Part shown: positions 1-61,808 of the stretch, piece after piece
How the letters are laid out: each line of letters starts with the position of its first letter
Numbering within the stretch: position 1 is the first letter of the stretch
The notes under the pieces: generated by a model
What the model was told of the DNA's origin: nothing
What the model saw: only the letters and a program-made list of their open reading frames with translations
Database searches by the model: none
Program-made: the position numbers and the translations under genes
Assembly: GCA_017502975.1 (NCBI GenBank)
Contig: JAFVTV010000004.1
Span: forward strand, 1-61,808
Direction of reading: 5' to 3'
From: Clostridia bacterium
GTDB taxonomy: Bacteria; Bacillota; Clostridia; Oscillospirales; CAG-272
DNA: 61,808 nucleotides

Positions 1-1250
1 ATGCGCACCTGACCGTAGGCGATCACGCTGAGCGCGGAAATGCGGTTCCAGTTGCCGGGGAAAAACTCCCAAGCCTCGCGGCAAAAGCGCTCATTGATCT
101 CCTTTACGATCATATGAATACGGGGCAGCTTGAGGGCAAACAGATCCTCGTTCCAGGTTTCAAGTGCCTCGGGCATAACGGTGTGGTTGGTGTAGGATAC
201 GGTTCTGGTTACAATATCCCATGCCTTTTCCCAAGAGAAGCAATACTCATCAATCAGAATACGCATCAGCTCGGGCACGCAGAGCGCGGGGTGGGTATCG
301 TTGATATGGATCGAAGCCTTTTCGGGGAGATTGTCAAGATTTCCGTAAACTGTCATGTGATCGCGAATGATGCTCTGGCAGGAGGCGGAAACCAAGAAAT
401 ACTGCTGGGTAAGACGCAAAAGCTTGCCCTCGGTATGATTATCGGCAGGATACAGCACCTTGGTAATGATATCCGCATTGTTGGTCTGCTCCATGGCAAG
501 GGTATACTGTCCCTGCGAGAAAAGGCCCATATTAAAGCTGCTGACAGGGCGCGCCTTCCACAGGCGAAGCTGGGATACGGCATCGCTGTCAGCACCCGAG
601 ATCATCATATCATAGGGAACGGCCTCATACTCCTCGCCCCCCTCATAGCTGATCTCCAGCCTTCCTTCCTTCCACTCTTCCTTCACGTGTCCGCCGAAAT
701 GTACCTTGTACACGCGGTCGGCACGGGGCGAAAGCCAAACCTCACCGCCGGGCAACCATGCGTCGGGCAGCTCGATCTGCATACCGTCCACGATCATTTG
801 CTTAAAAAGACCGTACTCGTAGCAGAGCGAAAAGCCGGTTGCGGGGTAATCGAGAGAGGAAAGCGAATCCATAAAGCAAGCGGCAAGTCTGCCAAGACCG
901 CCGTTGCCAAGACCTGCATCGGGCTCGCATTCATAGAGCTCGTCAAGATCCATGCCAAGGGTCTTTAGTGCCTTGCGGTAGTTTTCCTGCAGGCCGAGAT
1001 TGCAAAGGTTGGTCTTAAGAGACCTGCCAAGCAAAAACTCCATGCACATATAGTACACGCGCTTCGCGCCCGCTTCGTTGACCTTGTCCTTAAACTGATT
1101 GCGCTTCTCTACCAAAACATCCTTTACGGTAAGTGCAGCTGCCTTGTAGAGCTGCTCCTTGGTCGCTTCCTTTGCGCTGACGCCAAAATGGCGGGAAAGC
1201 TTTTCTTCAATATTCTTTTTTACTTCTTTTGCGTTAGGGGTATAATTCAT
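1..1250 (-). CDS. glgP: Glycogen phosphorylase, 3' end beyond the left edge
   Basis: Phosphorylase that releases glucose-1-phosphate from glycogen chain ends in the cytoplasm. Only the first ~416 residues are in the window, so the C-terminal PLP-lysine cannot be checked. The ATG at 1250 begins MNYTPNAKEVKKNIEEKL and follows a GGAGG about 10 nt upstream. Family hallmarks are YYMCMEFLLGRSL near residue 66, DAGLGNGGLGRLAACFMDS near 111, and NDTHPALCVPELMR in the second half. It is the last visible gene of glgB-glgC-glgD-glgA-glgP, 18 nt after glgA, so synthesis and breakdown of glycogen are probably co-transcribed, as in Bacillus glgBCDAP. Identity is firm; the true length is unknown. Confidence 0.95.
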   Translation of the reverse strand, partial: MNYTPNAKEVKKNIEEKLSRHFGVSAKEATKEQLYKAAALTVKDVLVEKRNQFKDKVNEAGAKRVYYMCMEFLLGRSLKTNLCNLGLQENYRKALKTLGMDLDELYECEPDAGLGNGGLGRLAACFMDSLSSLDYPATGFSLCYEYGLFKQMIVDGMQIELPDAWLPGGEVWLSPRADRVYKVHFGGHVKEEWKEGRLEISYEGGEEYEAVPYDMMISGADSDAVSQLRLWKARPVSSFNMGLFSQGQYTLAMEQTNNADIITKVLYPADNHTEGKLLRLTQQYFLVSASCQSIIRDHMTVYGNLDNLPEKASIHINDTHPALCVPELMRILIDEYCFSWEKAWDIVTRTVSYTNHTVMPEALETWNEDLFALKLPRIHMIVKEINERFCREAWEFFPGNWNRISALSVIAYGQVR

Positions 1251-1268
1251 GTTGGGGTTTCCTCCGGA

Positions 1269-2705
1269 TTATGCGTTAAATTGATCGTACATCGCAAGGT
1301 AGTCACGTGCGGCAGCTGCCCACGAAAAGTTTGTGCGCATGATCTTGCTCATCAAGCGGTCGCGCTTTGCCTCATTGCGCCAAAGGGCAATGGCAGCATG
1401 CGTGCGCTCGTAAAGCTCTGCACCGCTGTAGCCTGCAAACGTAAAGCCGTTGCCATGGATGCGCTTGCCCTCTTCCCAATATCCCTTGATCGAATCGTAA
1501 AGGCCGCCTGTTTCGCGCACCACGGGAATTGCACCGTAGCGCGAAGCGATCATCTGTGCAAGGCCGCAGGGCTCGGATTTCGAGGGCATCAGGAAAATAT
1601 CGCAAGCAGCGTAGATCTGCTTGGCAAGATCGCGGTCGTACTTCAAAAGCACACGAACCTTGTCGGGGAAGCAGCGCGCAAGCTCGGTGAAGTAATGCTC
1701 AAAATTCTCATCACCGCAGCCAAGCACTACCAATTGTATGTCGCTCTCGCCGATAAGTTTACCGAAGATCTCGGTCATGATATCAACACCCTTATGTGCA
1801 ACCAAACGTGTGATGACCGCAAGAAGCGGCACGTCACGGCGCACGGGCAGGTCAAGCGCTGATTGCAGCGCAAGCTTATTTTCGGGCTTTTTCTCACGTG
1901 CGCGCCAGCTGTAATTTACAGGAATAGCGGGGTCCTTTGCAGGATTATAGTAGCGGTAGTCGATACCGTTTAAAATGCCGCACAGTTTGTAGCGGTTTTC
2001 GCGCAAAATGCCGTCAAGTCCCTTGCCATAGGCAGGGGTGCAGATCTCCTCTGCATAGCGCGGGCTGACCGTGCTCACCTTGTCCGCCGCAACAATTGCC
2101 GCCTTCATCAAATTGATGCAGCCGCCGAAATCCATCAGCTCATATTGCGCCACGTCAAGCCCAAACACGTCACCAAGGATGCCGAAATTGTACTGACCCT
2201 GATACTCGATATTGTGAATGGTAAATACCGAGCGAATATTCCCGTATCCCGCTTTGTCACCGTACAGACACTTGAGATATACAACAGAAAGTGCCGCCTG
2301 CCAATCATGTGCGTGCAGCACGTCGGGGTAAAAATCAAGTCGGGAGATCGCCTCCATCACTGCCATGGAGAAGTAAGCAAAGCGCTCACCGTCATCAAAG
2401 CTGCCGTAAAGCGTATCACGCTTGAAATAATACTCATTATCTACAAAATAATAGATCACGCCGTCCTTTTTAAGGGATCTGATGCCGCAATACAGCTCGC
2501 GCCAAGCAAGCTTTACGGTAAAGACCGCCTCAGTCTTCATTTTTGCGCGCCATTCCTCCTTTACCTGACCGTAAAGGGGCAGGATCACGCGCACATCGGC
2601 GCCCTCCTTTGCCAGAGCCGCGGGAAGCGAGCCAAGCACATCGCCAAGCCCGCCCGTTGCCGCAAATGGCATTGCCTCGGCGCCTACAAATAAAATCTTT
2701 TTCAT
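1269..2705 (-). CDS. glgA: Glycogen synthase
   Basis: GT5 glycogen synthase (478 aa) that adds glucose from ADP-glucose to glycogen chains. The start at 2705 (MKKILFVGAEAMPF) follows AGGAG; an in-frame ATG further upstream at 2828 would add about 40 residues unlike the family. The N-terminal nucleotide-sugar motif reads PFAATGGLGDVLGSLP, with Ala where E. coli and Bacillus enzymes have the Lys of KTGG; this may be a clade feature and is worth noting. The C-terminal half has the MPSKSEPCGLAQMIA loop and the ETGGLYDSI segment of the GT-B fold. Length is normal. It lies between glgD and glgP; the 132-nt gap to glgD carries a candidate internal promoter and a stem-loop, so GlgA may be adjusted separately. 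Confidence 0.95.
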   Translation of the reverse strand: MKKILFVGAEAMPFAATGGLGDVLGSLPAALAKEGADVRVILPLYGQVKEEWRAKMKTEAVFTVKLAWRELYCGIRSLKKDGVIYYFVDNEYYFKRDTLYGSFDDGERFAYFSMAVMEAISRLDFYPDVLHAHDWQAALSVVYLKCLYGDKAGYGNIRSVFTIHNIEYQGQYNFGILGDVFGLDVAQYELMDFGGCINLMKAAIVAADKVSTVSPRYAEEICTPAYGKGLDGILRENRYKLCGILNGIDYRYYNPAKDPAIPVNYSWRAREKKPENKLALQSALDLPVRRDVPLLAVITRLVAHKGVDIMTEIFGKLIGESDIQLVVLGCGDENFEHYFTELARCFPDKVRVLLKYDRDLAKQIYAACDIFLMPSKSEPCGLAQMIASRYGAIPVVRETGGLYDSIKGYWEEGKRIHGNGFTFAGYSGAELYERTHAAIALWRNEAKRDRLMSKIMRTNFSWAAAARDYLAMYDQFNA

Positions 2706-2743
2706 GGTTTCTCCTAATATAACTTGTCTGTTTTTACTGTCTT

Positions 2744-2794
2744 GCGGGATGCTGTCAAAGGGCGAACGGATCGCGCGCCATTGCAGCATCCCGC
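2744..2794 (-). other. Stem-loop in the glgD-glgA leader
   Basis: An 11-bp perfect stem (GCGGGATGCTG at 2744-2754 with CAGCATCCCGC at 2784-2794) encloses a 29-nt loop. It ends about 40 nt upstream of the glgA start and has no U-run after it, so it does not look like a terminator. It could be an RNA-processing or stability element separating glgA from upstream message. Function is inferred. Confidence 0.5.
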
Positions 2795-2836
2795 TTATAT
2801 ATTGCGAAAAACTCTTGCCCTGCGGCAAGCCCTTTC

Positions 2837-2866
2837 ATTATACCATAACGCCTTTGCCGATGTAAA
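2837..2866 (-). promoter_or_regulatory. Candidate internal promoter for glgA
   Basis: On the minus strand, TTTACA (2866-2861), an 18-bp spacer and TATAAT (2842-2837) sit over the end of glgD. This would start a ~125-nt leader for glgA carrying the 2744-2794 stem-loop. Good sigma-A match, no experimental support. Confidence 0.5.
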
Positions 2867-3971
2867 ACGGCATGCTCTCGCAGCCGCAAAGCTCACGACC
2901 GTCGCGGATCACAACATTTTTATCGGTAATGACCGAGGACAGACGCACATTGTCGCCCGTTACGGTATCCTGCATCAGAATAGAGTTCTTCACGACCGTT
3001 CCCTTGCCAACCTTTACACCGCGGAACAGGATAGAGTTTTCAACCGTGCCCTCAATGATGCAACCATCTGCGATCATAGAGCCGCTTACCTTTGCGTCCC
3101 CCGTATAGCGCGTGGGCACAGAGTTACGCACCTTGGTAAAGATCGGCTGATTGCGGCGGTAAAAGAGGTTCACGCGATTTACGGGGTCAAGCAAGCGCAT
3201 CGAGCAGCGGAAATAGCTTTCAAGCGAGTTGATACGCGCGAAAAAGCCGTCATACTCATGCGCATAGATCTTATCCTTGGCAAGATTGCGCATGATCACG
3301 TCCTTATAAAAGCTCTTGTATCCGTGCGCCACAGCCTCAGATACCACACGCTTTAAATACGTACGGTTTACGATCCAAATATCCGCGCAGACCTTCACGC
3401 TCCCCTGCTCGCCGTTATACTCCGCCATGTCGATCACACGGCCCGTTTCATCTGCAACGGGCAGCTGTGCGTGGCTGTCAAGCGATTGCACCGCGGTGTC
3501 AACCGTGGTGGTGATCAGCGTAAAATCAGCGCCGCGCTTTTCATGCAGCTTCATCGCCGATGCGATATCCACGTTGCAGATCACGTCACAGTCGGAAAGC
3601 ACCAGCACGTCCTCGGTGCAGCGGTCGATAAAGTTCATCACGCCCATAATTGCTTCCAGTCGCGTGGAATACAAGCGCCCCGCCGTAGCGTTGTCATAGG
3701 CTGTGATAAAGGGGGGCAGGATCTTAATGCCGCCCGTGCGGCGCGCAAGATCCCAGTCCTTACCGTTGCCGATATGGTCAAGCAGGGACTGATAGTTGTA
3801 GTGCGTGATCAGACCCACCTTGGAGATGCCCGAATTTACCATGTTGGAAAGTGCAAAGTCAATGAGGCGGTATCTGCCGCCAAAGGGGATACTTGCCATT
3901 GTGCGACGGCTCGTAAGCTCGGGCACGGTTGCATCGTGTATGTTAGAGAAAATAATTCCTGCTGCGGTCAT
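2838..3971 (-). CDS. glgD: GlgD, regulatory ADP-glucose pyrophosphorylase subunit
   Basis: GlgD-type homologue of glucose-1-phosphate adenylyltransferase (377 aa). In Firmicutes it forms a hetero-oligomer with GlgC that makes ADP-glucose and alters its regulation. The nucleotidyltransferase fold is visible (FGGRYRLIDFALSNMVNSG near residue 30, KDWDLARRTGGIKILPP near 75), but the N terminus reads [13 protein letters not shown] and lacks the GGQGSRL glycine-rich loop of GlgC, as expected for GlgD. The C-terminal third is a left-handed beta-helix with hexapeptide repeats. Its ATG overlaps the glgC stop by one base (TAATG), which predicts translational coupling and equal amounts of the two subunits. 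Confidence 0.93.
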   Translation of the reverse strand: MTAAGIIFSNIHDATVPELTSRRTMASIPFGGRYRLIDFALSNMVNSGISKVGLITHYNYQSLLDHIGNGKDWDLARRTGGIKILPPFITAYDNATAGRLYSTRLEAIMGVMNFIDRCTEDVLVLSDCDVICNVDIASAMKLHEKRGADFTLITTTVDTAVQSLDSHAQLPVADETGRVIDMAEYNGEQGSVKVCADIWIVNRTYLKRVVSEAVAHGYKSFYKDVIMRNLAKDKIYAHEYDGFFARINSLESYFRCSMRLLDPVNRVNLFYRRNQPIFTKVRNSVPTRYTGDAKVSGSMIADGCIIEGTVENSILFRGVKVGKGTVVKNSILMQDTVTGDNVRLSSVITDKNVVIRDGRELCGCESMPFYIGKGVMV

Positions 3972-5167
3972 TACATTGCACCTCCCTTATCCGAAATGAT
4001 CTCGCCGTCCTTTGCGATGCCGTTTTCCTCGATCACAACGCCCTCGCCAATAACGGTTATACCCTTTGCCTCACCTCTCGGCTTGCCGACAACGGCACCC
4101 TTGCAGATCTTTACCTCACGGTCAATGATCGCGTAGGATACGTGTGCGCCCTCGTGGATGATACAGTCGCCCATGATCACGGCATCCTCTACCACAGCGC
4201 CCTCCAGCACGCGCACGTTTTCACCCAGCACGGAATTCTTCACCGTGCCAAGGATTTCGCACCCCTCGGTGATCGATGCGTTTTCGATGACCGCATGGGG
4301 ACCCACGTACTGGGGCGGCGCATTTTCATGGCGCGAAAGCACGCGATGCTTGCCGTCGTGAAGCTTCAAAACAGGCTCCTCGCCGAGGATATCCATATTC
4401 GCCTCCCACAACGAGTCGATGGTGCCCACGTCCTTCCAATAGCCCTCAAAGGAATATGCCATCATCTTCTCACCCGCGCCAAGCATGGTGGGGATGATGT
4501 TTTTGCCGAAATCGTTTGCGGAATTCGGGTCCTTTGCATCTGCGATCAGATAATCGAAGAGCTTTTTGCGCGTAAATACGTAAATGCCCATGGATGCCTT
4601 GGTGCTGTCGGGATTTTTGGGCTTTTCGGTAAACTTATAGATCGTACCGTCATCGTAGGTGCTCATAATGCCAAAGCGGCTTGCCTCGGAGAGCGGCACG
4701 TCAAGCACGGCAATGGTGCACGCGGCACCCGTTTCCTTGTGGTAATCGATCATTTTGGAATAATCCATATGATAGATATGGTCACCCGAAAGGATCAGCA
4801 CGTACTCTGCATCGTAGCGCTCAATAAATTGCATATTTTGGTAAATGGCGTTTGCCGTGCCGCTGTACCAATCGGCGCCGTCCTTTGCCTGGTAGGGGGG
4901 AAGGATCTTTACACCGCCGTAGTTGCGGTCAAGATCCCACGGCAGACCCGTGCCGATATATTCGTTAAGTACAAGGGGCTGGTACTGTGTCAGCACACCC
5001 ACGGTATCAAGCCCGGAGTTGATACAGTTGGAAAGAGGGAAATCGATGATGCGGTATTTTCCGCCAAAGGTAACGGCAGGCTTTGCCGTTTTATCGGTCA
5101 GTGCGTAAAGTCGGCTGCCCTGCCCACCGGCAAGCAGCATTGCCACACATTCTTTCTTCTTGAACAT
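3971..5167 (-). CDS. glgC: Glucose-1-phosphate adenylyltransferase (ADP-glucose pyrophosphorylase)
   Basis: Catalytic subunit that makes ADP-glucose from ATP and glucose-1-phosphate, the committed step of glycogen synthesis. The start at 5167 ([10 protein letters not shown]) follows GGAGG; an in-frame ATG 48 nt upstream is less likely. The 398-aa protein has the LAGGQGSRL loop at residues 12-20, the [20 protein letters not shown] block, [12 protein letters not shown], the sugar-phosphate region FTEKPKNP and [10 protein letters not shown], then a C-terminal beta-helix. No residue loss is evident. Next in the operon after glgB and coupled by a one-base overlap to glgD. Confidence 0.96.
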
Positions 5168-5237
5168 ACTATGTCCTCCATGGTTTTTATTGCATTGTAG
5201 CATTGCGGGGTTCAAAAAGGGGTTTTGCGGGGTTATT

Positions 5238-7151
5238 TTACTGTGTCTTTTCTTTTTTTATTCTTTTCGCGGGATATTTTCGCCGACAGCTCAGTATCAC
5301 CGCGCCAAGCGGGGGGAGCGTCAGGCTCAGGGATTGGGCAAGCCCGTGCATGGGCACCTGCTCGGTGCGAAGCTCTCCCTCATTTAAATGATCGCCGCCG
5401 CCAAAAGAAGCGCTGTCGGAGTTAAAGATCTCCTCCCACACGCCATGCTGCGGCAATCCCACGCGGAAATTATCGCGCAAGACGGGTGTAAAGTTGATCA
5501 AAACCACCACCTCCCTGCCGCGCTTGTCGATGCGACGGTAGGAGATCACGCTCTGGTCGCAGTTGTCGGGGTCGATCCACTGAAAGCCCTCCCAACCGCC
5601 GTCCTGCTCAAAAAGAGCGGGCGTTTTCAGGTAGAGATGATTGAGCGCTGCCGCATACTGCTGAAACTGAGCATGCATGGGATAGTCAAGCAAAAACCAT
5701 TCGAGCTCATTCTCATAGTCCCACTCACGGAACTGCCCAAACTCACTGCCCATAAACAGCAACTTTTTGCCGGGATGCGTCATCATGTACGCCAGATGCG
5801 CACGTGCGCCCGCAAATTTTTCCCAATAGTTACCGGGATTGCGGTCAAGGAAGGATTTTTTGCCGTGCACCACCTCGTCGTGCGAAATGGGCAGCACGTA
5901 TTTCTCCCCAAACGCATAGGAGAGCGAAAAGGTCAGATTGCCATGATTGTACTTGCGGTAAATGGGGTCGGTCGTTGCATACGAGAGCGTATCGTTCATC
6001 CACCCCATATTCCATTTCAGCGAGAAGCCGAGGCCGTCGTTTTCAAAACTCGTAAGGTTGCCCCACGCCGTGGATTCCTCGGCGATCATCAAAACATCGG
6101 GAAAGGCACCTCTCATGTGGGCGTTGAGCTTGCGGAAAAACGCCATTGCTTCAAGATTGCGGTTGTCGCCGTAAACGTTTGGCACCCACTCATCGGGCAG
6201 GCGGTCATAATCAAGATAGAGCATAGAAGCAACCGCATCCACGCGCAAGCCGTCAACATGATATTTGTCTACCCAATAGCTCGCATTGGAAATGAGAAAG
6301 CTTTGCACCTCCTCGCGCCCTACGTCAAAGCAACGTGTGCCCCAACCGCGGTGCTCCATGCGGTCTATGCCCTGATACTCATAAAGCGGCTGACCGTCAA
6401 ACTCGTAAAGCCCCTGTGCATCCTTTGGAAAATGCGCGGGCACCCAGTCAAGGATCACGCCAATGCCCGCCTCGTGCATCGCGTCCACAAACGCCATAAA
6501 ATCATGCGGCGTGCCAAAGCGTGAGGTCGGCGCAAAATATCCCGTTACCTGATACCCCCAAGAGCCGTCATACGGATGCTCCATGACAGGCATCAACTCT
6601 ACGTGCGTGTAACCCATTTGCTTCACGTAGGGTACAAGCTCACGCGCGATCTCCTCATAAGTACAGCAACTGCCGTCCTTGTGCTTTTTAAAGGAGCCGA
6701 GGTGCACCTCGTAAATGTTGAGAGGTCTGCTCACGATCGGCTTTTTTGCCTCGCGCCTGCGGTAGCGAAGCCAACCGGCATCGCGCCATTTATAGCCCTC
6801 AATGTCAAAATAGATCGAAGCCGTTTCGGGGTATTGCCCCGCATAGGTGCCGTAAGGATCTGCCTTGTACACGTCACCGTGCGGCGTCTTCATTTTAAAT
6901 TTATAAAGACAGCCTTGCCCAAACCGTTCGGTTGACACCACGCACTCAAAAACGCCACCCTCGGTTGCACGCACCATGGGGTCACTCTCCCCCCAGCCGT
7001 TGAAATCTCCCACCACGAAAGCGGCAACGGCGTGCGGCGCCCAAACGCGGAAGACATATCCGCCCTCGGTCTTGTGAACACCAAGATAGTCATGCGCTTT
7101 AAAATTTGTGCCCTGATGGAACAAATACGGCGCAAGATCGTTTTGCTGCAT
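5238..7151 (-). CDS. glgB: 1,4-alpha-glucan branching enzyme
   Basis: GH13 branching enzyme (637 aa) that introduces alpha-1,6 branches into glycogen. The ATG at 7151 ([14 protein letters not shown]) has GAGGTG 6 nt upstream; the ATG at 7169 has none. An N-terminal CBM48 module holds [20 protein letters not shown] near residue 35. The catalytic barrel shows [14 protein letters not shown], nucleophile Asp in [15 protein letters not shown], acid/base Glu in [10 protein letters not shown], and SHDEVVHGK. The C-terminal beta-sandwich is complete. It is the promoter-proximal gene of the glycogen operon, divergent from holB; the candidate promoter at 7203-7231 carries a dyad near its start point. 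Confidence 0.96.
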
Positions 7152-7180
7152 GTGATCACCTCGTTTCATCTTGACAAATC

Positions 7181-7195
7181 GGTATAATCTATACC
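7181..7195. promoter_or_regulatory. Perfect dyad at the glgB transcription start (candidate operator)
   Basis: GGTATA-ATC-TATACC, a perfect 6-3-6 inverted repeat, lies directly after the minus-strand -10 box at 7203-7208, where glgB transcription should begin. A bound protein would block initiation. The regulator is unknown. Confidence 0.5.
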
Positions 7196-7202
7196 TGACT
7201 AT

Positions 7203-7231
7203 ATTATAACATATACGCCTTGGAAAGGCAA
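7203..7231 (-). promoter_or_regulatory. Candidate sigma-A promoter of the glycogen operon
   Basis: Minus strand: TTGCCT (7231-7226), 17-bp spacer, TATAAT (7208-7203). The -10 is perfect and the -35 weak, which suits a regulated promoter. Predicted start near 7196, about 45 nt before the glgB ATG. Confidence 0.65.
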
Positions 7232-7366
7232 GATTTTTCGGAACACTTTATGTAAGTAAATTCAACAAATTTTGCATTATTTTGACAAATTTTCTATTTT
7301 TTTCCACAAAGAATGACGCAACTTTCAGTTGCAAAAGCTTTCCGCAAACTTCCTTTCCTTACGGGA

Positions 7367-7395
7367 TTGACATTGTAAATTTATTTTGCTATAAT
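7367..7395 (+). promoter_or_regulatory. Consensus sigma-A promoter for holB
   Basis: TTGACA (7367-7372), exactly 17 bp, TATAAT (7390-7395). Both boxes are perfect. Predicted start near 7402; GGAGG at 7431-7435 precedes the holB ATG by 7 nt. Confidence 0.9.
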
Positions 7396-7442
7396 TATAT
7401 TTTGAAGGTATCTGCCTTTACCGCAAAGAAGGAGGCGCACGC

Positions 7443-8489
7443 ATGAAATCTTTTTTTCCCGACATTCGCGGCAACGAGTCGCTGCGCCGCCGCATCGGTG
7501 CGGAATTTTATGAAGGCGCCTTTTCCCATGCCTATATCTTGGAAGGTGGTCGCGGCTTTGGCAAGCACATGCTTGCCCGTCAAATCGCAATGGCGGCTGC
7601 GTGCGAAAACCGCAAAAGCAGCACCCATCCCCTGCCCTGCGGCATCTGCAAGCATTGCCGCAAGATTGCAGCCGACAACTGTGTGGATGTGATCACCGTT
7701 GCAAAACCCGAAGGGCGTGCCACCATGAGCGTGGATACCGTCAGAGCCCTGCGAGAGGGGATCGCTACCGTACCCAACGACCTTGATGTAAAGGTCTACA
7801 TCATAGAGGATGCCCATACCATGACCAAGCAGGCACAAAACGCCCTGCTGCTTACCCTTGAGGAGCCGCCTGCATTTGTGCTTTTCCTGCTGCTCACAGA
7901 GGATGCCGGGGCGCTGCTTGAAACCGTGCGCTCCCGTGCCCCCATTTTCCGCTTGCAGCCCCTTGACCGCGACACCATGCAAAGCTATCTCATAACCGCA
8001 CCCGCGGGCATCGCCGGCGGTGCACCTGCGCTTTTGCGCGAGCACCCCGAGGAGTTTGAAGCGCTGCTTACCCTCTCGGCAGGATCGGTCGGTCAGGCAC
8101 TGACGCTTCTTGACCCCCAAAAGCGCGCGCCGCTGCTGCAGCAAAGGCAGGATGCCGAAGAGATACTTCGCCTGCTTGCCACACACGCAGGACAGGATGA
8201 ACTCTTTTTGCTGCTTCGCTCGCTTGGCACCGCCCGCGACGAATTAAGTGCGCGCCTGACAACGCTTTTGCTTGCGCTGCGTGACCTCACCCTGCTCTCA
8301 CGCACCGAGCACGCGCCCCTGCTGTTCTTCACCAACCGTGAGCAAGCGATCGATCTTGCCGCATCCTTCACCACCGCAAGACTGCTTCTTATTTCCCGTA
8401 CCGTAGAGGAGGCAAAGGAGGCACTTGCCGCAAACGCAAATGTACGCCTGACGCTCACACAACTACAAACACAGTTATTCACCACATAA
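7443..8489 (+). CDS. holB: DNA polymerase III subunit delta'
   Basis: Clamp-loader delta' subunit (348 aa), an AAA+ family protein that helps open the beta clamp during replication. The N-terminal block SHAYILEGGRGFGKHMLARQ shows a degenerate Walker A, as expected for the non-ATP-binding delta' subunit. A zinc module with CGICKHC lies near residue 63, and the sensor region AHTMTKQAQNALLLTLEEPP near 120. The arginine-finger SRC motif reads SRAP here. First gene behind a perfect promoter, followed by ricT 36 nt later, as in Bacillus subtilis holB-yaaT. Identity is firm. Confidence 0.92.
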   Translation: MKSFFPDIRGNESLRRRIGAEFYEGAFSHAYILEGGRGFGKHMLARQIAMAAACENRKSSTHPLPCGICKHCRKIAADNCVDVITVAKPEGRATMSVDTVRALREGIATVPNDLDVKVYIIEDAHTMTKQAQNALLLTLEEPPAFVLFLLLTEDAGALLETVRSRAPIFRLQPLDRDTMQSYLITAPAGIAGGAPALLREHPEEFEALLTLSAGSVGQALTLLDPQKRAPLLQQRQDAEEILRLLATHAGQDELFLLLRSLGTARDELSARLTTLLLALRDLTLLSRTEHAPLLFFTNREQAIDLAASFTTARLLLISRTVEEAKEALAANANVRLTLTQLQTQLFTT

Positions 8490-8525
8490 TACTCCCTCGG
8501 CAAACCCGAGGGTTCGGAGTAAACA

Positions 8526-9998
8526 ATGGAAAAACAAAAGAAAAAAACAGAAAAAAAAGAGGGCGAAGCCCGCATCTCGGTTCGCCCCGGCAATTTTATC
8601 GTTCCCGGAAAGCGCGCAGATCAGTCGCGCCAAGAAGGAACGCAAGCACGTGCGCCCGAAAAGAATACGCTGCGTGAAGCCGGCAACGAGCAGGCGCGCG
8701 GCAACGTAAATGGCAAAAGACGCAACCGTCACAGGGGCAACCGACACGGCCGCGGACATTCTGCACCCAACGCGCAAAATGCCGAGCAGCGAAACGCTAA
8801 CAAAAACACCCCTGCTGCACCGCAAAAGCCTGCAGGCGAGGAGAAAAACGCAAAGCACCGTGGGGATCGCAGAGATCGCCGTCATCACAATGATAAGCAA
8901 AACCGCCATGGCGAAGTAAAACCGCCGCAGGTGCCTGCCACCCCCGCTAAGCCCGAGATCAGCGAATCCCTGCAGCGCGAGCTTGATGCGCAATTCTCTA
9001 CCCCCTCTACGCTCTCCTTCCTCTCTCCTGTTGCAATGGCAGAGAAAAAGCTGGCAGAGAGTGATGCGGTAAGCACCAAGGAATTCGAGGTGGACATTGC
9101 CACCGCAGCCTACTTGGTCGAGGATGTACCCTGCGGCTTCCCCGTGCCCGACGGCAAGGCGGTCGAGGTCATTGGCGTACGCTTCAGAGGGGCGGGCAAG
9201 GTCTACTTCTTCGCCCCCGGCGGCGAGCGCTTTCGCATTGGCGAAGCGGCGATCGTGGATACCGCACGCGGCGCGGAATACGGCGAAGTCGTCATGCTGA
9301 ACCGCAGAATGGCAGAAAAGGATATCGTACAGCCCCTGCGCTCGGTCTTGCGCCGTGCCACCAAGGAGGATACCGCGCACAATACCGAAAACCGTATCAA
9401 GGAGGCACAGGCTCTAAAGGTCTGCGCCGAAAAAATTGCAGCACACAAGCTCGATATGAATTTAGTCGATGCACAGTACACCTTTGATAACTCAAAGCTG
9501 CTCTTCTATTTCACTGCCGAGGGACGCGTGGATTTCCGTGAATTGGTGCGCGACCTTGCGGGCCTGTTCCGCACAAGGATCGAGCTCCGTCAGATCGGCA
9601 TCCGCGATGAATCGCGCCTCATTGGCGGACTTGGCATGTGTGGCAGACCCTTCTGCTGCACCACGTTCCTTTCGGATTTCGGTCAGGTATCGGTGAAAAT
9701 GGCAAAGGAGCAGGGTCTTTCTATCAACACCTCAAAGATCTCGGGCTGCTGCGGGCGCCTGATGTGCTGCCTGCGGTATGAGCACGAAAGCTATGCCGCC
9801 GAAATGGCGCTTACTCCCAAAAAGGACACCCGCGTGACAACACCCGATGGGCCCGGCACCGTGATTGAGGCAGCCCCGCTTTCGGGCATGGTAAAGGTGC
9901 GCCTTGACAGTGCACCCGAAGCGGCGCCCACCGCCTATCACCGTGACACACTTACCGCTATGGCAAAAGAAAGCCCTGAGAGCACCGAGCAGCAGTAA
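8526..9998 (+). CDS. ricT: PSP1-domain protein RicT (YaaT) with long basic N-terminal extension
   Basis: RicT/YaaT homologue. In Bacillus the RicA-RicF-RicT complex binds iron-sulfur clusters and, with RNase Y, directs maturation of some mRNAs. The protein is 490 aa against ~275 in Bacillus. Residues 1 to ~140 are a low-complexity Lys/Arg/Asn/His-rich region (runs such as KRRNRHRGNRHGRG) that looks disordered and RNA-binding. The PSP1 core follows, with conserved cysteines in GLGMCGRPFCCTTFL and SGCCGRLMCCLRYEHESY. Directly downstream of holB, as in Bacillus. No gene for RicA or RicF is in the window. The core assignment is firm; the extension's role is inferred. Confidence 0.9.
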   Translation: MEKQKKKTEKKEGEARISVRPGNFIVPGKRADQSRQEGTQARAPEKNTLREAGNEQARGNVNGKRRNRHRGNRHGRGHSAPNAQNAEQRNANKNTPAAPQKPAGEEKNAKHRGDRRDRRHHNDKQNRHGEVKPPQVPATPAKPEISESLQRELDAQFSTPSTLSFLSPVAMAEKKLAESDAVSTKEFEVDIATAAYLVEDVPCGFPVPDGKAVEVIGVRFRGAGKVYFFAPGGERFRIGEAAIVDTARGAEYGEVVMLNRRMAEKDIVQPLRSVLRRATKEDTAHNTENRIKEAQALKVCAEKIAAHKLDMNLVDAQYTFDNSKLLFYFTAEGRVDFRELVRDLAGLFRTRIELRQIGIRDESRLIGGLGMCGRPFCCTTFLSDFGQVSVKMAKEQGLSINTSKISGCCGRLMCCLRYEHESYAAEMALTPKKDTRVTTPDGPGTVIEAAPLSGMVKVRLDSAPEAAPTAYHRDTLTAMAKESPESTEQQ

Positions 9999-10073
9999 GG
10001 GCTTTGGGCATGCAAGCGTGTATAAATAAAACAGGGCTTGCAAAATTTATTCAAACTTTTTTGTCAAAAACGG

Positions 10074-10130
10074 TTGCATTTTTTAAAAAATATGATACAA
10101 TGATATCATCGTATCATCATGTGATACAAT
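10074..10130 (+). promoter_or_regulatory. Ferredoxin promoter embedded in a large palindrome
   Basis: TTGCAT (10074-10079), 16-bp spacer, TACAAT (10096-10101). The -10 box lies inside a 26-bp near-perfect palindrome at 10092-10117: outer arms ATGATAC and GTATCAT, centre ATGATATCAT, one mismatched pair. A further half-site TGATAC at 10122-10127 pairs with GTATCA at 10111-10116. The layout looks like adjacent operators for a dimeric repressor. The regulator is not identifiable here. Confidence 0.7.
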
Positions 10131-10149
10131 TTTTACGGAGGTACTTATC

Positions 10150-10320
10150 ATGGCTTACAAAATTACCGATGCTTGCATTTCCTGCGGCGCATGCCAGTCT
10201 GAATGCCCTGTTGAGGCAATCAAAGAGGGTGCTGACAAATACGAGATCGACGCCGATCTTTGCGTAGAGTGCGGCGCCTGCGAGGGTGTTTGCCCTGTTG
10301 GCGCTCCCCAGGCTGAATAA
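10150..10320 (+). CDS. 2x[4Fe-4S] ferredoxin
   Basis: Clostridial-type bacterial ferredoxin of 56 aa, a small soluble electron carrier. It begins MAYKITDACISCGAC and has two complete CxxCxxCxxxCP motifs: CISCGACQSECP (residues 9-20) and CVECGACEGVCP (38-49). This gives eight cysteines for two [4Fe-4S] clusters. GGAGG lies 8 nt upstream. It sits alone between its own palindromic promoter and a strong hairpin at 10331-10371, so it is probably a monocistronic, highly expressed unit. It interrupts the ricT-trmN6 order seen in Bacillus. Identity is firm from the motifs; its redox partners are unknown. Confidence 0.95.
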   Translation: MAYKITDACISCGACQSECPVEAIKEGADKYEIDADLCVECGACEGVCPVGAPQAE

Positions 10321-10330
10321 TCCATACGCC

Positions 10331-10371
10331 AAAAAGCGGCGCGAAGCGGAACCCCGCTTCGCGCTGCTTTT
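10331..10371 (+). terminator. Terminator after the ferredoxin gene
   Basis: AAAAGC followed by a GC-rich arm GCGCGAAGCGG pairs with CCGCTTCGCGC and GCTTTT, with a 3-4 nt loop and one bulged base. It lies 10 nt after the ferredoxin stop and ends in TTTT. Confidence 0.85.
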
Positions 10372-10398
10372 ATAATCAAGACGATAAAAAGGAGTACT

Positions 10399-11154
10399 AT
10401 GTATCACGATATTCCTCTTGCCGCCGATGAGCGCGTAGATGAGGTTAACGAAAAGCTCCGCCTCATACAAAAGAAAAACGCGCTTGCCTTTGGCACCGAT
10501 GCTTTTTTGCTCTCTGCCTTTTTGCGCCCCGCGCCGCGTGAGCGCGCTGTGGAGCTTGGCTGCGGCAACGGCATCATTTCGCTTTTAGCAGCCGCACGTG
10601 GGAGATTTTCTCACATAACAGCGATCGAAATACAGCCCGAAATGGCGGAGCTTTCTGCAAGGAACGTAGCCCTCAACGGTCTTGCCGACCGCATCACCGT
10701 ACAGCAAAACGACGTACGCTGCTTGAGTGCCGCCACACTTGGCGGCGAGGTGGGCGCCGTATTTGCCAATCCCCCTTATATGCGTACCGACTCGGGGCTG
10801 GCTTCCCCTCACAGTGCCAAGCAGACCGCGCGCCACGAAACCGACGGCGGCATTGCCGAATTTGCGGCAGCTGCCGCACGGTGCCTGAAATACGGTGGGC
10901 TTTTTTACACGGTTTACCGCCCCGATCGGCTGGAAAGCCTTTTTGCGGCACTGCACATGAATAAATTGGCGCCCAAGCGCATGATTTTCGTACACGATAA
11001 CCCAACTGCCGCTCCTTCCATGGTCTTGCTTGAAGCCAAAAAGGGTGCAGGCGAGGGGCTCATGGTGCTGCCACCTCTGTTTTTGCACGATAGCGCAGGT
11101 GACCCCGCACTTTCAGCACGGGCACAGGAGATCTACAACAACGGCATTTTTTGA
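10399..11154 (+). CDS. trmN6: tRNA1(Val) (adenine-N6)-methyltransferase-like protein (YabB)
   Basis: SAM-dependent N6-adenine methyltransferase of 251 aa. E. coli TrmN6 modifies A37 of tRNA-Val; YabB is the Firmicutes relative. The SAM-binding motif VELGCGNGIISLLAA starts at residue 51, the acidic ribose-binding residue follows in AIEIQPEMAEL, and the catalytic NPPY tetrad is at 124-127 (VFANPPYMRTD). AAAGGAG precedes the ATG. Bacillus keeps the same neighbourhood (holB, yaaT, yabA, yabB, yazA, yabC), supporting orthology. The exact tRNA target is inferred from the family. Confidence 0.88.
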   Translation: MYHDIPLAADERVDEVNEKLRLIQKKNALAFGTDAFLLSAFLRPAPRERAVELGCGNGIISLLAAARGRFSHITAIEIQPEMAELSARNVALNGLADRITVQQNDVRCLSAATLGGEVGAVFANPPYMRTDSGLASPHSAKQTARHETDGGIAEFAAAAARCLKYGGLFYTVYRPDRLESLFAALHMNKLAPKRMIFVHDNPTAAPSMVLLEAKKGAGEGLMVLPPLFLHDSAGDPALSARAQEIYNNGIF

Positions 11155-11184
11155 TACCGTTTCTCACTTTTGGTGCTTATCTCG

Positions 11185-11751
11185 CTACGCCAAGCCCGTA
11201 TATGCCACAATTCCCTCATAAATGCCTCTGGCAAACAGCTGCGGCTCCTCATTCATCAAGCGTGCGTCACGCGCGTTGGTGATAAAGCCAAGCTCAAGCA
11301 GCGTGGCGGGCATGTTGGTGCGCTTTAATACGTATAGCGAGGGGCGCGCAAACACGCCACGATTGGCAAGCCCCGTTTCGCGCTGCAATGCCGCCAAGAT
11401 ATCATTTGCAAGGGCATCTGCCACACCGCCAAGTGAAAATACAAACGCCTCACTCCCCGTGGCGGCGGAAAGCTCCGAGGCATTGGTGTGCAGGCTGATA
11501 AAATAATCCGCCCCCCAGCTGTTTGCTTCCTCTGTGCGCACACGCAGGCTGGTGGCGTTTGATGTACCCAGCTGCGTTTGCGCCGTAGGACGGGAAAGGC
11601 GCACCTCATAGTTTCCGCTTTGTCGCAGCAGCGTGGCAAGCTCCTGCCCGATGCGGTAAACGATGTTTTGCTCCCGAAGGCCGTTCCCCTCGGCACCCGC
11701 ATTGGGATTGACGGGGTTATGCCCCTGGTCGATATAAATTTTAATTGCCAT
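11185..11751 (-). CDS. N-acetylmuramoyl-L-alanine amidase (Amidase_3), no signal peptide
   Basis: Zinc amidase of 188 aa that cleaves the lactyl-peptide bond of peptidoglycan. The ATG at 11751 (MAIKIYIDQGHNPVNPNAG) has GGGTG upstream; the in-frame ATG at 11802 lacks a binding site. Expected metal ligands are His11 (DQGHN), Glu27 and His88 (SLHTNAS); catalytic Glu153 lies in LLELGFITNA. There is no signal peptide and no cell-wall-binding domain, which resembles CwlC-type mother-cell lysis enzymes or phage endolysins rather than exported autolysins. It stands alone on the minus strand between trmN6 and rsmI. Catalytic class is firm; the biological role is open. Confidence 0.88.
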   Translation of the reverse strand: MAIKIYIDQGHNPVNPNAGAEGNGLREQNIVYRIGQELATLLRQSGNYEVRLSRPTAQTQLGTSNATSLRVRTEEANSWGADYFISLHTNASELSAATGSEAFVFSLGGVADALANDILAALQRETGLANRGVFARPSLYVLKRTNMPATLLELGFITNARDARLMNEEPQLFARGIYEGIVAYTGLA

Positions 11752-11833
11752 TCGCTCACCCTTTCCAAAAGTTCTCACAATTATCTTATGCTGCAAGGGC
11801 ACGCCGTGTCACCGTGCAAGAAAGGATCGCTCC

Positions 11834-12700
11834 ATGTCAAACGAAGAAAAAAACCGCATTATAGGCGGCACCCTCTATTTGGTCGCCACGCCGATCGGCA
11901 ATCTTGCCGATCTCTCGGAGCGCGCCAAGAAAACGCTTGCCGAGGTTGACTTTATTGCGGCGGAGGATACCCGCAACACCGCAAGGCTGCTTGCCGCCTT
12001 TGGCATCTCGCGCCCCCTTGTTTCCTATCATGACCACAACCGCCGCGAGCGCGGGCCTGTAATCGTAGAGCGCTTGCTTTCGGGCGAGAGCTGCGCGCTG
12101 GTAACCGATGCAGGCACACCTGCTATCAGCGACCCCGGTGAGGATCTGGTAGCGCTTGCCGCAAAGGCGGGTGTTCCCGTTACCGCGGTTCCCGGCTGCT
12201 GCGCAGGTCTTACCGCGCTTGCGCTTTCGGGTCTTCCCACCGCGCGCTTTTGCTTTGAGGGCTTTTTGCCGCGCGAAAAAAAGGACCTTCGCCTGCGCCT
12301 TGAGGCTTTAAAAAATGAGGAACGCACTATGATCTTTCATGAAGCACCGCACCGCCTTTGCGAAACGCTGAATGCCTTTTTAACGGTTTTCGGCGAAGCC
12401 CGTGACATAGCACTTTGCCGCGAGCTGACCAAGCGAAACGAGGAGATCCTGCGCACCACTATCGGGGGCGCCATTGCCCATTACAGCGAAACCGACCCGC
12501 GCGGCGAATACGTGCTGATCGTGGCAGGCGGCGACGGAAAAGCAATAGAACAGCCCACCTCCCCCCTGCTGACGCTTTCCCCTGCCGATCATGTTGCATA
12601 TTATGAAAAGCAGGGCATGACCCGCATGAATGCCATAAAAGCGGCGGCAAAGGAGCGCGGTATGCAAAAAAATGAGCTTTACCGCATTTTACATCAATAA
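11834..12700 (+). CDS. rsmI: 16S rRNA (cytidine-1402-2'-O)-methyltransferase
   Basis: RsmI (YabC/YraL family), 288 aa, methylates the ribose of C1402 in the decoding centre of 16S rRNA. The N-terminal tetrapyrrole-methylase-like fold shows GTLYLVATPIGNLADLSERA, AEDTRNTARLL near residue 44, the SAM-binding block LVTDAGTPAISDPGEDLV near 90, and VPGCCAGLTALALSGLP near 122. The later segment FHEAPHRLCETL is characteristic of RsmI. An extended C terminus (MTRMNAIKAAAKERGMQKN) resembles the family's helical tail. Bacillus keeps yabC close to yabB, as here. Strong assignment. Confidence 0.95.
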   Translation: MSNEEKNRIIGGTLYLVATPIGNLADLSERAKKTLAEVDFIAAEDTRNTARLLAAFGISRPLVSYHDHNRRERGPVIVERLLSGESCALVTDAGTPAISDPGEDLVALAAKAGVPVTAVPGCCAGLTALALSGLPTARFCFEGFLPREKKDLRLRLEALKNEERTMIFHEAPHRLCETLNAFLTVFGEARDIALCRELTKRNEEILRTTIGGAIAHYSETDPRGEYVLIVAGGDGKAIEQPTSPLLTLSPADHVAYYEKQGMTRMNAIKAAAKERGMQKNELYRILHQ

Positions 12701-12716
12701 AATCACGAAAAACCTC

Positions 12717-12745
12717 TTGATTTTTTATACACTGTATGCTACAAT
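12717..12745 (+). promoter_or_regulatory. Candidate promoter for asd
   Basis: TTGATT (12717-12722), 17-bp spacer, TACAAT (12740-12745), followed by AAAGGAG before the ATG at 12783. Confidence 0.65.
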
Positions 12746-12782
12746 TTGTTTATTATTTTGATTTTCTCAAAGGAGATTTACC

Positions 12783-13860
12783 ATGACGAAACGTAAGGTT
12801 GGCGTAATTGGCGCCACGGGCATGGTGGGACAGCGTTTTCTCACCCTGCTTGATCATCACCCTTATTTTGAAGTAACCGCACTTGCAGCCTCTGCACGCT
12901 CTGCGGGCAAAACCTACCACGAGGCAGTGGGCGACCGCTGGAAGCTGAAGACCCCCATGCCCGCATATGCCGCCGATATGGTGGTGCATGATGCCGCTAA
13001 CATCGAGGAGATGAAGGCGCTTTGCAATATGGTATTCTGTGCCGTAGATATGAAAAAGGAAGATATCCGCGCTCTTGAGGATGCATATGCTAAGGCTGAG
13101 ATCCCCGTAGTTTCCAACAACTCCGCACACCGCTGGACGCCCGACGTACCGATGGTGATCCCGGAGATCAACGACGCACACCTCGCTGTGATCGAGGCGC
13201 AAAGAAAGCGCCTTGGCACCAAGCGCGGCTTTGTTGCCGTTAAGCCCAACTGCTCGATCCAGTCCTACGTGCCTGCCCTTACCGCTCTTTTAGAGTTTGA
13301 GCCCTACGAGGTAGTGGCTACCACCTATCAGGCGATCTCCGGTGCGGGTAAGACCTTTAAGGAATGGCCCGAAATGATCGATAACGTCATCCCCTTTATC
13401 GGTGGCGAGGAGGAAAAGAGCGAGCAGGAGCCCCCTGCGCGTTTGGGGTGAGGTAAAGAACGGTGAGATCGTGAAACGCGAGGGCATCACCATTACCACC
13501 CAGTGCATTCGCGTACCTGTAACCGACGGTCACACCGCCGCCGTGTTTGTAAAATTCCGCAAAAAGCCCACCAAGGAGCAAATTCTTGCCGCTTGGAAAA
13601 ACTTTAAGGGCAAGCCCCAGGAGCTGCAGCTCCCCCACGCGCCCGAGCAGTTTATCACCTACTTTGAGGAGGATAACCGTCCCCAAGCCGCGCTTGATCG
13701 CGACATCTACGGTGGCATGGGCGTAACTGTGGGCAGACTGCGTGAGGACAGCGTTTACGACTACAAGTTTGTAGGCCTTTCTCACAACACCCTGCGCGGT
13801 GCCGCAGGCGGTGCGGTTCTCATCGCAGAGCTTCTGCACAGAGAAGGTTATTTTGACTGA
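12783..13860 (+). pseudogene. asd: Aspartate-semialdehyde dehydrogenase, interrupted by a +1 frameshift
   Basis: Asd makes aspartate-4-semialdehyde from aspartyl phosphate for lysine, diaminopimelate, threonine and methionine synthesis. Frame 1 (12783-13451) begins MTKRKVGVIGATGMVGQRF (Rossmann loop), has catalytic Cys in VKPNCSIQSYVPAL, and breaks after GGEEEKSEQEP. The remainder, from LRVWGEVKNGEIVKREG to LLHREGYFD, continues in the next frame to 13860. The break is at a run of five C (13431-13435). With four C the frame reads EEKSEQEPLRVWGEVK, as in the archaeal/fungal-type Asd family, and the product is 358 aa, normal length. Every other part is intact and the gene has its own promoter. 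A sequencing or assembly error is the simplest explanation; a real mutation or slippage site is possible. Confidence 0.9.
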
Positions 13861-13879
13861 TCGATGAAACGAGAAAGAT

Positions 13880-13985
13880 AAAGAGGAAGGGGAACCCTTT
13901 TGCAAAAGGGCTCCCCTTCCTCTTTGCTTTTCGCATCCGCGAAAAGCAAATTCACCTACTCCTGCCAAAACCTTTGGAAAAAATT
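13880..13985 (-). repeat. Modular interspersed repeat, copy 1 (also asd terminator hairpin)
   Basis: Three blocks, read on the minus strand: a conserved arm (CCAAAGGTTTTGGCAGGAG then TAGGTGAATTTG), a short palindrome GCTTTTCGC/GCGAAAAGC (13926-13947), and a 46-nt hairpin (13880-13925) built from AAAGAGGAAGGGGA with TCCCCTTCCTCTTT around CCCTTTT-GC-AAAAGGG. The hairpin lies 20 nt after asd and would act as a terminator in either direction. Related copies lie at 15355-15412 and 15503-15600. Confidence 0.8.
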
Positions 13986-14095
13986 TTATTATATCCGCAA
14001 TGCTGTGCGCACAGGCGCCCCTGCCATGTCATCTAACACCTTTCTCCCTGTTCGCGCCTTCCGCTATAGAGAGAGGCCCTCCCTGCTCACAGCAA

Positions 14096-14821
14096 TTATT
14101 TTTTGGTTTTTTTCGCTTTCTGACTACCGCCACTGCCACTGCCACAATCGCAATCGCAACAATCGCAGCTGTCACCGCAATCACAGTCACAGCCATCACC
14201 CGCGACACAGGCAATGGCAATCAACACAGCAATGCCCACCAACAAAAATGCACCGTAGCTGCCGAGCGAAATATCGCGCAGAATGCTGTACTCCTCCTCG
14301 TCTATGGCGAGATGATACGCAAACGTATAAAAGCTTGCCACAACCAAGGAAAAAAGTGAAAATGCATAGAATTCTGCACCCCGATTTACCCAAAACACGA
14401 TCGAAGCCACAATCAACGCGATTTCAAGAAATATTACGACCGTAACGATGAATTGTTTTTTCTCTTCGAACAGTACAAGTAAAATACCGGTCACAAGTAA
14501 GATAGCAAGCGGCAAAGCAAGAGCTGGCAAAAGATCCTCAAGTGCGGAGGGCACGATCGTCATGGTGTAATATGCCGAGGCACAAATGCCCATGCCCGCC
14601 GTGTTCAGCAAAAAGCTGATCAAATAGAAGATCTTTCTCTTTTCACCCTGCAAGTGAAACGGAATAGCGAGCAGCATCAACAAACCGCCCATGGGCAAAC
14701 CATGCCATTTAGAAAACCAATCCTGCCCCAAATAGCAGCAGACTGTAAACACAAGCAACGCCACTACCGAAAGCAAAAACACAACTACTACCTTTACGCG
14801 AGCGTTGATCTGATCAATCAT
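14096..14821 (-). CDS. Multi-pass membrane protein with Cys-Asp-rich C-terminal tail
   Basis: Family not recognised; 241 aa. The ATG at 14821 (MIDQINARVKVVVV) follows AGAGGTGAG. About six to seven hydrophobic helices fill residues ~10-205, for example VVVVFLLSVVALLVFTVCCY and YGAFLLVGIAVLIAIACVAG. From residue 209 the protein becomes a compact tail with eight cysteines and alternating aspartates (GCDCDCGDSCDCCDCDCG), then a Gly/Ser linker and a Lys-rich end (QKAKKTKK). The tail could bind metal ions, and its dense cysteines favour a cytoplasmic location, but neither is shown. It has its own promoter (14842-14870) and no operon partner. Confidence 0.75.
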   Translation of the reverse strand: MIDQINARVKVVVVFLLSVVALLVFTVCCYLGQDWFSKWHGLPMGGLLMLLAIPFHLQGEKRKIFYLISFLLNTAGMGICASAYYTMTIVPSALEDLLPALALPLAILLVTGILLVLFEEKKQFIVTVVIFLEIALIVASIVFWVNRGAEFYAFSLFSLVVASFYTFAYHLAIDEEEYSILRDISLGSYGAFLLVGIAVLIAIACVAGDGCDCDCGDSCDCCDCDCGSGSGGSQKAKKTKK

Positions 14822-14841
14822 GTATCTCACCTCTTATCACT

Positions 14842-14870
14842 ATCATATCATATTTGTAAAGAGGAGTCAA
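14842..14870 (-). promoter_or_regulatory. Promoter of the Cys-tail membrane protein, with a dyad over the -35
   Basis: Minus strand: TTGACT (14870-14865), 17-bp spacer, TATGAT (14847-14842). The -35 is one arm of a perfect palindrome AGTCAA-G-TTGACT at 14865-14877, a possible operator. Confidence 0.65.
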
Positions 14871-15001
14871 GTTGACTGTGCTTTTAAGGAAAGCCAAAAG
14901 GCCTTCTAACGGAAGTGTAATCGCCATATTCACACAATACTGTATATCGTTCACATATTATACATTTTTTGAGAATTTTTATTACACTTAACCAAGGTCT
15001 A

Positions 15002-15030
15002 TTGACAACAGGTGTGTTTTGTGATAGTAT
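15002..15030 (+). promoter_or_regulatory. Sigma-A promoter for the small membrane protein at 15077
   Basis: TTGACA (15002-15007), 17-bp spacer, TAGTAT (15025-15030). Predicted start near 15037 gives a ~40-nt leader with AAAGGAG before the ATG. Confidence 0.8.
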
Positions 15031-15076
15031 AAATATGCATAACACACTTATGCAACATCTAGTAAAGGAGACCATT

Positions 15077-15313
15077 ATGAAAACCGCTGCAAAAGTATTC
15101 ATCATCATCGGCATGATCTGCCAATTCTACCTCGTTGTACCGTTGATCATAGGTATATTGGCACTGAAAAAGCTTAACACCGCAACAAAGAAGTCCGAAC
15201 TGACCGGCATGGCGATCGCAACCTTAATTTTGTGCAACGTTATCGCTGGCGTTCTTATGCTTTGCATGAAGGATCAGGATCTTGTTCCTGCTACATCTGA
15301 TTCTAATGTATAA
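15077..15313 (+). CDS. Small two-helix membrane protein
   Basis: Unrecognised small protein of 78 aa. The start at 15077 (MKTAAKVFIIIGMICQF) is chosen for AAAGGAG 8 nt upstream. There are two membrane helices, roughly residues 6-28 (VFIIIGMICQFYLVVPLIIG) and 43-63 (LTGMAIATLILCNVIAGVLM), joined by a basic loop LKKLNTATKKSELT, which suggests the loop is cytoplasmic. The acidic tail is CMKDQDLVPATSDSNV. It resembles short DUF4190-like or TM2-like proteins only in layout. A good promoter and a clear terminator make it a self-contained monocistronic unit, which supports its being real. Confidence 0.75.
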   Translation: MKTAAKVFIIIGMICQFYLVVPLIIGILALKKLNTATKKSELTGMAIATLILCNVIAGVLMLCMKDQDLVPATSDSNV

Positions 15314-15317
15314 TCAC

Positions 15318-15345
15318 AAAAACCGCAGCACATGCTGCGGTTTTT
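15318..15345 (+). terminator. Terminator of the small membrane protein gene
   Basis: AAAAACCGCAGCA pairs with TGCTGCGGTTTTT around a 2-nt loop and ends in TTTTTT. Starts 5 nt after the stop. Confidence 0.92.
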
Positions 15346-15354
15346 TATATTCTT

Positions 15355-15412
15355 GCTTTTCGCATGCGCGAAAAGCAAATTCACCTACTCCTGCCAAAAT
15401 CTTTGGATAAAA
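15355..15412 (-). repeat. Modular interspersed repeat, copy 2 (arm and short palindrome only)
   Basis: Same first two blocks as the 13880-13985 copy: GCTTTTCGC-ATGC-GCGAAAAGC, then AAATTCACCTACTCCTGCC and AAAATCTTTGG, nearly identical over ~55 bp. The G-rich hairpin block is missing; the neighbouring gene's own terminator stands in its place. It faces copy 3 (15503-15600), and the facing arms form imperfect ~37-bp terminal inverted repeats around ~90 bp. Confidence 0.8.
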
Positions 15413-15502
15413 GGATAAATCTGACCACTGTACAATGCGCATTGTAGGGGCGATTTATGAATCGCCACTATGATGATATTTTACACCCACTCCCACCGCA
15501 TC

Positions 15503-15600
15503 TTTTGAGAAAGTTTTCGGCAGAGGGATGTGAATTTGTTTGCCTATAGGCAAACAAAGAGCAGGGGGACCCCATTTTTCAAAAGGGGGTCCCCCTGCTC
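15503..15600 (+). repeat. Modular interspersed repeat, copy 3 (also NUDIX terminator hairpin)
   Basis: Plus-strand copy: arm TTTTGAGAAAGTTTTCGGC then AGAGGGATGTGAA, a perfect 24-bp palindrome at 15535-15558 (TTTGTTTGCC-TATA-GGCAAACAAA), and a 42-nt hairpin at 15559-15600 (GAGCAGGGGGACCCC with GGGGTCCCCCTGCTC). The palindrome sequence differs from copies 1 and 2 while its symmetry is kept. The hairpin ends 10 nt from the NUDIX stop codon and would terminate that minus-strand gene. Confidence 0.8.
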
Positions 15601-15610
15601 TCTTATTTTC

Positions 15611-16036
15611 TCATTTAATTTCAAAAGAAAGATGCTGCATGCGCTCCATGGCGGCACGAAATACTGTTTTATCGTTTTCGTGCGTAAGGCAGTTTTCCGC
15701 CTTCTCAAGCGGCACCCACTCGACCTCAGCGATCTCGCCCTCTCTTGCCTTAATGCTTTCCTCGGTCGTAAAGGCGAGAAAATACACAACCTCTTTCATC
15801 ACGCCCGGCGAGGGACTATACTTAACGGTAGCACGGAAATCCGAAATAATCGCTATACGGGAAGAGGTTTCCTCCATCACCTCGCGCAGAGCGGTTGCAT
15901 ATTCGCTTTCTCCCTGTTCCATATGTCCCTTAGGGAAGGAGCGACTTCCGCCCGCCTTATGGCGTATCATGAGTATATAATAATTGTCTTTTTCGCGGCG
16001 CACCACAAGTGCGCCGCAAGATTTTTCCCAATTCAT
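15611..16036 (-). CDS. NUDIX hydrolase, diadenosine-tetraphosphatase-like
   Basis: NUDIX-family pyrophosphohydrolase of 141 aa. The ATG at 16036 (MNWEKSCGALVVRREKDNYY) follows GGGAGG. The Nudix box is complete: GHMEQGE-SEYATAL-REVMEET, matching Gx5Ex7REUxEE. The opening SCGALVVRR and FPKGHMEQGES are typical of bis(5'-nucleosyl)-tetraphosphatase relatives that clear Ap4A-like molecules or 5'-cap nucleotides; the substrate is inferred. It lies 40 nt after infB on the same strand, where many Firmicutes have rbfA, and is followed by the hairpin of repeat copy 3. Probably the last gene of the nusA-infB operon. Confidence 0.88.
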   Translation of the reverse strand: MNWEKSCGALVVRREKDNYYILMIRHKAGGSRSFPKGHMEQGESEYATALREVMEETSSRIAIISDFRATVKYSPSPGVMKEVVYFLAFTTEESIKAREGEIAEVEWVPLEKAENCLTHENDKTVFRAAMERMQHLSFEIK

Positions 16037-16076
16037 CTGAAACCTCCCTGTGGATCGAAATCGGCGTGAGCTTATC

Positions 16077-18878
16077 TCACTGCGCAATTTCCTCCATGAT
16101 GAAGGCCTCGAGAATATCGCCTACCTTGATATCGTTAAAGCGATCAAGACCGATGCCGCACTCGTACCCGTCGGCAACCTCCTTGACGTCATCCTTAAAG
16201 CGACGCAGAGAAGCAATTTTATCCTCAAAGATCACAATGCCGTCACGCACCACGCGGATCTGCGACTGACGGGTGATCTTGCCATCCTGCACGTACGAGC
16301 CTGCGATAAAGCCGACATTGGGTACATGAATGGTCTGACGCACCTCTGCGTGACCAAGCACGTTTTCACGGAACTTGGGCGCAAGCATACCCTTCATCGC
16401 TGCCTCGATCTCCTCGATGCACTCGTAAATGATACGGTAGGTACGGATATCCACCTTTTGACGCTCTGCGGAGTCGGTCGCCGCCTTGTCGGGGCGCACG
16501 TTAAAGCCAACAATGATAGCATTGGATGCAGCGGCAAGCATAACGTCACCCTCAATGATACCGCCTACGGCAGCATGGATGACACGCACCTTTACTTCCT
16601 CATTCGTGAGCTTCTCAAGCGATTGCTTTACCGCCTCAGCCGAGCCTGCAACGTCTGCCTTAACAATGATGTTCAGTTCCTTTACGCCCTCGGAGATCTG
16701 CGCAAACAGGTCGTTGAGGTTGGCACGGGCATTTGCCTTAAAGCCCTCCTCCTTCGCCTTGTCACGGCGCTGATCGGCAAGGGTTCTTGCCATGCGTTCA
16801 TCCTCAACAGCGGCAAACTCGTCACCTGCCTCGGGCACCTCAGCAAGACCAACGATCTCAACAGGCACGGAGGGGCCTGCCTCCTTCAGCGTTCTGCCAT
16901 TGTGGTCGCTCATCACACGCACACGGCCTACGGCAGTGCCTGCGATCACGATATCGCCGCTATGCAGCGTACCGTTTTGCACCAGAACGGTTGCAACGGG
17001 ACCGCGGCCGCGGTCAAGCTTAGACTCGATAATAATACCCTTTGCACGGCGGTCGGGATTTGCCTTCAGCTCCTTCATGTCCGCAACGAGCAATACGTTT
17101 TCAAGCAGGGTATCAATACCCTCGCGCTTGAGTGCGGAGATCGGCACGCAAATGACATCGCCGCCCCACTCCTCGGGCACAAGATCATATTTGGTAAGTT
17201 CTTGCTTAATGGCATCGGGGTTGGCACCGGGTTTATCCATTTTATTAATGGCAACGATGATGTCGATCTCGGCTGCCTTTGCGTGATTGATCGCCTCAAC
17301 GGTCTGCGGCATGATACCGTCATCTGCCGCCACCACAAGAATGGCGATATCGGTAGCCTTGGCACCGCGTGCACGCATGGCAGTAAACGCCTCGTGACCG
17401 GGGGTGTCAAGGAAGGTCAGATCTCTGCCGTCAACCTTTACGCGGTAAGCACCGATGTGCTGCGTAATACCGCCTGCCTCGCCTGCCGTTACGTTGGTGT
17501 GGCGAATGGCATCCAAAAGCGAGGTCTTACCGTGGTCAACGTGACCCATAACGCACACAACGGGTGCGCGATCCATCAGATCCTCTGCCTTATCCTCGGT
17601 ATCGTCAAACAGCTTTTCCTCAATGCTGACAACGACCTCCTTGGTCGCCTCAACGCCAAGCTCGCCTGCAATCAAGAATGCGGTATCAAAATCAATGGTT
17701 TGATTGAGCGTTACCATCATGCCCATCATCATAAGCTTTTTCACAACCTCAGCGGGCGGAATCTTCATACGTGATGCGAATTCGCTTACCGTGATCTCCT
17801 CGGGGATCGTCACGGAATTTGCCTGCTTGGTAACGGGGGCAGTGCTCTTTTTCGCGCCCTTCTTGCCGGAGGTAAAGGCATGCGTGCCTATCTGCTGCTT
17901 TTTAAAGCGCTGGTTACCGCCGCGCGCATCGCGAACAGCATCGGGCACAAAGGTATCAAGACGCTCATCGTATTTGGAAAGATCTACGCTAGAGCCGCGC
18001 ATATCCACCACACGCGTGGTGCGCGCCTTTGCGGTAGCATCCGTGCCCTTGGGGGTCTGCCCACGGGTAATGACGGTGGGACGGAACTGCTCGCGCACGA
18101 TACGCCCTCCCCCTTCGTCCTTATCACGGAATCCGCCGTTGCCGCCGCCACGGTTTTGCTGCGGCTTCTGCGGACGGTTATCGGGTCTTTGCTGTGCAAA
18201 ATTAGGCTTTACATTGCCCTGCGAAAATGCGCCGCCACGGGGTGCAAACTCGGGGCGCGCGGGGCGATCGCCCATGGGGCGTGCGCCGCCCTGCTGTGCC
18301 GGACGCGCGGGTGTTGCATCACGGCGAGGTGCCGTGGGTGCCGCAGGCGTTGCGGGGCGCTGCGAGGTCGTAATGGTGGCACGCAGATTTTGCGGAATAT
18401 TATAGGTACGCGGCGCGGGGCGTGCGGGTGTGGCAGGCGCCGGCTTTGCCGCTTCGGGCTTTGCTGTGGATCGCTCCACTGTTGACTCTTTGGAGGAGGC
18501 GGGGGCCTTTGCAGCTTCCGTCTTCGGTGCGGACTTCACCTCGGGCGCTGCTTTTGCGGGTGCTTTTTCTGTTTTGGGTGCAGCTTTGACATCTGCAGCA
18601 GGTGCGGTGGCAGGTGCCTCCTTACCCTTCTCCGTGGCAGTTTCCTTTTTGGGGGCAGCCTTTGCCACCGTAGGAATATAGGTATCACCAAACAGATATC
18701 CGTCGATATCGGCTACCTGCTTTTCACGCGTTAACGCATCAAAAATAATGTCAAATTCCTTTGCATCAAGCGATTTTTGCGTAGTCTTACATTCAAGACC
18801 CTTTGCGGTCATCAATTCTGTAATTTGCTTACTTTTGATACCGAGATCCTTTGCCAATTGTGCAACCTTAAACGCCAT
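16077..18878 (-). CDS. infB: Translation initiation factor IF-2
   Basis: GTPase (933 aa) that brings initiator fMet-tRNA to the 30S subunit and promotes subunit joining. The ATG at 18878 ([20 protein letters not shown]) follows GGAGG; the upstream ATG at 18914 is not family-like. Order: IF2_N domain (1 to ~55), long Ala/Pro/Lys then Gly/Arg-rich linker (~80-330), a second IF2_N-like segment [19 protein letters not shown], then the G domain with [23 protein letters not shown] and NKMDKPGAN, and C-terminal beta-barrel and fMet-tRNA domains. Belongs to rimP-nusA-ylxR-ylxQ-infB, as in Bacillus. The stop is TGA at 16079-16077. Intact. Confidence 0.97.
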
Positions 18879-18955
18879 ATTTCCTCCTTGTCTTCCGCAG
18901 TCCGTGCGGAACACCTTCCAAAGTTTGGTTAAAATTCTTACACCCTATGGGTAAT

Positions 18956-19312
18956 TTAATGACTGTCTGAAACAGAAACGCCGTAAAGCGCGGCAATCGC
19001 CGCCGCAAGATTTTGATCGGTCACGCCAACCGCGCCGACCGTGCCGCCACGCTTACCCACGGCAGTGGCAAGCGCATCACCGTTGACCGAAAGCCGAACG
19101 GCGGGGGTCTTATAATAAAGAGTGCGGTCGGCAATGCGCTTGTGCGTATTTGCCGAGGTATCCGCCGCTTCTAAAACGATAAGTGGGGATTTATCACTAC
19201 CGTTTGGCACCTTTTTGAGCGCCTCACACACCAGTGCCACGCCAATGACCACGCGCCCTGCGCGCACGGCGAAGCCAAGATAGGAAAGCGCCTTTGCTTC
19301 AATTTGCTTCAT
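18956..19312 (-). CDS. ylxQ: L7Ae/L30e-like ribosomal protein YlxQ
   Basis: Small kink-turn RNA-binding protein of the L7Ae/L30e family, 118 aa. The ATG at 19312 (MKQIEAKALSYLGFAVRAGR) overlaps the end of ylxR by 14 nt; the much longer frame upstream is antisense-like filler within ylxR. Conserved blocks are LGFAVRAGRVVIGVALVCEAL near residue 12 and IVLEAADTSANTHKRIADR near 50. In Bacillus, YlxQ lies between ylxR and infB, as here. It associates with RNA and ribosomes, but its exact role is unsettled. Confidence 0.9.
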   Translation of the reverse strand: MKQIEAKALSYLGFAVRAGRVVIGVALVCEALKKVPNGSDKSPLIVLEAADTSANTHKRIADRTLYYKTPAVRLSVNGDALATAVGKRGGTVGAVGVTDQNLAAAIAALYGVSVSDSH

Positions 19313-19580
19313 GGGCGGCAAGTTCCTCGCGCATCGCAGCGTAGATCTCATGGGGGATCTCACACGCAAGGTTGCGTGCAAGACGGCCGTTCTTCTCCGC
19401 TTTCGCAAGACAAGCGCTACTCTTACAAATATACGCGCCGCGCCCCGATTTCTTGCCCGTGAAATCAAGCGACACCCCACCTGCGGGATCACGCACTACA
19501 CGCAGCAGCTCCTTTTTGGGGAAATGCTCGTTGCAGCCAAGGCATTGGCGCATCGGGATCTTTTTCGCTTTTTTCTCCAT
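19299..19580 (-). CDS. ylxR: YlxR (RnpM) RNA-binding protein, DUF448
   Basis: YlxR-family protein, 93 aa, starting MEKKAKKIPMRQCLGCN. The family binds RNA, and the Bacillus member has been reported to modulate RNase P. Conserved features are RQCLGCNEHFPKKELLRVVR (residues 11-30), the GRGAYIC signature in TGKKSGRGAYICKSSACL, and the C-terminal helix region. The positively charged face is typical. It starts 20 nt after nusA and overlaps ylxQ, consistent with translational coupling in the operon. Confidence 0.93.
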   Translation of the reverse strand: MEKKAKKIPMRQCLGCNEHFPKKELLRVVRDPAGGVSLDFTGKKSGRGAYICKSSACLAKAEKNGRLARNLACEIPHEIYAAMREELAAHEAN

Positions 19581-19600
19581 TTTCTTATACCGTTAAGGCA

Positions 19601-20641
19601 TTATTCTGCCTTGATATCGATCTTGTAGCCGGTAAGTCTTGCCGCAAGACGGGCGTTAAGACCCTCCCTGCCAATGGCAAGCGACAGCTGGTCGGGCTCA
19701 ACCAGCACGCGACAGGTACGCTCACCCGTGAGTTCAACCGAAAGCACACGTGCGGGAGCAAGGGCAGCAGCAATAAATTCCTCGGGCGTTTCGCTGTAAG
19801 GAATGATGTCGATCTTTTCGCCGCGCAGCTCCTCAACGATGCTCCCAATACGCATACCGCGATTACCGATGCACGCACCGATCGGATCTACATTTTCATC
19901 ACGGGAATATACAGCAACCTTGCTGCGCACACCCGCCTCGCGGGATACGCTCTTGATCATCACAACGCCGTCTGCAATTTCGGGAATTTCAAGCTCAAAC
20001 AAGCGACGTACAAGGCCCGAGTGAGAGCGCGAAAGCGTAACCAGCGGCCCGTGTGCCTCTTTGTTTACTTCCATGACAAACACCTTTACACGGTCGTCTA
20101 CCATAAAGCTCTCGCCGGGGATCTGCTCATTTTTGAGAAGAACGGCGCGACCTGTGCCGGTGTCAAGCACCACATTGCCGTTAACGGGGTCGATCTTGCT
20201 GACCGTTGCGGTAATGATCTCCTCGCGCTGGCTCTCATATGCCTCCTGCATCACGCGGCGCTCGCCCTCGCGAATGCTCTGAATGATAACAGATTTTGCG
20301 GCAGCTGCGGACAAACGGCGGAAGTTTTCGGGCTTGACCTTGATCTCAATCAGCTTGCCAAGGGTATGACGCTTGTTAAGCGCCTTTGCATCCTCAAGCG
20401 AGATCTCGGTCTCGGGGTCGGTCACGGTATCCACAACTGTCATTTGCTTAAATACGCGCACGTCATCCTTTTCAAGATCAAACGCGATCCTCACATTGGC
20501 GTTTGCACCGTACTCCTTATGATAGGCGGAAACAAGTGCGGCTTCGATCTTTTCCAACATGTAGGCTTTCGGAATTCCCTTCTCCTTTTCAAGAAGGTCA
20601 AGGGCGTTGAGGAAAGACTCCTTACTGCTTTTCGTGCTCAT
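19601..20641 (-). CDS. nusA: Transcription termination/antitermination factor NusA
   Basis: NusA binds RNA polymerase and affects pausing, termination and rRNA antitermination. The 346-aa length is normal for Gram-positive NusA, which lacks the C-terminal acidic repeats of E. coli. Domains: RNAP-binding N-terminal domain (1 to ~130), with LDLLEKEKGIPKAYMLEKIE; S1 domain (~135-200); and two KH domains, with GACIGNRGMRIGSIVEELRG and LAIGREGLNARLAARLTGYK. ATG at 20641, AAAGGA upstream. Second gene of the operon after rimP. Confidence 0.97.
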   Translation of the reverse strand: MSTKSSKESFLNALDLLEKEKGIPKAYMLEKIEAALVSAYHKEYGANANVRIAFDLEKDDVRVFKQMTVVDTVTDPETEISLEDAKALNKRHTLGKLIEIKVKPENFRRLSAAAAKSVIIQSIREGERRVMQEAYESQREEIITATVSKIDPVNGNVVLDTGTGRAVLLKNEQIPGESFMVDDRVKVFVMEVNKEAHGPLVTLSRSHSGLVRRLFELEIPEIADGVVMIKSVSREAGVRSKVAVYSRDENVDPIGACIGNRGMRIGSIVEELRGEKIDIIPYSETPEEFIAAALAPARVLSVELTGERTCRVLVEPDQLSLAIGREGLNARLAARLTGYKIDIKAE

Positions 20642-20710
20642 GGCTTTATCCTTTCGTACTATGTTATCTTTTACTTTCTCAATTTTATTCGCTGCTTTTA
20701 TTATTTGAAT

Positions 20711-21178
20711 TTAAAACTCAAACACGGTGGTGATTTTGGCAACGGCGGCGCGCTCAAAAGCTGTAACAGTACCGTCAGCCTCGATCAGAATGCTTCCCGC
20801 TTCATCTCGCCCCACCAAAATACCGCGGTGCGCCTTTTTGCCGTTCACAGGCGCAAAGAAACGCAGATCCACCAATTCTCCAATACCGAAATCAATGTGT
20901 GCATCGGTGCGCAGTTCTCGCTCAATACCGGGGGAACTGACCTCAAGATCGTAAGCGCTTTCAATGGGGTCTGCCTCGTCAAGCACGGGATCAATGGCAC
21001 GGTGCATGCGCTCACAGTCGTCAATGGTAATGCCCTCATCACTGTCAATGGTCACCCGAAGCACGCGACGCGCGCCCTCCTTGACGAACTCCACATCCCA
21101 CAAGAAGAGCCCCAGCTCCTCCGCTACGGGCGCGATCAACTCGCGCACGGTTTGGGCAATGTTTTTTGCTGTTGCCAT
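20711..21178 (-). CDS. rimP: Ribosome maturation factor RimP
   Basis: RimP assists 30S subunit maturation. 155 aa. The ATG at 21178 (MATAKNIAQTVRELIAPVAE) has GGAGGT 8 nt upstream; the longer reading frame adds 20 unsupported residues. Family blocks: GLFLWDVEFVKEGARRVLRV, DCERMHRAIDPVLDEADPI, and the hallmark YDLEVSSPGIERELR, then an SH3-like C-terminal domain ending ITTVFEF. First gene of rimP-nusA-ylxR-ylxQ-infB, behind a ~115-nt leader with a hairpin. Confidence 0.95.
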   Translation of the reverse strand: MATAKNIAQTVRELIAPVAEELGLFLWDVEFVKEGARRVLRVTIDSDEGITIDDCERMHRAIDPVLDEADPIESAYDLEVSSPGIERELRTDAHIDFGIGELVDLRFFAPVNGKKAHRGILVGRDEAGSILIEADGTVTAFERAAVAKITTVFEF

Positions 21179-21252
21179 AAAAGCACCTCCCGTTTGACGT
21201 TTAAAACAACTTTTTAGCGGCATTTTAACACATTTCACTGCCGCAAATAAGA

Positions 21253-21277
21253 GGAGCAGGTCTTACCAACCTGCTCC
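21253..21277 (-). other. Leader hairpin upstream of rimP
   Basis: Minus-strand RNA: GGAGCAGGT, 7-nt loop, ACCTGCTCC, a perfect 9-bp stem ~75 nt before the rimP ATG and ~17 nt after the predicted start. No U-run follows, so it is not a standard terminator. It may stabilise the transcript or take part in autoregulation of this operon. Confidence 0.5.
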
Positions 21278-21299
21278 AACCTACTATCTACTGTGTAAT

Positions 21300-21328
21300 A
21301 GTATAGCACACTTTTTTCCATTTTGCAA
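21300..21328 (-). promoter_or_regulatory. Promoter of the rimP-nusA-infB operon
   Basis: Minus strand: TTGCAA (21328-21323), 17-bp spacer, TATACT (21305-21300). This and the yybS promoter at 21431-21459 account for the 318-bp divergent gap 21179-21496. Confidence 0.75.
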
Positions 21329-21430
21329 TAGACAACTCAAAATTTTTTATTTTTTTATCAAAAAGCCGAAATATATGCGGTAATATTTACCTTTTCATCT
21401 CTTTTTTTCACAAATCCTTCATGCAATCTG

Positions 21431-21459
21431 TTTACAATCATCATTTTTTATGTTATAAT
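21431..21459 (+). promoter_or_regulatory. Promoter of the yybS-gdpP-rplI-dnaB operon
   Basis: TTTACA (21431-21436), 17-bp spacer, TATAAT (21454-21459). Predicted start near 21466; GTAGGAGGAT precedes the ATG at 21497. Confidence 0.8.
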
Positions 21460-21496
21460 ATTAAATTAGAGTAATGTTTTTGTAGGAGGATCCGCT

Positions 21497-22666
21497 ATGA
21501 ACGGCACCGCACTAAACAAAACCGATCTTGCCGCATGGCGGAGCTTGATCACGCGCCCAAGCGGCACAAGCCTGCTTGCGGCGGCAGCACTGTACCTTTT
21601 TTCCTCGCTCCTTCTCCCCTTTGCGGCAAACGAAACGGTATCGCTGCTCTTTGTCGGGGTCTGCGCGCTTTTCTTTTACATGCAAACGCGCACCCTGGCA
21701 TCGCTCATTGCCCCCGCCATCCCCGCTATGCTGCTGTTTTCGGTTTCGGGGTCTATGCTGCTCCCTGCCGCCTTTTTTGCCATCGTGTTTGGCGGTGCCT
21801 GCGGCGCCATGCTTTTGCTGTCGGCAAAATCACCCCGTGATTTCCTGTCGGTGCTCTTGCCGATCGGCGCATATTTGGGCGCACTTTTGCTCGGTGCCAC
21901 CCCCCTTGTTGCCCTGCTCACGCTCCTGCCCTTACCCGTGGCGCTTGTTGCCATGCTGAGCGTGCGCCGCTGCACACCGTTTACCCCTATGATGATAGCG
22001 CTCACCGCCACGCTGTGTCTGAGCCTTCTTACAGCGGCAGGTGTCGCCCTTGCATCACTTGATCTTCTTGATGTTTCACTGCTCCCCACCTTCCTTTCCT
22101 CTCTTGGCGATGAGGTGATCGCTCTGCTTGAGGAAGCAAAGGCGCTTTATGCCGAAACGGGTGTCACGATCGAAATTTCCGAAGCTGCCATCCGCAATCT
22201 CCTTGCCGAGCTGATCAACCTTTCCCCCGCAATCTTTATCATCGCATGCATGATAACCGCCTATTTCACCTGGCGCACGCTTGCCGTGCTTTTGGTGTCC
22301 TTTGGTGCGTTGCCGCGCTTACCCCGCATACTCACCGTTCCAACCATAAGCGTCACTGCCGCGATCCTATTTATTTTGGCACAGCTTGCGGCAATGATCG
22401 CCAACGCCAAAACCGCAACACTCTTTGGCGCGGTGGCACAAAATCTTGCCCTCGTTCTTGAGCCCGGACTTGCGCTTATGGGCCTTGGACAGTTGCTGCG
22501 GCGCAATGCACCGCGCTCCTGCTTCTCAATGCTTGCGCTCATCGTGCTTGTTTATCTTATTTGGGTCAATCCCGCCACAGCGCTTGCGGTAGCCGCCCTG
22601 TACGGCGCTATCCATGTGCTGATCACATCCTATCAACGTGCTAAAAACAGCAAAGGAGAACAATAA
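21497..22666 (+). CDS. yybS: DUF2232 membrane protein, YybS-like
   Basis: Multi-pass membrane protein of 389 aa assigned to DUF2232/YybS from hydropathy and position rather than motifs. About eight to nine hydrophobic helices, including LLFVGVCALFFYM, a long Ala/Leu-rich block at ~70-150, and LSPAIFIIACMITAYFTWRT at ~240. A soluble stretch, roughly 190-235 (LGDEVIALLEEAKALYAETG), lies between helices. Bacillus has yybS directly before gdpP, rplI and dnaC, as here. Its stop overlaps the gdpP start by one base (TAATG). Function unknown. Confidence 0.75.
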   Translation: MNGTALNKTDLAAWRSLITRPSGTSLLAAAALYLFSSLLLPFAANETVSLLFVGVCALFFYMQTRTLASLIAPAIPAMLLFSVSGSMLLPAAFFAIVFGGACGAMLLLSAKSPRDFLSVLLPIGAYLGALLLGATPLVALLTLLPLPVALVAMLSVRRCTPFTPMMIALTATLCLSLLTAAGVALASLDLLDVSLLPTFLSSLGDEVIALLEEAKALYAETGVTIEISEAAIRNLLAELINLSPAIFIIACMITAYFTWRTLAVLLVSFGALPRLPRILTVPTISVTAAILFILAQLAAMIANAKTATLFGAVAQNLALVLEPGLALMGLGQLLRRNAPRSCFSMLALIVLVYLIWVNPATALAVAALYGAIHVLITSYQRAKNSKGEQ

Positions 22667-24846
22667 TGCAAAAACAATCTGAGAACCGTCGCCGCCACGG
22701 CGCCGCCATTCCGATGATCGTTCTTCTCGCGCTTGGTCTGTTGTTTTTCGGCGTATATATTGCCGCCACGCAATTCTCCGCCACCGTACTGACCGTGCGT
22801 GCCGCGCTCATTTTTTTGGGCGCTTATGCGGCGTTTGGTCTGTTCGCGTGCCTGTTTTTCCTCTTAAAAGAGCATAAGCAGCGCGGCGAGGAGATCATGT
22901 TTGAAACGCTGAACACCAAAATGCATAACATGTTCAAATATGCCGTGGGGCTCCCCTATGCCATTGTAGATGAGCAGGGGCGCGTGCGCGCGCTTAACAG
23001 CGCACTGCAAAAAATCCTCGGCGCCGAGGATCCCTTTTACCGCGGTTACATTTCGGATTTCTGCGGGGGCGTTGGCCTGCAGGAGATCGTGCGCGCGGGT
23101 GTAAACGGTGAGGATTCGCGCACCAAGCTCGGCAAGTTTACCATGGAAACCATTGCCGCAAGATCTGACGACAGCAAGGCACCCACCGAAACACTGCCCG
23201 CCAGCAAGATCGACAGCACAGTCGTTCGCTTGCCCGACGACGGGCGTTATATCGCGCGCGCATACGCGATCGCGCTGGGCGATCGCATCAGTTATCTCGT
23301 CACCTTTACCGATGCCTCCGAGCTACTTGACCTTCGAGAAAAAATGGAGCGAGATATGCCGGCGGTCGCCTATATCGACGTGGATAACCTTGAAGAACTG
23401 ACACAGTACACCCACGCCAATTACCGCGATGCTTCGCGCAAGGTCGATGACGTACTTTTGCAATGGGCGACCGACATGAACGGCTTTTTGCGCGAATATG
23501 AGCGCGACCGTTATATCATGTTCTTTTCACAAGAAAAGCTTCATCTGTGCGAAGAAGATAAATTCAGCACCCTGCTTGACCGCATCCGCGACATTCGACT
23601 TGGTGAGTACGGTATTCCCGTAACTGTTTCGATCGGCATCTCCCTTGACGACTGCAGCATGGCAGAGCGCGCAAAGGAAGCAAACTCCGCCCTTGACATG
23701 GCGCTGCAGCGCGGCGGTGACCAGGTTGCCGTGCGCCGCCGTGACGGCATTCGCTACTACGGCGGTCAAACAAGACCCTCTCAGCGCCGCTCGCGCGTGC
23801 AATCCCGCGTGGTGGCAAACTACCTGCTGACCAAGATATCCGAGGCGGATAATCTGCTCATCATGGGCCACCGCAACCCCGACTTTGACTCCATCGGCGC
23901 CTGCCTTGGCATTGCGCAATTTGGCCTGCTTGCAGGTATACCCACCAAGATCATCATGGATCTTGATAACGCCAACTTCCGCATTGCCACCGAGCGCCTG
24001 ACTGCCTCCAAAATATACAGCGATATGTTCATTTCGGGGCATAAAGGGCTTGATCTCATTCGCTCGGGCACACTGCTGATCATTGCCGATGCCAACAACT
24101 TCCGTATCATCGAGTCGCCCGAGGTTGCCGACAGCGTACGACAGGTTTCGGGTAAGATTGCCATTATCGACCACCACCGTCAGGCAGGCGAATACGATTT
24201 CGAGCCCGTTGTCAACTATATTGACCCCAGCGCCTCCTCGACCGTTGAATTGGTTGCGGAAATGTTGGAGCAAAGCGAAACAGGCAACGAGAGCGACAAC
24301 AAGTTGGTATCCGATGAGGTGGCAAGCGTCATGCTCTCGGGCATCATGCTTGATACAAACGGCTTTACCCGAAACACAGGCAGCCGCACGCTCGACGCGG
24401 CGCGCTACCTCTACGGCAAGGGCGCAAACGCCGAATATGTGCACAGCTTTTTCAATCAAGATTATGCCGATTACGTTTGTGAGCGCAGCTTCTCGGGCTG
24501 CTCACTGATGCAAAACAACACCGTCGGTCTTACCTGGAGCAAAGGAACCGGCAGAGGTGCTGATGACCGCGTTGCCGCCGCCAAGGAAGCAGACAGGCTC
24601 CTTAACGTGAAGGGTGTGTGCGCCTCCTTTGCGCTTGTTGTAGTGGATAACGTGGTACACATTTCAGGTCGCTCGGACGGATCGGTCAACGTACAGCTTA
24701 TCCTTGAGCGCCTTGGCGGTGGCGGACGCTTTGATTCCGCAGGCACCGTGCTCTCCGATGTTTCTCTTGAGGCAGCGGTCGAGGATCTGCGTAGCGCCAT
24801 TCGTGCCTATTTTGCCGAGATTGAAGACAGCCATCACAATGCCTAA
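22666..24846 (+). CDS. gdpP: Cyclic-di-AMP phosphodiesterase GdpP
   Basis: Membrane-bound DHH-DHHA1 phosphodiesterase (726 aa) that hydrolyses c-di-AMP, controlling potassium, osmolyte and wall homeostasis. Two helices (~16-36, ~45-67), a PAS-like domain (~85-190), a degenerate GGDEF (~235-360, YIDVDNLEELTQYT), then DHH with metal-binding NPDFDSIGA (~403) and DHHRQ (~501), SSTVEL and SGIMLDTNGFTRNTGSRT. The C-terminal DHHA1 loop reads LGGGGRFDSAG, with Arg where the family normally has His in GGGGH (~684); this may weaken substrate binding. AAAGGAG upstream; one-base overlap with yybS. Confidence 0.94.
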   Translation: MQKQSENRRRHGAAIPMIVLLALGLLFFGVYIAATQFSATVLTVRAALIFLGAYAAFGLFACLFFLLKEHKQRGEEIMFETLNTKMHNMFKYAVGLPYAIVDEQGRVRALNSALQKILGAEDPFYRGYISDFCGGVGLQEIVRAGVNGEDSRTKLGKFTMETIAARSDDSKAPTETLPASKIDSTVVRLPDDGRYIARAYAIALGDRISYLVTFTDASELLDLREKMERDMPAVAYIDVDNLEELTQYTHANYRDASRKVDDVLLQWATDMNGFLREYERDRYIMFFSQEKLHLCEEDKFSTLLDRIRDIRLGEYGIPVTVSIGISLDDCSMAERAKEANSALDMALQRGGDQVAVRRRDGIRYYGGQTRPSQRRSRVQSRVVANYLLTKISEADNLLIMGHRNPDFDSIGACLGIAQFGLLAGIPTKIIMDLDNANFRIATERLTASKIYSDMFISGHKGLDLIRSGTLLIIADANNFRIIESPEVADSVRQVSGKIAIIDHHRQAGEYDFEPVVNYIDPSASSTVELVAEMLEQSETGNESDNKLVSDEVASVMLSGIMLDTNGFTRNTGSRTLDAARYLYGKGANAEYVHSFFNQDYADYVCERSFSGCSLMQNNTVGLTWSKGTGRGADDRVAAAKEADRLLNVKGVCASFALVVVDNVVHISGRSDGSVNVQLILERLGGGGRFDSAGTVLSDVSLEAAVEDLRSAIRAYFAEIEDSHHNA

Positions 24847-24877
24847 CGGCAATAACCGATAAAGAAAGGAACGTTTT

Positions 24878-25324
24878 ATGAAAGTCATTTTAACAGCCGA
24901 TGTAAAGGGGCAGGGAAAAAAGGATCAGCTCATCGAGGTATCCGACGGCTATGCCCGCAATTTTCTTCTCCCCCGCAAGCTTGCTATCCCCGCCGACAAT
25001 CAGTCAATGACGGAATTAAAAAATAAAGAGGCTGCCAAGCAGCATAAGATCGACACCGAGCGCGCCGCCGCCAAGGAGATTGCGGCAAAGCTTGAAAGCG
25101 TTGTGGTAAAGATCAAGGTCGGCGCAGGTGCCGACGGTCACCTTTACGGGTCTGTAACCTCCAAGGAGATCGCCGAAAAACTGCAAAAGGAGCACGGTAT
25201 TACCGTTGACAAGCGCAAGATCGCACTCCAAGCACCGATCAAGGCATACGGCACCTACGTGCTTGACGTACGCCTTTACACCGATGTTTCGGGCAAGATC
25301 AACGTTGTCGTGGCAGACGCATGA
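24878..25324 (+). CDS. rplI: 50S ribosomal protein L9
   Basis: L9 binds 23S rRNA and spans subunits. 148 aa, normal length. N-terminal RNA-binding domain: [20 protein letters not shown] and the signature [17 protein letters not shown]; a long connecting helix (~45-75, Lys/Ala-rich); then the C-terminal domain with [19 protein letters not shown]-type sequence. AGGAA upstream. Its TGA overlaps an ATG of the next frame (ATGA at 25321). Conserved between gdpP and dnaB in Firmicutes. Confidence 0.97.
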
Positions 25325-25332
25325 GGCAGACT

Positions 25333-26697
25333 ATGAATAACGAAGCAGTAAGAGGAGAGGATATGCTCTCGCGCAAGATGCCCTGCTCGCTTTCAGCGGA
25401 GCGCGCTCTGCTCGGCTCTATCCTCATTGACCCCAATTCTATCAACGAGATCGCGGCAACCATCGGTGCTGACGATTTTTACGTACAGGAGCATAAACAG
25501 ATCTATCTTGCCATGCGCGAGCTGTTCGATGCCAGCCAAGAGATCGACCCCGTCACGCTGATCGACACCTTGGTGCACAAGGGCGTTTACGAAAAATCGG
25601 GCGGTGAGAACTATATCCGTTCCCTGCTTGACGTGACTCCCAGCGCCATGAACATTGCCGATTACGCGCGCATTGTAAAGGAAGAGAGCACGCGCCGCCG
25701 CATCATTGATGTGTGCAGTGAGATCTCTGACCTTACCTATGGCGAGCAGGAGGGCGTGGCACAGGTGCTTGATCTGGCGCAAAGCCGCTTTACCGAAATC
25801 GCGCAGGGGCGCGATTCCCGCACCTTCCGCCACATCCGTGACGTGCTGCGCGACCTGATGGAAAACCTGCACAAGCTGCAGACCGATAAAGCCGCCGCTA
25901 TGGGTACACCCACGGGCTTTTCGGGCGTAGATAAACTGCTTGTCGGCATGGGCGACTCCGACCTCGTTCTCGTGGGCGCGCGCCCCGGTATGGGTAAAAC
26001 GGCGTTTGCCCTTAACGTTGCCACCAACGTGGCATTTTCCTCGGGCAAAAAGGTGTGCCTGTTCTCGCTTGAAATGTCTGCCGAGCAGCTTGCCTCGCGT
26101 ATGATCGCCAGCGAAGCGCTGGTTGACAGCTACAGCCTGCGCTCGGGTCAGATCCAACCCGAGGATTGGAAGAAGATCGCAGATGCCGCCATGCGCCTTT
26201 CCAACACCGATCTTTTGATCGACGACACCTCGGGCATTACGGTAACCGCCATGAAGGCAAAACTCAGACGTGTAGAGAATCTTGGGCTTGTTGTGGTCGA
26301 CTACCTCGGCCTGATGGAAAGCGAGCAGCATTACGACAACCGCGCGCTTGAGGTCAGTGTCATTTCCCGCGGCTTAAAGCTGATGGCTAAGGAGCTGCGT
26401 GTGCCCATTCTTTGCTGCGCTCAGCTCTCCCGTGGACCTGAAGGCAGAACCGACAAGCGTCCGCAGCTCTCCGACCTGCGTGACTCGGGTGCCATCGAGC
26501 AGGATGCAGACGTGGTTATGTTCCTTTACCGTGACGAATATTATAACACCTCGCGCGACCCCGACCAAAAGGAGGGCAACATTGCCGAGGTCATCATTCA
26601 GAAGAACCGACACGGCTCAACGGGCAACGTAAAAATGGCTTGGCTTGGCACTTATACCAAGTTCCGCACCATTGATACCGACCGCGAAGAACCGTAA
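25333..26697 (+). CDS. dnaB: Replicative DNA helicase DnaB
   Basis: Hexameric 5'-3' helicase at the replication fork (dnaC in Bacillus nomenclature). N-terminal domain: KMPCSLSAERALLGSIL, then the RecA-like ATPase with Walker A GARPGMGKTAFAL, LFSLEMSAEQLASRM, VVDYLGLM (Walker B) and AQLSRGPEGRTDKRPQLSDL. The start is uncertain. ATG 25321 overlaps the rplI stop, ATG 25333 has GAGG 6 nt upstream, and ATG 25363 (MLSRKMPCS) has the best AGAGGAG and family-like length. 25333 is given as a compromise. The TAA overlaps the tilS ATG by one base. Confidence 0.95.
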   Translation: MNNEAVRGEDMLSRKMPCSLSAERALLGSILIDPNSINEIAATIGADDFYVQEHKQIYLAMRELFDASQEIDPVTLIDTLVHKGVYEKSGGENYIRSLLDVTPSAMNIADYARIVKEESTRRRIIDVCSEISDLTYGEQEGVAQVLDLAQSRFTEIAQGRDSRTFRHIRDVLRDLMENLHKLQTDKAAAMGTPTGFSGVDKLLVGMGDSDLVLVGARPGMGKTAFALNVATNVAFSSGKKVCLFSLEMSAEQLASRMIASEALVDSYSLRSGQIQPEDWKKIADAAMRLSNTDLLIDDTSGITVTAMKAKLRRVENLGLVVVDYLGLMESEQHYDNRALEVSVISRGLKLMAKELRVPILCCAQLSRGPEGRTDKRPQLSDLRDSGAIEQDADVVMFLYRDEYYNTSRDPDQKEGNIAEVIIQKNRHGSTGNVKMAWLGTYTKFRTIDTDREEP

Positions 26698-28037
26698 TGA
26701 AGCAGCCTTTACTTGCGGGCTTTCGCGATCCGCACCAGCTTGCCAATATGCCCGCCGAAGCCCCCATCGCCGTTGCCCTTTCGGGGGGGGCGGATTCGGT
26801 GGCATTGCTCTCCCTGCTCCGTGGCAAGAAGGCGCTATGCGCCGTGCACGTGCACCACGGCATTCGCGGTGCTGAGGCAGACCGCGATGCGGCATTTTGC
26901 GAGGCCCTCGCGAAAAAATTTGATATTCCCTTTCACCTGTTAAAAACAGATGTGCCCGCCATGGCGCGCCAAACGGGTGAAAGCCTTGAAACCGCAGCGC
27001 GCACCGCACGCTATGCGGCAATCACCGCATGGATGCGCGAGCAAGAGATCTTTCTGCTTGCTACGGCGCACCATGCAGACGATCAGCTGGAAACCATGCT
27101 CCAGCACCTGCTGCGCGGCAGCGGCACACGTGGACTTTGCGGTATTCCCGCATGCCGTGCGCTTGATGAGGGACTTTTCGTGGTGCGCCCGCTCCTATCG
27201 GTGCCCAAGGCAGCGCTGCTCCGCTATTTAACGGAGCAGGATCTTACGTTCGTGACCGACAGCACCAATGAGGAGATCTGCTGCCAGCGCAATTTTCTGC
27301 GCTTACGTGTGCTCCCCTTGCTCGCCGAGCTCCAGCCAAACGCCCCCCTGCTTGCGGCGCGATGTGCCGAGGCACTTGCGGGCGATGAGGCATACCTTGA
27401 CGGTTTGGCAGTTGAATTTCTTGCAAAAGAGGGTGCCAAGCCGCGCGTAGAGGCGCTGTTGGCGCTCCCCCAGCCGATTCTTGTACGTGTGATGCGGCGT
27501 TTGTTACCGCAAGTGCCCACAGCACAGCATCTTTCGGCAATTTGCGATCTGCTTGGCAGCAGCAAGCCGCACGCATCGCTCTCCCTGCCCCCCCATACCG
27601 TTTTACGCAAGGTAAACGGCAAACTGAGCATAGAGAAAAAGCAAAAAAAGCAACACGGTAACGAAACGCTGTTACTTTGTGAAAGCGAAACACAAATAAA
27701 AGAAGCCGCTGCTTTAGTAATTCTCGGCGGTGTTGGCAAAACTACAAATGATGCGCTTGAGGCACGCTACAAATATGCAACAAGGCTCTCCCTTTGCAAG
27801 GACGCTGTGAAGGGCGAAATCCGCCTCTGTCGCCGTATGGCGGGCGATGTCATCCTTTCGGGTGGCATGCACAAGGCGGTGCGCCGTCTTGCGTGTCTTA
27901 AGCATCTGCCGCCCGAGGCGCGCGCACGCATGCCGCTCCTTTTTGACGATGACGGCATACTTGCCATCCCCTTTGGCCCCGTGCGTGACGGGGCAAACAA
28001 GAAAACCGACCTTGAGGTCTTTGTTTATTTCAATTAA
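26697..28037 (+). CDS. tilS: tRNA(Ile)-lysidine synthase
   Basis: TilS attaches lysine to C34 of tRNA-Ile(CAU), changing it to read AUA; essential in most bacteria. 446 aa. The PP-loop is VALSGGADSVALLSLL (~27-42), followed by VHVHHGIRGAEADRDA, ETAARTARYAAI, and ATAHHADDQLETMLQHLLRG. The N-type ATPase domain ends with the DSTNEE signature and FLRLRVLPLL. The C-terminal TilS_C domain is present. One-base overlap with dnaB suggests coupling. Confidence 0.95.
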   Translation: MKQPLLAGFRDPHQLANMPAEAPIAVALSGGADSVALLSLLRGKKALCAVHVHHGIRGAEADRDAAFCEALAKKFDIPFHLLKTDVPAMARQTGESLETAARTARYAAITAWMREQEIFLLATAHHADDQLETMLQHLLRGSGTRGLCGIPACRALDEGLFVVRPLLSVPKAALLRYLTEQDLTFVTDSTNEEICCQRNFLRLRVLPLLAELQPNAPLLAARCAEALAGDEAYLDGLAVEFLAKEGAKPRVEALLALPQPILVRVMRRLLPQVPTAQHLSAICDLLGSSKPHASLSLPPHTVLRKVNGKLSIEKKQKKQHGNETLLLCESETQIKEAAALVILGGVGKTTNDALEARYKYATRLSLCKDAVKGEIRLCRRMAGDVILSGGMHKAVRRLACLKHLPPEARARMPLLFDDDGILAIPFGPVRDGANKKTDLEVFVYFN

Positions 28038-28038
28038 T

Positions 28039-28063
28039 ACGCTTCCACCCGTGGTGGAAGCGT
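28039..28063 (+). terminator. Hairpin between tilS and ftsH
   Basis: ACGCTTCCAC pairs with GTGGAAGCGT around a 5-nt loop, directly after the tilS stop. The following tract is CCCCCC-TTTT, so termination may be partial. No convincing promoter is seen for ftsH, so read-through is likely. Confidence 0.6.
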
Positions 28064-28145
28064 CCCCCCTTTTGATATCAGCAGGATGCCCGTAGGGCTC
28101 CGTCGTATATATCACAGTTAAAATATTCCCTATTTGGAGGAGCAA

Positions 28146-30266
28146 ATGAAGAACCACTTGAAAACAATACTTTTATATGTGCTGCTCATTGCCGTGATCA
28201 TCGGTGTGGTTGCAACCATTTTCCAGAGCACCGAGGAGGAAAAGATCGTGCTCGGCGATGTGGTTGCCTACTTTGAAAGCGACAGGGTAGTATCCTTTTT
28301 GATCGATGAAAATTATTACATCACCATGCAGGTCATCAAGCAGGATGCGGCAGGCAATCTGCAAACAAAGGCGGACGGCAGCTGGGACACCACCGAAATT
28401 TCTTATCAGCTTCGCTCGCTTGACCTGTTCAACGAATACTGCGGCGATCATGTAAGATCCAACGCCAATCTCACCGATTACGACATTGAGCCGCAGACGA
28501 CCTATCCTTGGTGGGTAAGCCTTCTTCCTTACGCGCTCATCATCATTGCAGTCATCGTGCTGTGGATGTTTATGATGCGCTCGGCAGGCGGCCCCGGCTC
28601 CAAGCTGAACAGCTTTGGCAAGGCGCGCGCGAAAACCGCAAGCGACCAGAAGGAGCGCGTTACCTTTGCTGACGTGGCAGGCTCTAACGAGGAAAAGCAG
28701 GAGCTTGAGGAGATCGTAGAGTTCCTCAAGGATCCCTCCAAATTCACCAGGCTCGGCGCAAAGATCCCCCACGGCGTGCTGCTCGTGGGCCCTCCCGGTA
28801 CGGGTAAAACCCTGCTTGCCAAGGCGGTAGCAGGCGAGGCAGGCGTTCCCTTTTACTCACTTTCCGGCTCGGATTTCGTAGAAATGTACGTGGGCGTTGG
28901 TGCTTCCCGTGTGCGCGACCTTTTTGAAACGGCACGTAAAACCCCTGCCAGCATTATCTTTATTGATGAGATCGATGCCGTGGGCCGTCACCGCGGTGCA
29001 GGCCTTGGCGGCGGGCACGACGAGCGCGAGCAGACCCTTAATCAGCTTTTGGTAGAAATGGATGGCTTTGGCTCTCATGACGGTATTATTGTGATCGCCG
29101 CCACCAACCGCCCCGATATCCTTGACCCGGCACTCCTGCGTCCCGGTCGCTTTGACCGCCAGATCACGGTGGATGCCCCCGACGTAAAGGAGCGCGAGGC
29201 GATCCTTCACGTACACGCACGCAAAAAGCCGCTTGAGGCAGCGGTTGACCTTTCTGTGGTTGCCAAAAAGACCGCGGGCTTTACAGGTGCGGATCTTGCC
29301 AACCTCCTCAACGAGGCTGCCCTGCTTGCGGCAAGACGCGGCAAAAGCCTGATCGGTACAGATGATATCGATGACGCCTTTATCCGCGTGATCGCAGGAC
29401 CGAAGAAGACATCGCGCGTGATGAGTGAGCGCGAGCGCAAGAACACCGCCTATCACGAGGCAGGTCACGCTATCGTAGCCCATGTTTTGCCCCACCTTGA
29501 TGCCGTGCATCAGATCTCTATCGTACCCTCCGGGCGCGCACTCGGTTATACCATGAGCCTGCCCCAGGAGGACAAATACAGCGTTTATAAGCAAGAGCTG
29601 AAGGAGCGCATTGCCGAGCTGCTCGGCGGTCGCGTGGCAGAGGCTATTGTGTTTGGCGATATCTCGGGCGGTGCCTCCAACGACATTGAGCGTGCCACCA
29701 ATATTGCACGCAAGATGGTCACACAGCTCGGCATGTCGGATGTGCTTGGTCCCGTCAAATACGGCACAGCCGATAGCGAGGTCTTCCTTGGACGTGATTT
29801 CTCCAGCGGAAACAATTTCTCCGAGGAGGTTTCTGCCAAGATCGATGCCGAGATCAAGGCACTCATTGACTACGGCTATCAAACCGCCAAGCGCGTGCTT
29901 GAACAAAACCGTCAAAAGCTTGATTTTGTGGCGGAATTCCTGCTTAAGAACGAGCTGATGGACGGTGACCAATTTGCCGCCGCTATGGACCGCGATGACG
30001 TCACCATTGCCGACCTTGAGGCAATGGCAGAGGAAAAACGCGCACGCAGCAAGGAAGAAAACGAGGCGCGCGCACAGGCTGAGCGCGAGGCGGCTGAAAA
30101 GGCAGCACGTGAGGCAGCACTCGCCGCAGATTTTTCGGATAGCCGATTTGCTACCAACGAATTTGCTATGCCCACCGCAGGCAACGGTCAACAAATGCCT
30201 ACGGCAGATACAACTGAGGAAAAGGAAAACGGTCAAGATAACTCCGGTCAAGACCCTGAAGTTTAA
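28146..30266 (+). CDS. ftsH: ATP-dependent zinc metalloprotease FtsH
   Basis: Membrane-anchored AAA+ protease that degrades misfolded membrane proteins and regulators. 706 aa. The ATG at 28146 ([15 protein letters not shown]) has GGAGG 5 nt upstream; the earlier TTG is within the binding site. TM1 ~5-28, extracytoplasmic FtsH_ext domain (~30-120), TM2 ~124-145 ([20 protein letters not shown]). AAA domain: [13 protein letters not shown] (~215), [36 protein letters not shown]41 protease: zinc-binding HEAGH (~436) and a downstream Asp. The C-terminal tail is a charged coiled coil rich in Glu/Ala/Arg. tilS-ftsH order is common in Firmicutes. Confidence 0.96.
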
Positions 30267-30280
30267 ACCGCATGCGAGGT

Positions 30281-30305
30281 GGCTTGCTCATGCTTTGAGC
30301 AAGCC
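30281..30305 (+). terminator. Hairpin after ftsH
   Basis: GGCTTGCTCA pairs with TGAGCAAGCC around a 5-nt loop, 14 nt after the ftsH stop. No U-run, so a weak terminator or processing hairpin. Confidence 0.45.
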
Positions 30306-30398
30306 TCTCACCGCACCGACAAACGGAAGCAAGCCGATCTATCCATAAGCGCAGCTTTTGGCGGCTTCGGCATGCTTACCCTGCCAAAGGGAGAACAT

Positions 30399-33353
30399 AT
30401 GGAAAAGATAGCACAACTTACACTCGGCATTGATATCGGCTCTACTACCGCAAAGGTGGTGCTCGCCCGCGGCGAGGAGATCCTGTATGAATGCTATGAG
30501 CGCCACTTTTCACAGGTGCGCCAAAAAACACTTGAAATTCTTGAGCGCCTGCAGGAGCTGATCGGTACAAGCACCGTAAAGGTTGCCGTATCGGGCTCCG
30601 CCGGGCTTGGCCTTGCGCGTGCCGCAGGGCTGCCCTTTGTACAGGAGGTGTTTGCCACGGGCGAAACCGTCCGTCACCTCGAGCCCGACACCAATGTTGT
30701 AGTGGAGCTCGGGGGCGAGGATGCCAAGGTCATCTTCTTTGACGGCGGCACCGACGAGCGCATGAACGGCACCTGTGCCGGCGGCACGGGCGCATTCATC
30801 GACCAAATGGCAACACTGCTTGACGTGACCGTTGAGGAGCTGGATCGCCTGAGCCTTGAATCCACCCGCATTTATCCCATTGCCTCACGCTGCGGCGTGT
30901 TTGCAAAAACCGATATTCAGCCGCTGTTAAATCAAGGCGCGGCAAAATCGGACATTGCGGCAAGCATTTTCCGCGCGGTGGTCAACCAAACCATCGCGGG
31001 CCTTGCACAAGGCAGACGCATTGCGGGCAAAGTCATGTTTCTCGGTGGGCCCCTGTCCTTTAACGAGGGGCTGCGCCGCCAATTCGTGCACGTACTGAAG
31101 CTCTCGCCCGAGCATGCCGTTTTTCCACCCTATGCGCGCATTTCGGTGGCGCTGGGTGCCGCGTTCTTTGCGGCAAGTCTGAATGAAGAATTTACCTATA
31201 CCGATCTTGTTGCGCGCGTTGGGGCATCGGCTACCGTCAAGACCGACACAACAGGGCTGGCACCTCTTTTTACAGACAAAAAGGATTATGCCGCCTTCCG
31301 CACGCGTCATGCTGCCGCCGCGGTAGAGTATGCCGATCCCGCCACCTACCGTGGCAATGCCTATCTTGGCATCGACTGCGGCTCTACCACAACCAAGCTG
31401 GTTCTCATGGCCGAGGATCACCAGCTGCTTTATACATACTACAACTCAAACAAGGGCAATCCCGTAGGGATTGTGAAAGAGCAACTTGAGGAGATTTATA
31501 CCGTTTGCGGCGATCACATCAAGATCAAAGCCGCCGCCGTTACGGGCTACGGTGAGGAGCTCATCCGCCATGCTTTCCACCTCGACCAAGGACTTGTTGA
31601 AACCATGGCACACTTTACCGCCGCACGCTACTTTAATCCAAACGTTGATTTCATTCTTGACATCGGCGGACAGGATATCAAGTGCTTTAAGATCCGTGGG
31701 GGCGCCATTGACAGCATCATGCTCAACGAGGCATGCTCCTCAGGCTGTGGCTCCTTTATTGAAACCTTTGCCAAATCCCTTGGCTATGAAACCGAGGAGT
31801 TTGCAAAGCTCGCGCTCTTTGCGCCCGCCCCCGTTGACCTCGGCTCGCGCTGCACGGTGTTTATGAATTCCTCGGTAAAACAAGCGCAAAAGGACGGTGC
31901 CACCGTCGGCGATATTTCGGCAGGTCTTTCGGTATCCGTAGTGAAAAATGCCATTTATAAGGTCATTCGTGCAGGTAGTGCCGAGGAGCTTGGCGAAAAT
32001 ATCGTAGTACAGGGCGGTACGTTTTTAAACGATGCCGTACTGCGCAGCTTTGAACGCGAGCTCGGGCACAACGTCATCCGTCCCGCCATTGCAGGCCTTA
32101 TGGGCGCTTGGGGGGCGGCGCTTTACGCCAAGTCCACCGCAAAAGAGCAGTCCTCTATGCTCACGCGCGAGGAATTAAAGAGCTTTACACACACCTCAAA
32201 GGCGGCTGTCTGCCGCGGGTGTACCAACAACTGCAATATTACCGTAAACACCTTTGCCGACGGCGAACGGTTCATTTCGGGCAACAAGTGCGAGAAGGGA
32301 GCGGGCAAGCGTGCCGCTGCCAATCCCCTGCCAAACCTTCATGCCTATAAGCGCGACCTGTTTGCCGAAATGGTGCCTGTCGCGGGCAAGCGAGATTTTA
32401 CCGTAGGTCTGCCGCTTGCGCTTGGCATGTACGAGCTGGGGCCGTTTTGGTACGCGCTTTTCCGCGCGCTCGGCTTTGGCGTACGCTTTTCGGGCTTTTC
32501 TAATCGCAAGCTCTATCAAAAGGGACAGTACAGCATTCCCTCGGATACCGCCTGCTACCCCGCCAAAATCATGCACGGTCATATCGAGCAGCTCATCGAG
32601 GACGGCGTAGACGGCATCTTCTATCCTTCCATGACGCGTAACATTGACGAGCGCGTGGCAGATAACTGCTATAACTGCCCCGTGGTTGCCTATTATGCAG
32701 AGCTTCTTTCTCATAACATGGATACCCTCTCGAGCGTACGCTTCTTCTATCCCTATTTGAATATCAACGATGACAAGCAGCTCTGTAAGGAATTGCTTGC
32801 CTTTCTCAATGCCGAGTTTGGCGGCTTTGGTCAGCGCGAGGTGGCAAACGCCGTGCGTACGGCAAAGCTTGCCTACCAAGCACACATGAAAAAGATCCGC
32901 CGTGAGGGCGAGCGTGCCGTGGCACGCGCCCAGCGCGAGGGGCACAGGCTCATGGTGCTTTCGGGCAGACCCTATCACATCGATCCCGAGATCGGTCACA
33001 GCATTGACCGCCTGGCGACCACTCTTGGCTTTGTTGTGGTAAGCGAGGATGCCGTTGCGCATCTTGCCACGCATCCCGCACGCCCCGCGGCGCTCAACCA
33101 ATGGACCTACCACGCGCGCCTTTATAACGCCGCCAAATTTGTGACCGAAACAAAGGGCGCGGAGCTTGTGCAGCTGGTTTCCTTTGGCTGCGGTATTGAT
33201 GCCATCACCACCGACGAGGTGCGCAGTATTCTTGAGGACGGCAACAAGCTGTATACACAGATCAAAATTGACGAGATCACCAATCTCGGCGCCGTGACCA
33301 TTCGCTTGCGCAGCCTCATTGGTGCGCTTGAGCAGCAGGAAGGGAGGGGTTAA
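30399..33353 (+). CDS. Acyl-CoA dehydratase activase-related protein (tandem BadF/BcrA ATPases plus DUF2229)
   Basis: ATP-dependent iron-sulfur reductase relative of the 2-hydroxyacyl-CoA dehydratase activator and the double-cubane cluster protein reductases. 984 aa. The ATG at 30399 (MEKIAQLTLGIDIGSTTAKV) follows GGGAG. First ASKHA ATPase: DIGSTTAKVVL (~12), cluster cysteines in NGTCAGGTGAF and ASRCGVF. Second from ~322: GIDCGSTTTKLVLM, with cysteines in NEACSSGCGSF and LGSRCTVFMNS. A cysteine module CRGCTNNC and GNKCEKGAGK lies near 604. DUF2229 (~660-985) includes GMYELGPFWYALF and SDTACYPAKIMHGHIE. The partner gene starts 2 nt downstream; in many Clostridia the two are one ~1400-aa protein. 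The electron-accepting substrate is unknown. Confidence 0.88.
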   Translation: MEKIAQLTLGIDIGSTTAKVVLARGEEILYECYERHFSQVRQKTLEILERLQELIGTSTVKVAVSGSAGLGLARAAGLPFVQEVFATGETVRHLEPDTNVVVELGGEDAKVIFFDGGTDERMNGTCAGGTGAFIDQMATLLDVTVEELDRLSLESTRIYPIASRCGVFAKTDIQPLLNQGAAKSDIAASIFRAVVNQTIAGLAQGRRIAGKVMFLGGPLSFNEGLRRQFVHVLKLSPEHAVFPPYARISVALGAAFFAASLNEEFTYTDLVARVGASATVKTDTTGLAPLFTDKKDYAAFRTRHAAAAVEYADPATYRGNAYLGIDCGSTTTKLVLMAEDHQLLYTYYNSNKGNPVGIVKEQLEEIYTVCGDHIKIKAAAVTGYGEELIRHAFHLDQGLVETMAHFTAARYFNPNVDFILDIGGQDIKCFKIRGGAIDSIMLNEACSSGCGSFIETFAKSLGYETEEFAKLALFAPAPVDLGSRCTVFMNSSVKQAQKDGATVGDISAGLSVSVVKNAIYKVIRAGSAEELGENIVVQGGTFLNDAVLRSFERELGHNVIRPAIAGLMGAWGAALYAKSTAKEQSSMLTREELKSFTHTSKAAVCRGCTNNCNITVNTFADGERFISGNKCEKGAGKRAAANPLPNLHAYKRDLFAEMVPVAGKRDFTVGLPLALGMYELGPFWYALFRALGFGVRFSGFSNRKLYQKGQYSIPSDTACYPAKIMHGHIEQLIEDGVDGIFYPSMTRNIDERVADNCYNCPVVAYYAELLSHNMDTLSSVRFFYPYLNINDDKQLCKELLAFLNAEFGGFGQREVANAVRTAKLAYQAHMKKIRREGERAVARAQREGHRLMVLSGRPYHIDPEIGHSIDRLATTLGFVVVSEDAVAHLATHPARPAALNQWTYHARLYNAAKFVTETKGAELVQLVSFGCGIDAITTDEVRSILEDGNKLYTQIKIDEITNLGAVTIRLRSLIGALEQQEGRG

Positions 33354-33355
33354 GC

Positions 33356-34639
33356 ATGGCAACCGAACGTGTTATATTTACCAAGGAAATGAAGCGGGAC
33401 TATACCATTCTCTTGCCCAACATGCTTGAAATGCATTTTAAGATCATGGCAGAGATCTTCCGCCATGACGGGTACAAGGTAGAGCTCTTGCAAAACGAGG
33501 GACAGAGCGTGATTGATTGCGGACTCAAATACACCCACAACGATGCCTGCTATCCCGCGCTTCTTGTCATCGGACAGTTTATCGATGCCCTGCAAAGCGG
33601 CAAGTATGATGTCAACAAAACCGCCGTTATGATGACGCAAACGGGGGGCGGCTGCCGTGCCTCAAACTATATTACCCTTATCCGAAAGGCGCTGGCACGT
33701 GCGGGTCTTTCACAGGTTCCCGTGATCTCGCTAAACGTATCGGGCCTTGAAAAAAACCCCGGGTTTAAGCTGACCCTCGGGTTTGGAAAACGCATCCTAT
33801 ACGCCGTTTACTATGGCGATCTTTTGATGAGCCTTGTCAATCAATGCCGCCCCTATGAGGTGCTGCAGGGCTCCACGCAGGCAATGGCTGACAAATGGGT
33901 AGGGTATCTTGTAAAGGAGCTGAACAGCGGCAGATCCCTCAATTACAAAACCGTACAGAAAAATTACATCAATATATTGAAGGATTTTGAACTGAATCTT
34001 CCGCGCACCAAGGAAAAAAAGGTACGTGTGGGCATTGTGGGCGAGATCTACGTAAAGTTTTCCCCCCTTGCCAACAACAACCTTGAACGGTTTTTGGTTG
34101 GAGAGGGCGCGGAAACGGTCATGGCGGGTCTGCTTGACTTTTTGATGTATACCGTCAATACCGCAGTGGTAGATTACCGCCTTTACGGCATGAACAAAAT
34201 GCGTGCAAGAATCATGCGGTTTGCCTATAACTTCCTACATAAAAAGCAGCTTGATTTCATTCGTATGTACCGCGAAAACAGCAGCTTTATCCCCCCTACC
34301 GATTTTGAAAAAACGCGCGCCTCTATTCAGGGCTATATCAACGAGGGCGTGCAAATGGGCGAAGGGTGGCTCTTGACTGCCGAAATGCTTGAACTGATTG
34401 ATGGCGGTGTCAAAAACGTGGTCTGCGCGCAGCCCTTTGGGTGCCTGCCCAACCACATCGTTGGCAAGGGCATGATGAAGATCATTCGCGAAAAGCACCC
34501 CGGCGTCAATCTTGTTTCCATTGATTACGATCCCGGTGCCTCGCGCATCAATCAGGAGAACCGCTTAAAGCTCATGCTCGCCAACGCAAGCCGTGAACTG
34601 CAAGAGGAAAGCACTGCTTCTCCCATACATCATATTTAA
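33356..34639 (+). CDS. 2-hydroxyacyl-CoA dehydratase-like protein (partner of the activase)
   Basis: 427-aa protein resembling the C-terminal part of fused activase/dehydratase proteins and the 2-hydroxyglutaryl-CoA dehydratase component fold. Begins MATERVIFTKEMKRDYTILL. Cysteines that could hold a cluster: IDCGLKYTHNDACYPALL (~45-65), QTGGGCRASNYI (~97) and CAQPFGCLPNHIVGKGMM (~360). It starts 2 nt after the upstream stop, with AGGAAGGGAGGGG across the junction, so the two are co-translated and probably form one complex. No hydroxyacyl-CoA pathway genes are nearby, so a classical fermentation role is not supported. It may be a double-cubane cluster-type reductase of unknown small-molecule substrate. 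Confidence 0.85.
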   Translation: MATERVIFTKEMKRDYTILLPNMLEMHFKIMAEIFRHDGYKVELLQNEGQSVIDCGLKYTHNDACYPALLVIGQFIDALQSGKYDVNKTAVMMTQTGGGCRASNYITLIRKALARAGLSQVPVISLNVSGLEKNPGFKLTLGFGKRILYAVYYGDLLMSLVNQCRPYEVLQGSTQAMADKWVGYLVKELNSGRSLNYKTVQKNYINILKDFELNLPRTKEKKVRVGIVGEIYVKFSPLANNNLERFLVGEGAETVMAGLLDFLMYTVNTAVVDYRLYGMNKMRARIMRFAYNFLHKKQLDFIRMYRENSSFIPPTDFEKTRASIQGYINEGVQMGEGWLLTAEMLELIDGGVKNVVCAQPFGCLPNHIVGKGMMKIIREKHPGVNLVSIDYDPGASRINQENRLKLMLANASRELQEESTASPIHHI

Positions 34640-34675
34640 AAAAGTCGATGTGGCACCGCCACATCGACTTTTTTC
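34637..34675 (+). terminator. Terminator of the activase/dehydratase pair
   Basis: AAAAAAGTCGATGTGG pairs with CCACATCGACTTTTTT around CACCG, with a strong U-run. It starts at the stop codon of the preceding gene. Confidence 0.93.
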
Positions 34676-34743
34676 TTTCGCCAAAGAGAGGCCCTCGGCA
34701 TAGCATAAATAAAGGGAGCGACCCGATTGAAAGGAGTGATAGT

Positions 34744-34965
34744 ATGCAATTTGACCGCAAGGCACTTGACCGCCTGCTCATGCTAAACGATAAACAACTC
34801 GAGCAGGTTGTTCGCAAGCTAGCAACCGATTACGGCCTTGACCTGACAACGCTGAACGTCAACACCACCAATATGCAAGAGCTGCGCCGCGCCCTGCGCC
34901 ACGCCGATGACAGCACCCTAAAGGATCTTGGCGAGCAGCTGAAAAGGGGGAAGCTGGGTCAATGA
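34744..34965 (+). CDS. Small helical protein, gene 1 of an unrecognised three-gene cassette
   Basis: Family not recognised; 73 aa. The ATG at 34744 (MQFDRKALDRLLMLNDKQLE) has AAGGAG upstream. The protein is hydrophilic and looks wholly alpha-helical, with two helical stretches, DRKALDRLLMLNDKQLEQVV and MQELRRALRHADDSTLKDLG, and no membrane segment or signal. It overlaps the next gene by four bases (ATGA), predicting coupled translation and probably interaction. The layout (short helical protein, LKPYL protein, proline-rich membrane protein) recalls small uncharacterised clusters in Clostridia; this is recollection of a pattern, not a database result. Confidence 0.7.
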   Translation: MQFDRKALDRLLMLNDKQLEQVVRKLATDYGLDLTTLNVNTTNMQELRRALRHADDSTLKDLGEQLKRGKLGQ

Positions 34966-35264
34966 ACGAGGAAACAAGAGCGCCGCGCGACGCGCCCGAA
35001 GCAGAAGCCGCACACGAGGTGAAAGACGCGCCCGCGGGGCTTTCCGAGGCGGAATTTTCTTCGTTTATGGAGAGCCTGAATACCATGGCACCCCTCCTTG
35101 GCGGTCTTGGCAGTGTGCTTGGAGGCAAGCGCTCGGAGGCTTGTGCGGTACGTGAGTCATTTCTGCTTTCCCTCAAGCCCTATCTTTCCCCCACGCGCTG
35201 TGAGGCAGTAGATTACCTCGTACGCATCGCAAGGATCGGTGATATCCTTCGCACGTTGTCTTAA
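34962..35264 (+). CDS. Small helical protein with LKPYLSP motif, gene 2 of the cassette
   Basis: Unrecognised 100-aa protein starting MNEETRAPRDAPEAEAAHEV. The first ~35 residues are charged and low-complexity. The core SSFMESLNTMAPLLGGLGSV has a Gly-rich turn, and the end SFLLSLKPYLSPTRCEAVDY followed by LVRIARIGDILRTLS forms amphipathic helices. No signal peptide or obvious catalytic residues. Coupled to gene 1 by ATGA and followed 59 nt later by gene 3. The conserved-looking SLKPYL-SP-R segment suggests a structural or adaptor function, which is inference. Confidence 0.7.
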   Translation: MNEETRAPRDAPEAEAAHEVKDAPAGLSEAEFSSFMESLNTMAPLLGGLGSVLGGKRSEACAVRESFLLSLKPYLSPTRCEAVDYLVRIARIGDILRTLS

Positions 35265-35323
35265 CCGCCCTACGGACTTGCTTTTTCACTCTTGCCAGGT
35301 GTTCAATTAAGAAAGGGGTGTAT

Positions 35324-35740
35324 ATGTACATTCAAAGCAACAAGCCGCCCGACCTGCCCTTTACTGTACCGAAGGGTTACAGTGGGAATGCCTTTTCGTC
35401 AGTGCCTGCACCGGAGCCCTTGGCGCGTGCCGCGCCAAGCGAGCCCGAACCTGCCCCCATGCCGCCACCCGAGGTGTCAGAGGGTGAGGCTGTCATACCG
35501 CCACCGAAGGAGCCCGAGGCGACACCTGCCTTTGCGCCGCTACGGGAAGCGCGGCGCGAGGGCGGTATTTTTTCAAAGCTTCCGTTTTTATCCTCCCTAC
35601 TCCCCCCACCGCGGAAAAAGTACGGAGATAAGGAGGGATTGCCCGAATGGGCTGTCATTGGGATCGTGCTATTACTATTGCTGGACAGTCCCGAAAACGA
35701 TCTCCTGCCCTTTTTGCTGATCCTGCTTTTGTGGGATTGA
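35324..35740 (+). CDS. Proline-rich protein with C-terminal membrane anchor, gene 3 of the cassette
   Basis: Unrecognised protein of 138 aa. The ATG at 35324 (MYIQSNKPPDLPFTVPKGYS) is chosen because AAAGGGG lies 6 nt upstream; the in-frame GTG at 35318 is inside that site. Residues ~25-75 are Pro/Glu/Ala-rich (EPAPMPPPEVSEGEAVIPPP), then a basic segment, and the last ~30 residues are hydrophobic with an acidic break (WAVIGIVLLLLLDSPENDLL, then PFLLILLLWD). The hairpin of two short hydrophobic stretches could sit in the membrane with Asp-Ser-Pro-Glu-Asn-Asp in the turn. Genes 1 and 2 may be its soluble partners. Confidence 0.7.
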   Translation: MYIQSNKPPDLPFTVPKGYSGNAFSSVPAPEPLARAAPSEPEPAPMPPPEVSEGEAVIPPPKEPEATPAFAPLREARREGGIFSKLPFLSSLLPPPRKKYGDKEGLPEWAVIGIVLLLLLDSPENDLLPFLLILLLWD

Positions 35741-35815
35741 TCAAAAATCACGAAAAAACGAGAACCACCCGTTAAGCGAGTGTTATACCCTTATTTATAA
35801 AACATGGTGTTCAAT

Positions 35816-35969
35816 AAGGCTTCCCCTTGAGGGGAAGCTGTCACCGCCAGGTGACTGATGAGGTGTAGCTGTCGCCCCGACAGCGTTATTCTTCTTTTAA
35901 CGGATGCTGTGCATCCTACACCTCATCCGTATTGCTACGCAATCCACCTTCTCCTCAAGGGGAAGGCTT
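35816..35969. repeat. MITE-like inverted-repeat element
   Basis: 154-bp element with 22-bp terminal inverted repeats: AAGGCTTCCCCTTGAGG plus GGAAG at 35816-35837 and its partner at 35948-35969, 20 of 22 matching. A nested pair follows: GATGAGGTGTAG (35857-35868) and CTACACCTCATC (35916-35927). The whole element can fold into one long hairpin and codes for nothing. It occupies most of the 363-bp gap 35741-36103. Confidence 0.8.
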
Positions 35970-36000
35970 TTTGTTTGCAAACAGCTTCTGTATTACAAAA

Positions 36001-36022
36001 GCCAGCGGCTTAAGCCGCTGGC
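36001..36022 (-). terminator. Terminator of the metF-metH operon
   Basis: A perfect 22-bp palindrome, GCCAGCGGCTT/AAGCCGCTGGC, followed on the minus strand by TTTTG. It lies ~80 nt after the metH stop; a smaller GGGCGAAAAGCCC hairpin precedes it. Confidence 0.75.
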
Positions 36023-36103
36023 CTCAACGATTGGGCTTTTCGCCCTAGTCCATACCTCCCGTTTGATGGGTGATTATGATCTTTGTTGTATCACTAACGA
36101 ATC

Positions 36104-38515
36104 TCATGCACCAAGCGCGCGATCGATCTCCTCGGCATAGCGCACCGCTTCCATCGCGTCCCTCGCATAATGATCCGCACCAATGGCATTGGCATATTCT
36201 GGCGTGAGCACTGCGCCGCCAACAAGAATTTTACACCACGGGGCATGCGCGCGCAGCTGTCTGACCGTTTCCTCCATTGCGGGCACGGTTGTGGTCATCA
36301 GGGCAGACAGCCCCGCCATTGGCGCATGCAGCCGCACAACCGCCTCAACCACTGCCTCGGGTGCCACATCACGGCCAAGATCGGTTACTGCAAAGCCGTA
36401 GTTTTCGAGCAACAGCTTCACAATATTCTTACCAATATCGTGAATATCTCCCTTCACCGTTGCCAAAACAAAGGCGCATTTTTGAGCCGCCCCACCGCTT
36501 GCAAGCCTTGCCTTGATCTGTTCAAACGCCGCCTTTGCCGCCTCGGCGCTCATCAGGAGCTGAGGCAGATACACGGTCTTTTTTTCAAATCCCTCTCCCA
36601 CGCGGTCAAGAGCAGGTATGATCTCCTGCCCAACGATTGCCAGCGGATCCTCGGTCTTTAGCAACTCTTTTGTCAGTGCTGCGGCACGCTCCAGCCTACC
36701 CTTTATCACGGCCTGCTGCAATTCGCTTGCGGCGCTTACCGTGGTACCCGAGGGCTCACTTGGCGTCGTTGTTGCCGTTAATTGCGGCTGGCTTTGCGCA
36801 AAGGCAATATAATCGGCACAGTTCTCATCAAGCGCCGATAACGCGCGGTAAGCAAAATAAGCCTGCATCATTTCTCTTGCATACGGGTTCATGATCGCCG
36901 CAGAAAGACCGCGCCCCAGGGCAAGCGTGAAAAACGAGGCGGTGATCACCTCTCTTAGAGGCAAGCCAAACGACACATTAGATACCCCAAGCGAGGTGTG
37001 ACAGCCAAGCTCACGGCGGATAAGCTCCACGGCGCGCAGCGTTTCGAGCGCCGCCACAGGGTCGGCACTGACCGTCAGCGCAAGCGGATCAAAAATCAGA
37101 TCCTTTTTGTCAATGCCGTATTTCTTCGCCTCGGCAAGTATCCTGCGCGCGATTTCCACGCGCGCCTCGGCGGTAGCGGGAATGCCCTGCTCATCAAGCG
37201 TGAGCGCCACCACAAGGCCACCGTATTTTTTGGCAAGCGGAAAAACCGCCGCCATGCTTTCCTTTTTGCCCGACACGGAGTTGATCATTGCCTTGCCGTT
37301 ATAGCGACGCAATGCCTGCTCCATTGCCACGGGATCAGAGGTGTCGATCTGCAGGGGCAGTGCCGTCACTGCTTGCAGGGCGCAGACCGCATCGGTCAGC
37401 ATCCTTGGCTCATCCAGCTCGGGTAGCCCTACGTTCACGTCAAGGATATGCACCCCCTGCTCCTCCTGGGTGATGCCCTCCTTTAAAATATAATCCATAT
37501 CCCCCGCGCGCAGCGCCTCCTTAAAGCGCTTTTTGCCCGTGGGGTTGATGCGCTCGCCAATCAAAACAGGCGCGCTCCCAAAGGTGACCGCGTGGGTATA
37601 TGAGCTAACGACGGTAATGTCTTTTCTTGTAATGGGCTGCGGCTTTATGTCGCGAGAGCGCTTTACCAATGCCTCGATATAGCGTGGTGTTGTGCCACAG
37701 CACCCACCTGCCAAACGCACACCCATGGCAAGCATTTCCGTTACCTCATCGGCAAAATCCGCAGGCGACACATCGTAGGCGGTTTTACCGTCTATCACGC
37801 GGGGCAAGCCTGCATTGGGCTTTAGCAGCACAGGCACGGAGGCTAGGCGAAGATACGCCTCCACCACAGGGCGAAGCGCGCGCGGGCCAAGGGAGCAATT
37901 CACACCGATCGCATCCGCACCCATGCCCTCCAGCATCGCCACCATAGCGGCAGGCGTTGCCCCCGTCATCAGCTTGCCGTCAGCGCCATACGCGCAGGAA
38001 ACAAGCACAGGCAACTCGCTCTGCTCCTTAGCGGCAAGCAATGCCGCCTTGGTTTCATAGCTGTCACTCATGGTTTCGATCAAAATAAGATCTACACCGT
38101 ATTTTACACCAAGCCTTACCGTCTTGGCAAACACCGCTACAGCATCCTCAAAATCAAGATCGCCAAGGGGCTTTAGCATGCGACCTGTGGGGCCAATGTC
38201 AAGCGCCACAAACTTTTGCTGTGTGCCAACGCTGTCCCTTGCCGCCGCACGCACGTTTTCCACCGCACGCGCGATGATCTCTTCAAGCTCCGCATCAGAA
38301 AACTTTAAGCTGTTTGCGCCAAAGGTGTTGGTCGACACCACGTGGCTACCCGCATCAAAATACGCGCGATGGATCTCCTGCACCGCCGCCGCGTGCGTTA
38401 AATTCCAACGCTCAGGCAGCTCCCCTGCGGCAAGCCCTGCTTCTTGCAGAAGCGTGCCCATGCCCCCGTCAAGATATACGGTATGGTCCTTTAAAAGCTC
38501 TGTAAATTTCATCAT
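36104..38515 (-). CDS. metH: Methionine synthase (cobalamin-dependent), lacking the activation domain
   Basis: Transfers a methyl group from 5-methyltetrahydrofolate to homocysteine through cobalamin. 803 aa. Homocysteine domain (1 to ~290) with zinc-binding Cys near GVNCSLGP and GGCCGTTP; pterin domain (~310-580) with GERINPTGKKRF, DVNVGLPELDE and SLGVSNVSFGLP; helical cap (~600-660); B12 domain with DIHDIGKN (~690), whose His is the cobalt ligand, and GLSALMTTT. The SAM-dependent reactivation domain of E. coli MetH is absent but encoded by the gene immediately upstream, overlapping by ATGA at 38512-38515. M1 and M2 are adjacent; either could be the start. Confidence 0.95.
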   Translation of the reverse strand: MMKFTELLKDHTVYLDGGMGTLLQEAGLAAGELPERWNLTHAAAVQEIHRAYFDAGSHVVSTNTFGANSLKFSDAELEEIIARAVENVRAAARDSVGTQQKFVALDIGPTGRMLKPLGDLDFEDAVAVFAKTVRLGVKYGVDLILIETMSDSYETKAALLAAKEQSELPVLVSCAYGADGKLMTGATPAAMVAMLEGMGADAIGVNCSLGPRALRPVVEAYLRLASVPVLLKPNAGLPRVIDGKTAYDVSPADFADEVTEMLAMGVRLAGGCCGTTPRYIEALVKRSRDIKPQPITRKDITVVSSYTHAVTFGSAPVLIGERINPTGKKRFKEALRAGDMDYILKEGITQEEQGVHILDVNVGLPELDEPRMLTDAVCALQAVTALPLQIDTSDPVAMEQALRRYNGKAMINSVSGKKESMAAVFPLAKKYGGLVVALTLDEQGIPATAEARVEIARRILAEAKKYGIDKKDLIFDPLALTVSADPVAALETLRAVELIRRELGCHTSLGVSNVSFGLPLREVITASFFTLALGRGLSAAIMNPYAREMMQAYFAYRALSALDENCADYIAFAQSQPQLTATTTPSEPSGTTVSAASELQQAVIKGRLERAAALTKELLKTEDPLAIVGQEIIPALDRVGEGFEKKTVYLPQLLMSAEAAKAAFEQIKARLASGGAAQKCAFVLATVKGDIHDIGKNIVKLLLENYGFAVTDLGRDVAPEAVVEAVVRLHAPMAGLSALMTTTVPAMEETVRQLRAHAPWCKILVGGAVLTPEYANAIGADHYARDAMEAVRYAEEIDRALGA

Positions 38516-39117
38516 AAATTATTTCCTATCCCAACAATAGCCGTCACCGATTTTGAGGGGGACATGATAAGGTCCTGCCCCAGTGACAAGCCAATTTTCC
38601 TCGGGCAATCCAAAACGCCAAAGATCTCTCTTTGCAGTGAAAGCGCAAGATCCCCATAGCCCGGGCTGAAGCGCGGGCGCGTGCAAAGCCCAAGGCTTCC
38701 CTTTTCAGTAGCAAGCTCGCGGCAGAAGGTATCACAAAGCGCCTCCACGCGCTCGGTGCCGATAGCATCGAAAAGCAACGCTCGCGCGGGCGATACCGCG
38801 CTGTATCTTGTGATCAAGCGGTCGATGGCAGTCCCAACAGTTGCCGCAAACACCACAGCGCTCCCACACCCCGCAAGGCACCTTGCAAGTGCCGGTGAGG
38901 TTACCTTGGTAAAGCCAAGATCCACCGCGTCCCCCTCAAGGGCGAGAGGAAATTCTCGGTAGCAAACACGAAAAACAGCTTGCTCGCCAAGCTCCGCAAG
39001 GCACGCCTGCAAAAGCGCCTCCTGCTCTGCTGTGGCGTTGCGTGCACCCGCATAGCGCCAAATTTCCCTCTGGTCAACAGGGGGCGCCGCATATGCTTTT
39101 ACATAAACACTTTCCAT
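38512..39117 (-). CDS. Methionine synthase activation-domain protein
   Basis: Stand-alone counterpart of the MetH C-terminal domain that binds SAM and reactivates oxidised cobalamin. 201 aa. The ATG at 39117 (MESVYVKAYAAPPVDQREIW) lies one base after the metF stop. Signature RPRFSPGYGDLALSLQ and LIMSPSKSVTAIVGIG near the C terminus matches the SPxKSVTAI of MetH. It sits between metF and metH, overlapping metH by four bases, so all three are made together. The split arrangement is known in Firmicutes and Thermotoga. Strong. Confidence 0.92.
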   Translation of the reverse strand: MESVYVKAYAAPPVDQREIWRYAGARNATAEQEALLQACLAELGEQAVFRVCYREFPLALEGDAVDLGFTKVTSPALARCLAGCGSAVVFAATVGTAIDRLITRYSAVSPARALLFDAIGTERVEALCDTFCRELATEKGSLGLCTRPRFSPGYGDLALSLQREIFGVLDCPRKIGLSLGQDLIMSPSKSVTAIVGIGNNL

Positions 39118-39118
39118 T

Positions 39119-39994
39119 TTAGCCCAATATATCCGATAAATTTTGTTGAATTGCCGCCGCCACATCGGGCTTGTTCATAGAGTAAACATGCACGTTTTTG
39201 ATGCCGTTGGCAAACAGATCGATAATCTGATCGGTGGCATAGGCAATGCCCGCCTGCTTCATGGCGGCAGGCGTGGTGCCAAACTTATCCACCAACGCCT
39301 TAAAGCGTTGCGGCATCAGCGACCCCGAAAGCTTGATCGCGCGCTCCACCTGATTGCCGTTTGTAATCGGCATAATGCCGGGGATAACAGGCACCGTAAC
39401 GCCTGCCTCGCGGATCTTATAGAGGAAATTGTAAAACAGATTGTTGTCAAAAAACATCTGCGTGGTAAGAAAATCACAGCCTGCCTCTACCTTTTCACGC
39501 AAATATCTGATATCCTCTCTTTGATTGGCACTCTCGGGGTGCACCTCGGGATAGCACGCGCCACCCACGCAAAATTCATCGCCAAAGCTCTTAAGCTCAC
39601 GCACCAATTCCACGGCGTGCGTATAATCCCACTTTGCGCGATCCTCACCCATACGGTCTTGCGGGATATCCCCGCGCAGTGCCATGACGTTTTGGATGCC
39701 TGCCGCACGCATTGCCTCGATCTTTTCGTGCACGGTTCCCCTTGTTGAGGAAACACAGGTCAGGTGCGCAAGCGTTGGCACGCCATAGCGCTCCTTGATA
39801 TTTTTTGCGATCTCCAGCGTATAGCGGCTGGTGCCGCCCCCGGCACCGTAGGTCACACTCATAAAGGCAGGGCGAAGCGTTGCGATCTCCTCAGTAGCTT
39901 GTCGCACGCTTTCAAACACGGTATCTGTTTTGGGCGGAAACACCTCAAAGGAAAGCGAAAGCCCATCCCTTGAGAAAAGCTCGGTCAGCTTCAT
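39119..39994 (-). CDS. metF: 5,10-methylenetetrahydrofolate reductase
   Basis: FAD-dependent reductase (291 aa) that makes 5-methyltetrahydrofolate for MetH. Family features: LSFEVFPPKTD near residue 13, SVTYGAGGGTS, LTCVSSTRGTV, NVMALRGDIPQD, and the cluster GGACYPEVHPES, then DFLTTQMFFDNNLFYNF. GAGAGGAAC precedes the ATG. First gene of the metF-activation-metH operon, behind a clear promoter. No SAM riboswitch, T-box or S(MK) box is visible upstream. Confidence 0.96.
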   Translation of the reverse strand: MKLTELFSRDGLSLSFEVFPPKTDTVFESVRQATEEIATLRPAFMSVTYGAGGGTSRYTLEIAKNIKERYGVPTLAHLTCVSSTRGTVHEKIEAMRAAGIQNVMALRGDIPQDRMGEDRAKWDYTHAVELVRELKSFGDEFCVGGACYPEVHPESANQREDIRYLREKVEAGCDFLTTQMFFDNNLFYNFLYKIREAGVTVPVIPGIMPITNGNQVERAIKLSGSLMPQRFKALVDKFGTTPAAMKQAGIAYATDQIIDLFANGIKNVHVYSMNKPDVAAAIQQNLSDILG

Positions 39995-40025
39995 AACAGT
40001 TCCTCTCTTTTACATTATTACATAC

Positions 40026-40054
40026 ATTATATAACTTAAGATGCGGAAAATCAA
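40026..40054 (-). promoter_or_regulatory. Promoter of the metF operon
   Basis: Minus strand: TTGATT (40054-40049), 17-bp spacer, TATAAT (40031-40026). Predicted start near 40019, only ~25 nt before the ATG, which leaves no room for a riboswitch. Confidence 0.8.
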
Positions 40055-40061
40055 GCCCCTT

Positions 40062-40102
40062 ATCAACAAAAGAGGCTGTCATATGACATCCTCTTTTGTT
40101 GA
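40062..40102 (-). terminator. Terminator of the GH78-like operon
   Basis: ATCAACAAAAGAGG pairs with CCTCTTTTGTTGAT around an inner palindrome TGTCATATGACA. It begins 3 nt after the GH78-like stop and contains an interrupted U-run. Confidence 0.8.
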
Positions 40103-40104
40103 TC

Positions 40105-42114
40105 TCAAAATATCTCGTCAAGTGCGGTATCACAAAGAAATACCGCCGCATAAGACATGGTCAGGTGGAACAGCGACCCATTCTTTTTGGTGTCCTTGCC
40201 CCAGCCCTCAAAGGTAGCGGTGCCGTCCTCACGCAAAATGCGCAGCCATGCGCCCTCATCCAGCAGCGCCTGTTTCATACGGTCAAAATTGCGATCCTTG
40301 GCAAAGCGGTAAAGCACCATAAAGGTACAAAACAGCGAGAGCGTGTGGATCCCTTGGCTGTCGTACATTTCAAGGAACGCCTTGTCAAATTCTTTATCTT
40401 CAAAATGATTGAAAGCATACACAAAGCTGTTGCCGACAAGAGATTTGTGGTCGTTTGCCTCGCCGTCGTTAAACAGATGCGCTTCCCCGTCAAAGAATGC
40501 CGCCTTAAAGGCATCAAGCAGCGGCGCCTCGTCGCGATAGGGGGAAAGTGAGAGCACTCCTGCCATGCGGTTAGCCGTCTTTACTGCCTCAATATAATAG
40601 GCGTTGAGGGAAACGTGCGCTTCCTCACAGACCTTGCCCTCGGTGATATCCACCGCATAGTCGTGCTGAAAGTTTTTGGGCCACTCCACCACGCACCATT
40701 TATCCACATTTTTCAAGAGGCACTCCTGCTCATAATGCTTTTGATAGGCATCAAGCAGACGCACAACACGCGGATAATTGTACTGCAAATAAGCAAGATC
40801 CCCCGTGATGCGGTAGTGCCACATGATGAGGTAGATCATCATCAAGGGGTATTCCCCGATCTCCTGCATAAACGAGCAGTCCATACAGGTCATCAGGGTA
40901 TCCGAGATAAACTCGGTGGCAAAGGCATCATCAATGAGCTTTTTGACCATGGAATCATCACCCGACAGAAGCATGTATGTCAGCGCCGTGTAGCAACCGT
41001 CGCCAAGGTAAAAGCCCTTTTCACGCTCCATGCAGTCCTGTATGACCTCCTGCACGCCGTACTTTTGCGTGTGCAGGCAGAGCTTCCATATCCTTTGCAG
41101 ATCGGGATCATCTGCAAATTCGGGGCGCATGGCGGTCTTTAGTCGGAAGGGATAATGCCTTGCCTCAAAATGTACGTCAACAAGCTCTACACCCTCAGGC
41201 AACAGGAGCTCCGCGTAGCGGAAGGATTTGTAGTCAAATTGGTCAAGCACCGAAATGCCGTCAGCAAGCACCCACTCCTCCTCATACACGCAGTTCGCGC
41301 GCAGCTCGTGACGGATCCTGCCGTCGGGCCACAGCTCCTGCGCAAAGCGCAATCTCACACGGTCCCCTGCCTTGCCCTTGGCACTGACACGCAGATAACC
41401 CACATAGCAAGCACCAAAGTCATAAGTCACGCAGTCCCCTTCCTTGGTAATGGAAAAGGGGGGTTTATCTTCAAACACCAGCATTTTGCTGGTCTGCTCG
41501 GCAACGGTATGATCGGAGGTGCGATGAAGGCGTGCGTTTTCCCATGCGGCATCATCAAACAAGGGTGCCTCAAAGCCCACCTCGGCGGCACGGGAGTCGT
41601 AGCGCTCCATAAACTGCGTATGGTATCCCACCTCGCTCATTTCGGTGTAAGCAGTGTGAGGGGCGGTCAGCACGCTCTCATCACTCACTGCCACGGTCTT
41701 GCCGTCCGCAACCAGGTCAAAGAGCAGTCCGTGGCGGTTGTCGCCGCTCTGCCACACGCGGTTGATCAGGCCCTGATACAGGGTATGCACGGCAATGACA
41801 TTCTCGCCGTCGGTAAGAAAATCGCTCACGTCAAGGACGTTATAATTATATTGAAAATGGTACGAGGGCGAAGGACCCTGTGCCACAAAGCGACCGTTGA
41901 TATAAAGCTTATAGTAATCATCGGCAGTGATATACATCGTGGCATTTTGGGGGGTAGTGTCAAGTGTTACCCTTTTGCGGAACAGAATATGGCGGTTGCG
42001 ATGCTCCTCACAGGGAAGCTTGATGCGCTCGAGCTGCTTAAAAAACACGTTACGGGGGGCAAGCTCAAAAAACTCACCGTCCGTAATCCACTTTCCCTTA
42101 AAATCGTGTCCCAT
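40105..42114 (-). CDS. Alpha-L-rhamnosidase-like glycoside hydrolase (GH78-type)
   Basis: Predicted cytoplasmic glycosidase of 669 aa with no signal peptide. The start (MGHDFKGKWITDGEFFEL) has AGAAGGAG 8 nt upstream. The N-terminal carbohydrate-binding module TADDYYKLYINGRFVAQGPS (~63) and the following beta-sandwich are typical of bacterial GH78 enzymes. The (alpha/alpha)6 barrel begins near residue 340, with the GH78-like block IQDCMEREKGFYLGDGCY; a late EGWGKDTKKNGSLFHLTMSY resembles the family C-terminal region. The substrate is probably an alpha-linked deoxysugar or related uronide; this is inferred. It is last in the operon with an RpiB-like isomerase and two SGNH esterases, all under the AraC divergent region. 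Confidence 0.7.
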   Translation of the reverse strand: MGHDFKGKWITDGEFFELAPRNVFFKQLERIKLPCEEHRNRHILFRKRVTLDTTPQNATMYITADDYYKLYINGRFVAQGPSPSYHFQYNYNVLDVSDFLTDGENVIAVHTLYQGLINRVWQSGDNRHGLLFDLVADGKTVAVSDESVLTAPHTAYTEMSEVGYHTQFMERYDSRAAEVGFEAPLFDDAAWENARLHRTSDHTVAEQTSKMLVFEDKPPFSITKEGDCVTYDFGACYVGYLRVSAKGKAGDRVRLRFAQELWPDGRIRHELRANCVYEEEWVLADGISVLDQFDYKSFRYAELLLPEGVELVDVHFEARHYPFRLKTAMRPEFADDPDLQRIWKLCLHTQKYGVQEVIQDCMEREKGFYLGDGCYTALTYMLLSGDDSMVKKLIDDAFATEFISDTLMTCMDCSFMQEIGEYPLMMIYLIMWHYRITGDLAYLQYNYPRVVRLLDAYQKHYEQECLLKNVDKWCVVEWPKNFQHDYAVDITEGKVCEEAHVSLNAYYIEAVKTANRMAGVLSLSPYRDEAPLLDAFKAAFFDGEAHLFNDGEANDHKSLVGNSFVYAFNHFEDKEFDKAFLEMYDSQGIHTLSLFCTFMVLYRFAKDRNFDRMKQALLDEGAWLRILREDGTATFEGWGKDTKKNGSLFHLTMSYAAVFLCDTALDEIF

Positions 42115-42131
42115 GGTATTCTCCTTCTAAG

Positions 42132-42160
42132 TTAGCCGCGGGAGTCGAACCCATAAGCCC
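42132..42160 (-). repeat. tRNA-3'-end-like repeat copy upstream of the GH78-like gene
   Basis: On the minus strand the stretch contains GGGTTCGACTCCCGCGGCTA, which looks like a T-arm plus acceptor end. It matches the pair at 58765-58792 and 59019-59046. It ends about 10 nt before the ribosome binding site of the GH78-like gene. No complete tRNA can be folded here. Confidence 0.5.
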
Positions 42161-42230
42161 TGCGGCAATGTTGCCCAAATTATAGCACGGCGGCACCCCT
42201 GTGTCAAGTTTTAAGGGATGCCGCAAAAAC

Positions 42231-42803
42231 TTATTCAGGCTTTTTTTCAAGCTTCAAGGGATAATCCCCCAAGTGCTCCATTTTGAAGCCGTTTTTCTTG
42301 TACTCTTCGTAATTAAATGCCTCAAGCTCATCAATGGCAAGCTTGTGGAACTCATAAAAGTTATACCACCATTCGTATCCTGAGCCAAGCTCGGCATTCA
42401 AATACGCATCGGCAATATCACAGCCCATGGCAGGTGCTACATAAAATGCACCCATGGCAAGCACGTTTACACCGTTGCCCGTAATGGCACGCAGTGCTGC
42501 AGGCACGCTTTCCACAACGCCTGCATGCACGTGGGGGCACTTGCTTGCGGCAATGTGAATGCCCATACCCGTGCCGCAAAACAGCAGCGCGCGCTCAAAA
42601 TTGCCCTCAGAGATCTCAGCCCCCACGCGAAGTCCCACGCGGTGAAACATATTTTCGGTGTCATTCGGGTCACTGTCAGCAACCACACCAAGGTCTGTAA
42701 TTTTCCAGCCCTTTTCCTTCAGGTGCGCGACAACGGCCTCCTTCAAGGGATAGCCTGCAAAGTCAGCGCCTACAACCAAATACTTGTCCTTTACGGTCTT
42801 CAT
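42231..42803 (-). CDS. RpiB/LacAB-family sugar-phosphate isomerase, atypical
   Basis: 190-aa protein of the ribose-5-phosphate isomerase B / galactose-6-phosphate isomerase family. Starts MKTVKDKYLVVGADFAGYPL. The catalytic-Cys loop is intact (LLFCGTGMGIHIAASK), and NGVNVLAMGAFYVAPAMG matches the family. It departs from RpiB in two places: the DH pair at the N-terminal phosphate site reads DF, and the HN of RxHNxANVL reads TGNGVNVL. It is also ~40 residues longer at the C terminus (EFHKLAIDELEAFNYEEYKK). It therefore probably isomerises or epimerises another sugar. Lies between the GH78-like gene and two SGNH hydrolases. Confidence 0.78.
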   Translation of the reverse strand: MKTVKDKYLVVGADFAGYPLKEAVVAHLKEKGWKITDLGVVADSDPNDTENMFHRVGLRVGAEISEGNFERALLFCGTGMGIHIAASKCPHVHAGVVESVPAALRAITGNGVNVLAMGAFYVAPAMGCDIADAYLNAELGSGYEWWYNFYEFHKLAIDELEAFNYEEYKKNGFKMEHLGDYPLKLEKKPE

Positions 42804-42822
42804 AGCAAATCTCCTTTTTGTT

Positions 42823-43527
42823 TTATATTATTTTCATTGCAGCTTCAAGCCATCGCGCTGCAAATCTTTCCTGTGCCTCTACACTTAAATGAATGCCATC
42901 GGGCTCAAAATCTGCGGCTTTGCCAAGCCAACCGTTTGGCAGGAGCGTAGCGCCGTATTCTGCTGCGATTTTAGCTAGCGCCGCGTTATATCTCGCGATA
43001 TTTTCATTTGTTTGAAATTTCTGCTTGCCCTCGTAGTGTGCGGCAAAATTTTTCTCATGAATGGGTGTGATCTCAAACAGCATCACCTTAGCACCCGCCT
43101 TGGTGGCAGTAGAAACGATGTCCCTGACGTTTGCCGCATAATCGGCAAGCTCCACGCCGTGCTTGAGGGGCTCACCCTTCAGGGGTGAGTCGTTTGCGCC
43201 GATCATCACCGAAACGATATCGGGCGCTTGTGTTTTGATGGTTTCCATGGCATTCTCCAAAATATTAGAGGACTTGCCGCCAGAAAGTGAGGTGTCATAG
43301 GCAATCAGACGCGCGGCACGGGTCACCGTGGTGCGGTAGCCGAGATTATCGCTGGTGATAGAATCGCCCACAAACACCACCCGCTTGCCGTAAAGCGCCC
43401 GATAAGTGTTAGGTAAACGCAGTATCCTTTCGTTATGTATCCTTTCATACGAGGCATAGATCGCCTTCATTTCCTCGGTAGGATAGCTAAAATTCAAATT
43501 AAACCGTACGTTAAATACATCTGCCAT
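42823..43527 (-). CDS. SGNH/GDSL esterase A
   Basis: Cytoplasmic SGNH hydrolase of 234 aa, no signal peptide. Ser nucleophile in block I GDSITSD (residues 54-60); block III GAND (MIGANDSPLKGE); catalytic Asp/His in DGIHLSVEAQERFA near the end. A basic N-terminal arm of ~45 residues precedes the catalytic core. It follows esterase B by 4 nt in the operon. Such enzymes often remove acetyl or other acyl groups from sugars, which fits with the GH78-like glycosidase; the substrate is unproven. Confidence 0.85.
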   Translation of the reverse strand: MADVFNVRFNLNFSYPTEEMKAIYASYERIHNERILRLPNTYRALYGKRVVFVGDSITSDNLGYRTTVTRAARLIAYDTSLSGGKSSNILENAMETIKTQAPDIVSVMIGANDSPLKGEPLKHGVELADYAANVRDIVSTATKAGAKVMLFEITPIHEKNFAAHYEGKQKFQTNENIARYNAALAKIAAEYGATLLPNGWLGKAADFEPDGIHLSVEAQERFAARWLEAAMKII

Positions 43528-43531
43528 TTTA

Positions 43532-44254
43532 TTATTCTACCTCAAACATCATTTTTACAAGCTCGTAAGCAAAAAGACTGTGCATTTCTCTTGTCGGATG
43601 GTTGATCTTGTTGGAAAGCAGTTCCGTCACATTCACGCCCGAGCGGTACATATCCTGCCAGATCTTATAGCAATCACAAACGGGCACACCCATCTTTGCA
43701 CAGAGCGCGCGGGCGGCATTCAGATGCGCGTCAAAGATACCGTCGTTTTGACGCCCCATGGTATCCTCAGCCACACGAATAAACTTGGGGTCGGTCACGT
43801 GGGGGCTCACGGTCGTATTCATCATATTGGGTGTCATGAAAATGAGCTCGCAACCCTTTGCCTGCACCGCAGTAAAGATCTCTCGAAGCGCATTTTCATA
43901 GGTCGCCACACTTCCCTCATCGCGGCGGCAATCGTTAAGACCGTAGCAAACCACCACAAGATCGGGTGCGTGCGAAAGCACGTCGCGCTCAAGGCGGTGC
44001 ACACCCTTGCAGGCGCGGTCGCCACTTCTGCCTGCGTTGATCACGTGCACGGGCACGCGCGGATAGAGCGTAGCAAGAATATCAAATACACGCTGGCAAT
44101 ATGCACTGCGCTGCTCAAACACGGGTGCAATTTCTCCATCCTTTAAGTAAAGCTCAAAGCACCCTTGCGTAACGCTGTCGCCAAGAAAGGCGATCGTTAC
44201 CCCCGCCAGATGGCGGTCGATCGTGGTGGCCTTCAATTTTTCTGCAATTTTCAT
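43532..44254 (-). CDS. SGNH/GDSL esterase B
   Basis: SGNH hydrolase of 240 aa, first gene of the minus-strand operon. The ATG at 44254 (MKIAEKLKATTIDRHLAGVT) follows GGAGGGTG with 5-nt spacing; the GTG two codons upstream is within the binding site. Block I GDSVTQG (residues 25-31), block III YGLNDCRRDEG, and a C-terminal NHPTREMHSLFAYEL with a likely catalytic His. No signal peptide. Two different esterases in tandem suggest a substrate carrying more than one acyl group. Confidence 0.85.
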   Translation of the reverse strand: MKIAEKLKATTIDRHLAGVTIAFLGDSVTQGCFELYLKDGEIAPVFEQRSAYCQRVFDILATLYPRVPVHVINAGRSGDRACKGVHRLERDVLSHAPDLVVVCYGLNDCRRDEGSVATYENALREIFTAVQAKGCELIFMTPNMMNTTVSPHVTDPKFIRVAEDTMGRQNDGIFDAHLNAARALCAKMGVPVCDCYKIWQDMYRSGVNVTELLSNKINHPTREMHSLFAYELVKMMFEVE

Positions 44255-44284
44255 AAGCACCCTCCGCTTAGTCGTTCTACTTTC

Positions 44285-44313
44285 ATTGTACCGATTTTAT
44301 GGGGCAGTGTAAA
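44285..44313 (-). promoter_or_regulatory. Promoter of the SGNH/RpiB-like/GH78 operon
   Basis: Minus strand: TTTACA (44313-44308), 17-bp spacer, TACAAT (44290-44285). Between this and the araC promoter lie TGTCACAAAA and TTTTGTTGACA, an imperfect inverted repeat that could be the AraC-protein site. Confidence 0.75.
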
Positions 44314-44354
44314 TGTCACAAAACGATGCTTCGGTATCCAAATGTGATATTTTG

Positions 44355-44383
44355 TTGACAAATTTTCCCCCACGCGTTATACT
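44355..44383 (+). promoter_or_regulatory. Promoter of the AraC regulator, predicting a leaderless transcript
   Basis: TTGACA (44355-44360), 17-bp spacer, TATACT (44378-44383). The start should fall near 44390, only about 3 nt before the ATG at 44393. No Shine-Dalgarno is possible. Confidence 0.8.
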
Positions 44384-44392
44384 AATACTACT

Positions 44393-45145
44393 ATGATGAT
44401 ACAAAATTTATATCTTGCATCCGAATCCATCGCCCCTGCAGATTGGTGCTACCACGGTCTTTATTCCTATTTTTCAAGGCTTTATTTCATCATTGACGGC
44501 GATGCCTATTATAAGGAGATGGGCAAAAAGATCCGCCTCAAGAAAAACCACCTGTACCTGACCCCTGTCACACGGGAGTTTGACCTCTACCACGATCCCG
44601 ACCACTCCCTGCTTCACACCTACGCGCACGTAGTGACCGCCCCTGCGGTGCATTCTCTGGTTGAGATTGAGGTCAGGGAGGGCACCCCTTTGTTTGATGC
44701 CGTGTCACTGTGGCGCCGACACATTCTTGCGCAAAACAAGGAGCTGCAGATCAGCACCGCACAGCTTGTGATATCGCTCATGCAAGCCCACATGCGCACA
44801 GGCGAGCCCCCCAGCATTGCCGAGCAGATTAAGGAATACCTAAACGGCCTTGGCACCAACCCCTTTCACATGAAGGATCTCGCGCTCGCGCTCGGTTACA
44901 CGAGAGAGCACCTCACGCGCGTTTTTCTTGGGGCATTCGGCAGTACCCCAAGGCAGTATTATAACGCGCGCCGCATGGACCTTGCTGTGCGCAAACTGCA
45001 GGACGGTGCCACCATCAAGGAGGTTGCGCTCGACCTCGGCTTTTCCTCCGACCACGCCTTCAGCAAGGCGTTCCGCGCCCATTTCGGACTGCCCCCCCAA
45101 AAGCATCTGCTTAAACTCGGTGAGAAGTTGCCGATCTCAAAATGA
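44393..45145 (+). CDS. AraC-family transcriptional regulator
   Basis: Regulator of 250 aa. N-terminal ~110 residues form a cupin-like sensing domain (GDAYYKEMGKKIRLKKNHLY, SLLHTYAHVVTAPAVHS), then two helix-turn-helix motifs: HMKDLALALGYTREHLTRVF and TIKEVALDLGFSSDHAFSKA, followed by FRAHFGLPPQ. Two ATGs in tandem (44393, 44396) have no ribosome binding site and lie at the predicted transcript end, so translation is probably leaderless. Divergent from the SGNH/RpiB/GH78 operon, which it probably controls in response to a sugar. Confidence 0.9.
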   Translation: MMIQNLYLASESIAPADWCYHGLYSYFSRLYFIIDGDAYYKEMGKKIRLKKNHLYLTPVTREFDLYHDPDHSLLHTYAHVVTAPAVHSLVEIEVREGTPLFDAVSLWRRHILAQNKELQISTAQLVISLMQAHMRTGEPPSIAEQIKEYLNGLGTNPFHMKDLALALGYTREHLTRVFLGAFGSTPRQYYNARRMDLAVRKLQDGATIKEVALDLGFSSDHAFSKAFRAHFGLPPQKHLLKLGEKLPISK

Positions 45146-45151
45146 AATAAT

Positions 45152-45187
45152 AAAATATCCCGACAGCAATCGCCGTCGGGATATTTT
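45152..45187. terminator. Bidirectional terminator between araC and upp
   Basis: AAAATATCCCGAC pairs with GTCGGGATATTTT around a 10-nt loop; T-runs on both strands serve the converging genes. Confidence 0.92.
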
Positions 45188-45195
45188 TATTCGTA

Positions 45196-45837
45196 TTATT
45201 TCGTGCCAAACAGACGGTCTCCGGCATCGCCAAGACCGGGCAGGATATAGCCGTGCTCATTGAGGCAACGGTCGAGCGTGGACACATAAATGTCCACGTC
45301 GGGGTGTGCCTCGGCAACCTTGGAAACACCCTCGGGCGCACCGATGATCGCCATAAACTTGATCTGCTTGCAGCCCTTCTCTTTGAGAAGCTGGATGGAA
45401 TCGCACGCGCTGCCGCCCGTGGCAAGCATGGGATCGACCACAAGGACAAGCTTATCCTCAATACCCTGAGGAAGCTTGCAGTAGTAGGTTTCGGGCGTGA
45501 GCGTTTCCTCGTTGCGGTACATGCCGATATGCCCCACTCTTGCCGAGGGAAACAGCACATGAATGCCGTTGACCATACCAAGTCCCGCGCGCAGGATCGG
45601 TACAATAACAATGGCATTATCTGCCACCACGGTCTGCGTGCAGGTTTCAAGGGGAGTCTTGACCTCGATCTCGGTCGTAGGCACGCCCTCCTTTAAGCTC
45701 TCGTAAGTCATCAGCGTGGTGATCTCCTCCACCAGCTCGCGAAACTCCTTCATGCTGGTACGCTCATCGCGCAAGATCGCGATCTTGTGGCGGATGAGAG
45801 GGTGATCAAAAATAATAACGTTATCGTAATTTTTCAT
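45196..45837 (-). CDS. upp: Uracil phosphoribosyltransferase
   Basis: Converts uracil and PRPP to UMP in pyrimidine salvage. 213 aa. Starts MKNYDNVIIFDHPLIRHKIA; the uracil-binding region is YILPGLGDAGDRLFGTK at the C terminus; the PRPP-binding loop is VDPMLATGGSACDSIQLLK near 130, with VPILRAGLGMVNG near 78. It follows uraA 15 nt later in the same transcript. Firm. Confidence 0.96.
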   Translation of the reverse strand: MKNYDNVIIFDHPLIRHKIAILRDERTSMKEFRELVEEITTLMTYESLKEGVPTTEIEVKTPLETCTQTVVADNAIVIVPILRAGLGMVNGIHVLFPSARVGHIGMYRNEETLTPETYYCKLPQGIEDKLVLVVDPMLATGGSACDSIQLLKEKGCKQIKFMAIIGAPEGVSKVAEAHPDVDIYVSTLDRCLNEHGYILPGLGDAGDRLFGTK

Positions 45838-45852
45838 GTAGAAATACCTCTT

Positions 45853-47247
45853 TTATTCTGCCTTACCCTTTTTCATATTCAGCACGATATTGGTAATAAT
45901 ACCAAGGATCAAAGAGCAAGCGATAGTCGTCAGGGTGATCTTACCAAAGGAAACGCTAAGACCGCCGATGCCGGGGATGAGAATAGAGGAAACCACAAAG
46001 AGGTTGCGACCCTCGTTGAGGTCTACCTTTTGGATCATTTTCAGACCCGATACCGCAATAAAGCCGTAAAGTGCTACGCAAACGCCGCCCATGACGCAGT
46101 TGGGGATCGAAGACAAAAGGGTTACAAAGGGACCAAAGAAGGAGATGATCATGCTCATAATGGCAGTCGTGGTAATGGTTACAACAGAGGCGTTGCGGGT
46201 AATTGCCACACATCCTACCGACTCACCGTAGGTGGTGTTGGGGCAACCGCCGAAAAATGCGCCTGCCATCGAGCCAACACCGTCACCAAGAAGCGTGCGG
46301 TGAAGACCCGGATCCTCCAGCAGATCCTTTTCGATGATAGAGGAGAGGTTTTTGTGGTCTGCAATGTGCTCAGCAAATACCACAAAGGCAACGGGAATAT
46401 AAGCAACAGCCACGGTGGCGATAAAGGCACCGTCGATATCCTTAACACCCTTAAATGCCTCAACAAAGGCAAAGTCGGGCAGAGCAAACAGCTTCATGTT
46501 AGCAAAAGCAGAGAAGTCGATAACCTGCAGTGCCACGTTATCGGTAGCAATACCGATTACAGTGAAGATCGAGGCTACCGCGTAGCCTACGCCAATACCA
46601 AGAATAAAGGGAATGAGCTTCGCCATTTTCTTACCGTACACCGAGAAGGCAAAGATCGAAAACAGCGTAGCAAGGCCGCAAATAAGAGTCACGTAGGTGC
46701 TGGCACCGGATACCAGCGAGGTGCTCTCGACGATCGCACCGTCAACGATTGCCTGCGTAGTAGTCTCTACCATCACCTTGCCTGCGCCAAGGTCGTTAAC
46801 GGCATTGACAGCAAGCGAAAGACCGATCAGCGCTACGGTCGGGCCAATAACCACAGTGGGCATGAGCTTGTTGATCCAGGCAACGCCTGCAAACTTAACA
46901 ACAACGGCAATCACAACATATACAAGACCGGCAAAAACAGCACCGATCACAAGGCCGGCATATCCGGCAGAGGTGGATATCGCACCGGCAAACGCCGCGA
47001 GCATAGAACCGATAAATGCAAAGGAAGAACCAAGGAAAACAGGGCTTCTGAATTTTGTAAAGAGTTGATAGACCAGTGTGCCTACGCCGGCACCGAAAAG
47101 GGCTGCGGATTGGCTCATGCCATTTCCAATGATTGCGGGAACCAGAATGGTAGCGGCCATGATCGCCAAAAGCTGTTGGATCGCGAACACGATCATTTCA
47201 TGAAATCGCGGTTTGTCACTGATGTCATACACAAGATTTTTACTCAT
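45853..47247 (-). CDS. uraA: Uracil permease (NCS2 family)
   Basis: Membrane uracil/proton symporter, 464 aa. Starts MSKNLVYDISDKPRF with GAGGAGGG upstream. About fourteen helices including FAIQQLLAIMAATILVPAII and VFLGSSFAFIGSMLAAF (the substrate-binding half-helix), VVIGPTVALIGLSLAVNAV, and FVVFAEHIADHKNLSSI with the conserved acidic substrate site. uraA-upp order is common in Firmicutes. The ~50-nt leader contains TTTGGGTA pairing with TACCCAAA, possibly a regulatory hairpin; no PyrR site is certain. Confidence 0.93.
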   Translation of the reverse strand: MSKNLVYDISDKPRFHEMIVFAIQQLLAIMAATILVPAIIGNGMSQSAALFGAGVGTLVYQLFTKFRSPVFLGSSFAFIGSMLAAFAGAISTSAGYAGLVIGAVFAGLVYVVIAVVVKFAGVAWINKLMPTVVIGPTVALIGLSLAVNAVNDLGAGKVMVETTTQAIVDGAIVESTSLVSGASTYVTLICGLATLFSIFAFSVYGKKMAKLIPFILGIGVGYAVASIFTVIGIATDNVALQVIDFSAFANMKLFALPDFAFVEAFKGVKDIDGAFIATVAVAYIPVAFVVFAEHIADHKNLSSIIEKDLLEDPGLHRTLLGDGVGSMAGAFFGGCPNTTYGESVGCVAITRNASVVTITTTAIMSMIISFFGPFVTLLSSIPNCVMGGVCVALYGFIAVSGLKMIQKVDLNEGRNLFVVSSILIPGIGGLSVSFGKITLTTIACSLILGIITNIVLNMKKGKAE

Positions 47248-47300
47248 TTTTTCCCTCCTCTTTTTTGGGTATCGTTATTTTTAGTATGTACCCAAACACT

Positions 47301-47329
47301 ATTATAACACCCCTGTTTTATAAAGTCAA
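47301..47329 (-). promoter_or_regulatory. Promoter of uraA-upp
   Basis: Minus strand: TTGACT (47329-47324), 17-bp spacer, TATAAT (47306-47301). Leader hairpin TTTGGGTA/TACCCAAA lies just after the predicted start. Confidence 0.85.
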
Positions 47330-47364
47330 TTCATGTCGAAAATATTTTATACGTATCTAAAAAA

Positions 47365-47401
47365 CAAATATCCCCCCCGCGGTATGCGGGGGGGATATTT
47401 G
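47365..47401 (-). terminator. Terminator of the 3-hydroxyacyl-CoA dehydrogenase gene
   Basis: CAAATATCCCCCCCGC pairs with GCGGGGGGGATATTTG around a 5-nt loop; it abuts the preceding stop codon on the minus strand. Confidence 0.92.
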
Positions 47402-47402
47402 T

Positions 47403-48335
47403 TCAGGAATAAAGTGCCTTATAAATCTTGACAAACTTCTCATCGCGCTCCTTAAGCGCCTCAACGTCACGGCCATTTGAGTAATCGTAAAAGCCCGCGC
47501 CGGTCTTCACGCCATACTTGCCTTCCTTGTAAAGGTCGTCAAGCATCTTTTGTATCCCCGTTTCATTGCAAAGCTCACGGTTGAGGTAAGAGGAGATGTG
47601 GTGGAAGGTATCAATGCCGCCAAAGTCCACGACCTCAAAGGGACCAAATGCCGCCCAACGGAAGCCAAGGCCGTATTTCATTGCCGCGTCAACGCTCTCT
47701 ACGTCGGCAATACCCTCTTCAACAAGAGAAATACACTCGCGCAAAATGGCAAGCTGAATGTGGTTAAGGATAAAGCCGGGCACATCACGCTTGCAAACAG
47801 CCGTCTTTTTGCCTACTGCATGCGCGAGCTCTACGATCGCTTCGGTAGAAGCATCGTCGGTTTCTGCGCCGCGGATGATCTCAATGCAAGGAATGAGGTG
47901 CGAGGGGTTCATCCAGTGCATGCCAAGGAAACGGTGCTTGCCAACGATATCCTTTGCGATCTCACCGATGGGAAGCCCTGAGGTGTTGGTGGTAAGGATG
48001 GCATCGGGGCGCACAATGCGCGAAAGCTTTGCCCAAAATTCCTGCTTGATATCCAGCTTTTCAATGATGCTCTCTACAATCACGTCGCAATCGGCAAGGG
48101 CATTCATATCCGAGGAAAAGCGCAGTGCGGCAAGAATGCGCTCCGCCTGCTCGGCGGTCTGCTCACCCGCTTCTACCTGTGTCTGCTGATTGAGCGCGAT
48201 CAGGCGCTTGCCCTTTTCAAGCGACGCTTCAAAAGCATCATACACTACAACGTCATATCCGTACTTTGCAAAGATCTGGGACATGCTGGCGCCCATAAGT
48301 CCGGCACCTGCAATGCCAATTTTTTTAAACTGCAT
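47403..48335 (-). CDS. 3-hydroxyacyl-CoA dehydrogenase family protein
   Basis: NAD-dependent dehydrogenase, 310 aa. The ATG at 48335 (MQFKKIGIAGAGLMGASMSQ) follows GGAAGGAG. The Rossmann loop is GAGLMG (9-14); later ADCDVIVESIIEKLDIKQEF; catalytic His in GMHWMNPSHLIPCIEII (~140); C-terminal domain FILNHIQLAILRECISLVEE. The MNPSHLIP variant differs from the usual NP-x-x-MxLVE of 3-hydroxybutyryl-CoA dehydrogenase, so the substrate may be another hydroxyacyl compound. No crotonase, bcd, etf or thiolase is adjacent, which argues against a local butyrate cluster. Own promoter and terminator. Confidence 0.85.
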   Translation of the reverse strand: MQFKKIGIAGAGLMGASMSQIFAKYGYDVVVYDAFEASLEKGKRLIALNQQTQVEAGEQTAEQAERILAALRFSSDMNALADCDVIVESIIEKLDIKQEFWAKLSRIVRPDAILTTNTSGLPIGEIAKDIVGKHRFLGMHWMNPSHLIPCIEIIRGAETDDASTEAIVELAHAVGKKTAVCKRDVPGFILNHIQLAILRECISLVEEGIADVESVDAAMKYGLGFRWAAFGPFEVVDFGGIDTFHHISSYLNRELCNETGIQKMLDDLYKEGKYGVKTGAGFYDYSNGRDVEALKERDEKFVKIYKALYS

Positions 48336-48363
48336 AACAACGCTCCTTCCTTTTGATATTTCC

Positions 48364-48392
48364 ATTATAGCAAGGAGTTTATTGCCTTACAA
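48364..48392 (-). promoter_or_regulatory. Promoter of the dehydrogenase gene
   Basis: Minus strand: TTGTAA (48392-48387), 17-bp spacer, TATAAT (48369-48364), ~30 nt before the start codon. Confidence 0.75.
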
Positions 48393-48714
48393 TATAAAAA
48401 ACCTGCCACTTTTTGCACTTTTCCGCCAACTTTACAAATCAAACCAGTGCTCTTACGTGCTAATTTTTACAAGGTTTGTACTTTTTGAATTTTACGTTAC
48501 GTTATCAGCACAAGGATAAAGCGGTGGACAGCTCTGCCCACCGCTTTAGTGTTTTTCAAGTGTATTTTTTGTTATACATCAATTCAGTATATTTCTATAT
48601 CACCATTTTCAGAAAATCTCCAAAATTGTCCCTCAGTGGAGGGTTGATTTAGGATCTGAGCCTTACGGGCAACTTTGCAAGCCATTCTTTAGGAAATCGA
48701 TCACCGTGAATAAT
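48393..48714. other. Intergenic region with one terminator hairpin
   Basis: AT-rich 322 bp between divergent-free genes. AAAGCGGTGG (48518-48527) pairs with CCACCGCTTT (48538-48547); on the minus strand it is a terminator ~170 nt after the receptor gene. I see no other gene or RNA. Confidence 0.6.
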
Positions 48715-51700
48715 TTACGATGGTTGATGACGATTGTAGACTTCACCGTTTACCTCAACAGTAATCGTATCGGCAAGCGTGTTGGGCCACTCGGTTACAA
48801 TAAGCGTGTGCCATACGGCGGTGCTTCCTATATAGGCAATGGAAACAAGCCCCGTGCAATACGAAAAGGCTTCCGCATCGATCGCATTCACTCCCTCGGT
48901 AAGAGTAACGGTCTTCAACGGAGAGACAAAAGCAAGTGAATCCTTGGAAATGTCACCGCCCATCAAAACAAGCTCGGAGAAATTTGAGGGAAGATAAAAG
49001 GTTTCCTTGACATCTATCGGTCTTCCGTTGTAAAAAAAGTAAGTCGATACAGCGGTAAAACCTGTGCGGTTTTCCTTTCCAAAGAGAGCAAGGAGAGAGG
49101 TGGGCTCTTCCCGACTGTTTCCGATAAAATACAACGATACCGAAACAGCATCGGCCGAGGTGAGCGCACCGTTTTCAATTCTGAGCACCGTTTCAGGAAT
49201 TACGATTTCCGTAGCACCACTTTTATAAAATGCGTCCTTAATGATCTTTGTAACCGATGCGGGGATTACATAATTCGGACCGATTACAGCAATCAAAGCG
49301 TTATCCGTCATGCGTACCAGGCAAGAATCCACGATCTTGTAGTAGGGATTACCGGATGCGATCGAAAGCGAAGCCAATTCAAAATCAAACCGGTCAAAAG
49401 AAGCAACCGTGGTAGGAAGATCGATATTTTTCAAAGGAGAAGAGGTAAAGCCGCTTTCAATAACCGCAAGAACCCCCTCCGGCTCGATCACGAAGGAAGC
49501 AATAGTACAATCCTTGAAAAGCTTGGCAGGAATACGGGTAACCGTTTTACCTACAGTAAACACAATACCTCCCGACACATTGCAATTGTTGAAAGCATTT
49601 GAGGCGGTGCAGTTTGTTGCATTAAAGAAGATTGTTTTCAGCTTATTACATCCGTAGAATGCATTACCGATCACGGAAACGGTCTCGGAGATCGTGATCT
49701 CGACGATCGAGGTCTGCTGAAAGGAGTGTGCGGAAATCGTTTTCAAGCAGCCGTTTTCTTCAAACGTAACGGAAACGAGAGAGGAGTTTCTATACATAAA
49801 GCTTTCGGGAATCGTCTCAACCGTTTTACCAATCACGACGTGCTTAAAGCCACGCAACGCAGAATTGTTGACATAGGTGCAATTTGTGGCATTGTAATAA
49901 AGAGTATCGAGAAAATCGCAACTAAAAGCAGAATGTTGAATGGTTGTCACACCCTTGCCGATAGTGACAGTTTTAAGGCCGGAGGAATAAAAGCATTGAT
50001 GAGAAAGGGTCTTGACCGTATCGGGGATGTTGATGCTTTCAAGATACTGACATTCCATAAAACACCCAAACGGGATCTCGGTTACCTTACCCGAAAGGTC
50101 GATTTCTATCAACGAGGAAGAAGCAAAGGCAGATTCTCCAATAGCTAAAACACCGTTTCCCAGCACAACCTTTTCAATTTTTTTTGAGTTGAAAAAAGCT
50201 AATGAGGCAATAACGTAGTCCTTGCCTTCAAAATCTGCAGGCAGGACAAGGTCTTTTTGTTCACCGAAATATCCGCAAAGGTAGGTGTTATCTTCTGCAC
50301 TAACGAAAATGAATCCATCGTCAGTATAGACCGTGCGACGGTTGGAGGTATTATTTATGACACGGGGAGTATACTCCAAATTTGAATAAAAAACCAACGA
50401 CGTAACATTTTTTGAGGTCCGATTGATAAGCTCACAGCCTCCCCTCACTTCGAATGCATTCTCTTCGATGGTGGCATTTTTGCCAACCTCAATGATGCAG
50501 AAATTCGAAACAGAGATGGCGAGATACCGAATCGTTTTTACGCTATCCGGAATGATGATCTCGCGTATGGAACGATCTTCAACCCTGATTGCTCCTCGCG
50601 CAATTTCGGTCACAGCCATTCCATTATAGGTCGAAGGAATCACAATGTATTCATCGGTACAGCTTCCCAATCCCGTAAGAGCGCACCCCGTGTCATTTTT
50701 CGTAAACTCCAATCCTGTGGATGCGAAACGTGCTCCACAATAAATGCATGTATTGTGCTCATAGCTGTGTGAAAGTTGAGCAAGCGTCTGTTGGGAAACA
50801 AAAATGGTATTGCACAGCGAGCAGTGGCTTCCCTCGGTCTTACCGACGGCTGTACAAGTCGGTTCTATCGCCTGATCGATCACAACTGTGTGATCCTCGG
50901 TTTTAGGTACAACCGTTTGTGCGACAAGTGTTTTGTTGCACACCGAGCAATGGCTACCTTCCGTCAGGCCCGTATTCTTGCAGGTTGCAGAAACTGCCGC
51001 ATCGGTGACAGGTGTGTGATCGTTGGTAACGGGTACGACCGTTTGTGCGACAAGTGTTTTGTTGCACACCGAGCAATGGCTACCTTCCGTGAGGCCCGTA
51101 TTCTTGCAGGTTGCAGAAACTGCCGCATCAATGACAGGCGTGTGATCGTTGGTAACGGGTACGACCGTTTGTGCAGCAAGTGTTTTGTTACAAGCCGAGC
51201 AACGGCTACCTTCCGTAAGACCCGTGTCCTTACAGGTTGCAGCAACTGCCGCACCAATTACCACAGGTGTGTGAATGTTGGTTTGTGGCAAAACTCTTTG
51301 CTCTACAAGAACTGTATCGCAATGCAAGCAAACACTCCCCTCACTGATCCCAGAAGTGCTGCAAGTCGGAGCTATCCCCTCTACGGCAACAGCCTTGTGC
51401 GAAAGCTTTTCAACGCTTTGTACTTTAAAATCTCCACAGCTCTTGCACTTCATAACGACCTCACCGCCGTTTTGGCACGTTGCCTCAACAGTCGTGCGGT
51501 AAGCTTGGTATTTGTGCTCGCACGCAATCACGCTCTTTGCGGAGAAAAATGCCCCCAGGGGTAAACAGATCACACAAAGCCCTATTAAAATAACCCTTAT
51601 TTTTTTCCTTGCTCCGCCAAGCCGACGGAAGAATAAAATGGTGGCCGTAGACGGAAAAAAGCAAAGAAACGTACATACAAAAAAGATAGGGCTTATGGTC

Positions 51701-52215
51701 GGGGTATCCAGCACGTAAAATCTAAACAACAGTATGGATATTGCTATCATAATCGGCAGCCATACCGCCAAAAACATCAGGCAGGATTTAAATACCGCAA
51801 AAAAACTCCGTCGACTCATCCTTGCGCTTTCGTTTTTAACGGCACAACCTGTGCCGGAAAGTCGTTTTACAAGCGTATCAACATCCATTTGCTCAGATGC
51901 ATCAAGCTCTGAAAGCACCGTGTGCCTGTACTTCATCTCACCAAGATCTTCTTCGGTTCGTCTTTGTACGCCTGCAATGATCTGCTGAGTATCCGCTCCG
52001 CTTGACAACAGCTCTTTGATCTCCTCAACAGTAAAGCCAAACGATCTTAGCGTTGCAATGCTTTCAAGCTTTTGAAGATCTTGCTCCGAGAAATCAAATG
52101 ACTTTCTCCCAAGATAGTTTTCCGTGTAAAAAGGGGCAATCAGTTGTTCTTGTATGTAAAATCTAACCGTTCTGTCGGTAAGCCCGGTCTTCTCACAAAT
52201 CTCTTTTATTTTCAC
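48715..52215 (-). CDS. MerR-family regulator fused to three membrane helices and a BspA-type leucine-rich-repeat ectodomain
   Basis: 1166-aa chimera. The GTG at 52215 ((M)KIKEICEKTGLTDRTVRF) has AGGAGGTG upstream; the ATG at 52239 precedes that site. Residues 1-70 are a MerR winged helix with RTVRFYIQEQLIAPFY and dimer helix to ~110. Three hydrophobic helices (~136-162, 168-188, 198-218) place the rest outside. Then five ~42-residue repeats, each with CKNTGLTEGSHCSVC-type Cys pairs (~255-470), and ~15 BspA leucine-rich repeats (for example IIIPDSVKTIRYLA, IPDTVKTLSHQCFYSSGLKT). Its own promoter has the 19-bp spacer and dyad used by MerR proteins, suggesting autoregulation. The design resembles CadC/ToxR one-component receptors with a MerR head. 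The ligand and targets are unknown. Confidence 0.88.
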   Translation of the reverse strand: MKIKEICEKTGLTDRTVRFYIQEQLIAPFYTENYLGRKSFDFSEQDLQKLESIATLRSFGFTVEEIKELLSSGADTQQIIAGVQRRTEEDLGEMKYRHTVLSELDASEQMDVDTLVKRLSGTGCAVKNESARMSRRSFFAVFKSCLMFLAVWLPIMIAISILLFRFYVLDTPTISPIFFVCTFLCFFPSTATILFFRRLGGARKKIRVILIGLCVICLPLGAFFSAKSVIACEHKYQAYRTTVEATCQNGGEVVMKCKSCGDFKVQSVEKLSHKAVAVEGIAPTCSTSGISEGSVCLHCDTVLVEQRVLPQTNIHTPVVIGAAVAATCKDTGLTEGSRCSACNKTLAAQTVVPVTNDHTPVIDAAVSATCKNTGLTEGSHCSVCNKTLVAQTVVPVTNDHTPVTDAAVSATCKNTGLTEGSHCSVCNKTLVAQTVVPKTEDHTVVIDQAIEPTCTAVGKTEGSHCSLCNTIFVSQQTLAQLSHSYEHNTCIYCGARFASTGLEFTKNDTGCALTGLGSCTDEYIVIPSTYNGMAVTEIARGAIRVEDRSIREIIIPDSVKTIRYLAISVSNFCIIEVGKNATIEENAFEVRGGCELINRTSKNVTSLVFYSNLEYTPRVINNTSNRRTVYTDDGFIFVSAEDNTYLCGYFGEQKDLVLPADFEGKDYVIASLAFFNSKKIEKVVLGNGVLAIGESAFASSSLIEIDLSGKVTEIPFGCFMECQYLESINIPDTVKTLSHQCFYSSGLKTVTIGKGVTTIQHSAFSCDFLDTLYYNATNCTYVNNSALRGFKHVVIGKTVETIPESFMYRNSSLVSVTFEENGCLKTISAHSFQQTSIVEITISETVSVIGNAFYGCNKLKTIFFNATNCTASNAFNNCNVSGGIVFTVGKTVTRIPAKLFKDCTIASFVIEPEGVLAVIESGFTSSPLKNIDLPTTVASFDRFDFELASLSIASGNPYYKIVDSCLVRMTDNALIAVIGPNYVIPASVTKIIKDAFYKSGATEIVIPETVLRIENGALTSADAVSVSLYFIGNSREEPTSLLALFGKENRTGFTAVSTYFFYNGRPIDVKETFYLPSNFSELVLMGGDISKDSLAFVSPLKTVTLTEGVNAIDAEAFSYCTGLVSIAYIGSTAVWHTLIVTEWPNTLADTITVEVNGEVYNRHQPS
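50762..51394 (-). repeat. 126-bp in-frame tandem repeat within the receptor gene
   Basis: About five units with period 126 bp (42 codons); the starts align at 50888, 51014 and 51140. The two central units are almost identical at DNA level, which points to recent duplication and possible length variation between strains. Each unit encodes a module with one lone Cys and one C-x2-C pair. Confidence 0.85.
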
Positions 52216-52237
52216 ACAAACACCTCCTCTTGACGAC

Positions 52238-52268
52238 ATTATAGGGTTTTACCTTAGGTCAAAGTCAA
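52238..52268 (-). promoter_or_regulatory. MerR-type promoter and operator of the receptor gene
   Basis: Minus strand: TTGACT (52268-52263), 19-bp spacer, TATAAT (52243-52238). The spacer holds TTGACCT-A-AGGTAAA (52262-52248), a dyad with 6 of 7 matching pairs. A long spacer with a central dyad is characteristic of MerR-activated promoters. Confidence 0.8.
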
Positions 52269-52319
52269 GAGTTTTTTGAAAAATTTTGCTCAGATCCAAG
52301 CCACGCCCCTCAAGCGTTG

Positions 52320-53534
52320 TTATTTCTTGGCGCTAAGCCCCGCAATTTGATAATAAAATGCCTCAAGCTCCTTGCTTGTCATCAAGCGGGGCACGGGATA
52401 CAGCGGATTTGCCTCACGTGCCGCATGCTTGGCAAGCGCGGGGATATCCCCCTCCTCAATACCCGAAATAACGGCAGGTATCTGCATGCTTGCATTTAAA
52501 GCCTTCACGGCTTCCACAAATTTTTCCGCCCCAACCGTGTGGCTATCATCCGCGGTGCATACACCTGCGGCAATGCCAAGACGGTGCAGCTTTTTGTGCA
52601 CACTCTTGCCGTAGCCCGCAAGCACGTGCGGCATAATCACGGCGTTGGCAAGCCCGTGCGGGGTATCGTATTTTCCTCCAAGAGAATGCGCAATGGCGTG
52701 TATATACCCGACATAGGACATTGAAAACGCAACCCCTGCCTTGTATGCGGCATGCAGCATATTTTCACGCGCAACGGTATCCTGCCCATTGGTATATGCT
52801 TTTTCTATGTTTTCAAACACAAGTGCCGTGGCATCAAGCGCCAGACGCCTTGTTTTTCTGCACGTGGCGCGCCCGATATAAGCCTCCACTGCGTGGGTCA
52901 GTGCATCCATACCCGTGGTGGCGGTGAGGTGCGGCGGCATGGAATAGGTAAGCGCGGCATCAAGCACGGCATACTGCGGGATCAGGGGAAAACTCATGAT
53001 CGCATACTTATGCCGCGTTTTTTCATCCGTAATAACAGCGGCAAGCGTCACCTCACTGCCCGTGCCCGCCGTTGTGGGAATGGCGATGAGCAAGGGGATC
53101 TTGCGAAGCACCTTCATCACGCCCGCTAACCTGTTTAACTGCCTTTTGGGGTACGCAACACGCGCGCCGATCCCCTTTGCGCAGTCCATCACAGACCCAC
53201 CACCAATGGCAATCAGGGTATCACAACCGTTTTCGTGATACATTTGGAGTGCCTCTTCTACATTTGCCACCGTGGGGTTGGGTTGCGTTTTATCATAGAT
53301 AGCATAGCGGATGCCCTGCTTTTGCAGCACTTGCTCAATGGGAGCGATCATACCCCTCTTGGCACTTCCCGCGCTTGTTACGATCAATGCCGAAGCCACA
53401 CCGCGCGCCCAAAACACATCTCCCAATGCATCAACAGAGGAAAGGATCCTCGGCTCCCTGTACGGAAGCACAGGAAGCACCGCACGAAATGCAAACTGCA
53501 CCGCGCGGCATACAATCTTTTTCAGTATAAACAT
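52320..53534 (-). CDS. Iron-containing alcohol dehydrogenase
   Basis: Group III (Fe-ADH) dehydrogenase, 404 aa. NAD-binding GGGSVMDCAKGIG (~103), IPTTAGTGSEVT (~140), and metal ligands in MDALTHAVEAYIG (~200) and HAIAHSLGGKYDTPHG (~270), each containing the expected Asp and His. The first ~35 residues (MFILKKIVCRAVQF and on) form a basic/hydrophobic extension that is longer than usual. Lies between the receptor gene and the lipoprotein gene on the same strand. The substrate is unknown; butanol- or lactaldehyde-type alcohols are options. Confidence 0.9.
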   Translation of the reverse strand: MFILKKIVCRAVQFAFRAVLPVLPYREPRILSSVDALGDVFWARGVASALIVTSAGSAKRGMIAPIEQVLQKQGIRYAIYDKTQPNPTVANVEEALQMYHENGCDTLIAIGGGSVMDCAKGIGARVAYPKRQLNRLAGVMKVLRKIPLLIAIPTTAGTGSEVTLAAVITDEKTRHKYAIMSFPLIPQYAVLDAALTYSMPPHLTATTGMDALTHAVEAYIGRATCRKTRRLALDATALVFENIEKAYTNGQDTVARENMLHAAYKAGVAFSMSYVGYIHAIAHSLGGKYDTPHGLANAVIMPHVLAGYGKSVHKKLHRLGIAAGVCTADDSHTVGAEKFVEAVKALNASMQIPAVISGIEEGDIPALAKHAAREANPLYPVPRLMTSKELEAFYYQIAGLSAKK

Positions 53535-53550
53535 AAAGCACCCTTAGGCA

Positions 53551-53585
53551 ACCTGCCCGATATGCAATAAGCATATCGGGCAGGT
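53551..53585 (-). terminator. Terminator of the lipoprotein gene
   Basis: ACCTGCCCGATATGC pairs with GCATATCGGGCAGGT around a 5-nt loop, 12 nt after the lipoprotein stop and ~17 nt before the alcohol dehydrogenase start. Confidence 0.85.
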
Positions 53586-53597
53586 GCTGAAAATTAT

Positions 53598-54365
53598 TTA
53601 CTGCAAATCAGGGATAACGGTAGTGCCGTAATCGATAAAGGATATGGTATTGTCAAAAGTCATCTCTATGTCGCTATCCTCATCGGTCCTTACGTAGGAA
53701 TACTTCATCTCAACCAACTTGCCGTTTTCAAATCGGAGCGTTGCATCAGAAGGCTCGGATTCATCCCAAGGAACTGAAATCTTTTCCTTGGCACGGTATA
53801 CCTTTGCCTCAGCATCATAGGTAAAGTCATCGTAATCAAACAACTCAATGATATCGGCTATAGATTCCGCAGGATCCTCTTCGGAGATCTCTTCCTCGGT
53901 CGTACCTGCTATCGTTGCACTCATATAAACAGCGTCCTTCGTGAATTTCAAGACCATAGTGCTCTTCATCTCTACACCAACCGTTGGCACAAGAGTGAGC
54001 ATTTCTATATCCATTGTGAAGTTTTTAAACTCACTGGGATGGATAACGGCATTCCATTCTTGCTTCGTCATGCCACCAAAGGCTTCCTTCTCGGTTTTCG
54101 TGTGCGCGCAAACCGTGCAGGTATAGGTCTTTACACCGTCTGCCTCTTGGGTAGGCTTTGTGGTAACCTTTCCGTTATCCCACGTGTGGGCAGCCTTATC
54201 GGATATTTGAACGCACTCCTCTCCCGTACACGCATGCCAGTGATGGGTATCATCCTGCGACCACTCGGTTGCAAAAACGCACTCATGCTCGCCACACGAG
54301 GAAAGCACAAAAAGTCCTGAAAACAGCAACGCAACGGTGAGTAAAAGTGTCAAAGATCTTTTCAT
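53598..54365 (-). CDS. Lipoprotein with Cys-rich module
   Basis: Secreted lipoprotein, 255 aa. The ATG at 54365 (MKRSLTLLLTVALLFSGLFV) follows GAGGAG; lipobox LSSC at residues ~21-24. After the acylated Cys comes a Cys/His/Trp module: ECVFATEWSQDDTHHWHACT, GEECVQI, then YTCTVCAHTKTE, related in style to the Cys repeats of the receptor. The C-terminal part (~110-255) is beta-rich with STMVLKFTKDAVYMSATIAG and ends DNTISFIDYGTTVIPDLQ. No enzyme motif. Its gene begins just after the decayed MerR relic and has its own consensus promoter. It may be an envelope partner of the receptor; this is inferred from position. Confidence 0.8.
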   Translation of the reverse strand: MKRSLTLLLTVALLFSGLFVLSSCGEHECVFATEWSQDDTHHWHACTGEECVQISDKAAHTWDNGKVTTKPTQEADGVKTYTCTVCAHTKTEKEAFGGMTKQEWNAVIHPSEFKNFTMDIEMLTLVPTVGVEMKSTMVLKFTKDAVYMSATIAGTTEEEISEEDPAESIADIIELFDYDDFTYDAEAKVYRAKEKISVPWDESEPSDATLRFENGKLVEMKYSYVRTDEDSDIEMTFDNTISFIDYGTTVIPDLQ

Positions 54366-54408
54366 AATTTTATCTCCTCTCTCGATTTTGTTGAGGTTTC
54401 TATATTTC

Positions 54409-54438
54409 ATTATAGCATGTCACAACGACAAATGTCAA
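54409..54438 (-). promoter_or_regulatory. Promoter of the lipoprotein gene
   Basis: Minus strand: TTGACA (54438-54433), 18-bp spacer, TATAAT (54414-54409). Perfect boxes. Confidence 0.85.
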
Positions 54439-54470
54439 GAATTCAACTGCGCCCCCTCGCAACTCGCATG

Positions 54471-54616
54471 AACCTCGAGATCGGTCTCGGGGAAAAGCAA
54501 AAGATTTTTTTCCAAGACAGTTCTCCCTATAAAAGGGGGGGCAGTTTTCCTTCAATACAGAATCTTACCGTACTGTCGACAAGTCCGCACCTCTCATAAA
54601 TTTCCTTTATCTTCAC
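54471..54616 (-). pseudogene. Decayed MerR head related to the receptor at 48715-52215
   Basis: From GTG 54616 the frame reads (M)KIKEIYERCGLVDSTVRFCI and then EGKLPPLL before a stop, against KIKEICEKTGLTDRTVRF in the intact gene. A run of seven C breaks the frame; in the next frame PPFYRENCLGKKSFAF continues the match to APFYTENYLGRKSFDF, and a second C-run shift gives PETDLE against SEQDLQ. Homology then ends ~33 nt before the lipoprotein promoter; nothing of the membrane or repeat regions remains. SD GAGGAGGTG and MerR-type promoter are intact. It is a truncated, frameshifted paralogue. Confidence 0.8.
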
Positions 54617-54648
54617 AAAACACCTCCTCATGGAGTCGGTTTTTCTCA

Positions 54649-54679
54649 ATAATACGCTTTTACCTAAGGTAAAAGTCAA
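54649..54679 (-). promoter_or_regulatory. MerR-type promoter and operator of the decayed copy
   Basis: Minus strand: TTGACT (54679-54674), 19-bp spacer, TATTAT (54654-54649). The spacer carries a perfect dyad CTTTTACCT-A-AGGTAAAAG (54657-54675), better than at the intact gene. It may still bind the intact regulator. Confidence 0.8.
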
Positions 54680-54967
54680 TAGTTTTTTTAAAAATTTTGC
54701 CGCGCGGCGCATGCCGCGCCACGCGAGCAAAAAGAAAAGGCCACCCGGTCGGGTGGTCTTTTCTTTTGGGTAGATCCAAGTGCTTTATGGTGCTTTCTTT
54801 AAGCTTCGCCGTGCTTTTCTTACTCTCTTTTTTTGATCTTTTATAATATCTATCACGATTGATTTTTACATTCTATTTTTACGGTTAGATTTTTATTGGA
54901 AAGCCTAATTAAAAGAAAACGTACTAAGGTTTAGCAGGCAATTATAGCAATTTTGCGTGCTGTTCTC
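54680..54967. other. Intergenic region with a terminator
   Basis: AAAAGAAAAGGCCACCC pairs with GGGTGGTCTTTTCTTTT (54729-54767), a strong hairpin with T-runs at both sides. From 54768 to 54967 the sequence is AT-rich and I see no gene or RNA. Confidence 0.65.
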
Positions 54968-55522
54968 TCACAGCATCGTTTCATCGTAAACGGCTCTTAC
55001 ACCGCCGATAAACTTGGGGCGCGTGCGCGCCGCAACCACAAGCGCTTCTCCAATGCGGTTGTTTTCAAGCCTTACGGGAACTGCCACCCTTTTGAGGTGC
55101 ATGCCAATGAGCGTAAAGCCGATATCTATGCCTGCATCGGCTTTTATTTCTTCTACCACAACAGGGTCTTGCAGCATGGCATACGCCTGCGTTGCCATAG
55201 AGCCGCCCGCCTTGGGCTGCGGAACCGCGTTAACGATCTCAAGCCCGGCGGCTGCCGCACGCTCGATCACAATGGCACGGTTCAGATGCTCACAGCACTG
55301 CACTGCAAGATAGATGCCATTTTCCTTTGCATAATCCAAAAATGCACCAAAGACCTCTGCCGCCACCGCGGGCACCGAATTGGTGCCGATTTTCGCACCC
55401 ACGATCTCGCTTGTCGAGCAACCGATCACCAAAATACTGCCTCGCTTTAAATTCGCCTTCTCTGCAATTTCCGCTATCACCGAGCGCGCCTCTTGGTATA
55501 ACGTTTTTTCTCCGAACTCCAT
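54968..55522 (-). CDS. ywlG: TIGR01440/DUF436 family protein (YwlG)
   Basis: Conserved Firmicutes protein of unknown function, 184 aa. The ATG at 55522 (MEFGEKTLYQEARSVIAEIA) is chosen because the promoter at 55554-55582 lies just upstream, ruling out earlier in-frame ATGs. Family features: LVIGCSTSEIVGAKIGTNS (~40), GIYLAVQCCEHLNRAIVIER (~80), VNAVPQPKAGGSMATQAYA (~115) and GMHLKRVAVPVRL. Conserved Cys/His residues suggest an enzyme, but no reaction is established. Monocistronic. Confidence 0.9.
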   Translation of the reverse strand: MEFGEKTLYQEARSVIAEIAEKANLKRGSILVIGCSTSEIVGAKIGTNSVPAVAAEVFGAFLDYAKENGIYLAVQCCEHLNRAIVIERAAAAGLEIVNAVPQPKAGGSMATQAYAMLQDPVVVEEIKADAGIDIGFTLIGMHLKRVAVPVRLENNRIGEALVVAARTRPKFIGGVRAVYDETML

Positions 55523-55553
55523 AGCACTACACCATCCTTGCTTTGATAAAACC

Positions 55554-55582
55554 ATTATAGCACAAACGCCACCCTTTGTAAA
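55554..55582 (-). promoter_or_regulatory. Promoter of ywlG
   Basis: Minus strand: TTTACA (55582-55577), 17-bp spacer, TATAAT (55559-55554). Confidence 0.8.
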
Positions 55583-55761
55583 TAGCACCCCATGAGTGTG
55601 ATCCTGCGTTTGCGGAGCAAAACGAAAAAGCCCGAATATGTGCATATTCGAAAGAATCAACACCCTTATTCACACATTACAAGACAAAATATGGTATACT
55701 AAGAAAAAAGGTTGTAAGATTTTCTTTTCTTCGGAGTCTTATAAGTGAAGGAGGTGATGGC

Positions 55762-56271
55762 GTGACAGATTTTGAGCAGCTGTACAATACATATTTCAAC
55801 GATGTATACTTGTATATCCTGCGGCTTTCGGGAAACGAACATATGGCCGAAGAAATAACAAGTGATACCTTCTTCAAAGCAATGAAATCGATCGACAGCT
55901 TCCGCGGCGATTGTGACGTGCGCGTTTGGCTTTGCCAAATAGCAAAAAACTGTTATTATTCCTATACAAAGAAAAGCAATCGAACAGAACACATTGACGA
56001 AGCCAAAATGCAGGAGATACCCGACCTCGCCCCAAGCGTGGCAGAGGAGTGTGCCCGACGTGACGAGATCGAGCGAATACAAAAAGCTTTGCACAATGTT
56101 AGTGAGCCATACAAGGAAGTATTTCTGTGGCGTGTGTATGCACAGCTCTCGTTCAAGCAGATTGCCGGGATCTTCGGCAAGACCGAGAATTGGGCTTGCG
56201 TCACCTATCACCGAGCGCGAAAAATGATTAAAGAAAGATTGGAGGGCAAGAACGGTGAAAACGGAATGTAG
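55762..56271 (+). CDS. ECF-type RNA polymerase sigma factor
   Basis: Sigma-70 family ECF factor, 169 aa, starting with GTG at 55762 after AAGGAGGTGA. Region 2: MTDFEQLYNTYFNDVYLYIL and AEEITSDTFFKAMKSIDSFR, then DVRVWLCQIAKNCYYSYTKK (2.3-2.4). Region 4: VFLWRVYAQLSFKQIAGIFG and TENWACVTYHRARKMIKERL. Overlaps the anti-sigma gene by 17 nt. It probably directs transcription of its own operon in response to an envelope signal; the target promoter is not known. A -10-like TATACT lies near 55695 without a clear -35. Confidence 0.92.
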   Translation: MTDFEQLYNTYFNDVYLYILRLSGNEHMAEEITSDTFFKAMKSIDSFRGDCDVRVWLCQIAKNCYYSYTKKSNRTEHIDEAKMQEIPDLAPSVAEECARRDEIERIQKALHNVSEPYKEVFLWRVYAQLSFKQIAGIFGKTENWACVTYHRARKMIKERLEGKNGENGM

Positions 56272-56809
56272 TGTAACAAAAGACCTGCTCCCACTTTACA
56301 TTGAAAACATGGTCAGCACAGAAACGGCGCAGTATATAAACGAGCATCTGAAAGGTTGTGACGAATGTCAAAGAGAGCTTGTAAATTTGAAAGAGGGCGC
56401 GGAGCTATCAACGGTCGAAACAAAGCCTGTTCAAATGTCTGATGATGCAAAGTCTTTCAAGAAAATGATGAAACGTATGAACAAACAGTTTTATTCTATT
56501 GCTTATGCCGCGCTCATATTTTTAATTTTCCTTGGCTTCGGGTGGACTGCAGGCAATAACCTCATGTACAATAGCTTGATTATGCCGGTCGTTGGCATTT
56601 TTGGATATTATGTATTCAAATGGAAAGCGGTTTATAAAGTACCCGTGTTGTTGCTTTTCATCGACCTTGCCATATTCGCTTTTCAACTTGTGGAGTTAGG
56701 CTTTGCGGATACGCTTATGTGGACCGTGTTGTATGCCATCTTTGTCCTCATCGGAGTGACGATCGCTTTTCTCTTACATTACGCCCTTCGGAAGGAGGAT
56801 AAAAAATGA
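56255..56809 (+). CDS. Anti-sigma factor, zinc-finger (zf-HC2) membrane protein
   Basis: Membrane anti-sigma factor, 184 aa. GTG start at 56255 with GGAGGG 8 nt upstream. N-terminal HxxxCxxC zinc motif INEHLKGCDECQRELV (~28-43) binds the sigma factor. A linker (~50-80) leads to three to four helices: IAYAALIFLIFLGFGWTAGN, LIMPVVGIFGYYVFKW, VLLLFIDLAIFAFQLVELGF, LMWTVLYAIFVLIGVTIAFL. Overlaps the sigma gene by 17 nt and the next gene by 4 nt. No extracytoplasmic sensor of its own; the third gene may supply it. Confidence 0.9.
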   Translation: MKTECSVTKDLLPLYIENMVSTETAQYINEHLKGCDECQRELVNLKEGAELSTVETKPVQMSDDAKSFKKMMKRMNKQFYSIAYAALIFLIFLGFGWTAGNNLMYNSLIMPVVGIFGYYVFKWKAVYKVPVLLLFIDLAIFAFQLVELGFADTLMWTVLYAIFVLIGVTIAFLLHYALRKEDKK

Positions 56810-57624
56810 GAAAACGGATTCTAAAAATATCATCTCTATGTTTGGCTATTGTTTTGATCGTCGGGGTTTGTTGGTTCGCAAATGGGCTTGTGGGTAATCC
56901 CATTTCAAAAATGGTGGCTCGACACACAGCAGAAAAGCACCTTGAAGCAACCTATCCTAATACCGATTATACGATAGAAGAGGTATCCTATAGCTTTAAG
57001 GACGGCGGATATTACGCTCACATCGTATCCCCCAGCAGCATGGATGGTCATTTTACATTGCGGATCTCCATGTTTGGCAAGTTAAGATATGATGATTACA
57101 GCTCACGCGTTGAGGGACACGGAAATGTGGCGAACAGATTGTTTTTTGAGTACCGTGAAATGGTGGATACCGTTCTTGGCAGCCGATCTTATCCTTACAC
57201 CGTATCTATGGGGTACGGTGACTTGGAATTTGAGCGCGAGGTCGGTACGGAAGCGGTGGAAGGCGCCATCAAGAGAAGTGAGCTTGTCAACGACAGATTT
57301 TATAACGTAGGCGAGTTAGGAGCTAAAAACGGAAAGCTCGTACTGTATATCGACAGCGACACCGTAACCAACGAAAAGGCAGCCGAAATACTGTTAAAAA
57401 CAAAGGAATTATTAGATCGATCGGGCATTTCATTCTATTCCGTACATTTTGTGCTGAGATATCCCCCCATCGATCCCGAAAAATCCTACCAGCGCCCCGA
57501 AGGGGAGATAAATCTTAAAGATTTCCTTTATACCGATATATACGAAGATGGAATAATGGAACGTATCGAAAAATGTGCTGAAGATACAAGAAATTACTAT
57601 AATGAAAAAGATGAGGCAAAATAA
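56806..57624 (+). CDS. YfjL-like membrane-anchored protein
   Basis: 272-aa protein starting MRKRILKISSLCLAIVLIVG, with one N-terminal membrane helix (~7-27) and an extracytoplasmic remainder. It has the general layout of YfjL-like proteins: a compact alpha/beta N-terminal domain (HTAEKHLEATYPNTDYTIEE, SFKDGGYYAHIVSPSSMDGH) and a C-terminal domain with ELLDRSGISFYSVHFVLRYP. Coupled to the anti-sigma gene by ATGA, so it is probably part of the same signalling unit, perhaps the sensor. Assignment to YfjL is moderate. Confidence 0.65.
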   Translation: MRKRILKISSLCLAIVLIVGVCWFANGLVGNPISKMVARHTAEKHLEATYPNTDYTIEEVSYSFKDGGYYAHIVSPSSMDGHFTLRISMFGKLRYDDYSSRVEGHGNVANRLFFEYREMVDTVLGSRSYPYTVSMGYGDLEFEREVGTEAVEGAIKRSELVNDRFYNVGELGAKNGKLVLYIDSDTVTNEKAAEILLKTKELLDRSGISFYSVHFVLRYPPIDPEKSYQRPEGEINLKDFLYTDIYEDGIMERIEKCAEDTRNYYNEKDEAK

Positions 57625-57664
57625 TAAAATACGGCACGTTCATTACCAAACGCTACCATCACGT

Positions 57665-57780
57665 GCACGGTCTGATGCGACCAAAGGTCGCCCCATGCGC
57701 CTCCTTCGCATGGTTCAAACCCCGCCCACGCGCTCTCGCAAGCAAAACGAAAAAGCACCCCCAAGGGGTGCTTTTTCGTT
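57665..57780 (+). repeat. Interspersed repeat, copy 1 (also terminator of the sigma operon)
   Basis: ~115 bp shared with 60446-60557: GATGCGACCAAAGGTCGCCC, CATGCGCCTCCTTCGCATGG, TTCAAACCCC, then CTCTCGCAAGCAAAACG. It ends in a hairpin AACGAAAAAGCACCCC/GGGGTGCTTTTTCGTT (57746-57780), a perfect 16-bp stem with 3-nt loop, ~120 nt after the YfjL-like stop. The GGTTCAAAC segment resembles a tRNA T-loop but no tRNA folds. Confidence 0.75.
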
Positions 57781-57880
57781 TTGGGGCGTGTGACCGATTT
57801 AGATGCACGGCTTTTTCATTTATCCTCGAGTATACTTTTCCTTCGTCCAACAACCCTTCCACTGATGCATTAAGATATAC

Positions 57881-57908
57881 AAGGGTGCCGCGGTCTCGCG
57901 ACACCCTT
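57881..57908. terminator. Terminator of the SGNH-like gene
   Basis: AAGGGTG pairs with CACCCTT, with inner CGCG/CGCG, just after the minus-strand stop at 57913. Confidence 0.8.
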
Positions 57909-57912
57909 ATTT

Positions 57913-58467
57913 TTATAAGCTTGCTAAACTGAAAACGTCACTCATCGTAATAGGTTTTGTGCGAAAAAAGCAGCTTAATTGCTTGAATCGTGCTCTAAAA
58001 AGAGCATCTTCCGATGGGCTTTTTTCAATGAACTCTATGTATCTGACGGTTTTGTTATCGCACAGACTGCGCATGCCTTGATTGAAGCTCTCGGCAAACG
58101 AGCCGCCACCGGTTAAACCGATCAGGTAGATCATGGCCTTCGGCAGCCTTTGCCGCATGGCCGAGATCAGCCGCGTGTACTCATGGACAGCATTGGGATC
58201 CGACTCGTCCTCTTCACCAAGCGCAACAAACACCTTGCTCGGATGGATCTCCACAACGCAGTCGTCCAGGATCTCGATTGCCTCCTTTACGGTCAAGCCC
58301 TTTATGCTCCGGTTATAGACCGCATTCTCCAGCTTGCATTTGTTGATCAGCTCATATATCGGAAATTCGGACATATACGTGGAGCCGAAAATAACGATCT
58401 CTCCCGGCAGTGTGAGGTCATTGATCTTTTTCATAGCGGTTGCCTTTGCCCGTACGTACTCTTTCAT
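57913..58467 (-). CDS. Degenerate SGNH-like protein
   Basis: 184 aa. The ATG at 58467 (MKEYVRAKATAMKKINDLTL) follows GGAGG. It has the fold pattern of small SGNH hydrolases: IVIFGSTYMSEFPIYELI (block I) and NRSIKGLTVKEAIEILDDCV then SKVFVALGEEDESD (block III). The catalytic residues are replaced: block I GDS or GSS reads G28-S29-T30, with Thr at the nucleophile position, and GxND reads GEED. It may be inactive, or use another mechanism. Co-transcribed with a SemiSWEET-type transporter 4 nt upstream. The SGNH relationship is inferred. Confidence 0.6.
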   Translation of the reverse strand: MKEYVRAKATAMKKINDLTLPGEIVIFGSTYMSEFPIYELINKCKLENAVYNRSIKGLTVKEAIEILDDCVVEIHPSKVFVALGEEDESDPNAVHEYTRLISAMRQRLPKAMIYLIGLTGGGSFAESFNQGMRSLCDNKTVRYIEFIEKSPSEDALFRARFKQLSCFFRTKPITMSDVFSLASL

Positions 58468-58471
58468 TGTT

Positions 58472-58750
58472 TTACCTCCGCAGATTAAAGATTTTTTCAC
58501 GCTTGGCGTTGATAAAGTACAGTCCAAGATCAATGCTTACCACGATCAGATTGATCAAGTAAAGCGCCACCACGTAAGTCAATTGATGATTCACGATCTT
58601 ACCGATAATGCCCGAAATGTATCCGATGATGATAGCAATGATAAAGACTGCGCTTTTGCCTTTTGTGGATCTTGAGCGTATGCTTTTGTATACGGAGATG
58701 GGCCATGACATACCAAAGCATAGGAGCATAATGATTTCGAAGATCTGCAT
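58472..58750 (-). CDS. SemiSWEET-type PQ-loop transporter
   Basis: 92-aa membrane protein with three helices (~4-22, 36-52, 60-82) and a PQ-loop style segment SWPISVYKSIRSRSTKGKS (residues 15-33), matching the half-transporter layout of bacterial SemiSWEET sugar carriers, which work as dimers. The ATG at 58750 (MQIFEIIMLLCFGMSWPISV) has GGGAGG upstream; the longer frame to 58864 runs through a repeat. The PQ dipeptide reads WPI here, as in several clostridial relatives from memory. Operon with the SGNH-like gene, divergent from a LysR regulator. The substrate could be a sugar or short organic acid. Confidence 0.7.
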   Translation of the reverse strand: MQIFEIIMLLCFGMSWPISVYKSIRSRSTKGKSAVFIIAIIIGYISGIIGKIVNHQLTYVVALYLINLIVVSIDLGLYFINAKREKIFNLRR

Positions 58751-58764
58751 TTCTTGTTCCTCCC

Positions 58765-58792
58765 TATAGCCGAAGGAAGCCGAATCCGTACG
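58765..58792 (-). repeat. tRNA-3'-end-like repeat, copy facing the SemiSWEET gene
   Basis: 28 bp that match 59019-59046 in inverted orientation at 25 of 28 positions (plus strand TATAGCCGAAGG, then AAGCCGAATCCGTACG). Lies directly upstream of the SemiSWEET binding site. Confidence 0.65.
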
Positions 58793-59018
58793 GTTTTGGC
58801 GGGTATCTTTTTCCGAATATCTGCGTCGATTGATGAAAATATATCCACATATGATTTCCATCAATCTCCTTGATCTCGAAAAAAATCTATCCTGTCAAAA
58901 CTGCAAAGCACCCGACGGCTTGTGATTTTTAGATGAATTTCGGTGCTTGTCGGTGCAGTAAAGTATAACTTTACAAGACGGCAAGCGCCTCAAGGCGCTA
59001 AAAAGCGCCGCCGCCGGG

Positions 59019-59046
59019 CGTACGGGTTCGACTCCCTTCGGCTATA
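59019..59046 (+). repeat. tRNA-3'-end-like repeat, copy facing the lysR gene
   Basis: CGTACGGGTTCGACTCCC then TTCGGCTATA, inverted partner of 58765-58792. GGGTTCGACTCCC has the look of a T-arm and the following bases of an acceptor end. A GGCGCT/AGCGCC hairpin lies just upstream. With the promoter at 59066-59094 this accounts for most of the 387-bp gap 58751-59137; the rest holds nothing I recognise. Confidence 0.65.
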
Positions 59047-59065
59047 AGATACCATCATTATACTC

Positions 59066-59094
59066 TTGACAAATGCAAAAGTAAAATATATAAT
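59066..59094 (+). promoter_or_regulatory. Consensus promoter of the LysR regulator
   Basis: TTGACA (59066-59071), 17-bp spacer, TATAAT (59089-59094). Both boxes perfect. Confidence 0.88.
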
Positions 59095-59137
59095 TATTAT
59101 CGAAATTATAGGTTTTTCCTATATATACGGAGGAGCT

Positions 59138-59995
59138 ATGGATATACAAAAGCTGAAATACTTTCATACAACCGCCCGACTGGAGCATATTACAAGGTCT
59201 TCTGAGGTGTTACACATTTCTCAGCCCTCGCTCACTCAAGCGATCCATTCGCTGGAAAGCGAGCTTGGTGTGCCGCTGTTTCAACGCGAGGGCAGGAAGG
59301 TAGCATTAACCGAGTTTGGCGTTTACCTCAAGCAGCGCTTAGATGTGTTACTACCAGAATTTGACCGCCTCACCATTGAAATGGAGGAATTAAAGCAATC
59401 GGTTACCAAAAAGGTAAGACTCAATATATTGGCGGCCTCCTCCTTTGTCATAAATGCGATCATGGAATACAAAAAGAAGAATTCGGAGGCGATCTTTGAT
59501 TTCGAGCAAAACGAAACAAAATATAACTGCGACATATTGATCACAACGAACGGCTTGAAAAGCGATCCGGAAAAGAAATATCTCCACCGTTGTGTGAAAA
59601 AGGAAAGCATTTATCTTGCGGTCCCGAAAAACTCCAAGTATGCACAGGTTTCATCTATTGATTTAAGCGCCGTAAAGGACGAAAGCTTTATTATGCTGTC
59701 CAGTACCCGCTTGTTCGGTGCAATATGCAGCAGATATTGCTCTATAGCAAGTTTTTATCCCAAGGTCATATTTGAATCCGATTCCCCTACCGCCGTGCAG
59801 AATATTATCAGTATGGGCGCGGGGATCGCATTTTGGCCCGAGTATTCATGGGGCAAGCTTCACGATAAGAATTTGAAGCTCGTCACCATTGCCGATCCCG
59901 TCTGTGAACGGGATCTGATCGTAGAGCTGCACGAGAGACACCCCAGATCCATCTATGCAGAGGATTTTTATAATTTTCTGATCAATAAACTATAA
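59138..59995 (+). CDS. LysR-family transcriptional regulator
   Basis: 285 aa. The ATG at 59138 (MDIQKLKYFHTTARLEHITR) follows GGAGG; the longer frame starts inside the promoter. Winged helix at residues 1-60, with SSEVLHISQPSLTQAIHSLE and SELGVPLFQREGRKVALTEF; linker helix; then the two-lobed effector-binding domain with STRLFGAICSRYCSIASFYP and MGAGIAFWPEYSWGK. Related to CynR/YybE-type LysR proteins. Divergent from the SemiSWEET/SGNH-like operon and probably its regulator. Confidence 0.92.
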   Translation: MDIQKLKYFHTTARLEHITRSSEVLHISQPSLTQAIHSLESELGVPLFQREGRKVALTEFGVYLKQRLDVLLPEFDRLTIEMEELKQSVTKKVRLNILAASSFVINAIMEYKKKNSEAIFDFEQNETKYNCDILITTNGLKSDPEKKYLHRCVKKESIYLAVPKNSKYAQVSSIDLSAVKDESFIMLSSTRLFGAICSRYCSIASFYPKVIFESDSPTAVQNIISMGAGIAFWPEYSWGKLHDKNLKLVTIADPVCERDLIVELHERHPRSIYAEDFYNFLINKL

Positions 59996-60000
59996 GAATA

Positions 60001-60039
60001 GGGGTAGAATCCTCACGAAAATGTGAGAATTCTACCCCC
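60001..60039 (+). terminator. Terminator of the LysR gene
   Basis: GGGGTAGAAT and CTCAC pair with GTGAG and ATTCTACCCC, one mismatch, 6-nt loop; it starts 6 nt after the stop. Confidence 0.85.
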
Positions 60040-60055
60040 AAAAATGTTTGTTTTT

Positions 60056-60231
60056 AAGTTCACTTCCCGCTCGTGCGGCGAAAAGTGGCATTTGCATCTT
60101 TTTATTTTCACTCTGAAAAATGGCATGAAAAAACCCCGGAAGCCTTGTGGCGTCTGGGGGTTCGTGACCAGCATCTATTTCGGTCACATTAAAAACAACT
60201 CTTGCACCTCCCCCTCTGGGGACGGAGAGGG
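60056..60231 (+). repeat. Direct repeat, left copy
   Basis: ~176 bp homologous to 61631-61808 in the same orientation. The last ~59 bp (from ATCTATTTCGGTCACATT to GGGGACGGAGAGGG) are identical in both. Includes TTCACTTCCCG and CGGCGTCTGGGG-like blocks. Codes for nothing convincing. It is followed at 60232-60445 by TGTCAC/GTGACA and ATTTTGCC/GGCAAAAT hairpins and no gene. Confidence 0.85.
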
Positions 60232-60445
60232 GGATGTCACGGAGTGACAGGGGGTGTGGGTGGGCGGTTGGGGGAGTATATTGTCTTTTTCATTCGGGTT
60301 ATTTGCTGCTTTTCGGGCATGACACGAAAAGCGACGCAATATTTTGCCTTCGGCAAAATGGACCCCGACGCACGCGGCACAATAACCTTTTGTTAACTAT
60401 CAAAATTTTAAAATATCGCGTGTTCTTTGCCACTCACTGCACCCG

Positions 60446-60562
60446 CGTGCTCGGTTCATGCGACCAGAGGTCGCCCCATGCGACTCCTTCGCATGGTTCA
60501 AATCCCACCCGCGCTCTCGCGAGCAAAACGAAAAAAGCACCCCCAAGGGGTGCTTTTCATTT
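60446..60562 (+). repeat. Interspersed repeat, copy 2
   Basis: Matches 57665-57780: CATGCGACCAGAGGTCGCCC, CATGCGACTCCTTCGCATGG, TTCAAATCCC and a hairpin AAAAGCACCCC/GGGGTGCTTTT near 60535-60557. Together with the left direct repeat it fills the 697-bp gap 59996-60692. Confidence 0.75.
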
Positions 60563-60692
60563 TGTGCAAGGGCTATAAAAAGATATTTTTGTGGAGCACT
60601 TACGGCATTTTAACCTCACAAGCCATCTTCTTTATAAGTTTAAAAACCTTATTTCCAACAGCAACTTCTGTCAGATATATTTTCGCCTGTTA

Positions 60693-61526
60693 TCATATCA
60701 AACGCCGCTTATTGGCTAAACATTCTCCGTCAAACATTATATAACTGTAGCAATCATCACTAAGCCCCGCCTCAATTGTGTGCCCGTCTACAACTGCGCT
60801 GAGATTGTGAGCAAACTCCAAAACTCCTTTTTTCTCATCATAAACAATGCCGTTTATCACAAGTTCGTTGACGCTTTTAACCCTACGGTAGCAAATTTCA
60901 TAGTCCTCCACACGCGCCTCAAGTAAGATTCTAACTTTAACCAAACGGTCTGCACGTCTGACAGGATTGTCGTCTACTCCACTCTTGCGGCGTTTTGCCT
61001 TTTTCGCGTGCTTTTCGCTCTCCTTTTTCTTTTCCCCCGAAGAAACAAGACCGTATATTATAAAGAACACACCGCTAAAGCAGACAACCACCCCTATCGC
61101 TATGTATCCGTTGTCATAGTCATCTAACGCCGCCTGCGACTCTTCAAAATTCAAAATTTCTCTTGATCCCGCCATGATTTCAACAACATAGTCATTATTG
61201 GGATTGACTAAAATATCAAGCTTCGTTCCCTTTTCTAGCGAGCTCATCGTGTCAGCGAATTCCTGCGTTTCGGTGTGTGGGAATACATCATACGATGATC
61301 CGTCTGTGAAAATTATCGTCCTATAATTATCCCAAACGTCATACTCCTCAAACTCACCCGAATAAGCAACCGCCGCCGAGCGCGGAATGGGCTTGTTTTC
61401 AATTTGTGTCAGGGCAAAAAACGCACCGAAAAGGATCGCCAAAATTCCGACGATGATCGCGCCCATCTTGGATTCCAAAACACTATCCGCCCAAGACTGT
61501 CTATCTGAAAAACGCCTATTTTTCAT
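60693..61526 (-). CDS. Two-helix membrane protein of unknown family
   Basis: 277 aa, not recognised. The ATG at 61526 (MKNRRFSDRQSWADSVLESK) has GGTGG 9 nt upstream. Helix 1 ~22-42 (GAIIVGILAILFGAFFALTQ), an extracytoplasmic ~100-residue domain (GEFEEYDVWDNYRTIIFTDG, NPNNDYVVEIMAGS), helix 2 ~140-163 (YIAIGVVVCFSGVFFIIYGL), a strongly basic segment (GEKKKESEKHAKKAKRRKSG) and a cytoplasmic C-terminal domain. The layout recalls DUF3592-like proteins but motifs are lacking. It has its own promoter and lies between ~176-bp direct repeats, so it may be a mobile or duplicated cassette. Confidence 0.75.
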   Translation of the reverse strand: MKNRRFSDRQSWADSVLESKMGAIIVGILAILFGAFFALTQIENKPIPRSAAVAYSGEFEEYDVWDNYRTIIFTDGSSYDVFPHTETQEFADTMSSLEKGTKLDILVNPNNDYVVEIMAGSREILNFEESQAALDDYDNGYIAIGVVVCFSGVFFIIYGLVSSGEKKKESEKHAKKAKRRKSGVDDNPVRRADRLVKVRILLEARVEDYEICYRRVKSVNELVINGIVYDEKKGVLEFAHNLSAVVDGHTIEAGLSDDCYSYIMFDGECLANKRRLI

Positions 61527-61558
61527 AGCGGAGCACCACCTTTATTATTAATGAGATA

Positions 61559-61587
61559 ATTATAGCATAAAAACGCTCTTTTGTAAA
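61559..61587 (-). promoter_or_regulatory. Promoter of the two-helix membrane protein
   Basis: Minus strand: TTTACA (61587-61582), 17-bp spacer, TATAAT (61564-61559). Confidence 0.8.
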
Positions 61588-61630
61588 GAATGTTATGCGC
61601 CCTCAAACTCGTAACCAAGGCGCGTGGCGC

Positions 61631-61808
61631 AAGGTTCATTTCCCGTCCCTTTGGCGAAAAATGGCTTTGGCATCTATTTATTTTACACCGTGGGAATGAT
61701 ATGAAAAGCCCCGAAAGCCGTGGCGGCGTCTGGGGTTTCGTGACCTGCAATCTATTTCGGTCACATTAAAAACAACTCTTGCACCTCCCCCTCTGGGGAC
61801 GGAGAGGG
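61631..61808 (+). repeat. Direct repeat, right copy (runs off the edge)
   Basis: Partner of 60056-60231. The window ends inside the conserved block GGGGACGGAGAGGG, so the true end is not visible. Confidence 0.85.

Follow-up and report, generated by a model that had tools for sequence, protein, structure and literature searches.

MerR proteins are generally described as soluble sensors, and this locus raises the question of whether a MerR-type DNA-binding head can be part of a membrane protein that displays leucine-rich repeats (LRRs) at the cell surface. A membrane MerR would let the promoter-distortion switch respond to the outside of the cell via one protein, with no kinase. We analysed a window of 61,808 nucleotides (the whole stretch of DNA under study, from a Clostridia bacterium), in which a first-pass annotation, made from the letters alone, had proposed such a protein.

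A single open frame from MerR head to LRR region

The features of the locus are as follows.

48715..52215, minus strand: gene for a 1166-aa protein with MerR head, three transmembrane (TM) helices, Cys-pair repeats and LRR_5 repeats, GTG start
51886..52215, minus strand: MerR-type winged-helix head and the long helix after it, residues 1-110 (from Pfam, profile and model)
51538..51780, minus strand: three hydrophobic helices, residues 146-226, with a basic loop between helices 2 and 3
50731..51522, minus strand: Cys-pair region with approximate limits, made up of six C-x8-11-C-x2-C units
48718..50718, minus strand: BspA-type LRR region, its DNA about 99% identical to a separate lipoprotein gene of the sister species G016
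52223..52228, minus strand: ribosome binding site AGGAGG (from the sequence)
52238..52268, minus strand: predicted MerR-type promoter/operator TTGACT-N19-TATAAT, dyad centred at 52255
54446..54679, minus strand: decayed second copy, in which an operator at 54679-54649 with one mismatch is followed by a MerR head that an in-frame TAG cuts short
48511..48560, minus strand: terminator-like hairpin 3' of the gene, found by eye, where the block shared with G016 stops

The frame on the minus strand (48715-52239) comprises 1174 open codons. The most probable start codon is the GTG at 52215, where the annotation had also placed the end of the gene; it was favoured over the ATG at 52239 because of the AGGAGG at 52228-52223 and because the ATG shares bases with the end of the -10 box. 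In Pfam searches the protein matched MerR_1 (PF13411; E 3.7e-12, 46.6 bits compared to a cut-off of 21.6) and LRR_5 (E 2.5e-49, 166.8 bits, six stretches, above the cut-off). The domain search that the annotation had suggested therefore matched both families, and its proposals that a MerR head and LRRs occur in one protein, and that the LRR region is long and of the BspA type, were borne out. A frameshift or a chance fusion of two frames was ruled out by the single open frame and by the profile matches above cut-off on both sides. The annotation had also described five Cys-pair repeats; the repeats are indeed present, but six units were counted, and this part of the gene contains exact repeats, the longest of 53 bp. 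The Cys-pair part was matched by zf-Vps39_C as well (32.1 bits compared to a cut-off of 24.7, three stretches, the best of 16 residues), probably through a coincidence of CxxC motifs.

Three hydrophobic helices had been proposed between these regions. Kyte-Doolittle analysis located hydrophobic segments at residues 146-164, 177-195 and 208-226, and an AlphaFold2 model placed helices at the same positions, which confirmed the proposal; no Pfam match was obtained for the three helices of the window protein. The model covers residues 1-261 as a monomer, was computed from a 7-row alignment and is of low confidence (mean pLDDT 71, pTM 0.38). In it the winged-helix head is followed by a long helix (76-103), a candidate for the MerR dimerisation helix, and by further helices at 135-168, 176-198 and 204-228. 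The best 23 Foldseek matches to the model were all MerR proteins, with CadR first (E 5e-4) and the sole match below E 0.001; CadR and CueR were the best by model. By profile, the solved chain closest to the head was CueR (E 4e-9). CueR was also the best NCBIfam MerR profile for the head, yet the score was 40 bits compared to the CueR cut-off of 147.4.

Like the soluble regulators CueR, CadR, BmrR and Mta, the window protein has a MerR_1 head and a dyad in a 19-bp spacer; unlike them, it carries helices and a predicted surface domain, and no recognised small-molecule or metal domain was found in it. CueR-type sensors bind metal through cysteines in the loop that follows the dimer helix, whereas no invariant Cys follows the long helix in alignment A1 of the family to which the window protein belongs. 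ToxR, CadC and BcrR have DNA-binding heads other than MerR, which in the ToxR/CadC type is an OmpR-type winged helix; unlike these, the window protein has no OmpR-type match among the 12 Pfam families listed up to E 1. What ToxR, CadC and BcrR share with it, according to the available text of two sources (PMC10269533, PMC13384398), is the combination of a DNA-binding domain with membrane helices in a single protein, which acts without a kinase. Transmembrane transcription regulators are described in the available text of the first of these as a DNA-binding domain with at least one TM segment (PMC10269533), and the window protein has both (MerR_1; Kyte-Doolittle segments and model helices). In the available main text of that article 'MerR' occurs only as an author's name, and its supplementary tables may count MerR members; the word 'membrane' is missing from the available main text of a MerR review (PMC9909328). 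A literature search, with preprints and most subscription papers outside its scope, returned no membrane MerR in titles or abstracts among the matches listed, and no published description of a membrane MerR family was found.

A family of membrane MerR proteins and its predicted operator

Relatives were gathered from genus, family and GTDB records, and proteins in the gathered loci were counted as family members if they matched the head profile at E 1e-19 or better. The family comprises at least 49 distinct members, nearly all with membrane helices, and in a tree the 49 split from four ordinary MerR rows with support of 99/95. An ectodomain clade of 23 rows (95/95) includes, nested inside it, a one-helix pair, L001 and L099 (100/97). 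Kyte-Doolittle analysis of the 29 members with tails of at least 100 aa gave three segments in 19, one in seven, two in two and none in one (156 aa long); the 20 members with short tails had four segments in 12 cases, three in six, two in one and seven in one. Long tails are thus mostly accompanied by an odd number of segments and short tails mostly by four, the tail being all but absent in the four-helix members. Long MerR frames were also tried as relatives, and nine of the 15 loci proved to be other MerR proteins and six homologous membrane members. L016, one of the nine, has four hydrophobic segments of its own.

A head-profile match at E 1e-10 was present in 50 of 295 family genomes (up to eight candidates scored per listed genome, with helices checked in some of the matches only), and a match at E 1e-20 in none of 397 other genomes across the phylum (up to six candidates scored per listed genome). 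The window genome is a metagenome-assembled genome (MAG) of 1.66 Mb, 84% complete. Both of its MerR_1 matches belong to the family, the second being a paralogue of 916 aa that combines a single helix with InlB-type repeats and a long LRR_5 region. The annotation had proposed a search of other Clostridia for the same architecture, and the outcome was mixed: the membrane MerR family is found elsewhere, and a MerR head with long LRRs recurs in one-helix paralogues in two assemblies (L001, L011), but a long LRR region on a three-helix receptor was seen in the window genome only, among the 49 members listed, the remaining 18 long-tailed three-helix members being 385-665 aa in length.

Several observations bear on the orientation of the tail. 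The positive-inside rule (K+R counts) is obeyed in 19 of 19 long-tailed three-segment members, and the one-helix pair in the ectodomain clade keeps an odd helix number. Moreover, homologues of the Cys-pair and LRR region occur in proteins that start with a lipoprotein signal, the identity being 41% over 764 aa for the C36 protein of G022 and 93.6% over 876 aa for the G016 lipoprotein. The region is shared with BspA-type LRR lipoproteins of related Clostridia, and the window protein has the MerR head and three helices where they have the lipoprotein signal. Taken together, these findings support a location of the Cys-pair/LRR tail outside the cell, with the DNA-binding head inside, as the annotation had placed them.

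The annotation had pointed to a dyad at 52248-52262, and this was confirmed: its centre, 52255, is that of the spacer dyad in a MerR-type promoter, the dyad sitting inside the 19-bp -35/-10 spacer at 52268-52238. A dyad in a -35/-10 spacer of 19-20 bp is given as a mark of MerR promoters in the available text of three sources (PMC9909328, PMC8113463, PMC1526738), and the window promoter shows both the dyad and the 19-bp spacing. A TTGACT-N19 promoter was found upstream of all seven first members. The predicted operator was detected with at most two mismatches within 110 bases upstream of 40 of the 49 listed members, or 33 of 42 without the seven members from which the pattern was built; eight of the remaining nine had a weaker match (3-6 mismatches) and L105 had none. 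Sites with at most three mismatches began 52-56 bases 5' of the start codon in 38 of 43 cases. Complementary bases occupied dyad columns 7 and 21 in 43 of 45 distinct sites, compared to a mean of 33.3 after shuffling (0 of 5000 shuffles reached 43), and column 7 still paired in 41 of 45 with a partner one column off, since the arms are A/T-rich. Covariation of columns 9/19, 12/16 and 13/15 was weak (212, 811 and 314 of 5000 shuffles reached it, respectively). The dyad therefore rests more on constant arms than on covariation.

Nine sites with at most two mismatches were present in the window genome (control 0). Sites with at most one mismatch were found in eight of 59 relatives (control 0) and in 32 of the 295 family genomes, with the reversed-pattern control giving 0 in 295. 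Such sites occurred in 30 of the 50 genomes with a family profile match compared to two of the 245 others, an association that includes self sites by construction, so that non-self sites provide the better evidence. The operator could belong to another MerR protein, the membrane protein being merely one of its targets, and similar sites do occur at members without an ectodomain and at one ordinary MerR gene (G146). However, the two MerR_1 proteins of the window genome (84% complete) are both membrane MerR proteins, and the sites track the presence of the family, making this explanation very improbable.

The neighbouring lipoprotein gene and the probable LRR fusion

Nine loci with several kb of downstream sequence were compared, seven with three-helix Cys-pair receptors (L088-L093, L095) and two with one-helix receptors (L001, L099); the Cys-pair loci L062, L063 and L065 lie outside this count. 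The next gene on the same strand was lipoprotein-like in eight of the nine (LRR_5, DUF5050 or no known domain), as called by a lipobox pattern in L001, L099, L090 and L091 and by visual inspection in L088, L089, L093 and L095, where a hydrophobic stretch at the N terminus runs up to a Cys. No lipoprotein neighbour was found at L092, or at three receptors without Cys-pair repeats (L094, L096, L097). L092, which we grouped as three-helix, has two segments by Kyte-Doolittle analysis.

At the syntenic locus of G016, a 665-aa receptor is followed by a 945-aa lipoprotein and then by a dehydrogenase shared with the window, and only in the window are receptor and lipoprotein one gene. Comparison of the DNA in 200-base bins showed 52-79% identity through the receptor head, helices and repeats, followed by a bin of 90.5%, then 97.5-100% in the LRR block and 85-93% in the dehydrogenase beyond. 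The shared block extends from near 50900, in the repeats, to behind the terminator near 48511. The piece that separates the receptor and lipoprotein genes in G016 had no match of more than 30 bases in the window bin (84% complete). A search of the 295 genomes for the LRR block (two candidates scored per listed genome) returned the window genome and G016 only. Recent recombination at the repeats, joining the receptor to the LRR block, would explain this pattern best.

The exact three-helix fusion is known from one assembly, and the LRR block is that of the next-gene lipoprotein of G016, so that mis-assembly of the window join has to be considered. The long LRR part would then reflect an artificial join of the receptor's Cys-pair repeats with those of the neighbouring lipoprotein, and the true receptor would be shorter, as in G016. 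The smaller size of the other 18 long-tailed three-helix members, the near-identity of the block to a separate G016 gene compared to 52-93% in adjacent bins, and the exact repeats in the Cys-pair part are all in keeping with such a join. On the other hand, the frame stays open, the intervening G016 piece is missing from the bin, a chimera of this block alone needs two joins (one near 50900 and one near 48511), and MerR heads with LRRs are also found in the L001 and L011 assemblies. We therefore regard an assembly join as unlikely, and recombination as the preferred origin of the gene. As is often the case with gene fusions, the joining of a receptor to its neighbour hints that receptor and lipoprotein work together.

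It could be argued that the fused LRR region is passive, a surface adhesin acquired by accidental fusion, and that sensing is performed by the Cys-pair part or the helices. Other three-helix members have no long LRRs and four-helix members are nearly tail-less, as would be expected if this were so, although long LRRs are carried by one-helix paralogues too and the lipoprotein recurs as a neighbour. A passive LRR region is a serious possibility, to which we give somewhat less than an even chance.

Candidate regulon and a possible transmembrane switch

A hand count of 61 sites placed 30 before the family gene itself, one before the decayed copy and 30 before something else. Twenty-six of the 30 non-self sites fell in five genomes (G000, G016, G022, G239, G032), all with a Cys-pair-type receptor, and the other four in G006, G146, G224 and G300. 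G006 and G300 have a site and no listed family member. In G145, G162, G174, G268 and G303 a Cys-pair-type receptor is accompanied by the self site only; a non-self site is therefore absent in five of the ten genomes, among the 295, that carry such a receptor, indicating that a wide regulon is not general.

Three of the 30 non-self sites had no ORF of at least 90 aa downstream. A TM segment or lipobox was present in 23 of 27 non-self targets (at most one mismatch) compared to 20 of 51 gene-like window ORFs (p 1e-4), a comparison in which some of the targets are orthologues of one another and the ORFs form a crude set. Adding both 2-mismatch sites of the window genome, which precede the C39 trypsin-like lipoprotein and the C23 protein (without a TM segment), brought this to 24 of 29. 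The four non-membrane targets among the 27 include the ordinary MerR gene of G146 and a regulator-like protein of 184-185 aa in G022 and G239. Pfam analysis of ten targets identified trypsin-like lipoproteins with Cys-pair repeats, which we refer to as HtrA-like, LRR_5 lipoproteins, a GH20 lipoprotein, and TPR and YcxB proteins; for two of the ten no family was matched, and for another the match was weak. The operator is kept at orthologous targets in two genera, the proteins being 59% (TPR), 47% (YcxB) and 45% (trypsin-like, with two mismatches in the G000 site) identical over 329-332 alignment columns. It is thus probable that the membrane MerR protein regulates its own gene together with a group of surface-protein genes.

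As a whole, the locus is best explained by a kinase-free, one-component transmembrane MerR switch, and we consider this account, including mechanism, targets and fusion, to be probable. The MerR head would bind in the cytoplasm, as a dimer, to dyads in 19-bp -35/-10 spacers, and the three helices would connect it with the Cys-pair/LRR domain displayed at the cell surface. An external event, which may be the binding of a ligand, an interaction with the partner lipoprotein or stress on the envelope, would shift the head dimer via the helices and distort the operator DNA, enabling RNA polymerase to use the over-long promoter, so that the presumed direction of regulation would be activation. The targets would be the receptor's own gene and, in relatives, the lipoprotein gene behind it, presumably co-transcribed; in some genomes the targets may extend to an envelope regulon, in which LRR lipoproteins and trypsin-like proteases are accompanied by a TPR protein and a YcxB-like protein. 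In the window genome the partner lipoprotein would be fused onto the receptor.

Alternatively, the head may act by proteolytic release or membrane sequestration, and not by a conformational signal through the helices. A trypsin-like lipoprotein with similar Cys-pair repeats is found behind the operator in four genomes (in G000 with two mismatches) and could be a candidate for such processing. However, the known MerR mechanism works without release, according to the available text of PMC9909328, and a mechanism of this kind appears rather unlikely to us.

The conformational switch would fit into a broader picture of undescribed MerR-headed membrane receptors with exchangeable surface domains, paired with lipoproteins, controlling surface genes and rewired by recombination. 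Taken jointly these propositions are tentative, and we think it doubtful, if quite conceivable, that all of them hold. If they do, the paired lipoprotein of a Cys-pair-type receptor would be encoded directly behind it and would often match its Cys-pair repeats, the receptor-lipoprotein pair would control surface-protein genes, and recombination at the repeats would swap or fuse ectodomains between species, rewiring sensing via the displayed cassette. Since an operator, target genes and a partner lipoprotein are predicted, each step is directly testable, and the membrane MerR family may offer a handle on the control of LRR surface proteins in uncultured gut Clostridia. Among the matches listed, record titles are mostly those of MAGs labelled Clostridia, Clostridiales or Oscillospiraceae, many of them from ruminant gut, and one more distant member is from Cohnella.

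The shared LRR block and neighbouring genes

DNA identity between the window and the sister species G016 was about 99% across the LRR block (48511-50900) and 52-93% in the adjoining bins, and the block is apparently an ectodomain cassette that was exchanged recently. The window also holds:

54446-54679 (-), second, decayed copy of the MerR head, with operator and ribosome binding site present
53598-54410 (-), gene for a separate lipoprotein, itself containing a Cys-pair-like stretch

The decayed copy runs for 29 codons to an in-frame TAG, and the lipoprotein gene has the promoter TTGACA-N18-TATAAT. Judged by eye, 55762-56809 (+) holds an ECF sigma factor-like gene and, behind it, one for a membrane protein that begins with a Cys-rich part and looks like an anti-sigma factor.

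Unusual membrane MerR proteins

One family member (L079, 510 aa) has seven hydrophobic segments, apparently through duplication of the membrane block. Membrane MerR proteins may have arisen on more than one occasion, since L016 and L114 combine more distant MerR heads with four or five hydrophobic segments.

Operators in related genomes

In G006 (95% complete), where no membrane MerR family member was detected, an operator (L130, C10:96119-96149) lies upstream of a protein of 136 aa that has three hydrophobic segments, as it does for the orthologues in G000 and G016. Operator-like sites at G022 C53:25666 and G239 C9:23317 precede soluble regulator-like proteins of 184-185 aa (97% identical), an arrangement suggesting a possible regulatory cascade.
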